Positions 1 to 35,401 of a stretch of 35,401 nt of DNA are shown here, piece after piece. This DNA is from Ardenticatenaceae bacterium. Lineage in GTDB: Bacteria; Chloroflexota; Anaerolineae; Ardenticatenales; Ardenticatenaceae. The stretch spans positions 1 through 35,401 of the forward strand of contig WFWG01000356.1 of NCBI GenBank assembly GCA_015491235.1. The letters run 5' to 3'. The first letter of the stretch is position 1. The number at the start of each line of letters is the position of its first letter. The notes under the pieces are model-generated. The model did not search any database. It was not told where the DNA came from and saw nothing but the letters and a program-made list of their open reading frames with translations. Made by a program: the position numbers and the translations under genes.

Positions 1-28
1 CTGCCGGGGGGCGTGGGGGGTGTCCCCC
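1..28 (+). repeat. GC-rich intergenic repeat, copy 1
   Basis: This 28-base G/C-rich stretch recurs on the opposite strand at 18850-18877 with two mismatches. It is followed by a perfect hairpin (GGGGCGCAGC at 30-39 with GCTGCGCCCC at 44-53, loop CAAC). The left edge is cut by the window. Both copies are intergenic, so it is probably a dispersed intergenic repeat. Confidence 0.55.
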
Positions 29-29
29 T

Positions 30-53
30 GGGGCGCAGCCAACGCTGCGCCCC
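30..53. repeat. Perfect 10-bp inverted repeat
   Basis: GGGGCGCAGC and GCTGCGCCCC pair over a CAAC loop. It lies between the repeat at 1-28 and the 67-bp repeat at 63-129. It has no T-run, so it is not an obvious terminator; it is more likely part of a composite intergenic repeat. Confidence 0.5.
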
Positions 54-62
54 TACACCCTT

Positions 63-129
63 TTGGGTGGGCGGAATGGCGGCGCCGCACCACTTCTGTG
101 AGCAGGAGACGTTACCAAACGCAATTGGT
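63..129 (+). repeat. 67-bp intergenic repeat, copy A1
   Basis: It matches 1112-1178 at 63 of 67 positions with no gap. It ends in ACCAAACGCAATTGGT, whose ends ACCAA/TTGGT are complementary. Both copies flank the DUF4013 gene in the same orientation and both follow a GC-rich hairpin. The CAATTGGT end is shared with shorter elements near 11692, 15131 and 32765. Confidence 0.75.
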
Positions 130-197
130 ATTACCTGGCGCGAGACGCGCCCCAGTCCTATCGCGCAACCCTTGACTCGAATAGTGGCCGTCACCTT

Positions 198-227
198 TTG
201 ACATCGCCTTCTCACAGCGTGTACAAT
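198..227 (+). promoter_or_regulatory. Sigma70-type promoter for the DUF4013 gene
   Basis: A TTGACA at 198-203 and a TACAAT at 222-227 are separated by 18 bases. Transcription would begin near 234, leaving a leader of about 115 bases before the ATG at 348. Apart from the repeats and this promoter, nothing else is recognisable in 1-347. Confidence 0.65.
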
Positions 228-347
228 GGGGACGACAGTTGGTTGCGCAACATGTAAAGGCCGCGTGACGTAGTACCGTCAAAGGCACAACCTTGTTATT
301 TCCAAGTTGAACACCGTAAACCGCACACCTGGAAAGGAGGTCTGCAC

Positions 348-1034
348 ATGGAATCCCTTGATATTGGCCGGGCGTTCAAGTTCACCTTTGAAGACGAAAA
401 TTGGATTGTCAAAGTGTTGATTGGCGGCGTCATTTCCCTCCTCTCAATCTTCTTGATTCCTATTCCACTGCTCGTGGGATATTTCCTCACAGTTGTCGAG
501 GAGGTGTACGCAGGCCGGGATTTGCCTCTGCCGGAGTGGAGTAATCTGGGACAGTACTTCAGCCGAGGGTTGACGGTGACCATCGGCTCCATCCTTTACT
601 CGGTTCCCATCCTGGTGATCGTCTGTTGTGTGCTGCTCTTCACGACAGCCATATCCGATGGTCAGGGAAACGCGGATGCCGTTGGTCTTGCCATATTATG
701 CCTGTACTGTCTCATGATTTTATACGGGCTGTTCCTGGCTTTCTGGGTGCCCGGTGCCATCCTCCGCTACCTGGAAGTGGGCAGCCTGAGTGGCATGTTC
801 CAGTTTGGCCAGATCTGGCAGCTTATCAGCCGTGACCTGGGACAATATTTTGTCGTCATCCTGCTGTACATCGGTGCCAGCTTCCTGGCCAGCATTGTCG
901 GCTCGATCACGTGTGGTATCCTTTCTCCCTGGACATCCTTCTGGGCCTATTTGGTAGGTGCCCACCTGCTGGGCCAATACTGGCGCCTGCACCGGCCGCC
1001 AGCGGAGCAACCCCTCGCCACGACTCCCGCGTAA
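348..1034 (+). CDS. DUF4013 domain-containing membrane protein
   Basis: This 228-residue protein is dominated by hydrophobic segments, at roughly residues 25-48, 78-103, 118-145 and 165-200, so it is an integral membrane protein. The N-terminal pattern (a short amphipathic start, then a phrase like FEDENWIVKVLIGG and a long membrane helix) fits the DUF4013 family, whose biochemical function is not known. A strong ribosome binding site (GGAAAGGAGG) sits just upstream of the ATG. It is a single gene between two copies of a 67-bp repeat, with its own promoter at 198-227 and a stem-loop at 1070-1100 downstream. Confidence 0.75.
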   Translation: MESLDIGRAFKFTFEDENWIVKVLIGGVISLLSIFLIPIPLLVGYFLTVVEEVYAGRDLPLPEWSNLGQYFSRGLTVTIGSILYSVPILVIVCCVLLFTTAISDGQGNADAVGLAILCLYCLMILYGLFLAFWVPGAILRYLEVGSLSGMFQFGQIWQLISRDLGQYFVVILLYIGASFLASIVGSITCGILSPWTSFWAYLVGAHLLGQYWRLHRPPAEQPLATTPA

Positions 1035-1069
1035 GGGGCTTCACCGCCTCCAGATGAGAAAGCCGAAAC

Positions 1070-1100
1070 GGGGGCAGGGCGGATTCATTGCCCTGCCCCC
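1070..1100 (+). terminator. Stem-loop after the DUF4013 gene
   Basis: An 11-bp perfect stem (GGGGGCAGGGC at 1070-1080 with GCCCTGCCCCC at 1090-1100) encloses a 9-base loop. The following bases are C-rich with only short T runs, so termination may be weak. It also abuts the second copy of the 67-bp repeat, as the hairpin at 30-53 does for the first copy. Confidence 0.5.
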
Positions 1101-1111
1101 CCACTTTCCCC

Positions 1112-1178
1112 TTGGGTGGGCGGGATGGCAGTGCCGCACCCCTTCTGTGAGCAGGAGACGTTACCAAACGCAATTGGT
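1112..1178 (+). repeat. 67-bp intergenic repeat, copy A2
   Basis: This is the second copy of the element at 63-129, with four substitutions and the same length. It lies between the DUF4013 gene and uvrC. Downstream bases (GTGAG after CAATTGGT) differ from copy A1 but match the element near 11692 read on the minus strand. Confidence 0.75.
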
Positions 1179-1213
1179 GTGAGACGACGGCACCGCCTGG
1201 CATAAACGTCGTT

Positions 1214-1241
1214 TTGGTCCTGCCACAACATGGGATACAAT
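1214..1241 (+). promoter_or_regulatory. Possible uvrC promoter
   Basis: A weak -35 (TTGGTC, 1214-1219) and a TACAAT -10 (1236-1241) are spaced by 16 bases. If used, transcription begins near 1248, which excludes the in-frame ATG at 1230 and supports the start at 1278. Confidence 0.4.
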
Positions 1242-1277
1242 TACTGTGCTAAACCATTACCTTGTGCTCCACACGCC

Positions 1278-3125
1278 ATGCCGTCCGAACACCTGCCCGA
1301 ACACATCCGCCGACAATTGGATCGCCTGCCCCGCCAGCCGGGGGTCTACCTCATGAAAAGCGCCTCCGGCGAAGTGCTCTACGTGGGCAAGGCCGTCAAC
1401 CTGCGCCAGCGGGTGCGCTCTTACTGGAGCGCCACCAGCCAGCGCGTGCCCAAAATCCGCCACCTGACCGCCCAAGTAGAAACCATCGAGACCTGGGTGA
1501 CTGACTCGGAACTGGAAGCACTCCTGCTGGAAAACACCCTCATCAAGGAACATCGGCCGCGCTACAACGTGCGCCTGAAGGACGACAAGCGCTATCCCTA
1601 CATCCGCATCACCTGGCACGAGGACTACCCCAAGGTGATGATGACCCGACGGATGGTGCGGGATGGCTCGCGCTATTTCGGCCCCTTTACTTCCGTCTGG
1701 GCCGTGCGCGAGACGCTGGACCTGTTGCGCCGTCAGTTCCCCTACCTGACCTGCAACCGCACCATCACCGGCCAGGACGAACGTGCCTGCCTTTACTACC
1801 ACATCGGGCTCTGCGCGGCCCCCTGCATCGGCGCCGTAACGAAGGAGGAGTACCGCGCCATCATCCAGGGCTTGATGAGCTTCCTGGACGGGCACCACCA
1901 GGAATTGCTGAACCAGCTCCAGCGTGAGATGGAGGAGGCCGCCGAACGGCTGGAGTTCGAGCGGGCCGCTGTGTTGCGGGACCGCATTGCCGCCCTGAAG
2001 CGGGTGGTGGAGCACCAGAAGGTGGTGGACGTGGGTGGCGGCGACCGGGACGTGATCGCCTTCGCCCGCGACCGGGAGAGCGCCTGTGTGCAGGTCTTCT
2101 TCATTCGGGGGGGGAAGCTTATTGGCCGGGAATCTTTCTGGCTCGACAACACTGAGGGCGAGGACGAGGCAGAGGTGATGGCTTCCTTCCTGAAGCAGTT
2201 TTACGGCGAAGCAGCCAGCGTGCCCGCTGAAATTTTGCTGCCCCAGGACCTGGACGAAGCCCTCATCATCCGGCAGTGGCTGGCGCAGAAGCGCGGTGCC
2301 GACGTGATGCTGCGCGTCCCCCGGGAAGGCACCGAGCGGGAACTCCTCGAGATGGCCACGCGCAACGCGCTGGAAGCCTTAGCCCACCTGCGGGACGAGT
2401 GGGCCGCCCAGGAGCACCGCCACACCGTCGCCATTGACGAACTCCAGCAGGTGTTGCACCTGCCCCGCCCACCCGTGCGCGTCGAGTGCTACGACGTGAG
2501 CCACATCCAGGGCAACCACGTGGTGGGCAGCATGGTGGTCTTCCAGAAGGGCGTGCCGCGCAAGAGCGACTACCGGCGCTTCAAGTTGCGCCGCGACCGC
2601 AACGACGACTTCGCCAGCATGAGGGAGATTTTGCGCCGGCGCCTGGCCAACTGGCAGGAAGCTCAACACAAGCCGGGTGGCGACAAGTGGGGCATTCTGC
2701 CCGACTTGATCGTGGTGGACGGCGGCAAGGGACAGCTCAACGCGGCCCTCTCCGTCCTGGCCGAGTTCGAGCTGGACGACGTGGTGCCGGTGGTGGCGCT
2801 CGCCAAGCGGGAGGAGGAAATCTACGTGCCAGGCCAGCCCGACCCGGTGCGCCTGGAGCGCTCCTCACCGGCCCTGCACCTGCTCCAGCGCGCCCGCGAC
2901 GAGGCCCACCGGTTCGCCGTCAGCTACCAGCGACGGCTGCGGGAGCGCAGCGCCCTGCGCTCTTCCCTGGACGACATTCCGGGCATCGGCCCCAAGCGAC
3001 GCCGTCGCCTCCTGCGCCACTTCGGCAGCCTGGAGAACATCCGCCAAGCTTCCGTGGAGGAGTTGGCCGCCGTGCCGGGCATGACCCGGACGCTGGCCGA
3101 GCGGGTCAAAAAATACCTGGGTTGA
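1278..3125 (+). CDS. uvrC: UvrABC system protein C (excinuclease subunit)
   Basis: UvrC makes the two incisions around a DNA lesion after UvrA and UvrB have marked it. From the start chosen here it is 615 residues, the usual family length. In order it has a GIY-YIG nuclease domain (PGVYLMK...VLYVGKA, about residues 20-98), a UVR domain that binds UvrB (FERAAVLRDRIAAL, about 200-236), an RNase H-like 5'-incision domain (ECYDVSHIQGNH, then VVDGGKGQ and DEAHRFAV, carrying the D/D/H residues), and a C-terminal helix-hairpin-helix pair (DDIPGIGPKRRRRLL...AAVPGM). The frame is open from an ATG at 1230, but that codon overlaps the likely -10 box and the family begins near the second methionine. DUF1684 and methyltransferase genes follow closely. 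Confidence 0.96.
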   Translation: MPSEHLPEHIRRQLDRLPRQPGVYLMKSASGEVLYVGKAVNLRQRVRSYWSATSQRVPKIRHLTAQVETIETWVTDSELEALLLENTLIKEHRPRYNVRLKDDKRYPYIRITWHEDYPKVMMTRRMVRDGSRYFGPFTSVWAVRETLDLLRRQFPYLTCNRTITGQDERACLYYHIGLCAAPCIGAVTKEEYRAIIQGLMSFLDGHHQELLNQLQREMEEAAERLEFERAAVLRDRIAALKRVVEHQKVVDVGGGDRDVIAFARDRESACVQVFFIRGGKLIGRESFWLDNTEGEDEAEVMASFLKQFYGEAASVPAEILLPQDLDEALIIRQWLAQKRGADVMLRVPREGTERELLEMATRNALEALAHLRDEWAAQEHRHTVAIDELQQVLHLPRPPVRVECYDVSHIQGNHVVGSMVVFQKGVPRKSDYRRFKLRRDRNDDFASMREILRRRLANWQEAQHKPGGDKWGILPDLIVVDGGKGQLNAALSVLAEFELDDVVPVVALAKREEEIYVPGQPDPVRLERSSPALHLLQRARDEAHRFAVSYQRRLRERSALRSSLDDIPGIGPKRRRRLLRHFGSLENIRQASVEELAAVPGMTRTLAERVKKYLG

Positions 3126-3140
3126 AAGGAAGTGAACGCC

Positions 3141-3812
3141 ATGAGCATCTTTCGCAGAGTACGTCGTGTGCTGGGGTTGGAAACGCCCGAAGAGCCGGAA
3201 AAGGCGGAGGAGGAAACGAACTTCCCTCGCCCTGACGAGATCACCTTCGACGAAGGCGCCTACGTGGCCGAACTGGAGGCGGAACGGGCCGCCAAGGATG
3301 CCTTTTTCCGCTCTCACCCAGCTTCCCCCATTCCGCCGGAAGAGCGCCAGCACTTCGCCAGCCTGGAATACTATCCCCCCAATCCCGCCCTGCGCTTCGT
3401 CGTGCGGCTGGAGCGGATTGAGCCGCCGGAGCCGCTGTCCATTCCGACCAGCACGGGGGACGAGGAGCACTACGAGCGCATCGGGTATGTTTCGTTCGAG
3501 GTGGAAGGCCAACCAGTGCGGCTGGCGGTCTATCGTTCGGTGGCGAACGGCTCCCTTTTCATCCCTTTCCGTGACGCCACCAGCGGCACCGAAACCTACG
3601 GTGGAGGCCGCTACCTGGAGCCCATCCCCCTTGGCGACGACAAGTTGCTGCTCGACTTCAACCGGGCCTACAACCCCTACTGCGCCTACAGCGACGAGTG
3701 GAGTTGTCCGCTGCCACCCCCGGAAAACTGGCTCAAAGTGCCCATTCGGGCGGGGGAGAAAGCGTACCACAAGCCTGCCAAATCGCCACAAGCCAGCCAG
3801 GAGACGCCATGA
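3141..3812 (+). CDS. DUF1684 domain-containing protein
   Basis: This roughly 223-residue protein has no signal peptide. It shows the DUF1684 signature in its second half: FIPFRDATSG, then TYGGGRYLEP, LDFNRAYNPYCAYS, CPLPPPENWL and a closing IRAGEK. The family is widespread in bacteria and archaea, but its function is not established. The N-terminal 35 residues are charged and Glu-rich. An in-frame GTG at 3132 lies on top of the AAAGGA ribosome binding site, so the ATG at 3141 is the better start. It begins 16 bases after the uvrC stop and its stop overlaps the next gene's ATG (ATGA), so the three genes probably form one transcript. Confidence 0.85.
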   Translation: MSIFRRVRRVLGLETPEEPEKAEEETNFPRPDEITFDEGAYVAELEAERAAKDAFFRSHPASPIPPEERQHFASLEYYPPNPALRFVVRLERIEPPEPLSIPTSTGDEEHYERIGYVSFEVEGQPVRLAVYRSVANGSLFIPFRDATSGTETYGGGRYLEPIPLGDDKLLLDFNRAYNPYCAYSDEWSCPLPPPENWLKVPIRAGEKAYHKPAKSPQASQETP

Positions 3813-4579
3813 ACGCGAAATCCCCTCGCTTTGTCATCCCTTCGCCAACCGAAGTGCCCGACGACGTGCGCTTCTACTACCGCCACGCGCGCCGTTCCCA
3901 GGAACCGGTGGTGGAACTGGGCGCGACCGATGGCCGCTACTGCCTCGTACTCGCCAGCCAGGAAATCCGCGTCGTCGGGGTGGACGCCGACGCCGAACGC
4001 CTGGCGGCCATGCAAGCCTTTGCCGAAACGCGCGGCTATCCGCTCACCACGGTCCACGTGCCCTGGCCTGAGTTCGAGCCGACCAACCGGGTGGGCATGA
4101 TTTACGTGCCCGCAGCTCGGTTGACATCCCTGCTCACCTTCGACGAGCAAATGGCCTTCCTGCGGCGCGTGCGCGAACACCTGCACATCGGCGGCAAGCT
4201 GGCCTTCGACCTGCCCGTACCCCGCGTCGAGAAAATGGCGCCCTTCGCGTCGGAGGAGGGGCAAGCTCTTCGGCTGCGCGAAACGCGCCACGACGAGCAC
4301 ACCAACATCACCACATACGTGTGGGAACGGAGAGCCTATGACCTGGTCAACCAGGTGGAGGTGCGCCACGAAGTCCACGAGGAAGTCGGCCCCGACGGGC
4401 ACACGCGCTCGCGCCGACACGTCACGCACCGGCGGGCCTTCTTCTGGCCCCAGCAGGTGCGGGCCATGCTCGAGGCGGCTGGCTACTACATCGAAGCCGT
4501 CTTTGGCGGCTTCAACGACGAACCGCTGACGCCCGAAAGCAGGGTGCAGGTGTGGGTTGTCCGCCGGCCACTCGATTAG
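3809..4579 (+). CDS. Class I SAM-dependent methyltransferase
   Basis: This 256-residue protein has a Rossmann methyltransferase core: motif I VVELGATDGR (about residues 32-41), an acidic end of strand 2 (VVGVDADAERL), and a later GGKLAFDLPVPR strand. The C-terminal half (HEVHEEVGPDG..., then FFWPQQVRAMLEAAGYY) resembles small-molecule methyltransferases in which this region forms the substrate lid. The substrate is unknown. The ATG overlaps the DUF1684 stop by four bases, indicating translational coupling. An extended reading frame reaches upstream to 3698 but lies inside DUF1684. Its 3' end converges on the double-protease gene 23 bases away. Confidence 0.8.
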   Translation: MNAKSPRFVIPSPTEVPDDVRFYYRHARRSQEPVVELGATDGRYCLVLASQEIRVVGVDADAERLAAMQAFAETRGYPLTTVHVPWPEFEPTNRVGMIYVPAARLTSLLTFDEQMAFLRRVREHLHIGGKLAFDLPVPRVEKMAPFASEEGQALRLRETRHDEHTNITTYVWERRAYDLVNQVEVRHEVHEEVGPDGHTRSRRHVTHRRAFFWPQQVRAMLEAAGYYIEAVFGGFNDEPLTPESRVQVWVVRRPLD

Positions 4580-4602
4580 CAAAAGGCCACGGTTGTTAAG
4601 CG

Positions 4603-7600
4603 CTAATGCCCAACGGTGAAAAAGGGGTCGCCATAGAAGAGATAGCTGGCCCACGTCAGGTCGCTCCACCCCACCTGCTCAAAAAGGTGAGAGCGGGCCC
4701 GGTGCACGGCCACCCCTAACGGCGCTCCGCCGAAGAACTCGCCATAGAAGACGCGCGCAAAAGTTTGGGCCGCTTCGTCCCTGATGTTCCAGAAGGTAGC
4801 CAGCACGTTGCGGCTGCCAGCCGCAATGCTGGCGTCGGCCAGGCCCGTGGCCCAGGTGTGAGCCCGCTCCCAAGTCGTGGACTGGCGTCCGCTCTCGCAG
4901 GCGTTGAGGAAGAGGAGCAACGGGGGAATGCTCAGGCCAGCCAAATTTTGAGCTGTGATGTAGTGTTCCCCATTTCGGTCCAGCAGCAGCCGGCTCAGAG
5001 CCGGCGCCTGTTCGTCATAGAGGGCATGGCCCGCAAAGTGAACGATGTGGTGCCGGGGGAACTCGGCCAGGAGGTCGAGCGCGCTGCCGTCCGGCGACAT
5101 GTGCCAGCGGGTGACTTCCACGTGTGGGAGTTCGGCCACTGCGGCCTCTATTGCTTGAGCCTCCGCTTCGGCCCAGGGCAGGTCGCCCGTCGGGTTGGCC
5201 ACGATCAGCAGGCGCAACTTGCTCTCGCCACGCGCAAGGGGCAGCGCCGTTCCCCGCACGACTTCGGTCACGAGGCGCCGGGCCGTAGGTCGGGCCAGTG
5301 CCAGCGGTTTGTCCGGGATGGGCAACAACTCCCAGGGCACCCCGGCAGTCTCCCTGTCGAGACGCCAGGTGAGCGCCGCATCGTCGGGCAATTCGGCCAG
5401 CATTTCCCGCACAGGGGGCGGCAAAAGGGCATCTCGCAGTGCTGCCAGGCGTTGTTGTGCTTGCTCGGCCAAGGTGCCGGGCTCAGTTGTTTCCTGAGAA
5501 GCGCGGGCCAGGTCGTCCACAGCGCGCAGAAAAGCTCGATACTGGGTCGGGTCACGGGGAACGGTCGTGCGCGGCTCGCCCGCCAGCACAGTAGGCGCCA
5601 TGTACGTGAAGTCCACCGTTCGGCCATCAGGCGACACCAGCACGCTCAGGTATGCCCCCTGCAGCGGCGAAGGAGAACTCTTGGCCGGTGAAAGCAACAC
5701 TTCTGGGCGTTCGAGGCGCCGACGCAGGCGTGTTAGGCGCTGGGCCTGCCCGGTTTCGGACGATAGGGGCTGCCCAACCCGAATTTCGAGGGGAAGGGGG
5801 CTTTCTGTGGACAAGAGGGCTGGCAGTCCGCGCTGCTCGTCGGCCAGGCGGGCAAACTTGGCCTCATCCCACTCCACCAGCCAAACGTCTGTCAAGGACG
5901 AGGCTTCCTGGGCGGCCAACTCGTCCAACAGGCCACGCATGAAGGCGTGGGCCGCTTCTTCGACTTCCAGCCCACCCCCGCCAGCGCCGTGCACGATGCT
6001 GGCCAGCGTCTGAAGGTGCAGAAGGGAGGCGGCCTGGGCCACCACCCGCCCAACCGTTTGAATCCGCTCCAGGCGAGACTTCCGTTCCACGCCAAACTCC
6101 TCAGCCGTGCCCAACCCCACGACGACGACCAAGTCGGACGGCAGCAGGTCACGAGTGGGCACGAAGAAGAGCCGGCCAGCGTGCCCCGTCAGGCTCCCTT
6201 GGGCAATGAGGGCGCTCAAGACACCTCCAAGCTTCTGGTCCACGAAGCTGGCAGCCCCGCCTACGGCTACCCCTTCCACGTGGTTGACCACAATGGCCTC
6301 CGTGCCCACATCGCCAATGGAGCCGCGCGCCAGCGTCAAGCGGAGGGGGGCCTGCCGGGGACGCACGACCGGTTCAACCGGTTCAGCAACGGCCAGGCCG
6401 CGCTCTTCCCCACCAGCTTGACCGTTGCAGCCGGGCCAGCGGGGCAACGGCTGACCAGGCGGGTAGCTGGCACGGGCGACGGCCGCGAAGTGAGTGAGCA
6501 ACTCGTCCCAGCGGGTGTCGCGAGCGAAGTCCAGCGGGCGGTAAAGTTCCGCCAGGGCGCGCGTTTGGGGCACGTCAGGGTCGAGGCCCGCTCGGGGGAA
6601 GTAGATGGAGAGGCCGTGGGCCCGAATGGGCATGTTCGTCTGGGCCCGCACAGCCTCGTTGGCGAGCACCACCGGGCCGCCGGGCTGGGCCAGTTCGGCC
6701 ACGCGGCGGGCGGCCTCGGAGATGGCCGCAGGCACATCCGGCTGCTCTGCGAGCCGGTTGACGAAGTCCACCAGGTCCAGGTAGTCGCGACTGCGATTGC
6801 GGAAGCGTTCCGCCTGCTCCCGGGCAAGGTCAACAGCCTCGAAAACCGGACGGTGGTGCAGGTTGCAGAGCAGCAAGTGGGCCAGGCGATCTACGGCCTG
6901 TACCAACGCACTCAGCCCCGCTGTGCTAATAGCCGACTGTGTAATTTCATCGTGCAGGCTGAACCGCCCCTGGTCGTGAGCTTCTCGGAAGCGGCGCACG
7001 GTGGCCCGGGCCACCGCCTCGACACCGTGGCCGGGAAGCGCTTGCACGAAGTGCTGGTAATCCCAGCCAGCGGCGGGCTCCTCGGCCTGGGAGCCGATCA
7101 CCACGCGGGCCGCCAGCCGCACCTGATAGGCCACCTCCACCATGCTCATCAAACAGGCGTCGAAGCCCAACAGGTCGAAGCGCTCCAGGCCAGCCTCCTG
7201 CAAGCCCTGGCGGAGCGCCGTAGCCAACTCCTGGTTGTCCACGAAGTCCATAGAGGTGTCGTCGTAGAGGATACCCCGCATGGTCTCGGGCTGGATGGTG
7301 GCTGTTTCGGAGAGGCGGCGCAGGGTGGCGGCGAAGAGGGCACGGTTGAAGCGGGTAGCCGCTACCGTGCTGCGCACGCGAGGGTCAGCAGCGGTAACGC
7401 GCCTGGCCGTCTCGCGCAGGGAGGCGTAAATGTCCGTGTCGTCCCACCCGTTTCCGTGGTTCCAAATGACGAGCGCGTACTTCTGGGCCGGATACGTGCG
7501 CACACCCCACCGGATGAAGTCTACCAGGTTTTGCGGGTCGCCAGTGTTGACTTCGGCCAGCACCTCGCCCACCTGGTCTTCCTCCAGCGCGCCGTCCGCC

Positions 7601-7800
7601 GTCAGGTGATAGCGCAAGGTGCCGCGATCGCCCACTGTGTCAAACTGGGCCACGACATGTAACGTAGCCCGCTTCTCTGGGGACAGACCTTGCAGGCCGC
7701 GCTTGACCTCTTCCAGATCCTGAAAACCAGCTCCCTCCAGGGAATTGTCGCCAGCCATGTAAAGCAGCACTGTCCACTCGGCTTGGGGGACTGGGGTCAT
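4603..7800 (-). CDS. Clostripain (C11) - M17N-like - CHAT double-protease protein
   Basis: This 1065-residue protein has no signal peptide or membrane segment, so it is probably cytosolic. Residues 8-440 are a clostripain-type C11 peptidase: WTVLLYMAGDNSLE at the start, His115 in VIWNHGNGWD and Cys216 in LGFDACLMS form the expected catalytic pair. Residues about 485-660 resemble the N-terminal macro-like domain of M17 leucine aminopeptidases (TEAIVVNHVEGV, DQKLGGVLSALI, VVVVGLGTAEEF) without an M17 catalytic domain. Residues about 815-1065 are a CHAT (caspase-HetF-associated) domain with the lead-in GVPWELLPIP, His925 in VHFAGHALYDE and Cys968 in FLNACESGR. Both dyads are intact. The ATG follows a GGGAGGAG site. 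It is the third gene after an LLM oxidoreductase and an M29 aminopeptidase on this strand, 83 bases behind the latter. The domain reading comes from motifs; the partner, trigger and substrates are unknown. Confidence 0.9.
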   Translation of the reverse strand: MTPVPQAEWTVLLYMAGDNSLEGAGFQDLEEVKRGLQGLSPEKRATLHVVAQFDTVGDRGTLRYHLTADGALEEDQVGEVLAEVNTGDPQNLVDFIRWGVRTYPAQKYALVIWNHGNGWDDTDIYASLRETARRVTAADPRVRSTVAATRFNRALFAATLRRLSETATIQPETMRGILYDDTSMDFVDNQELATALRQGLQEAGLERFDLLGFDACLMSMVEVAYQVRLAARVVIGSQAEEPAAGWDYQHFVQALPGHGVEAVARATVRRFREAHDQGRFSLHDEITQSAISTAGLSALVQAVDRLAHLLLCNLHHRPVFEAVDLAREQAERFRNRSRDYLDLVDFVNRLAEQPDVPAAISEAARRVAELAQPGGPVVLANEAVRAQTNMPIRAHGLSIYFPRAGLDPDVPQTRALAELYRPLDFARDTRWDELLTHFAAVARASYPPGQPLPRWPGCNGQAGGEERGLAVAEPVEPVVRPRQAPLRLTLARGSIGDVGTEAIVVNHVEGVAVGGAASFVDQKLGGVLSALIAQGSLTGHAGRLFFVPTRDLLPSDLVVVVGLGTAEEFGVERKSRLERIQTVGRVVAQAASLLHLQTLASIVHGAGGGGLEVEEAAHAFMRGLLDELAAQEASSLTDVWLVEWDEAKFARLADEQRGLPALLSTESPLPLEIRVGQPLSSETGQAQRLTRLRRRLERPEVLLSPAKSSPSPLQGAYLSVLVSPDGRTVDFTYMAPTVLAGEPRTTVPRDPTQYRAFLRAVDDLARASQETTEPGTLAEQAQQRLAALRDALLPPPVREMLAELPDDAALTWRLDRETAGVPWELLPIPDKPLALARPTARRLVTEVVRGTALPLARGESKLRLLIVANPTGDLPWAEAEAQAIEAAVAELPHVEVTRWHMSPDGSALDLLAEFPRHHIVHFAGHALYDEQAPALSRLLLDRNGEHYITAQNLAGLSIPPLLLFLNACESGRQSTTWERAHTWATGLADASIAAGSRNVLATFWNIRDEAAQTFARVFYGEFFGGAPLGVAVHRARSHLFEQVGWSDLTWASYLFYGDPFFTVGH

Positions 7801-7883
7801 GGGCCTCTCCTCCCGGGGAACAGGACGCCCTTTCCGCCGCCAACGGAAAAGCGCAACAGGTCACACATGGCCAACCACCGCGC

Positions 7884-9017
7884 TCACGCCTCCTGCTTGG
7901 CCACCTCGCGTTCCCACAGCACGAACTGACCGTCCTTCTGGAACAACTCCCCGTCCACGTAGACTTCGCCACCCTGACGCAGGTCACACACCAGGTCCCA
8001 GTGAATTGCCGAGATGTTTTGTCCACCCGTCTCGGGGTAACTGCGCCCCAACGCCATGTGAATCGTGCCGCCGATCTTCTCGTCAAAGAGGGTATTGCGC
8101 ATGAAGCGCTGGATGTTGTAGTTGGTGCCGAAGGCGAACTCGCCCACGTACCGTGCCCCAGCGTCCGTGTCCAACATTTTGAGCAGGAACTCCTGGTTGT
8201 GGGAGGCTTCGGCCTTCACGACGCGACCGTTCTCGAACCAGAGGCGCACGTCGCGCACCTCGCGCCCGTTGTGGACAGCCGGGAAGGTGAAGGTGATGTA
8301 ACCGTTCACCTGATCTTCCACAGGGCCGGTGAACACTTCACCGCCGGGGAAGTTTTTCTCGCCCCTGTCGTTGATCCATGTGCGACCGTTGACACCCACG
8401 CGCAGGTCGGTGTCCGGCCCTTTAATGTGCACCTCCCGCGCCTCCTGAAGCGCCTCGATGAGCACCTCCTGGCGTTGGGCTTGCTCTTGCCAGCGGCCAA
8501 TGGGATTCTCTTCGTTCAGGAAGCAGGCCTCGAAAATGAACTCAGCTAACTCGACCAGTCCCATCTCCGCGTCCTGTGCGTAGGCAGGTGTGGGGAAGAG
8601 CGTCAGGCTCCACAACAGGTCGCCGGAGGCAGCACGGTTCATGAAGAGCTCGGAGAGGGGCTGGCGGGCTCGCTGGAGGCGCACCGTCTTCTGGGGGTCC
8701 ACGTTTGTCAGTGAACGCGTGTTATCTTCGCTCAGGATGTGAAACACCACGTCCATGTGCTGGTATTCCAGGTGAGCCAGCTCGGGCAACCGGTCGAGCA
8801 CGCTGTCGGGCGCGTAGCGGTAGAAATACTCGTTCATGAGAGGGGGCGAGAGGCGCACGTGGGGGATCGCCTCCCGCTCCAGCACCGCGCGAGCCAGTTC
8901 CAACACGAGGGGCTCGGCCAGCGTGGTTCCCCGTATGACGACTTCGTGTCCGGGTTGAACCGGCGCGCTGTATTCCACGAGCACGTCAGCCCACTTTCGG
9001 ATTCTTGCGTCGTACAT
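7884..9017 (-). CDS. M29-family aminopeptidase (thermophilic aminopeptidase / AmpS-like)
   Basis: This 377-residue metallo-aminopeptidase of the M29 family removes N-terminal residues from peptides using two metal ions. The length is slightly below the usual 400-415. The family core is present: NFPGGEVFTGP (Glu227), VGEFAFGTN (Glu293), DEKIGGTIHMALG (His320) and SAIHWDLV (His339, Asp341), which supply the likely metal ligands; the 66-residue gap between the two glutamates fits the family. The N-terminal half (VLVEYSAPVQPGHEVVIRG) is also typical. It starts 15 bases after the LLM oxidoreductase stop, so the two are almost certainly cotranscribed, with the C11/CHAT gene following. There is no export signal. 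Confidence 0.92.
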   Translation of the reverse strand: MYDARIRKWADVLVEYSAPVQPGHEVVIRGTTLAEPLVLELARAVLEREAIPHVRLSPPLMNEYFYRYAPDSVLDRLPELAHLEYQHMDVVFHILSEDNTRSLTNVDPQKTVRLQRARQPLSELFMNRAASGDLLWSLTLFPTPAYAQDAEMGLVELAEFIFEACFLNEENPIGRWQEQAQRQEVLIEALQEAREVHIKGPDTDLRVGVNGRTWINDRGEKNFPGGEVFTGPVEDQVNGYITFTFPAVHNGREVRDVRLWFENGRVVKAEASHNQEFLLKMLDTDAGARYVGEFAFGTNYNIQRFMRNTLFDEKIGGTIHMALGRSYPETGGQNISAIHWDLVCDLRQGGEVYVDGELFQKDGQFVLWEREVAKQEA

Positions 9018-9032
9018 GTCTGCCCCCTTACA

Positions 9033-10052
9033 TCATTGGTTTTCCTTGAACGCACGCACCGTTTCACGCCAGAAGTCCTCGTCACCTTCCAGGAAGGCGG
9101 CGTAATACGTGATGCGGTCGGCCAGGCCAGCGTACCGCGCTTTGACCGCCTCGGCCAACCGGTCGCGCGGGGCCACCACGGCAAAGGTCTCCAGCATTTC
9201 GTCCGTAATCAGGCGGGGCATTTCGTCCCACCGCTGGCGAGCGGCCAAGCGGCTGAGTTCTTGGGCCGTGTCGCCCCAGCCGTGAAGCTCAAGAACAGTG
9301 CGATACGTGGGCGTCGAAGCGTAAAAGGCGATTTGCTGCCGCACCGATTCACGTTCCTTTTCCATTTCGGCTTCGTCACGGCCGGTAACGACGAAGACAG
9401 TTACGCTCACAGCCACATCTTCCAAGCGACGGCCGGCCTTCCGGGCACCCGCTTCGATCCACGGGCGCACGCACTCACGCACGTAGCGGGCCGAGTTGAG
9501 CGGGTGGACGTGAAAGCCGTCCGCCACCTCGCCGGCCAGGCGACATAGGCCCTCGTTGACGCCCGCGATGTAGATGGGGATGTCCGGGTAGTCAATGGGA
9601 CCAGGGTTGAAAAAGGGGCTCATCAGGGTGAACTTGTAGAACTTGCCGCGGAAGTTGAGGCGCTCCCCTGTCTGCCAGGAGCGCCAAATGGCTCGCAGGG
9701 CATGAATGTACTCGCGCAGCATGGGCACGGGCGGCCCCCACGGCATCGAGAAGCGACGCTCGATGTGGGCCTTGACCTGTGTGCCCAACCCCAGGATGAA
9801 GCGTCCCTGGCTGAACTGAGCCAGGTCCCAGGCCTGGTAGGCGGTGTCCATAGGGCTGCGGGCAAAGGCCACGGCGATGGAGGTGCCCAATTCAATCCGG
9901 CGGGTGTGTTCGGCTGCCAGCACGAGGGGAAACATGGGGTTGTGCTGCGTTTCGCTGGTCCACAGGCCGTCGAAGCCGATCTCTTCCGCTTTGCGGGCTG
10001 CTGGAATGATCTGATCCAACGTGGGGGCTAAGAGCGCCGTGTCAATCTTCAT
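9033..10052 (-). CDS. LLM class F420-dependent oxidoreductase (TIGR03617-like)
   Basis: This 339-residue luciferase-like TIM-barrel protein resembles the TIGR03617 (MSMEG_2256-type) group of probable coenzyme F420-dependent oxidoreductases. Visible features are the early IGFDGLWTSETQHNPMF segment, GTSIAVAFARSPM, the ILGLGTQVKAHIERRF stretch that usually contacts the cofactor, and IPIYIAGVNEGL before the AGEVADGFHVHPL segment. The substrate is unknown. A good ribosome binding site (AAGAAGGAG) precedes the ATG. It is the first gene of the minus-strand operon with the M29 aminopeptidase and the C11/CHAT protein, and it is divergent from the DUF169 gene. The assignment of F420 rather than FMN is by family resemblance only. 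Confidence 0.9.
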   Translation of the reverse strand: MKIDTALLAPTLDQIIPAARKAEEIGFDGLWTSETQHNPMFPLVLAAEHTRRIELGTSIAVAFARSPMDTAYQAWDLAQFSQGRFILGLGTQVKAHIERRFSMPWGPPVPMLREYIHALRAIWRSWQTGERLNFRGKFYKFTLMSPFFNPGPIDYPDIPIYIAGVNEGLCRLAGEVADGFHVHPLNSARYVRECVRPWIEAGARKAGRRLEDVAVSVTVFVVTGRDEAEMEKERESVRQQIAFYASTPTYRTVLELHGWGDTAQELSRLAARQRWDEMPRLITDEMLETFAVVAPRDRLAEAVKARYAGLADRITYYAAFLEGDEDFWRETVRAFKENQ

Positions 10053-10120
10053 GGTCGTGCTCCTTCTTCGCTCTTCTTTGAGGTGGATTTCAGGTTGCTA
10101 CGACGGGCAAATCTGACACG

Positions 10121-10150
10121 TTGTCCGAGTTCGACGTATGAGTGTATAAT
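10121..10150 (+). promoter_or_regulatory. Promoter for the DUF169 gene
   Basis: A perfect TATAAT -10 lies at 10145-10150 with TTGTCC at 10121-10126 (18-base spacer). It sits in the 136-base divergent region between the LLM oxidoreductase and DUF169 genes. Transcription would start about 32 bases before the DUF169 ATG, with GAGCGGAGGA as ribosome binding site. Confidence 0.6.
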
Positions 10151-10188
10151 AAAAAGCGCCAAAAGCCAATTCGAGCGGAGGAAGCCCC

Positions 10189-10998
10189 ATGACTCGACCA
10201 GAAATACTGGATACTTTCGAGCAGGCCATCGCCAAGCACATTCGGCCAGCCACCTTTCCCGTGGCCGTGCGCATGATGCCACCCGGTGAACCGCTCCCGC
10301 CGAAAGTCAAACGGCCCTGGCAAGACTTGGGCATCAAAGTAGCCATTTGCCAGGCAGTGGCCTTCGCCCGCCGCTACGGGTGGGCTATGGCGGTGGGAGC
10401 CGAAGACCTCTCGTGCCCCCTCGCCAAAGCAGTTTTCGGCTTTGCCCCCATGCTGGACTATTACGAGGAAGGCCACGCCTGCGCTGGCATGTACACGGCT
10501 ACCCCGGAGGCTGGCGCGGCCACTGAAGCTGCTGTGGCGCGCTTCCCTTACGGGGAGTATGAGTACCTCCTGGCAGCCCCTTTGCACCGCACCACCTTCG
10601 AGCCCGACGTTATCGTCATCTACGGCAACTCGGCGCAGGTCATGCGGCTCGTCACAGCGGCGCTCTGGAAGACGGGGGGACGGCTCACCTCCAGCTTCTC
10701 AGGTCGCATTGATTGCTCCGACAGTGTGATTGTGCCACGGCAAAGCCAAAAGCCGGAAGTTATTTTGCCCTGTTACGGCGACCGGGTGTTCGCCCAAACG
10801 CAAGACGACGAGATGGCCTTCTCCTTGCCGGCCTCGTGGATGGCCGACTTGATCGAGGGACTGGAGGGTACGCACAAGGGTGGCATCCGGTATCCGATTC
10901 CCAACTGGCTCCGGTACACGGGTCGGTTTCCGGCTCACTACGAGAAGATGAACGAGTTGTGGGCGCAAATGGAAAAGCAGCCGGAAGAGGAACCGTGA
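10189..10998 (+). CDS. DUF169 domain-containing protein
   Basis: This 269-residue soluble protein belongs to the DUF169 family (ArCR-like), which has conserved cysteines but no settled function. It shows the expected early PVAVRMMPPGE segment, a first cysteine in KVAICQAVAFARRYG, AEDLSCPLAKAVFGF, HACAGMY, and later the IYGNSAQVMRLV and FSGRIDCSDSVI stretches. The cysteine set could bind a metal or cofactor, but this is inference. It has its own TATAAT promoter and is transcribed alone, divergent from the LLM oxidoreductase operon and convergent with the HTH regulator that follows. The last residues are Glu/Pro-rich. Confidence 0.85.
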   Translation: MTRPEILDTFEQAIAKHIRPATFPVAVRMMPPGEPLPPKVKRPWQDLGIKVAICQAVAFARRYGWAMAVGAEDLSCPLAKAVFGFAPMLDYYEEGHACAGMYTATPEAGAATEAAVARFPYGEYEYLLAAPLHRTTFEPDVIVIYGNSAQVMRLVTAALWKTGGRLTSSFSGRIDCSDSVIVPRQSQKPEVILPCYGDRVFAQTQDDEMAFSLPASWMADLIEGLEGTHKGGIRYPIPNWLRYTGRFPAHYEKMNELWAQMEKQPEEEP

Positions 10999-11010
10999 GC
11001 CTTTTCACCC

Positions 11011-11598
11011 TCATTCGCGGGAAACAGCTTCGTAGCCTTCGATAGTGCCCAGGAGCACTTCGTTGAGAAAGCGGTCAATACGGCTGTGCAGGCGCTGCAA
11101 CTCGATTTCGTCTCCAGGGCGGGGAAAGGAGGGCATTTGAAGCGCCATTGACGTGATTTGCGTGCGGAAGAAGAGGAAGGCCTCGACTGTCTCCAGCAGC
11201 GAGAGCCCAACCTGCCCTATCGTTTGGCCGTACGATCGGCCAACCAGGCGTCCCTCCTGGAGGAAGCGTTCGTCGTCGTTCTGGCGAGTGATGTATTGCA
11301 ACAGAAGGCCCAAGAGGCGCTGGCCGAGCACCCGCACGTGCTGACGCTGGCGTTCGTCGAAAGCGGTACTCCACGATTGCGTGTCCGGGGTCACGGGCGA
11401 GACAGGAGAAGGCGGATGTGGCGGCTCCGTTTCCTGGCGCTGCAAGTAGGCCTCCAGTGCTTGGCGATGGAAGCGGCGATGTCCGCCTGGCGTCCGCGTG
11501 AAGGGAATTTTACCTTCGTCGCTCCACCGCCGCAGCGTCGAGGGATGAACGCCCAGGAGTTCACTTGCTTCTCGCAGGGTTAACCACTCTTTCGACAT
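11011..11598 (-). CDS. MerR/excisionase-type helix-turn-helix regulator
   Basis: From the start chosen here the protein is 195 residues. Residues about 4-50 form a MerR/excisionase-like winged helix (LTLREASELLGVHPSTLRRW, DEGKIPFTRTPGGHRRF), which binds DNA. A Pro-rich linker (about 55-75) leads to an all-helical C-terminal domain (LLGLLLQYITRQNDDERFL, SLLETVEAFLFFRTQI, RFLNEVLLGTIEGYEA) that resembles the RsbRD-N-like helical sensor regions found in similar regulators; this likeness is tentative. An alternative ATG ten codons upstream (11628) is in frame. It converges on the DUF169 gene with 12 bases between stops. Its upstream region carries repeat B1. Confidence 0.78.
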   Translation of the reverse strand: MSKEWLTLREASELLGVHPSTLRRWSDEGKIPFTRTPGGHRRFHRQALEAYLQRQETEPPHPPSPVSPVTPDTQSWSTAFDERQRQHVRVLGQRLLGLLLQYITRQNDDERFLQEGRLVGRSYGQTIGQVGLSLLETVEAFLFFRTQITSMALQMPSFPRPGDEIELQRLHSRIDRFLNEVLLGTIEGYEAVSRE

Positions 11599-11628
11599 AG
11601 CAAGCCAGTTCTCGCTTGAGATTAACAC

Positions 11629-11909
11629 CTCATTTACAGGTTACACTGCACACATTGTACACGCTTTATCGCAAAAGGTCAACGAACTCACACCAATTGT
11701 TTTCTCGAACACCATGTTTCAATCCTGGTGTTCCCCTGAAAACGTGGGACGACGGCGTGCCATTCCAGCGGCTTGAGCAGAGATACGGCTCGGCGCCGCC
11801 GTAAGAGAAGAAAAAGTGCGTCGCCCCCTCCCTCCGCGCGCCAGAGTCTCTGTCACCCGGTGAAATCCGTGATTAGAAAAGCGGAAAACCCGGACGGTCA
11901 AGGGCACTC
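11629..11909. other. Intergenic region upstream of the regulator and the methyltransferase
   Basis: This 281-base divergent region contains the 38-bp repeat B1 (11692-11729), an inverted repeat AACACCA/TGGTGTT inside it, and a hairpin-rich GC stretch near 11790-11803 (CGGCGCCG). No tRNA or small gene is recognisable, and no convincing promoter stands out for either flanking gene. Confidence 0.4.
11692..11729 (-). repeat. 38-bp intergenic repeat, copy B1
   Basis: It matches 32765-32802 at 35 of 38 positions. Read on the minus strand it ends in CAATTGGT followed by GTGAG, the same end and continuation as repeat A2. It contains AACACCA and TGGTGTT arms (11709-11715 and 11726-11732). Both B copies lie near a GAGAAGAAAAA stretch. 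Confidence 0.65.
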
Positions 11910-12458
11910 ATGAGTCGGCAGGACATTGAAAGGTGGGAAGCTCGATACCGCCAGCGCACACCCGTTGACTTGCAACCAGATCCTTGGCTTGTGCGTCATG
12001 CATCTTCCATTCCTCCAGGAACCGCTCTCGACGTTGCGTGTGGGCTGGGCCAAAACGCCATCTGGCTGGCCCAGCAGGGGCACCGGGTCGTCGCCGTTGA
12101 CGGGAGTTACACGGCTTTGCGCCACGGCTACGCCCGCGCCCGGGCAGAGGGGCTGGGGCATCGCCTGCTTTTCGTTCAAGCTGACTTGGAACATTTTGGC
12201 CTGCGGCCCCACACCTTCGACCTGATTGTTGTGATGCGCTTTCTGCTTCGCCCCTTAGTCTCCGAACTGATCACCGCGTTGCGCCCAGGTGGCCACTTGC
12301 TCTACGCCACGTACACGGTTCACCGTCTGCGCCGTCATCCCCACTTCAATCCTGACTACTTGCTGGCTCCAGGAGAACTGCGTGAACTCTTTACCGATTT
12401 GGAGGTGCTGTTCTACGAGGAAGAAGGGGAGTGGGCACGACTGGTGGCACGGAAGTAG
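11910..12458 (+). CDS. Class I SAM-dependent methyltransferase (TehB-like)
   Basis: This compact 182-residue protein has a complete SAM-binding core: motif I ALDVACGLGQNAIWLA (residues about 39-54), the acidic end of strand 2 in VVAVDGSYTAL, ADLEHFGLRPHTFDLIVVM (motifs II and post II), and LRPGGHLLYATY (motif III). The size and motif wording fit the TehB/ThiE-like group of small methyltransferases, but the substrate is not identifiable. The 3' end converges on the STAND-TPR gene with 11 bases between them. The upstream region has no obvious promoter and only a weak ribosome binding site. Confidence 0.82.
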   Translation: MSRQDIERWEARYRQRTPVDLQPDPWLVRHASSIPPGTALDVACGLGQNAIWLAQQGHRVVAVDGSYTALRHGYARARAEGLGHRLLFVQADLEHFGLRPHTFDLIVVMRFLLRPLVSELITALRPGGHLLYATYTVHRLRRHPHFNPDYLLAPGELRELFTDLEVLFYEEEGEWARLVARK

Positions 12459-12469
12459 AAAGTTTTCCA

Positions 12470-14989
12470 TTATGCAAGCCGCCTGTCCTCATCAGCCAGC
12501 CGACGCAGGCGCTCCAGGTAGCGGACATCTCGCTCGAAATCCGGGTGGTCCACTTCGCGCTCGTACGCCACGGTGATTTCCATCAATTCGACAGCGCGCT
12601 GGTACTCGCCAATTTGCTCATAGACCAACCCAAGATTCCAGGCCGCCGCCGCTTCAGCTCGCCGGTCACCGATGTCGCGGGCCAGTTCCAGCGCCTGCCG
12701 ATAATGCTGAATGGCCCGTTGCAGGCGTCCCATTGCCCGATGTACCACACCGAGACTTCCCAACACAAACCCTTCACTGCTGCGATCGCCCACTTCCCGG
12801 GCCAACTCGAGCGCTTTCTCGTAAAGTTCAATGGCCTGTTGCCATTCACCTTGCCTGAAATAGGCCGTCGCCAGGTTGGCGAGCAATCGAGGAAACGCCC
12901 GCCGGTCGCCAAGCGTTCGGGCGATTTTCAGAGCCTGCTTGTAATGGGCGATGGCCTCCGTTATCCGACCCAGCCGATAGTATGCGTTGCCCAGGTTGCC
13001 AAGGTCTGCGCTTTCCCCGCGTCGGTTGCCAATCTCACGGTCAATGCGCAACGCTTTTTCGTAAAAGGTTATAGCCTGGGAGATGTCTCCCTCGTCGAGA
13101 GAGATCGTTCCGAGGTTGGCGAGACAGACGCTCTCGGCCAGCCGGTTGCCCAGGTCACGCACCACTTTGAGCGCGTGGCGATAATAGTCGGCCGCTGTGT
13201 GAATGTCACCGCGACGGTAGAGGGTGTTGGCCAGGCCAATCAGGTCGGCCGCTTCTCCTTCCTGATTGCCCGTTTCACGGTCAATTCGCAGAGCCTCTTC
13301 ATAACACCGCACGGCCTGGTCGAGTTCGCCTGCCCGATGATAAGCGCTCCCCAGGCTGCGCAGGTGGACGCTTTCGTTTTTTCGGTTCCCCAACCTGCGG
13401 GCTGCTCCCAAGCCCGCCAGAAGGAAGGGGATTCGCTCCCGGGAAGTCAGGCGTAAGTCCAACAATTGGCCAACGGCTTGAGGAAACTCGTCCAGAAATT
13501 GAAGCGCTGCCGGACTTTCCTGGGCGCTCATCCACTCCCAGGCTGCCTGCAGGTTGGGCCAAATCGCCTCGAAGCGCTCCAGGGCTTGAAGTGCGCTTTC
13601 GTCTCCCTCGGCGTAAAGTGTCTCTGCTTCTTTTGCCAGGCTCAAGAAGTAATAAGCGAAGCGCACTTGGGCGCGCGTCCACGCGTAGGGATCCATTCCG
13701 CTGGAAAACACAAAGGCGTACCGTCGCAGGGCAACGTGTATTTCATACCTGTCCTGTTCCGGTACCTGCTCCACCAAACGGCGCTGAACCAATCGTTTGA
13801 GGAAAAATTCGGCTTCCAGGCGATGATGACCGGTGAGCATGGTGACCTCTTCAACGCTAAACGAGTTGGTAAACAACGTCAACAGGTGCCAGAACTGCAC
13901 GAGTTCGGCATCCTCATCGGCAAGCCGTTGCAGACAAATGCTCACGGCGGCAGCCAAGCTCGATTCGCCCTTCAAGTTGCCGTACCTGACCAGCTCGGCC
14001 TTCAATGTGTGCAACAGTTCTTCAAGTGACAATTCGGGCTGGGCGGCTAACTGAGCAGCCATCAGGCGGAGCGGCAGGGGCTGACACTGGCATACTTCGG
14101 CCAGGCGGCGAAGTCCCTCGGCGTGTTTCGGCCCAATCAAATCCAGGCGCCCGCCCTCCCTGAGCAGGCGTCGCAGAAGTGCTGTGGCGTCGGGAAGGGC
14201 AAGGGGAGTCACCGCGTAGAAGGCTGTGTCGGGAAGGGCCAACTGGTGGCGGGCCGTTACCAGCACAATGTAGCCCTCAGGCGGAGGCAACAGCGGGGCC
14301 ACCTGCCCGGCGTGAGCTGCGCGATCCAAAACCAGAATGCCCTGCCACGTATTGCCGCGAAGCCAGTGATGATACAAGGCCTGAAGTTCGGACAGGGTCT
14401 CCGGCAGGCGCTCTTGGGGACGGAGCGCCCGGAGAATGGAGCGCAACACCGCTTCAGGGACAATAGGACATCCATGAGGCTGTAGATCAACGAAAAGGTG
14501 AACATCGGGGTATTGGGCTCTCAACCGATGAGCGACCGCCAAAGCCAGTTCGGTCTTCCCCATACTCTCGCCGTACAGCAACACGCTTCTGTGACCACTC
14601 CGAAAAAGGGCACAAATCGCTTCGATTTCTTGAGTGCGTCCGGTGAAATCACTCATTGGCGGACGCACATTGGTGTATACCGGAACCACTCGCGAGTCGT
14701 CCTCCCGCTCTTTCGGCGAAACGATCACCATGCCCGCCGGGTCAAGTGGTTCGAGGTGGGGATCCACGTCGGAAAAGAGGTCGTTCAGGGTAATGGCCAT
14801 GCCTTCCGCGTGAAAGAAGGCCAACAAACGCTCGAGCGTATCGAGGCGCACCTGTGTTGTCTGGTTGGCAGCAATGCGTTCGATGGTGTGGCGATGGAGG
14901 CCAGTCCGCCGGGCAATCTCCGACCAAGAGTACTCACGCCCGGTAAGCTCCTCGAGTTGCCGTTTGAGCCGTGCTAAATTAAAACGCAT
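12470..14989 (-). CDS. HTH - STAND NTPase - TPR regulator with degenerate P-loop
   Basis: This 839-residue protein begins with a Cro/C1-type helix-turn-helix (about 20-58: WSEIARRTGLHRHTIERIA). Residues about 110-420 form a NB-ARC/STAND-like ATPase region, introduced by DFTGRTQEIEAI. The Walker A is YGESMGKT (139-146): the first glycine of GxxxxGKT is replaced by Tyr139, while Gly144, Lys145 and Thr146 remain. The Walker B is ILVLDRA, with Asp222 followed by Arg instead of a second acid; TARHQ (245-249) fits the sensor arginine. Residues about 541-820 are seven TPR units with an exact 40-residue period. Such proteins usually switch on ligand or protein binding at the TPRs and then oligomerise. 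Target genes are unknown. Ribosome binding site GAGGGG precedes the ATG. Confidence 0.85.
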   Translation of the reverse strand: MRFNLARLKRQLEELTGREYSWSEIARRTGLHRHTIERIAANQTTQVRLDTLERLLAFFHAEGMAITLNDLFSDVDPHLEPLDPAGMVIVSPKEREDDSRVVPVYTNVRPPMSDFTGRTQEIEAICALFRSGHRSVLLYGESMGKTELALAVAHRLRAQYPDVHLFVDLQPHGCPIVPEAVLRSILRALRPQERLPETLSELQALYHHWLRGNTWQGILVLDRAAHAGQVAPLLPPPEGYIVLVTARHQLALPDTAFYAVTPLALPDATALLRRLLREGGRLDLIGPKHAEGLRRLAEVCQCQPLPLRLMAAQLAAQPELSLEELLHTLKAELVRYGNLKGESSLAAAVSICLQRLADEDAELVQFWHLLTLFTNSFSVEEVTMLTGHHRLEAEFFLKRLVQRRLVEQVPEQDRYEIHVALRRYAFVFSSGMDPYAWTRAQVRFAYYFLSLAKEAETLYAEGDESALQALERFEAIWPNLQAAWEWMSAQESPAALQFLDEFPQAVGQLLDLRLTSRERIPFLLAGLGAARRLGNRKNESVHLRSLGSAYHRAGELDQAVRCYEEALRIDRETGNQEGEAADLIGLANTLYRRGDIHTAADYYRHALKVVRDLGNRLAESVCLANLGTISLDEGDISQAITFYEKALRIDREIGNRRGESADLGNLGNAYYRLGRITEAIAHYKQALKIARTLGDRRAFPRLLANLATAYFRQGEWQQAIELYEKALELAREVGDRSSEGFVLGSLGVVHRAMGRLQRAIQHYRQALELARDIGDRRAEAAAAWNLGLVYEQIGEYQRAVELMEITVAYEREVDHPDFERDVRYLERLRRLADEDRRLA

Positions 14990-15263
14990 GTTTTCCCCTC
15001 AACTTCTTCCAAGCTTGGACTCCGGACAACGCGCGCGAACGCCGATTTGCAGAAGGTACGGCGCCGCACATGTTCATGCACTCGCCTCTGGGTCTCCGAA
15101 GAAGTACGTAACCTCATGCCATTTCAATGCCCAATTGGTATCACTTGCGCGCCAGAAAAGGAGAAGCACATTTCCTGAGTCTCCTGGCCTGAAAGATTTT
15201 AAAAAGATAGCACACGATAATACAAGTCACCGCCAAACTCAGCGAGAAACTTTTTTTGAGAGA
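14990..15263. other. Intergenic region with a CAATTGGT-type element
   Basis: Between the STAND-TPR gene and the Yip1-family gene no gene is recognisable. The region contains GGCGCCGCAC near 15060 and CCAATTGGTATCAC near 15129-15142, which repeat the wording of element A1 (GGCGCCGCAC near 81, CAATTGGTATTAC at 122-134). It may be a diverged copy of that repeat. Confidence 0.4.
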
Positions 15264-15292
15264 TTGACGTACTTCCCCGTAAATGATACAAT
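15264..15292 (+). promoter_or_regulatory. Sigma70-type promoter for the Yip1-family gene
   Basis: TTGACG at 15264-15269 and TACAAT at 15287-15292 are separated by exactly 17 bases. Transcription would start near 15299, giving a leader of about 60 bases before the ATG at 15361. Confidence 0.7.
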
Positions 15293-15360
15293 ATTGGCAA
15301 ATGCAGCTCGTGCCGAACGTCTCTGTCAACCCGTTAATGGTTCCCCGAGGAGGTGCATTG

Positions 15361-15900
15361 ATGATTGACCGCATGATTCGTGCTGCCCGCCTGGATGTTG
15401 ACCTTTACGAAGAAGTAGAAGCAAACCCCGCGTTGACCCAAGAAGCAATTACTGTTGTCGTCATTATCGCTGTTCTTAACACAATTGGGAGCATCATTGG
15501 CAGTCTCTTTGGGCCTACTACCATCGGTATGGCCATTCTGGGCGGTGTTTGGGCCCTGATTGGCTTTTTCATCTGGGCGTGGCTGGCGTACTTCATCGGC
15601 ACTCGCCTTTTTGGAGGCACGGCTGACTACGGCGAACTCCTCCGCACGTTGGGCTACGCCTATACACCCAATATTCTGGGGACACTGAGCTTTATCCCCT
15701 GTTTGGGTGCCCTGCTGAGCCTTGTGGGCGCTATTTGGGCCTTAGTGGCCATGGTGGTGGCCATTCGCCAGGCCCTCGATTTCGACACCACGAAGGCTAT
15801 TTTGACCGTCGTCGTCGGCTTCATCGTGTACCTGATTGGGCTCTTCATCGTTGCCTTCGTCTTTGGCGCTGGCGCGGCCCTCATAGGCGGTGGGCGGTAG
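15361..15900 (+). CDS. Yip1-family integral membrane protein
   Basis: This 179-residue protein has a short cytoplasmic N-terminus (MIDRMIRAARLDVDLYEEVE) followed by about five membrane segments (about residues 30-50, 56-80, 104-123, 122-138 and 147-172). The first residues, the early acidic helix and the internal GGTADYGELLRTLGYAYTPN stretch are typical of bacterial Yip1 domain proteins, whose role is not established. A GAGGAGGTG site eight bases before the ATG sets the start. An upstream in-frame ATG (15283) overlaps the promoter and is unlikely. It is monocistronic, with a clear terminator after it. Confidence 0.8.
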   Translation: MIDRMIRAARLDVDLYEEVEANPALTQEAITVVVIIAVLNTIGSIIGSLFGPTTIGMAILGGVWALIGFFIWAWLAYFIGTRLFGGTADYGELLRTLGYAYTPNILGTLSFIPCLGALLSLVGAIWALVAMVVAIRQALDFDTTKAILTVVVGFIVYLIGLFIVAFVFGAGAALIGGGR

Positions 15901-15923
15901 CAGTCACCCTGCCTCACACAATC

Positions 15924-15954
15924 AGCCCTGTGCCCAGGCGAGCACAGGGCTTTT
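15924..15954 (+). terminator. Rho-independent terminator of the Yip1-family gene
   Basis: A perfect 10-bp stem AGCCCTGTGC (15924-15933) with GCACAGGGCT (15942-15951) and an 8-base loop is followed by TTTTCCTTT. It lies between convergent genes. Confidence 0.85.
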
Positions 15955-15965
15955 CCTTTGTATGC

Positions 15966-17435
15966 TCAGGCCTCCAACCTGCGGACCCGTTCATCCAGTT
16001 CGGCCACTTTAGCTTCCAAGCGTGTCAGGCGCGCCTCCACGGTGTCGGGTGGACGCCGCACCACGGTGCGTTGCACCTCAGGCCCTGCCTGTCCGCCGAC
16101 AAGCACTTGGAAGTGGAGACGCTGCTGGCCTTCTTGGAGCGGAATGCCAGCGAGACGCCAACGGCCATCATCTGCGCTTGTTACCTGCCCCAGAACCTCG
16201 GATGACTCACTCCGGCGCACGACGACGGTAGCTCCTGGTGGGCGCGCTGTTCCCTCGGCATCAAGCGTCGGGCGCTCTGTTTCCCAACCCTCTGGAGGGC
16301 GAACGACGGTCAGCGTCGGTGCCTCTTCCTCTTCCTCGACCGGCGGCGTGCCTGTCTCCCACGGCATGCGGCGCACAAATTTGGGCTCGTTGCGCAGAGC
16401 ATGAACGGCCGGCAAAATGCTTTCAGGGTACATTCCGCCTGCAATCTTGTTGTACCACCAGGCCGCGTTGGCGAAGGCGTAATTCGAGGGCTCGTAAATC
16501 TCGATGAGCCACATGCACACGCAGAAAAGGGCAGGGCGCCACTTGTCCTTGAAGCCCCGCAAAATTTGCATGTTGTACTCAGCGTGAAGCTCTCCGTCAA
16601 TGGGAGGGAACTCGGCTACCGTGTGGTCGCCAATTTCGTATCCAGCCTCAGTGCCCAAAAGGGGGAGTGAGTGGCCCAGGAAAGTGCGCACTTGGTCGTC
16701 GTACCACTCGTACTCCCGAAAAGTGATGGTGAGGGTGTCACTTGGGGGAACGTCAACGGGGATGTTGTGGGGGCGATTGTGAATGGCCACGGCAGCTCCT
16801 TGCAGCGCGCCCAGTTCGTTGCGCCGTTGGAGTTCCTCCAGAATTTGGCGGAACATCGTGCGGGCGTCGTAATGTCCACCTGGGCTGAGGCTGGGAACCA
16901 GGGGAACCGCTTGCACGCCTGTCTCCACGCTGGCCCGGCGGATGGCGTCGAAGTTGCGCAGCATTTGATCAACCAGTTGGGGCACCAGTCGGTCCCACAC
17001 CCAGAAGCGGCGGTCCCACTCCCCAAAGAGATTAGGCTCGTTGCCCCACTCGATGTAGTGGGCCCCGAGGTCCAAGTAGCGCTTCACCTCGTCCACTGGC
17101 ACCACGTATTGCGGGTGCGGCTCGCCAGTCCACGTTCTGACAATGGTTTCGATGCCCGCCGAAACAAGGGCTTCCAGAAAGTCAAGCTGTTCGGCGCCAG
17201 CAGCGAGGAGTTTGAACCAGCGAACGCCGTACTCGTCGTGGAGCATTTGCGCGTAGTCGCGCATCACCTTGCGCTTGTCCTCGGCTGTCAGGGCACTAAT
17301 GTCCCGCTTGCCCGCAAAACGCACTCGCCAGGCTTCCGACATCCAGGGCTGTTCGTAAGCTCCGCTGGAGCTGTGAAACCCCCAACCGTTATCCTCGGCC
17401 GGCCTCGGGTAGGTGCTAAGCGGATCGGCGCTCAT
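15966..17435 (-). CDS. Glycoside hydrolase clan-A-like protein with Ig-like and coiled-coil tail
   Basis: This 489-residue protein has no signal peptide. Residues about 15-370 look like a (beta/alpha)8 glycosidase of clan GH-A: the motif YIEWGNEPN (128-135; Glu133 fits the acid/base of the NEP motif) and LLGTEAGYEIG (Glu263 fits the nucleophile), with WLIEIYEPSNYAFANAAWW near the end of the barrel. Residues about 382-465 resemble an Ig/Big-type beta domain (TLTVVRPPEGWETERPTLDAEG region). The last 25 residues are a heptad-like coiled coil (ARLTRLEAKVAELDERVRRL). Substrate and family number cannot be told from motifs. Lack of a secretion signal is odd for a clan-A glycosidase with a beta domain. 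It may be cotranscribed with the CinA-like gene, but two hairpins lie between them. Confidence 0.7.
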   Translation of the reverse strand: MSADPLSTYPRPAEDNGWGFHSSSGAYEQPWMSEAWRVRFAGKRDISALTAEDKRKVMRDYAQMLHDEYGVRWFKLLAAGAEQLDFLEALVSAGIETIVRTWTGEPHPQYVVPVDEVKRYLDLGAHYIEWGNEPNLFGEWDRRFWVWDRLVPQLVDQMLRNFDAIRRASVETGVQAVPLVPSLSPGGHYDARTMFRQILEELQRRNELGALQGAAVAIHNRPHNIPVDVPPSDTLTITFREYEWYDDQVRTFLGHSLPLLGTEAGYEIGDHTVAEFPPIDGELHAEYNMQILRGFKDKWRPALFCVCMWLIEIYEPSNYAFANAAWWYNKIAGGMYPESILPAVHALRNEPKFVRRMPWETGTPPVEEEEEAPTLTVVRPPEGWETERPTLDAEGTARPPGATVVVRRSESSEVLGQVTSADDGRWRLAGIPLQEGQQRLHFQVLVGGQAGPEVQRTVVRRPPDTVEARLTRLEAKVAELDERVRRLEA

Positions 17436-17522
17436 GGGAAATCAACCTCTTTCGTAAAGATTTCCGTTCTACCAGTTTTGAACAACCAGCCGTCCTGAGC
17501 CTCGAAACCTCCAGCAACTCTC

Positions 17523-17595
17523 AGACCTGTCCGGTTTTGGAGACCTGACAGGTCTCAATTGCGACCCCATTTCGCGTTCGCATGAACGCGAAATG
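17523..17595. repeat. Two adjacent hairpins between cinA-like and GH-like genes
   Basis: The first pairs AGACCTGTC (17523-17531) with GACAGGTCT (17547-17555). The second is a perfect 12-bp stem, CATTTCGCGTTC (17568-17579) with GAACGCGAAATG (17584-17595) around GCAT. Neither has a long T-run in the direction of transcription, so they may be a factor-dependent terminator, a processing site or a repeat element. Confidence 0.55.
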
Positions 17596-17605
17596 AGCAC
17601 TGCTC

Positions 17606-18433
17606 TCAATCATCATCGGCGCTCGTGCGCTCCAGTCTAATGTTTGCCCGTTGGAGCACAGCCTGCAAGTCTTCCTCGGCTGCGTCCAGCCGGGCGGTGG
17701 CCTCTTCAGGTGTTGGCGCCCGCGTGGCCAGCAAGAGCCGAAACGTGGCCTCAACGTGATAGGCGGCTGCTCGCGATTTGACGTAGACCTCCCGGTGTCG
17801 AGCGGCCACCTCGCGCAACAAGGGGGCCAGAACCGACTCATCTCGGCAGTACGCCCGGTAGTGGCGCTCTTGGAAGGCCGCCAATGGCACCAGTTCCCCC
17901 AAACGAGGGATGAGGTACTTCTGGACCATGGGTTGCAACTCGCGAGGGGGGCCGGGAAGGGCACACACCCACGTGCGCTCCCCCACGTTCAGGAGCACAC
18001 CGGGGGCGGTTCCAACATGGTTGGGCAACGGCTCGGCGCCTGCCGGCAGGCGCGCCATTTTGCGCCGCTCAGGTGTCAGTTCGGGGGAGTCAACTTCGCC
18101 AGCTTCGTAGAGTTCGCGAAATCGCTGTTCGACAAGCGCGAGGGCTTGAGCGTTTTCCTCCAGGGGGCGGTTGAGCGCTTTCGCCAGAATCGCCACTGTC
18201 TGGTCGTCATCAGTGGGTCCCAGGCCGCCGGAGGTAATCACGAGGGCCGCCCGGCGCAGAATAGCTCCGCGGACGATGGCCTCCACGTCCTCGGGGACGT
18301 CGCCCACAATGGAAGCTTGTTCCACCACACCTCCGGCGCGGGTGAGCGTGCGGCAAAGCCAGGAGATGTTGCGTTCCTCAGTCAGCCCCAACAACAGTTC
18401 GTTGCCGATGGCGATCAACTCAATGTGATGCAA
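17606..18433 (-). CDS. CinA-type MoCF (molybdopterin-binding-like) domain protein
   Basis: This 275-residue protein matches the N-terminal CinA domain (COG1058): IAIGNELLLGLTEERNISWL at the start, ITSGGLGPTDDD (about 67-78), PGVLLN and the ALPGPPREL segment (about 163-171). It lacks the C-terminal nicotinamide-nucleotide amidase domain of full CinA. In other CinA proteins the MoCF domain has ADP-ribose pyrophosphatase activity, so a nucleotide-handling role is likely but not shown here. The start codon is TTG, supported by GGAGGG a few bases upstream; no in-frame ATG fits better. It follows the small gene at 18515 on the same strand. Confidence 0.85.
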   Translation of the reverse strand: MHHIELIAIGNELLLGLTEERNISWLCRTLTRAGGVVEQASIVGDVPEDVEAIVRGAILRRAALVITSGGLGPTDDDQTVAILAKALNRPLEENAQALALVEQRFRELYEAGEVDSPELTPERRKMARLPAGAEPLPNHVGTAPGVLLNVGERTWVCALPGPPRELQPMVQKYLIPRLGELVPLAAFQERHYRAYCRDESVLAPLLREVAARHREVYVKSRAAAYHVEATFRLLLATRAPTPEEATARLDAAEEDLQAVLQRANIRLERTSADDD

Positions 18434-18514
18434 GGGGACATCCCTCCGTTTTGCGAGAAGCTTCTCTCTCTTTCGCGAGCCGAATGGGCAGTTGCGAAGG
18501 CTGTAGCGGTGGAG

Positions 18515-18739
18515 TTATACCGGCTCACAGAGGGCGTGGTAGTACGCAAAGCGGCTCAGCGGGAGAATCAGTGTCTCGACTTCGACGATGCGGTATTGCT
18601 TGCCGTGGATCGTCACAATCTCACCCACTTCAGGCGGGTGATCACGCATGGTGATGAGCCCCTTCTCATCTTCGGAACGCACCAGGTAGCTCACTTGGTA
18701 TTCCATCTTGGGGGATGTGGTCTTTCTTCCGCGTCCCAT
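18515..18739 (-). CDS. Small protein of unknown function
   Basis: This 74-residue protein has a basic N-terminus (MGRGRKTTSPK) and a beta-rich middle (YQVSYLVRSEDEKGLITM, GEIVTIHGKQYRIVEVETL) resembling a small SH3-like or OB-like fold, but no family is recognised. It has no signal peptide or cysteine motif apart from one near the end. A GAGAGGGG site precedes the ATG. It lies 81 bases upstream of the CinA-like gene on the same strand and may share its transcript. Confidence 0.6.
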   Translation of the reverse strand: MGRGRKTTSPKMEYQVSYLVRSEDEKGLITMRDHPPEVGEIVTIHGKQYRIVEVETLILPLSRFAYYHALCEPV

Positions 18740-18849
18740 TTTCTACCCCTCTCCAAGCTTGGTGTTTCCGTTTGAACAACACCTACCAGTCATTGACAAG
18801 ACTTACGCCGTTGAATTTTGTGCCGATCGCAACGGGGAAAAGAGGATTG

Positions 18850-18877
18850 GGGGGACACCCCCTACGCCCCCCGGCAG
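18850..18877 (-). repeat. GC-rich intergenic repeat, copy 2
   Basis: Read on the minus strand, it matches positions 1-28 with 26 of 28 identities. It is followed on the plus strand by a GGCAGGGGA stretch and the hairpin at 18911-18930. Confidence 0.55.
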
Positions 18878-19070
18878 GGGAGTTCCACCTCTGCATCCCC
18901 GGAATACGGCTGGGCAAAACCTTTTGCCCAAGGCAACAGGTACCTCCTGTCATTGACAATTGATTGCATTCTCCATTGTAAGCAGGTTTGCACAGAAATG
19001 CAAACCCACTCGGGGTATTAAGAGCGATAAAGAAAAGGGGTCGGCAGCAAAAGAGACAAAGGTGTATACA

Positions 19071-19103
19071 CGCAAACAGGGCGGCTAAACCGCCCTGTTT
19101 GCG
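19071..19103. terminator. Strong stem-loop downstream of the LysM gene
   Basis: A perfect 14-bp stem (CGCAAACAGGGCGG, 19071-19084, with its complement at 19090-19103) has a 5-base CTAAA loop. It lies 45 bases past the LysM stop on the minus strand. There is no uninterrupted T-run on either side, so termination efficiency is uncertain. Confidence 0.6.
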
Positions 19104-19147
19104 CCTTTCTCCTTGAGAACTCGCCCAGAACGTTCGTTTGGCTCCGG

Positions 19148-19615
19148 CTAACGGCTTCCAGATACAGGAATAACGATCTTCTGGCCAACCTGAATTCGGT
19201 CCGGGTCTGTAATTTCAGGGTTGACCTCCAAAATCTGGGCGACCGTCACGCCAAAGCGAGCGGCAATTTGGCTCAACGTGTCCCCAGGCCGGACGGTATA
19301 CACAACTACCTCCGGGGTAGGTGTTGCCGAAGGCGTCGGCGTGCTTTCAGGTGTGGGCGTGATTGTGGGCTGCGGCGTTGCCGAAGGGGTGGGTGTAATC
19401 ACTGGTGAAGGGACTGTCAGCGTGGGAGACGACGGGACAGATGTTGGCACGGTGGACGTGGGACTGCTCGGCTGCACATTGGGCGTACTGGCACGCTGAC
19501 GTGCCATTAATACCCCAAACTGAAAGGCAAAGCCCAACACGAAGCACACAAGCATCGTCAACAGCACGACGGCCGTTACCGAAACGCACCCTTGGACGGT
19601 TAATCGGGATCGCAT
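19148..19615 (-). CDS. LysM domain protein with membrane anchor and T/P-rich linker
   Basis: This 155-residue protein has one N-terminal membrane segment (about 11-35, VSVTAVVLLTMLVCFVLGF), a low-complexity Thr/Pro/Ser linker (about 42-100, repeated TPTPSATP-type units) and one C-terminal LysM module (105-151: YTVRPGDTLSQIAARFG, ILEVNPEI, IQVGQKIVIPV). LysM binds N-acetylglucosamine-containing glycans such as peptidoglycan. The layout puts the LysM outside the membrane on a flexible stalk. It starts 10 bases after the VKOR gene stop, so it is likely the last gene of the moeA-dsbA-VKOR transcript. Confidence 0.88.
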   Translation of the reverse strand: MRSRLTVQGCVSVTAVVLLTMLVCFVLGFAFQFGVLMARQRASTPNVQPSSPTSTVPTSVPSSPTLTVPSPVITPTPSATPQPTITPTPESTPTPSATPTPEVVVYTVRPGDTLSQIAARFGVTVAQILEVNPEITDPDRIQVGQKIVIPVSGSR

Positions 19616-19625
19616 GGGCGCTTTT

Positions 19626-20099
19626 TCACCTCAGTTGCAGGATCTGTTGTCGCCAGTCGTCAACGGTCAGAGCCAGAAGTGCGAGGATCAACACGGCTGA
19701 CGTGACGCACCAGGGACAAATGGCATTAATAACAAAAAGCTCGATATACGTCAAATACGCGGAGAAGGCGGTGCCCGCGATGAGGGTGGCCAGTTGCGCT
19801 CCCCACGCGAGTTCAGCCTGTGCCGGGGTTCCAGCTCGCCGCACCAGCAGGAGCACGAGGACGAAGGCGTACATGCCGGCCCCCAGAAGGGCTATGGGAA
19901 CACCGCCAATCTCACTGTAGGCGCTGTTCTGAACAGTTTCACAATCGCCTACACCAGCACACAAGGCTGTAACACGAGCCAACTTGACCCACGTCAGGTA
20001 AAGAGAGACGAGCAAACCAGCCCCAGCCAGCCCAACCTGGCCCCAAAACCGCCAGTTCACGCCTGTGTGTTTGTGCACGGCACGCTGGGCAGCGCTCAC
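19626..20099 (-). CDS. Vitamin K epoxide reductase (VKOR) family protein
   Basis: This 157-residue membrane protein re-oxidises thiol oxidoreductases by passing electrons to quinone, replacing DsbB in many bacteria. It has four membrane segments (about 18-38, 66-87, 98-117 and 124-146). Key residues are the loop cysteines Cys47 and Cys53 (CAGVGDC), Ser59 in VQNSAYSE, and the CXXC pair Cys128/Cys131 (ICPWCV). It is a stand-alone VKOR with no fused thioredoxin domain. It begins with GTG behind GGAGGGG, 25 bases after the stop of the DsbA-like gene, its obvious electron donor. Confidence 0.92.
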   Translation of the reverse strand: MSAAQRAVHKHTGVNWRFWGQVGLAGAGLLVSLYLTWVKLARVTALCAGVGDCETVQNSAYSEIGGVPIALLGAGMYAFVLVLLLVRRAGTPAQAELAWGAQLATLIAGTAFSAYLTYIELFVINAICPWCVTSAVLILALLALTVDDWRQQILQLR

Positions 20100-20124
20100 G
20101 CTTTTCCCCTCCGGCCAAGCGTTC

Positions 20125-20847
20125 CTACTCGACGAACGGCTTCAGGTAGAGCTTGTAAAACTGCTCGAACGGTATGGCACCTTCCACCTTCGTTCCGTTG
20201 ACGAAGAAGGTGGGCGTGCCGGTCACCCCGTTCCGCTGTGCTTCCCTGTTCAACCGTTCCACATCGCCGGCGTGCTGACGGCTGTCCAAGCAGCGAGAAA
20301 AGGCATTCAGGTCCAACCCGATTTCCGCCGCGTACTCCTTCAAGCGGGCTTCGGTAAATGCGCCTCGACCGTACTGGCGCTGGGCCGCAAAAAGGCGGTC
20401 GTGGTAGGGGAAGAACTGCCCCTGGTCTTGCGCGCAGAGGGCTGCCTCGGTGGCCAACTGGCTGGCCGGCCCGAGGAAAGCCACCGGATGAATCTCCAAG
20501 CGCACTTTGCCAGCCTTCACGTATTCGTTGAGCAGCGGGGTGTAGATGGTCTCATGGGCCGTAGCGCAGTGAGGACATTGGAAGTCGCTGTATTCGACAA
20601 TCGTCACGGGAGCGTCGTCAGCACCTACTACCCGGCCCCGGACGGGCATTCCCGCGTAGGTGCTGCTGGTCACAGCAGGTTGGGCTGCTTGCCGCCCCTG
20701 CGCACTCAGCAGCCAGATGAGTCCCAACGCCAGCACAACGCCCACAACGACAGCTCCCCACACCACGGGGCGTTGCCACAATGAGGGTTGCTCAGCCGAT
20801 TGCTTGTATTTCCGCTTGACCTTGGTTCGCTTGGCTTTGGTTGCCAT
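20125..20847 (-). CDS. Membrane-anchored DsbA-family thiol oxidoreductase
   Basis: The 240-residue protein has a basic cytoplasmic tail (about 1-26), one membrane segment (about 28-48) and a DsbA-like thioredoxin domain (about 65-240). The active site is CPHC (Cys91-Cys94) in YSDFQCPHCATAHE, and the cis-proline loop is GTPTFFVNG (Pro212). It should introduce disulfides into exported proteins and be re-oxidised by the adjacent VKOR. An additional cysteine pair (Cys138 and Cys186) lies in the helical insert. The frame is open to 20952 but overlaps moeA; the ATG at 20847 lies 2 bases beyond the moeA stop and fits the family. Confidence 0.93.
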   Translation of the reverse strand: MATKAKRTKVKRKYKQSAEQPSLWQRPVVWGAVVVGVVLALGLIWLLSAQGRQAAQPAVTSSTYAGMPVRGRVVGADDAPVTIVEYSDFQCPHCATAHETIYTPLLNEYVKAGKVRLEIHPVAFLGPASQLATEAALCAQDQGQFFPYHDRLFAAQRQYGRGAFTEARLKEYAAEIGLDLNAFSRCLDSRQHAGDVERLNREAQRNGVTGTPTFFVNGTKVEGAIPFEQFYKLYLKPFVE

Positions 20848-20849
20848 CG

Positions 20850-22133
20850 TTAGAAGACCTCCTCTGGCCAGTCGAAGAGTTCCACGTCCACCGTTTCCCC
20901 GGCCGGAATGAAGGTCACCCCTTCGGGGACCACGACAAAGGCGTTGGCCCACACCAGCGAACTGAGAATGCCCGATCCCTGCACGCGCACGTCGCTGCCC
21001 CTTGTCGTGGCCAGCAACTCGCCTGTGGCCTCGTCCCGCCAGACGCGCGCCCGCATGTAGTGGCGTCGCCCGCTGTTTGTAATGTCCTCCTGCACGCGAG
21101 CGCGAAAGTGGCGCCGAAAGAGCGGCTTCAGGCCAGCCATCTTGCGGATCGTGGGCCGAACGAAGACCTCGAAGGCCACGAACGCGGCCACCGGGTTGCC
21201 GGGCAGCCCGATCAGGGGCACACGCTTTCCCTCGGTCACAATAGTCCCGAACGCCAATGGCTTTCCGGGTTTGATGGCTACTTGCCAGAAGTGGACTTCA
21301 CCCTCAGCGGCCAGCACGTTCTTGACCATGTCGTAGTCTCCGACCGACACACCAGCCGACGTAATCAAGAGGTCCACATTCTCGTCGAGTGCCCGGCGGA
21401 TTTTGGCGGTCAGGTCCTCCACGTTGTCGCGCGCAATGCCCAAAGGGACTGGAATGCCCCCGGCCAGGCGCACCAGCGCCACGTTGGTGTACTCGTTGGA
21501 GTTGCGAATCTTGCCGGGAGTCAGCGGCTCATCGGGGCCGACCAGTTCATCGCCCGTGGCCAGCACGCCCACGCGGGGACGGCGCACGCATTCCACGGTG
21601 CTGTGCCCCAAGGAGGCCAGCAATCCCACTTCGGCGGCCCGCAGACGGTCCCCACGGCGCAATACTGTCCGTCCTCTCTGCACGTCTTCGCCCGCCTCTC
21701 TCACGTTCTCCCCTGGCTGGACGGGGCGCAAAATAGCAATGGTTCCGTTCGGCGGACGCCGTTCAGGAGGCCACACCTCGCTGGTGTCCTCGAAGCGCAC
21801 CACCGCGTTGGCTCCCGGCGGGACCGGAGCGCCGGTCATAATGCGGGCGGCAACGCCCGACTCCACCGTCATGTTGGGGGCCATTCCTGCGGCTACTGTT
21901 CCCACAACCCGCAGTAACACGGGATGCTCCGGAGAAGCGCTGGCCGTGTCAGCCGCTTGGACAGCATACCCGTCCATGGCCGAGTTGCGGAACGGGGGAA
22001 TATCCTGGTCGGCCACCACATCCTCGGCCAGCACCCGCCCAACCGCGTCGAACAGGTGGACGGTTTCAGCCTCCAGTTCAGTAATGTGGGACAGAATGTA
22101 CTCTCTTGCCTGGTCAACGGAAATGAGCGGCAT
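20850..22133 (-). CDS. moeA: Molybdopterin molybdenumtransferase MoeA
   Basis: MoeA inserts molybdate into adenylylated molybdopterin to finish the molybdenum cofactor. The 427-residue protein has the complete family layout: SAMDGYAVQ (about 51-58), ARIMTGAPVPPGANAVVRF, VGVLATGDELV, ITSAGVSVGDYDMVK and LIGLPGNPVAAFVAFEVF in the catalytic MoCF domain, then the C-terminal beta domain ending VELFDWPEEVF. The ATG at 22133 has GAGGAAA upstream; a frame extension to 22184 is unlikely. It heads an apparent operon with DsbA-like, VKOR and LysM genes, and lies close to the cox operon whose CoxL subunit needs the cofactor. Confidence 0.95.
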   Translation of the reverse strand: MPLISVDQAREYILSHITELEAETVHLFDAVGRVLAEDVVADQDIPPFRNSAMDGYAVQAADTASASPEHPVLLRVVGTVAAGMAPNMTVESGVAARIMTGAPVPPGANAVVRFEDTSEVWPPERRPPNGTIAILRPVQPGENVREAGEDVQRGRTVLRRGDRLRAAEVGLLASLGHSTVECVRRPRVGVLATGDELVGPDEPLTPGKIRNSNEYTNVALVRLAGGIPVPLGIARDNVEDLTAKIRRALDENVDLLITSAGVSVGDYDMVKNVLAAEGEVHFWQVAIKPGKPLAFGTIVTEGKRVPLIGLPGNPVAAFVAFEVFVRPTIRKMAGLKPLFRRHFRARVQEDITNSGRRHYMRARVWRDEATGELLATTRGSDVRVQGSGILSSLVWANAFVVVPEGVTFIPAGETVDVELFDWPEEVF

Positions 22134-22217
22134 CGGTTTCCTCGTCCAGCTCTCTATCATACCAGACTCGCCTGCAAGGCACAAAAACGGGCGACAGGCC
22201 GCGTGCCCAGCAGCCCC

Positions 22218-22598
22218 TTACAGCGAAGTATGCTGCTCGTTGGTTTCTCCAACTGTGTCGCGCAGCCACTTTTCGCCGTATTGTCGCATGCTTTCAATCA
22301 GGGGCAAGAGTGCCTCCCCCTTTGGGGTCAACGTGTACTCCACCCGTGGGGGAATTTCAGGGTACACCTGGCGGTGCACGAGGCCCTGCGCTTCAAGGTA
22401 CTTGAGACGCCGGGAGAGCGTCTTGGGGCTGATGCCGGCCAGCGAAGCCATCAACTCGCTGAAGCGCCGTGGACCTCCCATCAAATCACGCACGATGAGC
22501 AGAGTCCACATGTCCCCCACGAGTTCCGCCGTCCGGGCGATAGGACAGCTTCCGTGTTTCTTTTCTGGGTGGGAACGCCGCGTCTTGCGAGATCCCAT
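22218..22598 (-). CDS. HxlR-family winged helix transcriptional regulator
   Basis: This 126-residue protein is a typical HxlR/HypR-type regulator: SCPIARTAELVGDMWTLLIV (with conserved Cys18), RRFSELMASLAGISPKTLSR (recognition helix), LKYLEAQGLVHRQVYPEIPP and VEYTLTPKGEALLPLI. The single cysteine before the first helix is the thiol used for redox sensing in some HxlR members (for example HypR), so a redox-responsive role is possible. It is divergent from the CDGSH protein gene, with a strong promoter and direct repeats between them, and lies 84 bases upstream of moeA on the same strand. Confidence 0.9.
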   Translation of the reverse strand: MGSRKTRRSHPEKKHGSCPIARTAELVGDMWTLLIVRDLMGGPRRFSELMASLAGISPKTLSRRLKYLEAQGLVHRQVYPEIPPRVEYTLTPKGEALLPLIESMRQYGEKWLRDTVGETNEQHTSL

Positions 22599-22633
22599 AC
22601 GCGCTCACCGCCTTTCTGGTTGGGTTGTGTTGT

Positions 22634-22713
22634 AAGTATACCACGCGCACTTGACAAAAACAAATTTCTGGTTTATACTTCCCTTATGAAATTTGATATA
22701 CTTATGAAACTTG
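22634..22713. promoter_or_regulatory. Divergent control region between HxlR and CDGSH genes
   Basis: A near-consensus promoter faces the CDGSH gene: TTGACA at 22651-22656, 17-base spacer, TATACT at 22674-22679. Around it lie AAGTATA (22634-22640), TATACTT (22674-22680) and TATACTT (22697-22703), and two copies of CTTATGAAA(T/C)TTG (22683-22695 and 22701-22713, 18 bases apart). These are good candidates for the operator of the adjacent HxlR regulator. From 22714 to 22992 there is nothing recognisable but a leader. Confidence 0.6.
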
Positions 22714-22992
22714 CTCGCGGGTAAGAACGCTGCTTCTTTCAACGTCTGAAAAAGCACAAACGGAGAACATGGCCTTGCTGGGCGCCGCCCTAATGTCGCT
22801 GGCCATTCCCACGCCGTGGCCGCTGTCACTCGGCGGATGATACAAGTTGCCGACGGACGGAAAATCACATAAATATTACTGACCATGCCGGAGTAGGGGA
22901 ATCTGACTTCTCGCCGGATTGAGTGTGCTCGTTCTGCGAGAGGTCTGACGTAGCGAACAAACAAACTACAAAACAAAAAGGAGGTGCGAACG

Positions 22993-23175
22993 ATGCCGGA
23001 AGTTCAAACTCAGGGAACAGACCACCCGCTGACGACGGTCAAGATCAAGCCGGGCGAGAAGGTGGCCCTGTGCCGTTGCTTTGGGTCCAGCAAGTTCCCT
23101 TTCTGTGACGGGACACACATGCAGCACCCTGGCAAGGGGCCAGCTATTGTGGAGGCGGTCAAGGAAGAGGCATAA
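22993..23175 (+). CDS. CDGSH iron-sulfur domain protein
   Basis: This 60-residue protein is a minimal CDGSH (mitoNEET-type) domain. The full signature is present: CRCFGSSKFPFCDGTH supplies three cysteines and one histidine to a redox-active [2Fe-2S] cluster. It has no membrane anchor, so it is soluble. A very strong AAGGAGGTG site fixes the ATG at 22993 rather than an overlapping GTG at 22984. It is divergent from HxlR and followed by a terminator. Its cellular role is not known; redox or iron-sulfur handling is likely. Confidence 0.9.
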   Translation: MPEVQTQGTDHPLTTVKIKPGEKVALCRCFGSSKFPFCDGTHMQHPGKGPAIVEAVKEEA

Positions 23176-23209
23176 GGCCGCACCACGGGTCCGCCGACTT
23201 CCATCAGAA

Positions 23210-23240
23210 AAGGCGCGGTGGCGACTCGCCACCGCGCCTT
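23210..23240. terminator. Bidirectional stem-loop between CDGSH and coxM genes
   Basis: A perfect 13-bp stem (AAGGCGCGGTGGC, 23210-23222, with its complement at 23228-23240) and a five-base loop lies between convergent genes. It is followed by CTTCGTG on the plus strand and TTTTCTGATGG on the minus strand, the latter making a fair T-run for the cox operon. Confidence 0.75.
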
Positions 23241-23267
23241 CTTCGTGCCTGTTCTCCGCCCCGGCGA

Positions 23268-24137
23268 TCAGGCGCGCTCCAGGGCCTTTTGGAGGGCACG
23301 GCGCGTGTAGACCTTCAACAAGTGTGCGCGGTAGTCAGCAGAGGCAAAGATGTCGCTCATGAAATCATCCGCGCTGAAGCCGTCCGTCGCGTGCTCAGCA
23401 GCCGACGCTGCTGCCTCGGCCGTGGCGTCGGCTCCGCTGAGGGCCTGCTCGACGCCCGCCAGGCGCTTGGCACACTCGAAGGCCCCGTTGGCTGCCACAC
23501 GCGCCGTGGTCACTTTGTTCCCCGCGATGTCCAACACGGCCGCTACCCCTACCACCGCGTAACCGGAGGCGGGATGCGGGAACTTGACGTAGGCGCTCAC
23601 GCGCGTGCCCTGGCCTGTCGGTACGCGGATGGCGGTGATAATCTCGTTTTCGTCCAAGGCTGTGGTGAAAAGGCCCTGGAAGAAATCGTCGGCGGCAATG
23701 GTGCGGGAACCGGCGGGGCCGCGGGCTTCAATTTCTCCGCCCAAGGCCAGCACAGCGGCCGGCAGGTCCGAGGCCGGGTCAGCGTGGGCCAAGTTGCCGC
23801 CAATAGTGCCCCGGTTGCGCACCTGGAGGTCTCCCACCACGCTGGCCGCGTCGGAGAGGGCCGTGGCCAGCCGCTGCACGTCCTCGGAGGCCGCAATGGC
23901 GGCGTGCGTGGTCAGTGGTCCGATGCTCAACGTGTCCCCTTCAACGCGAATGCCCTTTAACTCGTCAATGCGGCCAATGTCAATCAGGACGCCCGGCTGG
24001 GCCAGCCGCATTTTCATCATGGGAATCAGGCTGTGGCCGCCTGCCAGCACCTTGGCGTTGGCGCCGTGCTGTTGCAGGAGCGAAAGTGCCTCGTCCACAC
24101 TGCTCGCCCGGTAGTAGTCGAACTTCGGCGGGTACAT
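23268..24137 (-). CDS. coxM: CO dehydrogenase-type FAD-binding subunit (CoxM family)
   Basis: This 289-residue subunit carries FAD and passes electrons from the iron-sulfur subunit to the acceptor in the xanthine oxidase family. The two FAD-binding motifs are intact: LAGGHSLIPMMKMR (about 31-44) and TIGGNLAHADPASDLPA (111-127). The C-terminal CO_deh_flav domain (about 175-285) is complete. It is the last gene of the coxG-S-L-M operon on this strand, 18 bases after coxL. Family membership is firm; the true substrate is set by CoxL and is uncertain. Confidence 0.92.
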   Translation of the reverse strand: MYPPKFDYYRASSVDEALSLLQQHGANAKVLAGGHSLIPMMKMRLAQPGVLIDIGRIDELKGIRVEGDTLSIGPLTTHAAIAASEDVQRLATALSDAASVVGDLQVRNRGTIGGNLAHADPASDLPAAVLALGGEIEARGPAGSRTIAADDFFQGLFTTALDENEIITAIRVPTGQGTRVSAYVKFPHPASGYAVVGVAAVLDIAGNKVTTARVAANGAFECAKRLAGVEQALSGADATAEAAASAAEHATDGFSADDFMSDIFASADYRAHLLKVYTRRALQKALERA

Positions 24138-24155
24138 AGGCTCCTCCCTTCACCC

Positions 24156-26510
24156 TTATTTCCCGGCGCCCTGAATGGCGCGCCAGACCTTTTCCGGAGT
24201 GACCGGCATGTCAATGTGCTCCACGCCAAACGGCGCCAGGGCGTCCACTACCGCGTTGACAACAGCGGCCGAAGCGGCAATGGTGCCAGCCTCGCCAACA
24301 CCTTTGACGCCCAACGGGTTGTGCGGGCATGGGGTCACCGTGCGGTCCAACTCGAAGGAGGGCAGGAAGCGGGCCTTGGGCACAGCGTAGTCCAGCAGCG
24401 TGCCCGTGACGAGGTTGCCGTTCTCGTCATAGACCGCACCCTCGTAGAGGGCCTGTCCCACCCCCTGGGCAATGCCGCCGTGGATCTGCCCCTCGACAAT
24501 CATCGGATTGATGACCTTGCCGCAGTCGTCCACGGCCACGTAGCGCAGCAGCTTCACCTCGCCGCTGTCGGGGTCTACCTCCACCACGGCGATGTGAGTG
24601 CCAAAGGGGAAAGTGAAGTTGGCCGGGTCGTAGAAGGAGACCGCCTCGAGGGCCGGCTCGATGCCCGGTGGCAGGTTGTGAGCCAGGTAGGCTTGCAGGG
24701 CTACCTCCTGGATGGTCAGCGACTTGTCGGGCGCGCCCTTCACGTAATACTTGCCGGCCTCGAAGGCCACGTCGTCCTCGGCCGCTTCCAACAGGTGAGC
24801 GGCTATCTTGCGCCCCTTCTCGATGACCTTCTGAGCGCTGACAGCAATCGCGCTCCCACCCACAGCCGCGCTGCGGCTGCCGTAGGTGCCCCAGCCGTAC
24901 TGCACTTCGTCCGTGTCGCCCTGAATGATCTCGATGTCGTCATAGGGGACACCCAGCATGTCGGACACGAGCTGGGCGAAGGTGGTCTTGTGACCTTGGC
25001 CGTGAGCGCTCGAACCACTGTAGACGGTGACCTTGCCGGTGGGGTGGACGCGCACGATGGCACTCTCCCACAGGCCTGCCTGGGCGCCCAGCGCTCCCAC
25101 CACGGCCGAGGGCGCAATACCACAGGCCTCAATGTAGGAAGAGAGGCCAATGCCGATGTAGCGCCCCTGCTTGCGGGCCTCCTCTTGTTCCTTGCGCAGT
25201 TGTTCGTATCCAGCCGCCTCGAGGGCCTTGTTGAGGGCGCCCTCATAGTTGCCGCTGTCGTACTGGAGGGCCACCGGTGTATCGTAGGGGAACTTGTCGG
25301 GCGGGATGAAGTTGCGCCGGCGAAACTCGGCCGGGTCCATGCCCAGCTTGCGAGCCATGGCGTCCACCAAACGCTCCACCACAAAAGTAGCCTCGGGCCG
25401 ACCAGCACCCCGGTAGGCGTCCACCGGCGTGGTATGGGTGAAGATTCCCTGCACGCGGCAGTGAATGTTGGGAATCTCGTACTGGCCGGAGAGCAGCGTG
25501 CCATAAAGGTAGGTGGGCACTGCCGGCGCAAAGGTGGAGTAATAGGCGCCCATGTTGGCATAGGTGTGGACGCGCAGGCCGATAATTTTGCCGTTTTCGT
25601 CTACAGCCAGCTCAGCGTGGGTCACGTGGTCGCGCCCGTGGGCGTCAGTCATGTAGGTTTCGGAGCGAGTGGCCTGCCACTTCACCGGGCGCCCCAACTG
25701 AATAGCACACCAGGAAACGATGGCTTCGTCCGGGTAGTGGTGAATCTTGCTGCCAAAGCCGCCACCCACTTCGGGCGCAATGACGCGGATCTTGTGCTCG
25801 GGCAGCCCCAACGAGGCCAAGGACATGAGCAGCCGGTGGATGTGCGGGTTCTGCGTGGTCATCCAAAGGGTCAGTTTGCCGTTAATTGGATCGTAATCGG
25901 CCAGGGCAGCCCGGGGTTCGACGGCGTTGGGAATGAGCCGGTTATTGACGAGCTCCAACGAAACAGTGTGCGCCGCCTGGGCGAATGCCTGGTCGGTGGC
26001 TTCCTTGTCGCCAATTTCCCAGTCAAAGGCGATGTTGTCGGGTTCGTTCTCGTGAACCAGGGGAGCCCCCTCCTGTGCCGCTTTGGCTGGATCGGCCACG
26101 GCCGGGAGCGGCTCGTAGTCCACCTCGATCAACTCCAAGGCGTCATGGGCCGTGTACCGGTCTTCGGCGACCACGACAGCCACCGCCTCGCCCACGTAGC
26201 GGACGCGGTCCTTTGCCAGCAGGGAGCGGGGCGGCATCTTCATGTTGGGCAACAGCCAGCCCACGGGGATCTGGCCGGGAACACCGCTTTGCTCAACGTC
26301 CTCCGCCGTGAAGACGGCCACCACACCGTCGAGCGCTTTGGCCTTGCTCGTGTCAATGCGCGTGATGCGCGCGTGAGCGTGGGGACTGCGCAGAATAGCG
26401 GCGTAGGCCATGTTGGGCAGCTTCAAGTCGTCGGTGTACTTCGCACGGCCAGTAATCAGGGCGGGGTCTTCACGCCGTCGAATGGCGGAACCGAAAAGTT
26501 TCTCAGCCAT
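24156..26510 (-). CDS. coxL: Molybdopterin-binding subunit, form II CO dehydrogenase-like (CoxL family)
   Basis: This 784-residue large subunit of the xanthine oxidase family holds the molybdopterin cytosine dinucleotide cofactor. The active-site loop reads AYRGAGR (365-371), the form II signature; form I (proven CO oxidisers) has AYXCSFR with a Cu-binding cysteine that is absent here. The base-catalytic glutamate is Glu740 in GVKGVGEAGTIA. The molybdopterin motifs VIAPEVGGGFGSK and GSSAHGQGHKTT are present. So it may oxidise CO slowly or another small substrate such as an aldehyde or N-heterocycle. It lies between coxS and coxM with short gaps. moeA is located about 2 kb downstream on the same strand. 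Confidence 0.93.
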   Translation of the reverse strand: MAEKLFGSAIRRREDPALITGRAKYTDDLKLPNMAYAAILRSPHAHARITRIDTSKAKALDGVVAVFTAEDVEQSGVPGQIPVGWLLPNMKMPPRSLLAKDRVRYVGEAVAVVVAEDRYTAHDALELIEVDYEPLPAVADPAKAAQEGAPLVHENEPDNIAFDWEIGDKEATDQAFAQAAHTVSLELVNNRLIPNAVEPRAALADYDPINGKLTLWMTTQNPHIHRLLMSLASLGLPEHKIRVIAPEVGGGFGSKIHHYPDEAIVSWCAIQLGRPVKWQATRSETYMTDAHGRDHVTHAELAVDENGKIIGLRVHTYANMGAYYSTFAPAVPTYLYGTLLSGQYEIPNIHCRVQGIFTHTTPVDAYRGAGRPEATFVVERLVDAMARKLGMDPAEFRRRNFIPPDKFPYDTPVALQYDSGNYEGALNKALEAAGYEQLRKEQEEARKQGRYIGIGLSSYIEACGIAPSAVVGALGAQAGLWESAIVRVHPTGKVTVYSGSSAHGQGHKTTFAQLVSDMLGVPYDDIEIIQGDTDEVQYGWGTYGSRSAAVGGSAIAVSAQKVIEKGRKIAAHLLEAAEDDVAFEAGKYYVKGAPDKSLTIQEVALQAYLAHNLPPGIEPALEAVSFYDPANFTFPFGTHIAVVEVDPDSGEVKLLRYVAVDDCGKVINPMIVEGQIHGGIAQGVGQALYEGAVYDENGNLVTGTLLDYAVPKARFLPSFELDRTVTPCPHNPLGVKGVGEAGTIAASAAVVNAVVDALAPFGVEHIDMPVTPEKVWRAIQGAGK

Positions 26511-26538
26511 GTGCTTCCCTCCTTTGGGCGTTCAATTC

Positions 26539-26997
26539 CTACATGCGTTGAGCCGCTTCCTGGACGGCGCGAACAATGTTGTGGTATCCTGTGCAGCGGC
26601 AAATGTTTCCTTCAAGGCCGTGGCGGATTTCCTCTTCGGTCGGATTGGGGTTGACCTGGAGCAAGTGGTAGGCCGTCATAATCATGCCAGGTGTGCAGTA
26701 GCCACACTGGAGGCCGTGGTTGTTCCAAAAGGCTTCCTGGAGGGGGTGGAGTTCGCCGTCCTTCGCCAACCCTTCAATGGTCAGAATATCTGAGCCGTCG
26801 GCCTGGACGGCAAGCACCGTGCACGACTTGACCGCCTCACCGTCCATGATGACAGTACAAGCACCACACTGACTCGTGTCACACCCCACATTGGTGCCAG
26901 TCAGGTCGAGCACGTCACGGAGCAGGTGGACGAGCAACATGCGGGGTTCCACGTCCACAGTGTACGGTCGCCCGTTCACAGTAAGCGAAATCTGCAT
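26539..26997 (-). CDS. coxS: [2Fe-2S] subunit, CoxS family
   Basis: This 152-residue subunit carries two [2Fe-2S] clusters. The plant-ferredoxin-type cluster ligands are Cys39, Cys44, Cys47 and Cys59 ([13 protein letters not shown]...KSC). The second cluster ligands are Cys98, Cys101, Cys133 and Cys135 ([21 protein letters not shown]). The chosen ATG lies five bases after GGAGG; an upstream GTG at 27003 overlaps that site. It is the second gene of the operon after coxG, separated from it by a palindrome-rich spacer. Confidence 0.94.
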
Positions 26998-27082
26998 GAC
27001 CACCTCCTTACGGGAAATTTGCGGTTAATACAACATTTATCCCCGATCTGCCTTTGCTGGTTAGGCTTTATCACCCCCTTTC

Positions 27083-27165
27083 CAGTAATCAGTAAACAGT
27101 AATCAGTGACCTGTACACTGTTTACTGATTACTGATCACTGATTACTGATCACTGACCACTGACC
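27083..27165. repeat. Palindromic CAGTAATCAGT-type repeat array
   Basis: Iterated units (ACTGATTACTG, ACTGATCACTG, ACTGACC) fill the coxG-coxS gap. An 18-bp perfect inverted repeat pairs CAGTAATCAGTAAACAGT (27083-27100) with 27117-27134 around a 16-base loop. The array continues into coxG: the coxG stop (27150-27152) and its last codons are within the repeat. Confidence 0.8.
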
Positions 27166-27590
27166 ACCGCCTCGAGGACTTTGAGGCCGTCGTTGATCAT
27201 CTTGCGGGCGACGCTCTGGATCAGGCGCTGGCCCACCTGGGCAATGCGCCCCCCCACGTCGGTCTCACCTTCGTACACAATTTTCGTGCCTTCAGGTACT
27301 TCAACGAGCGTGACGGTGCCGGTGCCGCGCACAAAGCCGGCGGCTCCGTGCCCCTGAATTGTCAAGCGGTAAAACTCAGGTGGACGTTGTTCGCTGATCT
27401 GAACTGTGCCCGTAAACGTACTGCTGATGGGACCCACGCTGGCTTTCATCGTGACTTCATACGTATCGTTACCCGTTCGTTCCAAACGCTGAACGCCCGG
27501 AATCGCTTTCGTCAGGAAATCAGGGTCCTGAAGCAACTCATAGACCTTCTCGCGAGCTCCTTTGATCACGTATTCGCCGTTGATACGCAT
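27150..27590 (-). CDS. coxG: CoxG-like SRPBCC protein
   Basis: This 146-residue protein is a CoxG/SRPBCC lipid- or ligand-binding fold. It begins MRINGEYVIKGAREKVYELLQDP, followed by AIPGVQRLERTG, SVGPISSTFTGTVQI, GAAGFVRGTGTVTL and VYEGETDVGGRIAQVGQRLI. In other cox clusters CoxG anchors the CO dehydrogenase complex at the membrane (with a tail that is absent here). Its last codons (VSGQ, stop) are made of the adjacent ACTGATCACTG repeat. It is the first gene of the operon behind a strong promoter at 27712-27740. Confidence 0.88.
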   Translation of the reverse strand: MRINGEYVIKGAREKVYELLQDPDFLTKAIPGVQRLERTGNDTYEVTMKASVGPISSTFTGTVQISEQRPPEFYRLTIQGHGAAGFVRGTGTVTLVEVPEGTKIVYEGETDVGGRIAQVGQRLIQSVARKMINDGLKVLEAVVSGQ

Positions 27591-27711
27591 TTAGCTTTTC
27601 TCCTCATCAAGATAGTGGAGTAGAAAACCCGCCGATAATCGGTGTGTAAAGTTGCGCCTGAAGGGTCTTAGAACGGATGGTCGAACTTCATACGGGGTGC
27701 GGAGCAGTTTT

Positions 27712-27740
27712 ATTATACGAAATCTTATTCTTCGCGTCAA
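27712..27740 (-). promoter_or_regulatory. Strong promoter of the coxGSLM operon
   Basis: Read on the minus strand, TTGACG (27740-27735) and TATAAT (27717-27712) are separated by exactly 17 bases. Transcription starts near 27705, leaving a leader of about 115 bases before the coxG ATG (27590), which has GAGGAG upstream. Confidence 0.75.
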
Positions 27741-27958
27741 CATGCGGACTGATGAGAAATTTTCAAGCGAAGCGCGTCACGTGCGAAGCTGCCACAGCCA
27801 GCGAACAGCGGGCCGAGCACCTGAAGAGGCTCTCGACGTATTCGGCAGATGCCTGCCAAAACGCAACCCGAATCCGGAGCCGAAAGTGGCCCAATAGCCT
27901 TGCAAGTGACGCGCGTGCACCTGGGGAAAGGCCCTGCCCTGGGGGGCCACAAGTACAG

Positions 27959-27985
27959 GTGGGCCTGCAAAATCAGCAGGCCCAC
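27959..27985. terminator. Hairpin between gltB and the cox promoter
   Basis: A perfect 10-bp stem with a 7-base AAAATCA loop lies downstream of the gltB stop on the minus strand. It has no T-run after it on either strand, so a terminator function is only possible. Confidence 0.4.
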
Positions 27986-28126
27986 CGTAGGAATCCAAGC
28001 TGAAGAACCTGGGCGATTCGGCGTTTCTGGTTCTCCCCGACTACAGTGAATTTTGGGCAAAACGCCGAGAGATGTTCCCGTTTAACGATACGTCTTCCAG
28101 TTACGCGCGCGAAGCGCGAAGGTGTA

Positions 28127-32557
<4,431 letters not shown>

Positions 32558-32608
32558 TGGGACCCTCCTTTCATGCCGCCCTGAAAGGGGCAGCGTGATG
32601 CCCTTTTT

Positions 32609-32637
32609 AGTATAGGACAACAGCAGCAGCGCGTCAG
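32609..32637 (-). promoter_or_regulatory. Probable gltB promoter
   Basis: On the minus strand CTGACG (32637-32632) and TATACT (32614-32609) are separated by 17 bases. Transcription would start near 32602, about 45 bases before the gltB ATG. Upstream (32640-32735) are several small inverted repeats, for example CACCCTT/AAGGGTG at 32639-32663. Confidence 0.55.
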
Positions 32638-32764
32638 CACACCCTTGGACCGTTCCGAAGGGTGAAATCCGGTGTTCGCCGGGTAATACTGGCGGGCCAA
32701 AAGGGTACCTGTGGGAATATGTATGGCCCAAGTGGGTGATTTTTGGCGTTTGGCGAGGAACCTC

Positions 32765-32802
32765 ACCAATTGCTTTCTCAAACAACATGTTTCAATCCTG
32801 GT
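32765..32802 (-). repeat. 38-bp intergenic repeat, copy B2
   Basis: This matches B1 (11692-11729) at 35 of 38 positions. On the minus strand it ends in CAATTGGTGAG. It lies next to the long palindrome at 32812-32866. Confidence 0.65.
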
Positions 32803-32811
32803 ATAGAGAAG

Positions 32812-32866
32812 AAAAAATTGGGGAGCACTGGGGCGGCTTCGCCGCCCCAGTGCTCCCCAATTTTTT
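32812..32866. terminator. 26-bp perfect palindrome with A and T ends
   Basis: A 26-bp perfect stem (AAAAAATTGGGGAGCACTGG... at 32812-32837 with its complement at 32841-32866) has a TTC loop. Because it starts with six A and ends with six T, it reads as an intrinsic terminator on both strands. No gene ends into it in this window, which is odd. Confidence 0.7.
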
Positions 32867-32910
32867 CCCTCTTTTGGTGCTCACACGGTTCTGGGCAAAC
32901 TTGACGCTGC

Positions 32911-32938
32911 TTGTATCCCTTTTGAAGGCGCGTATAAT
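32911..32938 (+). promoter_or_regulatory. Promoter of the candidate noncoding RNA
   Basis: A perfect TATAAT lies at 32933-32938 with TTGTAT at 32911-32916 (16-base spacer). No open reading frame with a ribosome binding site follows; a structured stretch and an intrinsic terminator do. Confidence 0.55.
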
Positions 32939-32944
32939 GGCAAT

Positions 32945-33171
32945 GCGTTCCCCTGCTGTGTTGGTGATGTGCCGGGCGCGTTGGCCCAACACCCACTCAA
33001 AGGGCACCGATCTCCAGCAGGGCGCGGCAAGCCGGCTGTTACAGGCCGGGCCAGACGCCGGGTAGGCGCCCACGTGTGAACCGCAGGCTCACACACGCAA
33101 CCGGCATCCACGGCCCAGCGGAGGAGCGCCCTCAAGCCATCGGTGGTTCCCCTGCCGATGGCTTTGTTCTT
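32945..33171 (+). ncRNA. Candidate structured noncoding RNA of about 225 nt
   Basis: Between a TATAAT promoter and an intrinsic terminator lies GC-rich sequence with several nested helices: CCCTGCTG (32951-32958) with CAGCAGGG (33015-33022); TGTTGG (32959-32964) with CCAACA (32986-32991); CCGGC/GCCGG around TGTTACAG (33032-33049); GGCGC (33065-33069) with GCGCC (33126-33130) enclosing GTGTGA/TCACAC (33074-33094). It matches none of the motifs I know for 6S, tmRNA, SRP RNA, RNase P or the common riboswitches. It could be an independent small RNA. Confidence 0.45.
33134..33171 (+). terminator. Intrinsic terminator of the candidate ncRNA
   Basis: AAGCCATCGG (33134-33143) pairs perfectly with CCGATGGCTT (33155-33164) over an 11-base loop, followed by TTTGTTCTT. 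Confidence 0.75.
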
Positions 33172-33260
33172 GCCGGGAGTCCGCTTAGCCTGGAAGAACC
33201 TCATCGTTGTGGGAGCACTTTAGGGCGTATCTTCCACCGACGAGCCACGCGCCTGAAGGG

Positions 33261-33289
33261 TTGACATCCACCTTTTGGGGTGTTATCCT
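33261..33289 (+). promoter_or_regulatory. Extended -10 promoter of the MBL-fold gene
   Basis: TTGACA (33261-33266) is followed after 17 bases by TATCCT (33284-33289), with TGT directly upstream of it as an extended -10. Transcription would begin near 33296, after the in-frame start at 33207, which supports the start at 33342. Confidence 0.65.
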
Positions 33290-33341
33290 CAAAACAGAGG
33301 TGGCTTTTGTTCAAAATGACCGGCACTTCGAGCACGGAGAG

Positions 33342-34199
33342 ATGCGGCGAGAGCGAATTTCCGAGGACATCCACATCTTCACGAGCGAACTGTACGCTCA
33401 TGTGACGGCCACGGTCATCTTCACTGACGAGGGGGCGATCGTCGTTGACACGTTGCCCTTCCCGGCCGAAAGCCGGGAGATGGCCGAGTTCGTCCGCGCC
33501 CACAGTCCCCGGGGAGTGCGCTTCGTCATCAACACCCACTTCCACGCTGATCATGTCTACGGCAACTACCTGTTTCGCGATGCCGCCATCATCGCTCACC
33601 GCCAGTGCCGGCAGAAGCTGCTCGAAATCGGCGAGGAATCCCTGAAAGCCGCCAAGGCCGAGACACCGGGGTTGGAAGAGGTGGAACTGGTGTTGCCCAC
33701 CATCGTCTTCGACCACGAGATGGGCCTGCGCCTGGGACACCGCCTGCTGCGTCTCATTCACCTGCCCGGCCACACTGAGGACGGCATCGGCGTGTTGGTG
33801 GAGGGCGACCGCATCCTGATTGCGGGCGACGCTGTCATGCCGCTGCCCTACTTCGCCTGGGGCGACCGGCTGCAACTGCGCCACTCCCTGCAACGGGTCC
33901 GCGAGATGAACTTGGAAAGCATCATCCAGGGACACGGTGATGTGCTCCTACGGGGCGAGATTCCCGAAGTGCTGGACCGTCACATTCACTACCTGGACTG
34001 CATCAGGGACTACGTGGCCGAAGTCGTCAGCCAGGGGAAGCCCCGCAGTGTGCTGAAGAGCTCCCTTCCCGAGGAGTGCGGTGAGAGCAGCATCCCGTTG
34101 GACGGGCTGGTGCGCCAGCTTCACTACGCCAACCTGTTGCGGCTCTACGAGGACATGACCGACCAGCGATCCATTGAGGCTATCCTGGCTTCGGCGTGA
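33342..34199 (+). CDS. MBL-fold metallo-hydrolase
   Basis: This 285-residue protein has the complete metallo-beta-lactamase fold: THFHADH (His66, His68, Asp70, His71), LPGHTEDG (His144), AGDAVMP (Asp163) and QGHGDV (His198) supply both metal sites. Wording such as LIHLPGHTEDGIGVLVEGDRI-like strands matches the glyoxalase II/quinoprotein-relay-like hydrolases. The substrate cannot be told. The start at 33342 has GGAGAG upstream and lies after the promoter; the reading frame is open from 33207. It is transcribed alone, ahead of the T-box leader. Confidence 0.88.
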   Translation: MRRERISEDIHIFTSELYAHVTATVIFTDEGAIVVDTLPFPAESREMAEFVRAHSPRGVRFVINTHFHADHVYGNYLFRDAAIIAHRQCRQKLLEIGEESLKAAKAETPGLEEVELVLPTIVFDHEMGLRLGHRLLRLIHLPGHTEDGIGVLVEGDRILIAGDAVMPLPYFAWGDRLQLRHSLQRVREMNLESIIQGHGDVLLRGEIPEVLDRHIHYLDCIRDYVAEVVSQGKPRSVLKSSLPEECGESSIPLDGLVRQLHYANLLRLYEDMTDQRSIEAILASA

Positions 34200-34219
34200 G
34201 GTGTGTGGTGGATAGACTT

Positions 34220-34248
34220 TTGACAACAGCGCGCGGATTTGCTACATT
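34220..34248 (+). promoter_or_regulatory. Promoter of the T-box leader
   Basis: TTGACA at 34220-34225 and TACATT at 34243-34248 are separated by 17 bases. Transcription would begin near 34255, about 325 bases before the alaX-type start codon, leaving room for a full T-box. Confidence 0.7.
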
Positions 34249-34254
34249 TAGTTG

Positions 34255-34559
34255 ACTCGCACTTTCCAGCCGAAAAGCCCAAAGGCGACGACGGAAACGA
34301 GTAGGTGCAAAACGGCACGTCAGCGAGCCGGGGACGGTGGAAGCCCGGTGTGCACGCTGCACCGAAAATCCTTCCCGAGCCGCCACCCGAACCGCCGGAC
34401 TGCGTGGCCTGGCGCAGTAGGCGTGGCCGGGGTTCGCCGCCCGTTACCAACGGCGCGGGAGTGATGGCTCCCGTCAGGAGGGGCCCGCTCAGGCGGGCAA
34501 CGAGGGTGGTACCGCGGGCACACAGCGCCCGTCCCTTGGTGGGGCGGGCGCTTCTGTTT
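34255..34559 (+). promoter_or_regulatory. T-box riboswitch leader (specifier aligns as ATC)
   Basis: A T-box senses uncharged tRNA and lets transcription continue when it is bound. The stem I AGTA motif is at 34300-34303; GGTGCA (34304-34309) pairs with TGCACC (34358-34363); the distal loop reads GAGCCGGGGACGGTGGAAGC. After GAAA (34364-34367) the specifier position holds ATC (34368-34370), followed by CTTCCCGAG; this aligns base for base with the Bacillus glyQS loop (GAAA, GGC, A, TTCTTGAG). The T-box core GAGGGTGGTACCGCGG is at 34502-34517; its TGGT bulge would pair with a tRNA ending in ACCA. The terminator is at 34525-34559. The T-box call is firm; the specifier reading is by hand. Confidence 0.9.
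34525..34559 (+). terminator. T-box-controlled terminator
   Basis: GCGCCCGTCCC (34525-34535) pairs with GGGGCGGGCGC (34541-34551), with one G-T pair and a TTGGT loop, followed by TTCTGTTT. It overlaps the region that would otherwise form the antiterminator, as in other T-boxes. Confidence 0.8.
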
Positions 34560-34577
34560 GGAAAAGGAGGGAACACG

Positions 34578-35297
34578 ATGACCGAGTTGCTTTACATGAC
34601 GGACAGTTACTTGCGCGAGTTCGACGCCACCGTAACGGCCACCCACCCGGAGGGTGTGGTGCTCGACCGCACGGCCTTTTACCCCGGCGGAGGCGGCCAG
34701 CCGCCCGACACCGGCCTTCTCCGCGCTCCGGACGGCACCACCTACCGCGTGACCGGCCTCAAGCGAGCCGGCGGCCAGATCGTCCACCTGCTCGAGGGCG
34801 AAGCGCGCCCCGCCGTGGGCACGCCCGTTCACGGCCTGCTCGACTGGGACCGCCGCTACCTGCTCATGCGCACCCACACGGCGATGCACATCCTCTGTGG
34901 TGTGGTGTGGCGCGACTACGGTGCCCAAGTGACCGGCGGAAACATGCAGCCGGGTCGGGGGCGCATGGACTTCGAGTTCGAGCGAATGCAGAAGGAGTTG
35001 GTGCAGGAGATCGAGGAGAAAATCAACGCCGAGGTGGAGGCTGCCCGCCCCGTGCGCGTGCGCATTTTGCCGCGCGAGGAAGCTTTCCAGATCCCCGACC
35101 TCATTCGCACCAAGATCAACCTGCTGCCGCCCCACATTCAGGAAGTGCGGGTGGTGGAAATCGTGGGGCTCGACTTGCAGGCTGACGGCGGCACCCATGT
35201 GGCCAACACGCGCGAAGTGGGGCGCATTCGCATCGTAGACTACAAGAGCAAGGGGCGCATCAACAAGCGCCTCGTCGTTGCCCTGGACGAGGAGTGA
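34578..35297 (+). CDS. Alanyl-tRNA editing protein AlaX-type
   Basis: This 239-residue protein resembles free-standing AlaX, which removes wrong amino acids (Ser or Gly) from tRNA-Ala. It has the AlaRS-like lead-in LDRTAFYPGGGGQPPDTG, the zinc motif HTAMH (His100, His104) and a second zinc motif where Cys is replaced by Asp: QADGGTHV (Asp203, His207) in place of CGGTH. This Asp form occurs in some other AlaX proteins, as I recall. The ATG has AAAAGGAGGG upstream; the long open frame from 34305 is the T-box leader. A T-box controls it, which ties it to aminoacyl-tRNA supply. Confidence 0.9.
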   Translation: MTELLYMTDSYLREFDATVTATHPEGVVLDRTAFYPGGGGQPPDTGLLRAPDGTTYRVTGLKRAGGQIVHLLEGEARPAVGTPVHGLLDWDRRYLLMRTHTAMHILCGVVWRDYGAQVTGGNMQPGRGRMDFEFERMQKELVQEIEEKINAEVEAARPVRVRILPREEAFQIPDLIRTKINLLPPHIQEVRVVEIVGLDLQADGGTHVANTREVGRIRIVDYKSKGRINKRLVVALDEE

Positions 35298-35301
35298 GAG
35301 C

Positions 35302-35401
35302 ATGGCCTCAATTCACCCGCCTCGTCCAGGGGAGCATCCACGGGCCACAGGCCAATATCACATCGTTGGCCCAAAGGTTGATGCGCTCGAAGAGTGGGAG
35401 C
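35302..35401 (+). CDS. Start of an unidentified gene, cut by the window edge
   Basis: An ATG at 35302, four bases after the AlaX-type stop and preceded by GAGGAGTGAG, opens a frame that runs to the window end. The first 33 residues (MASIHPPRPGEHPRAT..., GQYHIVGPKVDALEEWE) match no family I recognise. Close coupling suggests it is in the same T-box-controlled transcript. Confidence 0.55.
   Translation, partial: MASIHPPRPGEHPRATGQYHIVGPKVDALEEWE

What the first reader, a model, noticed from the sequence alone, without database searches (positions are those of the whole stretch)
4603..7800. One protein with two intact caspase-fold proteases (C11 and CHAT) around an M17N-like domain
Residues 8-440 form a clostripain-type C11 domain (His115, Cys216) and residues about 815-1065 a CHAT domain (His925, Cys968); both dyads are intact. 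Between them sits a domain resembling the N-terminal macro-like domain of M17 aminopeptidases, without its catalytic half. CHAT proteases are known as effectors in TPR-CHAT/Craspase and other bacterial defence modules, and C11 peptidases self-activate by cleavage; a fusion of both in one cytosolic chain suggests a built-in activation cascade. The M17N-like part could sense a nucleotide or ADP-ribose-type ligand. It is in an operon with an M29 aminopeptidase.
Basis: partly seen in the sequence, partly recalled or inferred. Interest (0 to 1): 0.8.

Follow-up and report, generated by a model that had tools for sequence, protein, structure and literature searches.

The report
Single-chain C11–CHAT double caspase-like protease
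This bacterium fuses into one protein two different caspase-like proteases that its relatives usually encode as neighbouring genes, with an aminopeptidase-derived macro-like domain between them, which looks like a self-contained protein-cutting relay of the kind used in regulated cell death or defence, although the trigger and target are unknown.

Summary
The minus-strand ORF 4603-7800 (1065 aa) carries an intact C11 peptidase (H115/C216, S1 D214), an M17-aminopeptidase N-domain without its catalytic half, and an intact CHAT protease (H925/C968), by Pfam and fold search. It is not a one-off: two further family genomes (Ardenticatenaceae) carry the same fusion, always 39-83 bp downstream of an M29 aminopeptidase gene. 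About 800 other Chloroflexota genomes lack it.

The main new result: the fusion is the single-chain form of a common two-gene cassette. In 16 of 24 unselected non-fused class loci with the same C11 clade, a CHAT gene lies beside it on the same strand, C11 first in 15. All dyads are intact. The CHAT partner's extra module varies (an unnamed N-domain, TPR, Big_5-EAD7, or M17N here). Every fused or main-cassette C11 has Arg exactly where PmC11 self-cleaves (R129), followed by a ~45-residue insertion.

Best reading: a sensor-coupled CHAT initiator activating a zymogen C11 executor, in cis. SAVED-CHAT/PCaspase is the precedent. The order of action, ligand and substrate are inferred. Neighbourhoods are mostly housekeeping, so a defence role is plausible but not shown.

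The parts
4603..7800 (-). C11-M17N-CHAT fusion gene, 1065 aa
   Evidence: full-length homologues at 47-51% identity in G004 and G005/L006
7807..7814 (-). Ribosome-binding site GGGAGGAG, 6 nt before the ATG
   Evidence: sequence printed
6490..7779 (-). C11 (clostripain) domain, residues 8-437
   Evidence: Pfam PF03415 2.9e-47; PDB 6mzo zymogen C11, sequence 5e-20, fold 2e-18
7456..7458 (-). C11 catalytic His115
   Evidence: conserved in all C11 rows
7153..7155 (-). C11 catalytic Cys216; Asp214 of the DAC motif (7159-7161) matches the S1 Asp177 of PmC11
   Evidence: PMC4850288
7414..7416 (-). Arg129, predicted activation (self-cleavage) site, aligned with PmC11 Lys147
   Evidence: chain A of 4yec aligns to residue 125, four residues before its C-terminal end; Arg in 3/3 fused and 13/13 main-cassette C11s
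7276..7413 (-). About 45-residue insertion at the C11 activation loop (residues 130-175), absent from solved C11s
   Evidence: 75 residues here against 21 in 6mzo between the aligned blocks; pLDDT under 50 for 139-184; F[RK]x[TS] in 20 of 33 rows against a shuffle mean of 1.2, Arg replaced in the fused forms
6343..6474 (-). Low-confidence linker between C11 and M17N (residues 443-486)
   Evidence: variable in homologues; pLDDT about 30 in its middle
5821..6342 (-). M17-aminopeptidase N-terminal (macro-like) domain, residues 487-660, without the M17 catalytic half
   Evidence: PF02789 2.9e-11; about 34-40% identity to genuine M17 N-domains; fold hits to macro domains and to leucine aminopeptidase 8pzm
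5452..5820 (-). Connector region, residues 661-783, conserved among the fused homologues
4627..5451 (-). CHAT protease domain, residues 784-1058
   Evidence: PF12770 1.3e-32; fold hit to SAVED-CHAT 8tl0, 1.3e-7, then separases
5026..5028 (-). CHAT catalytic His925
   Evidence: conserved in all CHAT partners
4897..4899 (-). CHAT catalytic Cys968 (NACESG)
   Evidence: conserved in all CHAT partners
7884..9017 (-). M29 aminopeptidase gene directly upstream, likely co-transcribed
   Evidence: PF02073 7e-91; adjacent to the fusion in all three fusion genomes, present without it in congeners G001 and G002

Best explanation
The protein is a single-chain, two-step cysteine-protease module. The CHAT domain acts as a regulated initiator, held off and triggered through the adjoining M17N-like/connector region. 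The C11 domain is a zymogen executor that becomes active when its activation loop is cut, at or near Arg129, and then cleaves proteins after Arg or Lys. It is the fused version of a two-gene C11+CHAT cassette common in this bacterial class, in which the extra domain on the CHAT subunit is the exchangeable sensor or adaptor. Shown here: domains, intact dyads, recurrent pairing, single origin of the fusion, conserved Arg at the PmC11 cleavage position, conserved M29 linkage. Inferred: CHAT-first order, cutting in cis, Arg129 as the cleaved bond, M17N as sensor/adaptor, a regulated proteolysis or cell-death outcome.
For: C11, M17N and CHAT by Pfam and fold. 16 of 24 unselected non-fused class loci of this C11 clade have a CHAT gene on the same strand, C11 first in 15 of them, often with overlapping or very short gaps; two further pairs (L039, L040) were picked because CHAT was visible. 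Both dyads intact in every pair. The fused clade has one origin (100/99) and groups weakly (82/82) with other C11-CHAT pairs and C11 fusions. The CHAT partner's accessory module varies: an unnamed N-domain in 13, TPR in L071 and L063, Big_5-EAD7 in L069, M17N here. Arg at the PmC11 Lys147 position in 3/3 fused and 13/13 main-cassette C11s, plus a lineage insertion there; PmC11 needs that cut for full activity and accepts Arg/Lys at P1 (PMC4850288). Precedent for a CHAT-started proteolytic cascade: SAVED-CHAT (PMC11229360); its target PCaspase is recalled, the primary paper was not readable here. Allosteric CHAT activation: Csx29 (PMC10028731).
Against: No direct evidence that CHAT cuts C11 or the reverse; C11 peptidases can self-activate without help. 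The activation-loop insertion also occurs in C11s with no CHAT neighbour, and Arg at that position in some of them, so neither is specific to pairing. No ligand, substrate, inhibitor or downstream effector gene was identified. The M17N and CHAT models have low to moderate confidence.
Confidence: 0.5

Rival explanations
1. Housekeeping proteolysis: C11 and CHAT cut proteins into fragments that the co-transcribed M29 aminopeptidase trims, with M17N as an aminopeptidase-type assembly or docking domain. No death or defence role.
For: M29 directly precedes the fusion in two genera; M17N is closest to ordinary aminopeptidases; the genome also has a complete M17 enzyme; neighbours of the paired loci are mostly housekeeping, such as MutS.
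Against: M29 sits in the same place without the fusion in G001 and G002, so it does not need it. No M29 family was among the families listed for the neighbours of the cassettes (top 25 only). Single-cut CHAT proteases are regulators rather than degraders in the studied case Csx29 (PMC10028731).
Confidence: 0.22
2. C11 self-activates and is the upstream protease; it then cuts the linker to release or activate CHAT, which makes a specific cut in an unknown target.
For: C11 family members self-activate (PMC4850288); Arg129 suits C11's own basic specificity given Asp214; linker 443-486 is Arg-containing and flexible.
Against: Accessory (sensor-like) domains are on the CHAT subunit in the split forms, which suggests CHAT receives the signal.
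Confidence: 0.2
3. Anti-phage abortive-infection system using the M17N part as an ADP-ribose/nucleotide sensor or as a decoy of a host aminopeptidase. This concerns the biological role and is compatible with the cascade.
For: One CHAT partner carries EAD7, an effector-associated domain of predicted conflict systems (PMC7159879, PMC8195603); fold hits of M17N to ADP-ribose-bound macro domains; dynamin-like LeoA/LeoBC-type genes beside two pairs; conflict systems are described as acquiring modules, typically inactive, from other cellular subsystems (PMC7159879).
Against: No PADLOC system matches the window protein. In the aggregate scan most neighbours had no defence hit and several hits are likely housekeeping. 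The adenine-contacting Asp of macro domains (GDI, from memory) is GSI here. No mobile-element context seen.
Confidence: 0.3

Closest known systems
SAVED-CHAT / PCaspase cascade (type III-B CRISPR, Haliangium ochraceum)
   Same: A CHAT protease coupled to a sensing domain starts a proteolytic cascade (PMC11229360); SAVED-CHAT 8tl0 is the closest solved fold to this CHAT.
   Different: No SAVED domain or CRISPR genes in this window; the second protease is C11; both are in one chain. That the cascade target is PCaspase is recalled, not read.
Csx29 (TPR-CHAT, Craspase)
   Same: CHAT protease with intact His/Cys and Glu after the cysteine, controlled by attached domains (PMC10028731).
   Different: No TPR in the window protein (one paired partner, L071, is TPR-CHAT); no Cas7-11; C11 attached.
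PmC11 / clostripain (MEROPS C11)
   Same: Dyad, S1 Asp, basic residue at the activation position.
   Different: PmC11 is solved as a stand-alone peptidase; this one has no signal peptide by eye, has a ~45-residue insertion at the activation loop, and is fused to M17N and CHAT.
M17 leucine aminopeptidase N-domain
   Same: About 34-40% identity to Chloroflexota M17 N-domains.
   Different: Catalytic metal-binding half missing.
EACC1/EACC2 caspase systems (Kaur et al. 2020, 2021)
   Same: Constant caspase-superfamily domain with exchangeable attached modules (PMC7159879, PMC8195603).
   Different: No EACC domain detected; two different proteases form the constant core.

Membership tests
Peptidase family C11 | C11 profile match above cut-off | tested here: met
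   162 bits against a cut-off of 25.8
Peptidase family C11 | His/Cys dyad and S1 Asp two residues before Cys | tested here: met
   H115, D214, C216
Peptidase family C11 | Activation by cleavage at a basic residue in the activation loop | tested here: inconclusive
   Arg129 aligns with PmC11 Lys147; cleavage itself not testable
CHAT protease | CHAT profile and intact His/Cys dyad (HFAGH, NACESG) | tested here: met
   114 bits against 24; H925, C968
CHAT protease | Proteolytic activity | not testable with these tools
   needs assay
M17 aminopeptidase | Catalytic domain with the NTDAEGR metal site | tested here: not met
   no PF00883 match; similarity ends after the N-domain
Macro domain (ADP-ribose binding) | Macro-like fold | tested here: met
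   Foldseek to macroH2A at 2e-4 to 5e-4, but on low-confidence models
Macro domain (ADP-ribose binding) | ADP-ribose binding | not testable with these tools
   adenine Asp position appears to be Ser (motif from memory)
SAVED-CHAT/PCaspase system | SAVED domain | tested here: not met
   no SAVED match in Pfam or PADLOC for the window protein
Known anti-phage system in PADLOC-DB 2.0 | Specific system profile match | tested here: not met
   only BovA at 2.3e-4 over part of the CHAT domain

The most novel reading that the evidence does not exclude
A previously undescribed family of stand-alone bacterial proteolytic cascades, with C11 executor and CHAT initiator as constant parts and an exchangeable sensor module (unnamed N-domain, TPR, EAD7, M17N macro-like). 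In one family of Chloroflexota the whole initiator-executor relay has been condensed into a single polypeptide, fired in cis.
Probability: 0.35. Interest if true: 0.8.

Novelty: new variant of a known kind. Interest (0 to 1): 0.62.

Why it matters
Initiator-executor caspase relays are known in animals and, in bacteria, from CHAT-started CRISPR-linked cascades. A pair of two caspase-fold families without visible CRISPR genes, found beside each other across many Chloroflexota and fused in one lineage, would mean such relays arose more widely. The fused protein offers one purified chain in which initiation, activation-loop cutting and execution can be separated by two point mutants.

Tried and rejected
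Homology of the partner CHAT's N-domain to M17N or to the connector: hhalign probability 1.4 or less, rejected. M17N without catalytic half as a wider family: the longer suspicious frames (L080-L082) are full M17 enzymes. A first impression, from a greedy ORF list, that M29 is not conserved beside the fusion was wrong (corrected). The idea that the activation-loop insertion is specific to CHAT-paired C11s: it is also in unpaired ones. The N-terminal amphipathic helix of split C11s as a general docking helix: hydrophobic moment significant in only four of the tested proteins. Defence-island test: equivocal, mostly housekeeping neighbours. A separate model of residues 477-1065 was worse than the full-length one. 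Literature searches for C11-CHAT pairs found nothing, but only open-access papers are held.

Full report
The observation. ORF 4603-7800 lies on the minus strand and encodes 1065 aa from an ATG preceded by a good ribosome-binding site. Pfam finds C11 (2.9e-47), M17_N (2.9e-11) and CHAT (1.3e-32), each above its curated cut-off. The catalytic residues are H115/C216 and H925/C968, with D214 at the position of the PmC11 S1 aspartate (PMC4850288). AlphaFold with nine sequences gives mean pLDDT 65.7: much of the C11 core above 90, most of CHAT about 50-85, M17N poorer. Foldseek places the three parts on zymogen C11 6mzo, SAVED-CHAT 8tl0 (then separases) and macro domains. The dyad geometry itself could not be measured.

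Distribution of the fusion. Full-length homologues occur in two other genomes of the same family, one of them Ardenticatena sp. WFOS01000064, at 47-51% identity. The other family genomes, including both congeners, lack them, as do the rest of the 396 class and 400 phylum genomes searched (the two sets overlap partly). In all three fusion genomes an M29 aminopeptidase gene ends 39-83 bp upstream on the same strand. In congeners G001 and G002 the M29 / luciferase-type monooxygenase / HTH order is kept, but convergent genes follow M29 instead of the fusion. The M29 link is therefore real and conserved, but M29 does not depend on the fusion.

The two-gene cassette. Searching the class with the whole protein at E <= 1e-40 returned 24 non-fused matches, all to the C11 part. 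In 16 of them a CHAT gene lies on the same strand next to it (one, L069, with a 380-aa ORF between), with C11 first in 15. This was not selected for: the hits were ranked by their C11 alone. One of the eight negatives (L065) is cut by its contig end. Two further pairs (L039, L040) were included because CHAT was already visible, and are not counted in that ratio. Even if each genome had 40 CHAT genes among 4,000, chance adjacency would be about 2% per locus (my estimate). Every CHAT partner and every C11 of the clade keeps its dyad, whereas the distant C11 relatives L010 and L012 have Ser for Cys. The fused C11s have one origin (100/99) and group, weakly, with L007 (unknown 455 aa fused before C11), L008 (CHAT gene first) and L009 (metallophosphatase-C11 beside a weak CHAT); the 13 main-cassette C11s form one supported group.

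Modularity. The CHAT partner's attached module changes: a conserved unnamed N-domain of about 340-530 aa (DUF7363 in part) in 13 loci, TPR in L071 and L063, Big_5 plus EAD7 in L069, M17N here. The unnamed domain is not related to M17N. This pattern, two constant proteases and one variable module, is the main reason to read the variable part as sensor or adaptor and CHAT as the receiving protease. It remains an inference.

Activation site. The alignment to PmC11 chain A, whose C-terminus is the Lys147 self-cleavage end, runs to window residue 125 four residues before that end, placing Lys147 on Arg129 (PMC4850288). That column is Arg in all 3 fused and all 13 main-cassette C11s, and mixed (R, A, Q, S, E) in unpaired ones. 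Directly after it lies an insertion of about 45 residues, unresolved in the model, with a hydrophobic-Phe-Arg motif in most relatives (F[RK]x[TS] in 20 of 33 rows; shuffle mean 1.2, maximum 7); the fused forms keep the hydrophobic-Phe part but have Ala or Thr instead of Arg. The insertion is a trait of the lineage, not of pairing.

Mechanism. I take a CHAT-initiated, C11-executed relay as most likely (0.5). The precedents are SAVED-CHAT (cascade described in PMC11229360; PCaspase as its target recalled from the original paper, not held here), allosteric control of Csx29 (PMC10028731) and loop cleavage of PmC11. The reverse order, a housekeeping peptide-degradation role with M29, and an anti-phage role with M17N as ligand sensor or decoy are the rivals; they partly overlap, so their confidences do not sum to one. 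For defence: one EAD7 partner, dynamin-like LeoA/LeoBC-type genes beside two pairs, and the general style of conflict systems (PMC7159879, PMC8195603). Against: no known defence profile fits the window protein and most neighbours are ordinary genes such as mutS.

Novelty. Each part is a known family. No paper found here describes C11-CHAT pairs or this fusion, within the limits of an open-access library. I rate it a new variant of a known kind, CHAT-linked proteolytic cascades, with moderate to high interest.

Noticed in passing
L069:1661-5903: C11 gene, a 380-aa gene of no known family, then CHAT-Big_5-EAD7: a direct link of this C11 clade to an effector-associated domain of predicted bacterial conflict systems.
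   Followed up: partly
L009:8252-13589: Verrucomicrobiota locus: metallophosphatase-C11 fusion followed by a weak-CHAT protein whose C-terminal part matches NCBIfam 'anti-phage protein ProA' (1e-52).
   Followed up: no
L007:8636-11353: C11 fused C-terminally to a 455-aa region with no Pfam match in a related family.
   Followed up: no
L067, L068, L070, L073 N-termini of the C11 genes: C11s of the split cassette often begin with a short helix (significantly amphipathic in these four) and a Pro-rich linker, missing in the fused form; possible docking or membrane helix.
   Followed up: partly
L040:7237-9015 and L075:1712-5270: Dynamin-like GTPase genes (LeoA/LeoBC profiles) beside C11-CHAT pairs in family f33.
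   Followed up: partly
L062, L064, L066: C11s without CHAT in family f37 follow a PHP-domain gene of 353-359 aa.
   Followed up: no
L037:2343-6287: MutS with an intein and LAGLIDADG domain near a C11-CHAT pair; MutS lies near several pairs.
   Followed up: no
window 12470-14989: Minus-strand 839-aa protein with a Cro/C1-type HTH and many TPRs, including a weak TPR-S match.
   Followed up: no

Follow-up and report, generated by a model that had tools for sequence, protein, structure and literature searches.

A predicted isoleucine T-box leader ahead of alaX very probably governs an alaX-ileS operon in an Ardenticatenaceae bacterium

We analysed a 35,401-nucleotide stretch of DNA (hereafter the window) from an Ardenticatenaceae bacterium, the end of which is also the end of its contig, C356. 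Close to that end lies alaX (34578-35297, forward strand), which encodes a 239-residue AlaX-M editing protein. A gene upstream on the same strand (33207-34199) encodes a metallo-beta-lactamase-fold hydrolase (PF00753). Between the two, a promoter-like site, TTGACA-17-TACATT, is found on the forward strand at 34220-34248, with 10 of 12 matches; it is the only one found, against a mean of 0.0 (sd 0.2) in shuffled sequences. It is followed on the same strand by a T-box leader reaching from Stem I to the antiterminator (34279-34539), which cmscan aligned over the full length of RF00230 (model positions 1-219) at 85.3 bits and an E-value of 3.3e-19. Downstream of alaX, a second forward-strand gene starts at 35302 and is cut by the contig end at 35401.

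The elements of the leader, all on the forward strand, were placed by the cmscan alignment together with an automatic register. The 5' strand of Stem Ib, GGAA (34293-34296), pairs with UUCC (34372-34375), and the specifier codon is AUC, for isoleucine, at 34368-34370. In the alignment the S-turn strands AGUA (34300-34303) and GAA (34364-34366) are present, and the 3' side of the specifier loop reads GAA-A-AUC-C, after which UUCC follows. The bulge of the antiterminator, UGGU (34507-34510), is predicted from the alignment, the register and the discriminator bases of the genome's own tRNAs to partner the A73-CCA end of a tRNA. An intrinsic terminator that excludes the antiterminator spans 34524-34552, with 12 pairs, 10 of them G-C, followed by TCTGTTT; folding of 34500-34565 forms this terminator (z -2.6). 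The leader therefore combines a UGGN-bulge antiterminator and a competing terminator with a Stem I specifier loop that has an S-turn and a codon, AUC, matching ileS, the synthetase gene of the operon described below.

The score of this leader falls short of the RF00230 gathering score of 93, so that an Rfam scan of the window at the gathering score does not list the T-box; a scan at the E-value level does. The same holds for the whole genome: none of its seven T-boxes rises above the gathering score, which by itself counts against our reading of the leader, and the other six nonetheless precede the genes expected of them. Since all seven miss the mark, we treat the RF00230 threshold rather than the element as being at fault for this GC-rich lineage, and the score as a curation threshold and no defining trait.

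The six other T-boxes also provide an internal control for the specifier register. At the same position they carry GUC, UGG, UCC, UUC, ACC and CUC, which fit the downstream valS, trpE, serS, pheS, thrS and leuS, respectively. The automatic rule agrees for valS, trpE, serS and leuS; it failed on pheS and thrS, and the codons of these two were therefore taken from the cmscan alignment. In addition, the last base of the UGGN bulge tracks base 73 of the genome's own tRNAs, as read by hand from the predicted tRNA ends. The serS and trpE leaders have UGGC, with G73 in tRNA-Ser and tRNA-Trp; the thrS leader has UGGA, with U73 in tRNA-Thr; and the valS, leuS and pheS leaders have UGGU, with A73 in the cognate tRNAs. 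This agrees with the earlier note, which had held that the TGGT bulge suits A73 and disfavours tRNA-Ser with its G73. The U in the bulge of the alaX leader is thus predicted to suit tRNA-Ile and to exclude tRNA-Ser. Counting against our reading, tRNA-Ile is not among the own-genome tRNA loci typed by ARAGORN, which make up most of the 51 tRNA matches; it was probably lost from the assembly together with the rRNA operon.

Several of these leaders have features of their own. In the valS T-box locus (L098, contig C317) an unrelated methyltransferase gene comes first, before valS, and in the leuS T-box locus (L103, contig C405) an unrelated thioesterase gene precedes leuS. Directly ahead of the leuS T-box, contig C405 carries two tRNA-Ala genes, with anticodons CGC and GGC, at 1766-1935. 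The pheS T-box (L005, contig C105) lacks the usual AGUA and GAA S-turn strands of the specifier loop.

We compared the leader with those of relatives, namely 80 confirmed alaX loci that were picked by similarity as the best 80 of 554 and come mostly from Chloroflexota bins. A T-box core lies upstream of alaX in 45 of these best 80, and in one of the 45 (L022) Stem I is cut off, so that this leader was left out of the specifier count. The specifier is AUC in all 44 leaders with a complete Stem I, 43 being read by a rule without a pairing requirement and one (L096) by eye. A first automatic rule had failed on L033 and L096, which were read by eye, and on the cut leader L022. The second rule, which requires no pairing, misread L096 and misplaced the 5' anchors in L018, L039 and L069, which accounts for the failed Stem Ib pairs in these three. 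The base before the codon varies among A, G, C and T and the base after it is C or A, while the triplet AUC is constant. Stem Ib covaries in the relatives (GGAG:CTCC, GGAA:TTCC, AGAG:CTCT, GAAA:TTTC, CGAG:CTCG and GGGA:TCCC), and the UGGU bulge is found in the window and in 45/45 of the T-box leaders from the best 80 of 554.

These alignments bear on which tRNA the leader would sense. An alanine specifier was considered and rejected, as no leader that was read has GCN at the codon position. The isoleucine specifier ATC and the absence of a GCN codon, both put forward in the earlier note, are borne out by the covariance alignment, and so is its expectation for orthologous leaders, none of the 44 having an alanine specifier. 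A serine register would place the specifier one step further on, at UCC, so that the switch would sense tRNA-Ser, whose amino acid AlaX takes off tRNA-Ala. UCC does adjoin the expected place within GAAAAUCCUUCC, and UCA, also a serine codon, is at the shifted place in five relatives. Against this, the shift breaks the four-pair Stem Ib that covaries in the relatives; in the genome's own serS T-box, UCC occupies the standard register and the bulge, UGGC, fits G73 of tRNA-Ser, where the alaX leader has UGGU; and the downstream synthetase gene is ileS, not serS. We consider the serine register extremely improbable.

The genes that follow alaX are found on a second contig, C138, of this genome, the start of which overlaps the final 476 bases of the window (34926-35401) with 471 identities. 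The first bases of C138 encode the C-terminal part of AlaX-M. The gene cut at the window's end is complete there (L009:377-1021) and encodes a protein of 214 residues with no Pfam or NCBIfam match; next come a gene for an RNase H-like protein of 140 residues (L009:1025-1447) and then ileS (L009:1470-4595). In window and L009 coordinates, the gaps from alaX through the 214-residue open reading frame and the RNase H-like gene to ileS are 3 to 22 bases. The encoded IleRS reaches 984 bits on TIGR00392 and belongs to the sole ileS above the cut-off in the genome. A scan of the genome with RF00230 found no T-box on C138. The order T-box, alaX, orf, RNase H, ileS is thus put together from a contig-end overlap and not from a continuous assembly. 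The five mismatches in the overlap probably reflect strain variation that broke the assembly at this point.

The same mismatches could also mean that C138 carries a second alaX copy, or belongs to another strain, and that the join to ileS is false. We regard such an assembly accident as very unlikely. Outside C138 and the window the genome has a single AlaX-M-like stretch, which sits in an 897-residue frame that is most likely AlaRS. Two relatives have the identical gene order on single contigs. In L020, from an Ardenticatena sp. whose AlaX is 82% identical, a T-box core lies 70 bases ahead of alaX and is followed by the orf (6720-7340), the RNase H-like gene (7345-7914) and ileS (7946-11074), the T-box and all four genes being on the plus strand of one contig; the order alaX, orf, RNase H, ileS is repeated in L019. 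Contig overlap, open reading frames and relatives together place ileS inside the operon that the leader is predicted to control.

Among the best 80 of 554 relatives, 56 have ileS downstream of alaX in the same orientation. The gene follows in 41 of the 45 loci with a T-box core, and in the other four the contig stops within 2.9 kb. In thirteen of the 80, ileS is present and the pattern used finds no T-box core, which counts against our reading, and in two more with ileS the leader is too short to judge. Neither a T-box core nor ileS was found in 20 relatives, of which 12 are cut by the contig end and eight have 6 kb of downstream sequence. Two of the relatives, labelled Latescibacterota (L021) and Bacteroidetes (L056), have a Chloroflexota-like alaX, with 76% and 71% identity, pointing to mis-binning or transfer.

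The C138 continuation, L020, the 41 of 45 T-box relatives with ileS among the best 80 of 554 and the AUC in 44/44 leaders argue for an Ile-T-box of the kind usual for ileS, behind which alaX is the first gene of the operon. We are highly confident that the leader is a transcription-attenuating Ile-T-box governing an operon of alaX, the 214-residue orf, the RNase H-like gene and ileS, in which alaX would accompany ileS under the control of tRNA-Ile. The DNA itself shows the anatomy of the leader with its specifier, bulge and terminator, the short-gap gene order and the conservation of these features in relatives. From these we infer that the four genes share one transcript and that tRNA binding brings about antitermination. 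At low isoleucine, the anticodon of uncharged tRNA-Ile(GAU) would pair with the AUC of the specifier loop, and the free ACCA end of this tRNA would pair with the UGGU bulge and hold the antiterminator, so that RNA polymerase would go on to transcribe all four genes. With charged tRNA-Ile, the GC-rich terminator would form instead and transcription would stop ahead of alaX.

The earlier note had interpreted the locus as a novel link between tRNA-Ile and alaX in place of ileS. Its isoleucine specifier, its pairing of the UGGU bulge with A73, its exclusion of alanine and serine, and its AlaX assignment stand; the step from alaX being next to a cross-link does not, as the predicted operon continues beyond the contig end to ileS, and relatives have ileS behind alaX on single contigs. 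The appearance of a novel link arose mostly because the window ends where the contig does. With the rest of the operon located, specifier and operon agree and the paradox is gone. We conclude that this is an ordinary Ile-T-box plus a modestly interesting conserved alaX-ileS linkage. What remains is that, in many Chloroflexota, an alanyl-tRNA editing gene is linked to ileS under predicted control by tRNA-Ile.

To gauge this linkage we also examined 81 genomes drawn evenly from Chloroflexota, our own included, because the 80 relatives had been picked by similarity. AlaX-M was found at E <= 1e-60 in 27 of the 81. As read by hand from the match rows, ileS lies just downstream on the same contig and strand in 14 of these (G010, G011, G014, G020, G021, G023, G039, G041, G047, G048, G056, G057, G065 and G066) and elsewhere in 12; the 27th is our own genome, where ileS is downstream through the C356/C138 overlap. 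A T-box directly precedes ileS, with no alaX between them, in at least 21 genomes of the 81, likewise counted by hand. The Ile-T-box therefore belongs to ileS, and alaX is an addition in part of the phylum.

The AlaX protein itself was assigned by profile, and the editing gene proposed in the earlier note is confirmed as AlaX-M: residues 2-236 match the NF040865 equivalog profile at 304.2 bits, above its cut-off of 300, and the protein also matches AlaRS editing domains and AlaX structures. Like AlaX-M it gives a full-length profile match and keeps the HxxxH metal motif and the GGGGQP loop, with H100, H104 and H207 present. It differs in its T-box control within an ileS operon and in its second metal motif, QADGGTH, where Asp203 takes the place of Cys in 81/81 aligned AlaX sequences; Cys is at that place in 3kew, archaeal AlaRS, AlaX-S and the 9iuw chains. 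Either a lineage-specific trait of AlaX-M or a changed specificity could explain this exchange. In PMC11295145, AlaXp is described as hydrolysing Ser- or Gly-tRNA-Ala, and AlaX specificity is attributed to one Arg. By analogy with what is printed for AlaX-M, the protein would act on tRNA-Ala mis-acylated with Ser or Gly.

The IleRS encoded on C138 has close matches in Thermus IleRS (1ile) and in 8c8u and its kin, a 1032-residue IleRS that we take to be of the eukaryote-like IleRS2 type. A lost editing site of IleRS was considered as a reason for the linkage and rejected: the residues that we take to make up this site (W-TTT, N, H and D) are kept in 54/54 linked IleRS covering it, and the genome's own IleRS keeps the editing motifs, so that no compensation by AlaX is evident.

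A functional reason for placing alaX under the control of tRNA-Ile would be a role of AlaX in isoleucine decoding, such as the clearing of tRNA-Ile mis-acylated by IleRS or the protection of fidelity at low isoleucine. The linkage is kept across Chloroflexota, in 56 of the best 80 of 554 similarity-picked relatives and in 14 of the 26 other AlaX-M-bearing genomes of the even draw, alaX and ileS are sometimes only 5-20 bases apart, and the Asp at the position of the metal-binding Cys of solved AlaX and AlaRS editing domains is invariant (81/81). With the editing residues of the linked IleRS intact, however, nothing needs replacing. Passenger genes are also common, as the methyltransferase and thioesterase genes that come first after the valS and leuS T-boxes illustrate, and alaX is apart from ileS in 12 of the 27 AlaX-M genomes. 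We therefore hold this functional link to be unlikely. Equally doubtful is its more specific form, in which the Chloroflexota AlaX-M would be a working partner of IleRS, co-induced by uncharged tRNA-Ile, and, with its altered metal site, would correct an error in tRNA or amino acid that arises in connection with isoleucine decoding, beyond Ser- and Gly-tRNA-Ala. The linkage nevertheless raises a biochemical question, namely whether AlaX acts on tRNA-Ala alone.

A full-text search of open-licence literature, partly judged by title and abstract, found no mention of an alaX-ileS linkage under tRNA-Ile control, an absence that is weak evidence because only open-licence papers were covered. A T-box of the ile tRNA ligase in Chloroflexota (Dehalococcoides) is recorded in PMC2494555. 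The present leader resembles the Ile-T-box leaders of ileS in RF00230 in its Stem I with AGUA/GAA S-turn, AUC codon, UGGU bulge, terminator and control of ileS, but differs in that one to several genes, alaX first, stand between T-box and ileS. Across the even draw, 74 of the 81 genomes have an RF00230 match at E <= 1e-6, and in only 43 is a match above the cut-off.
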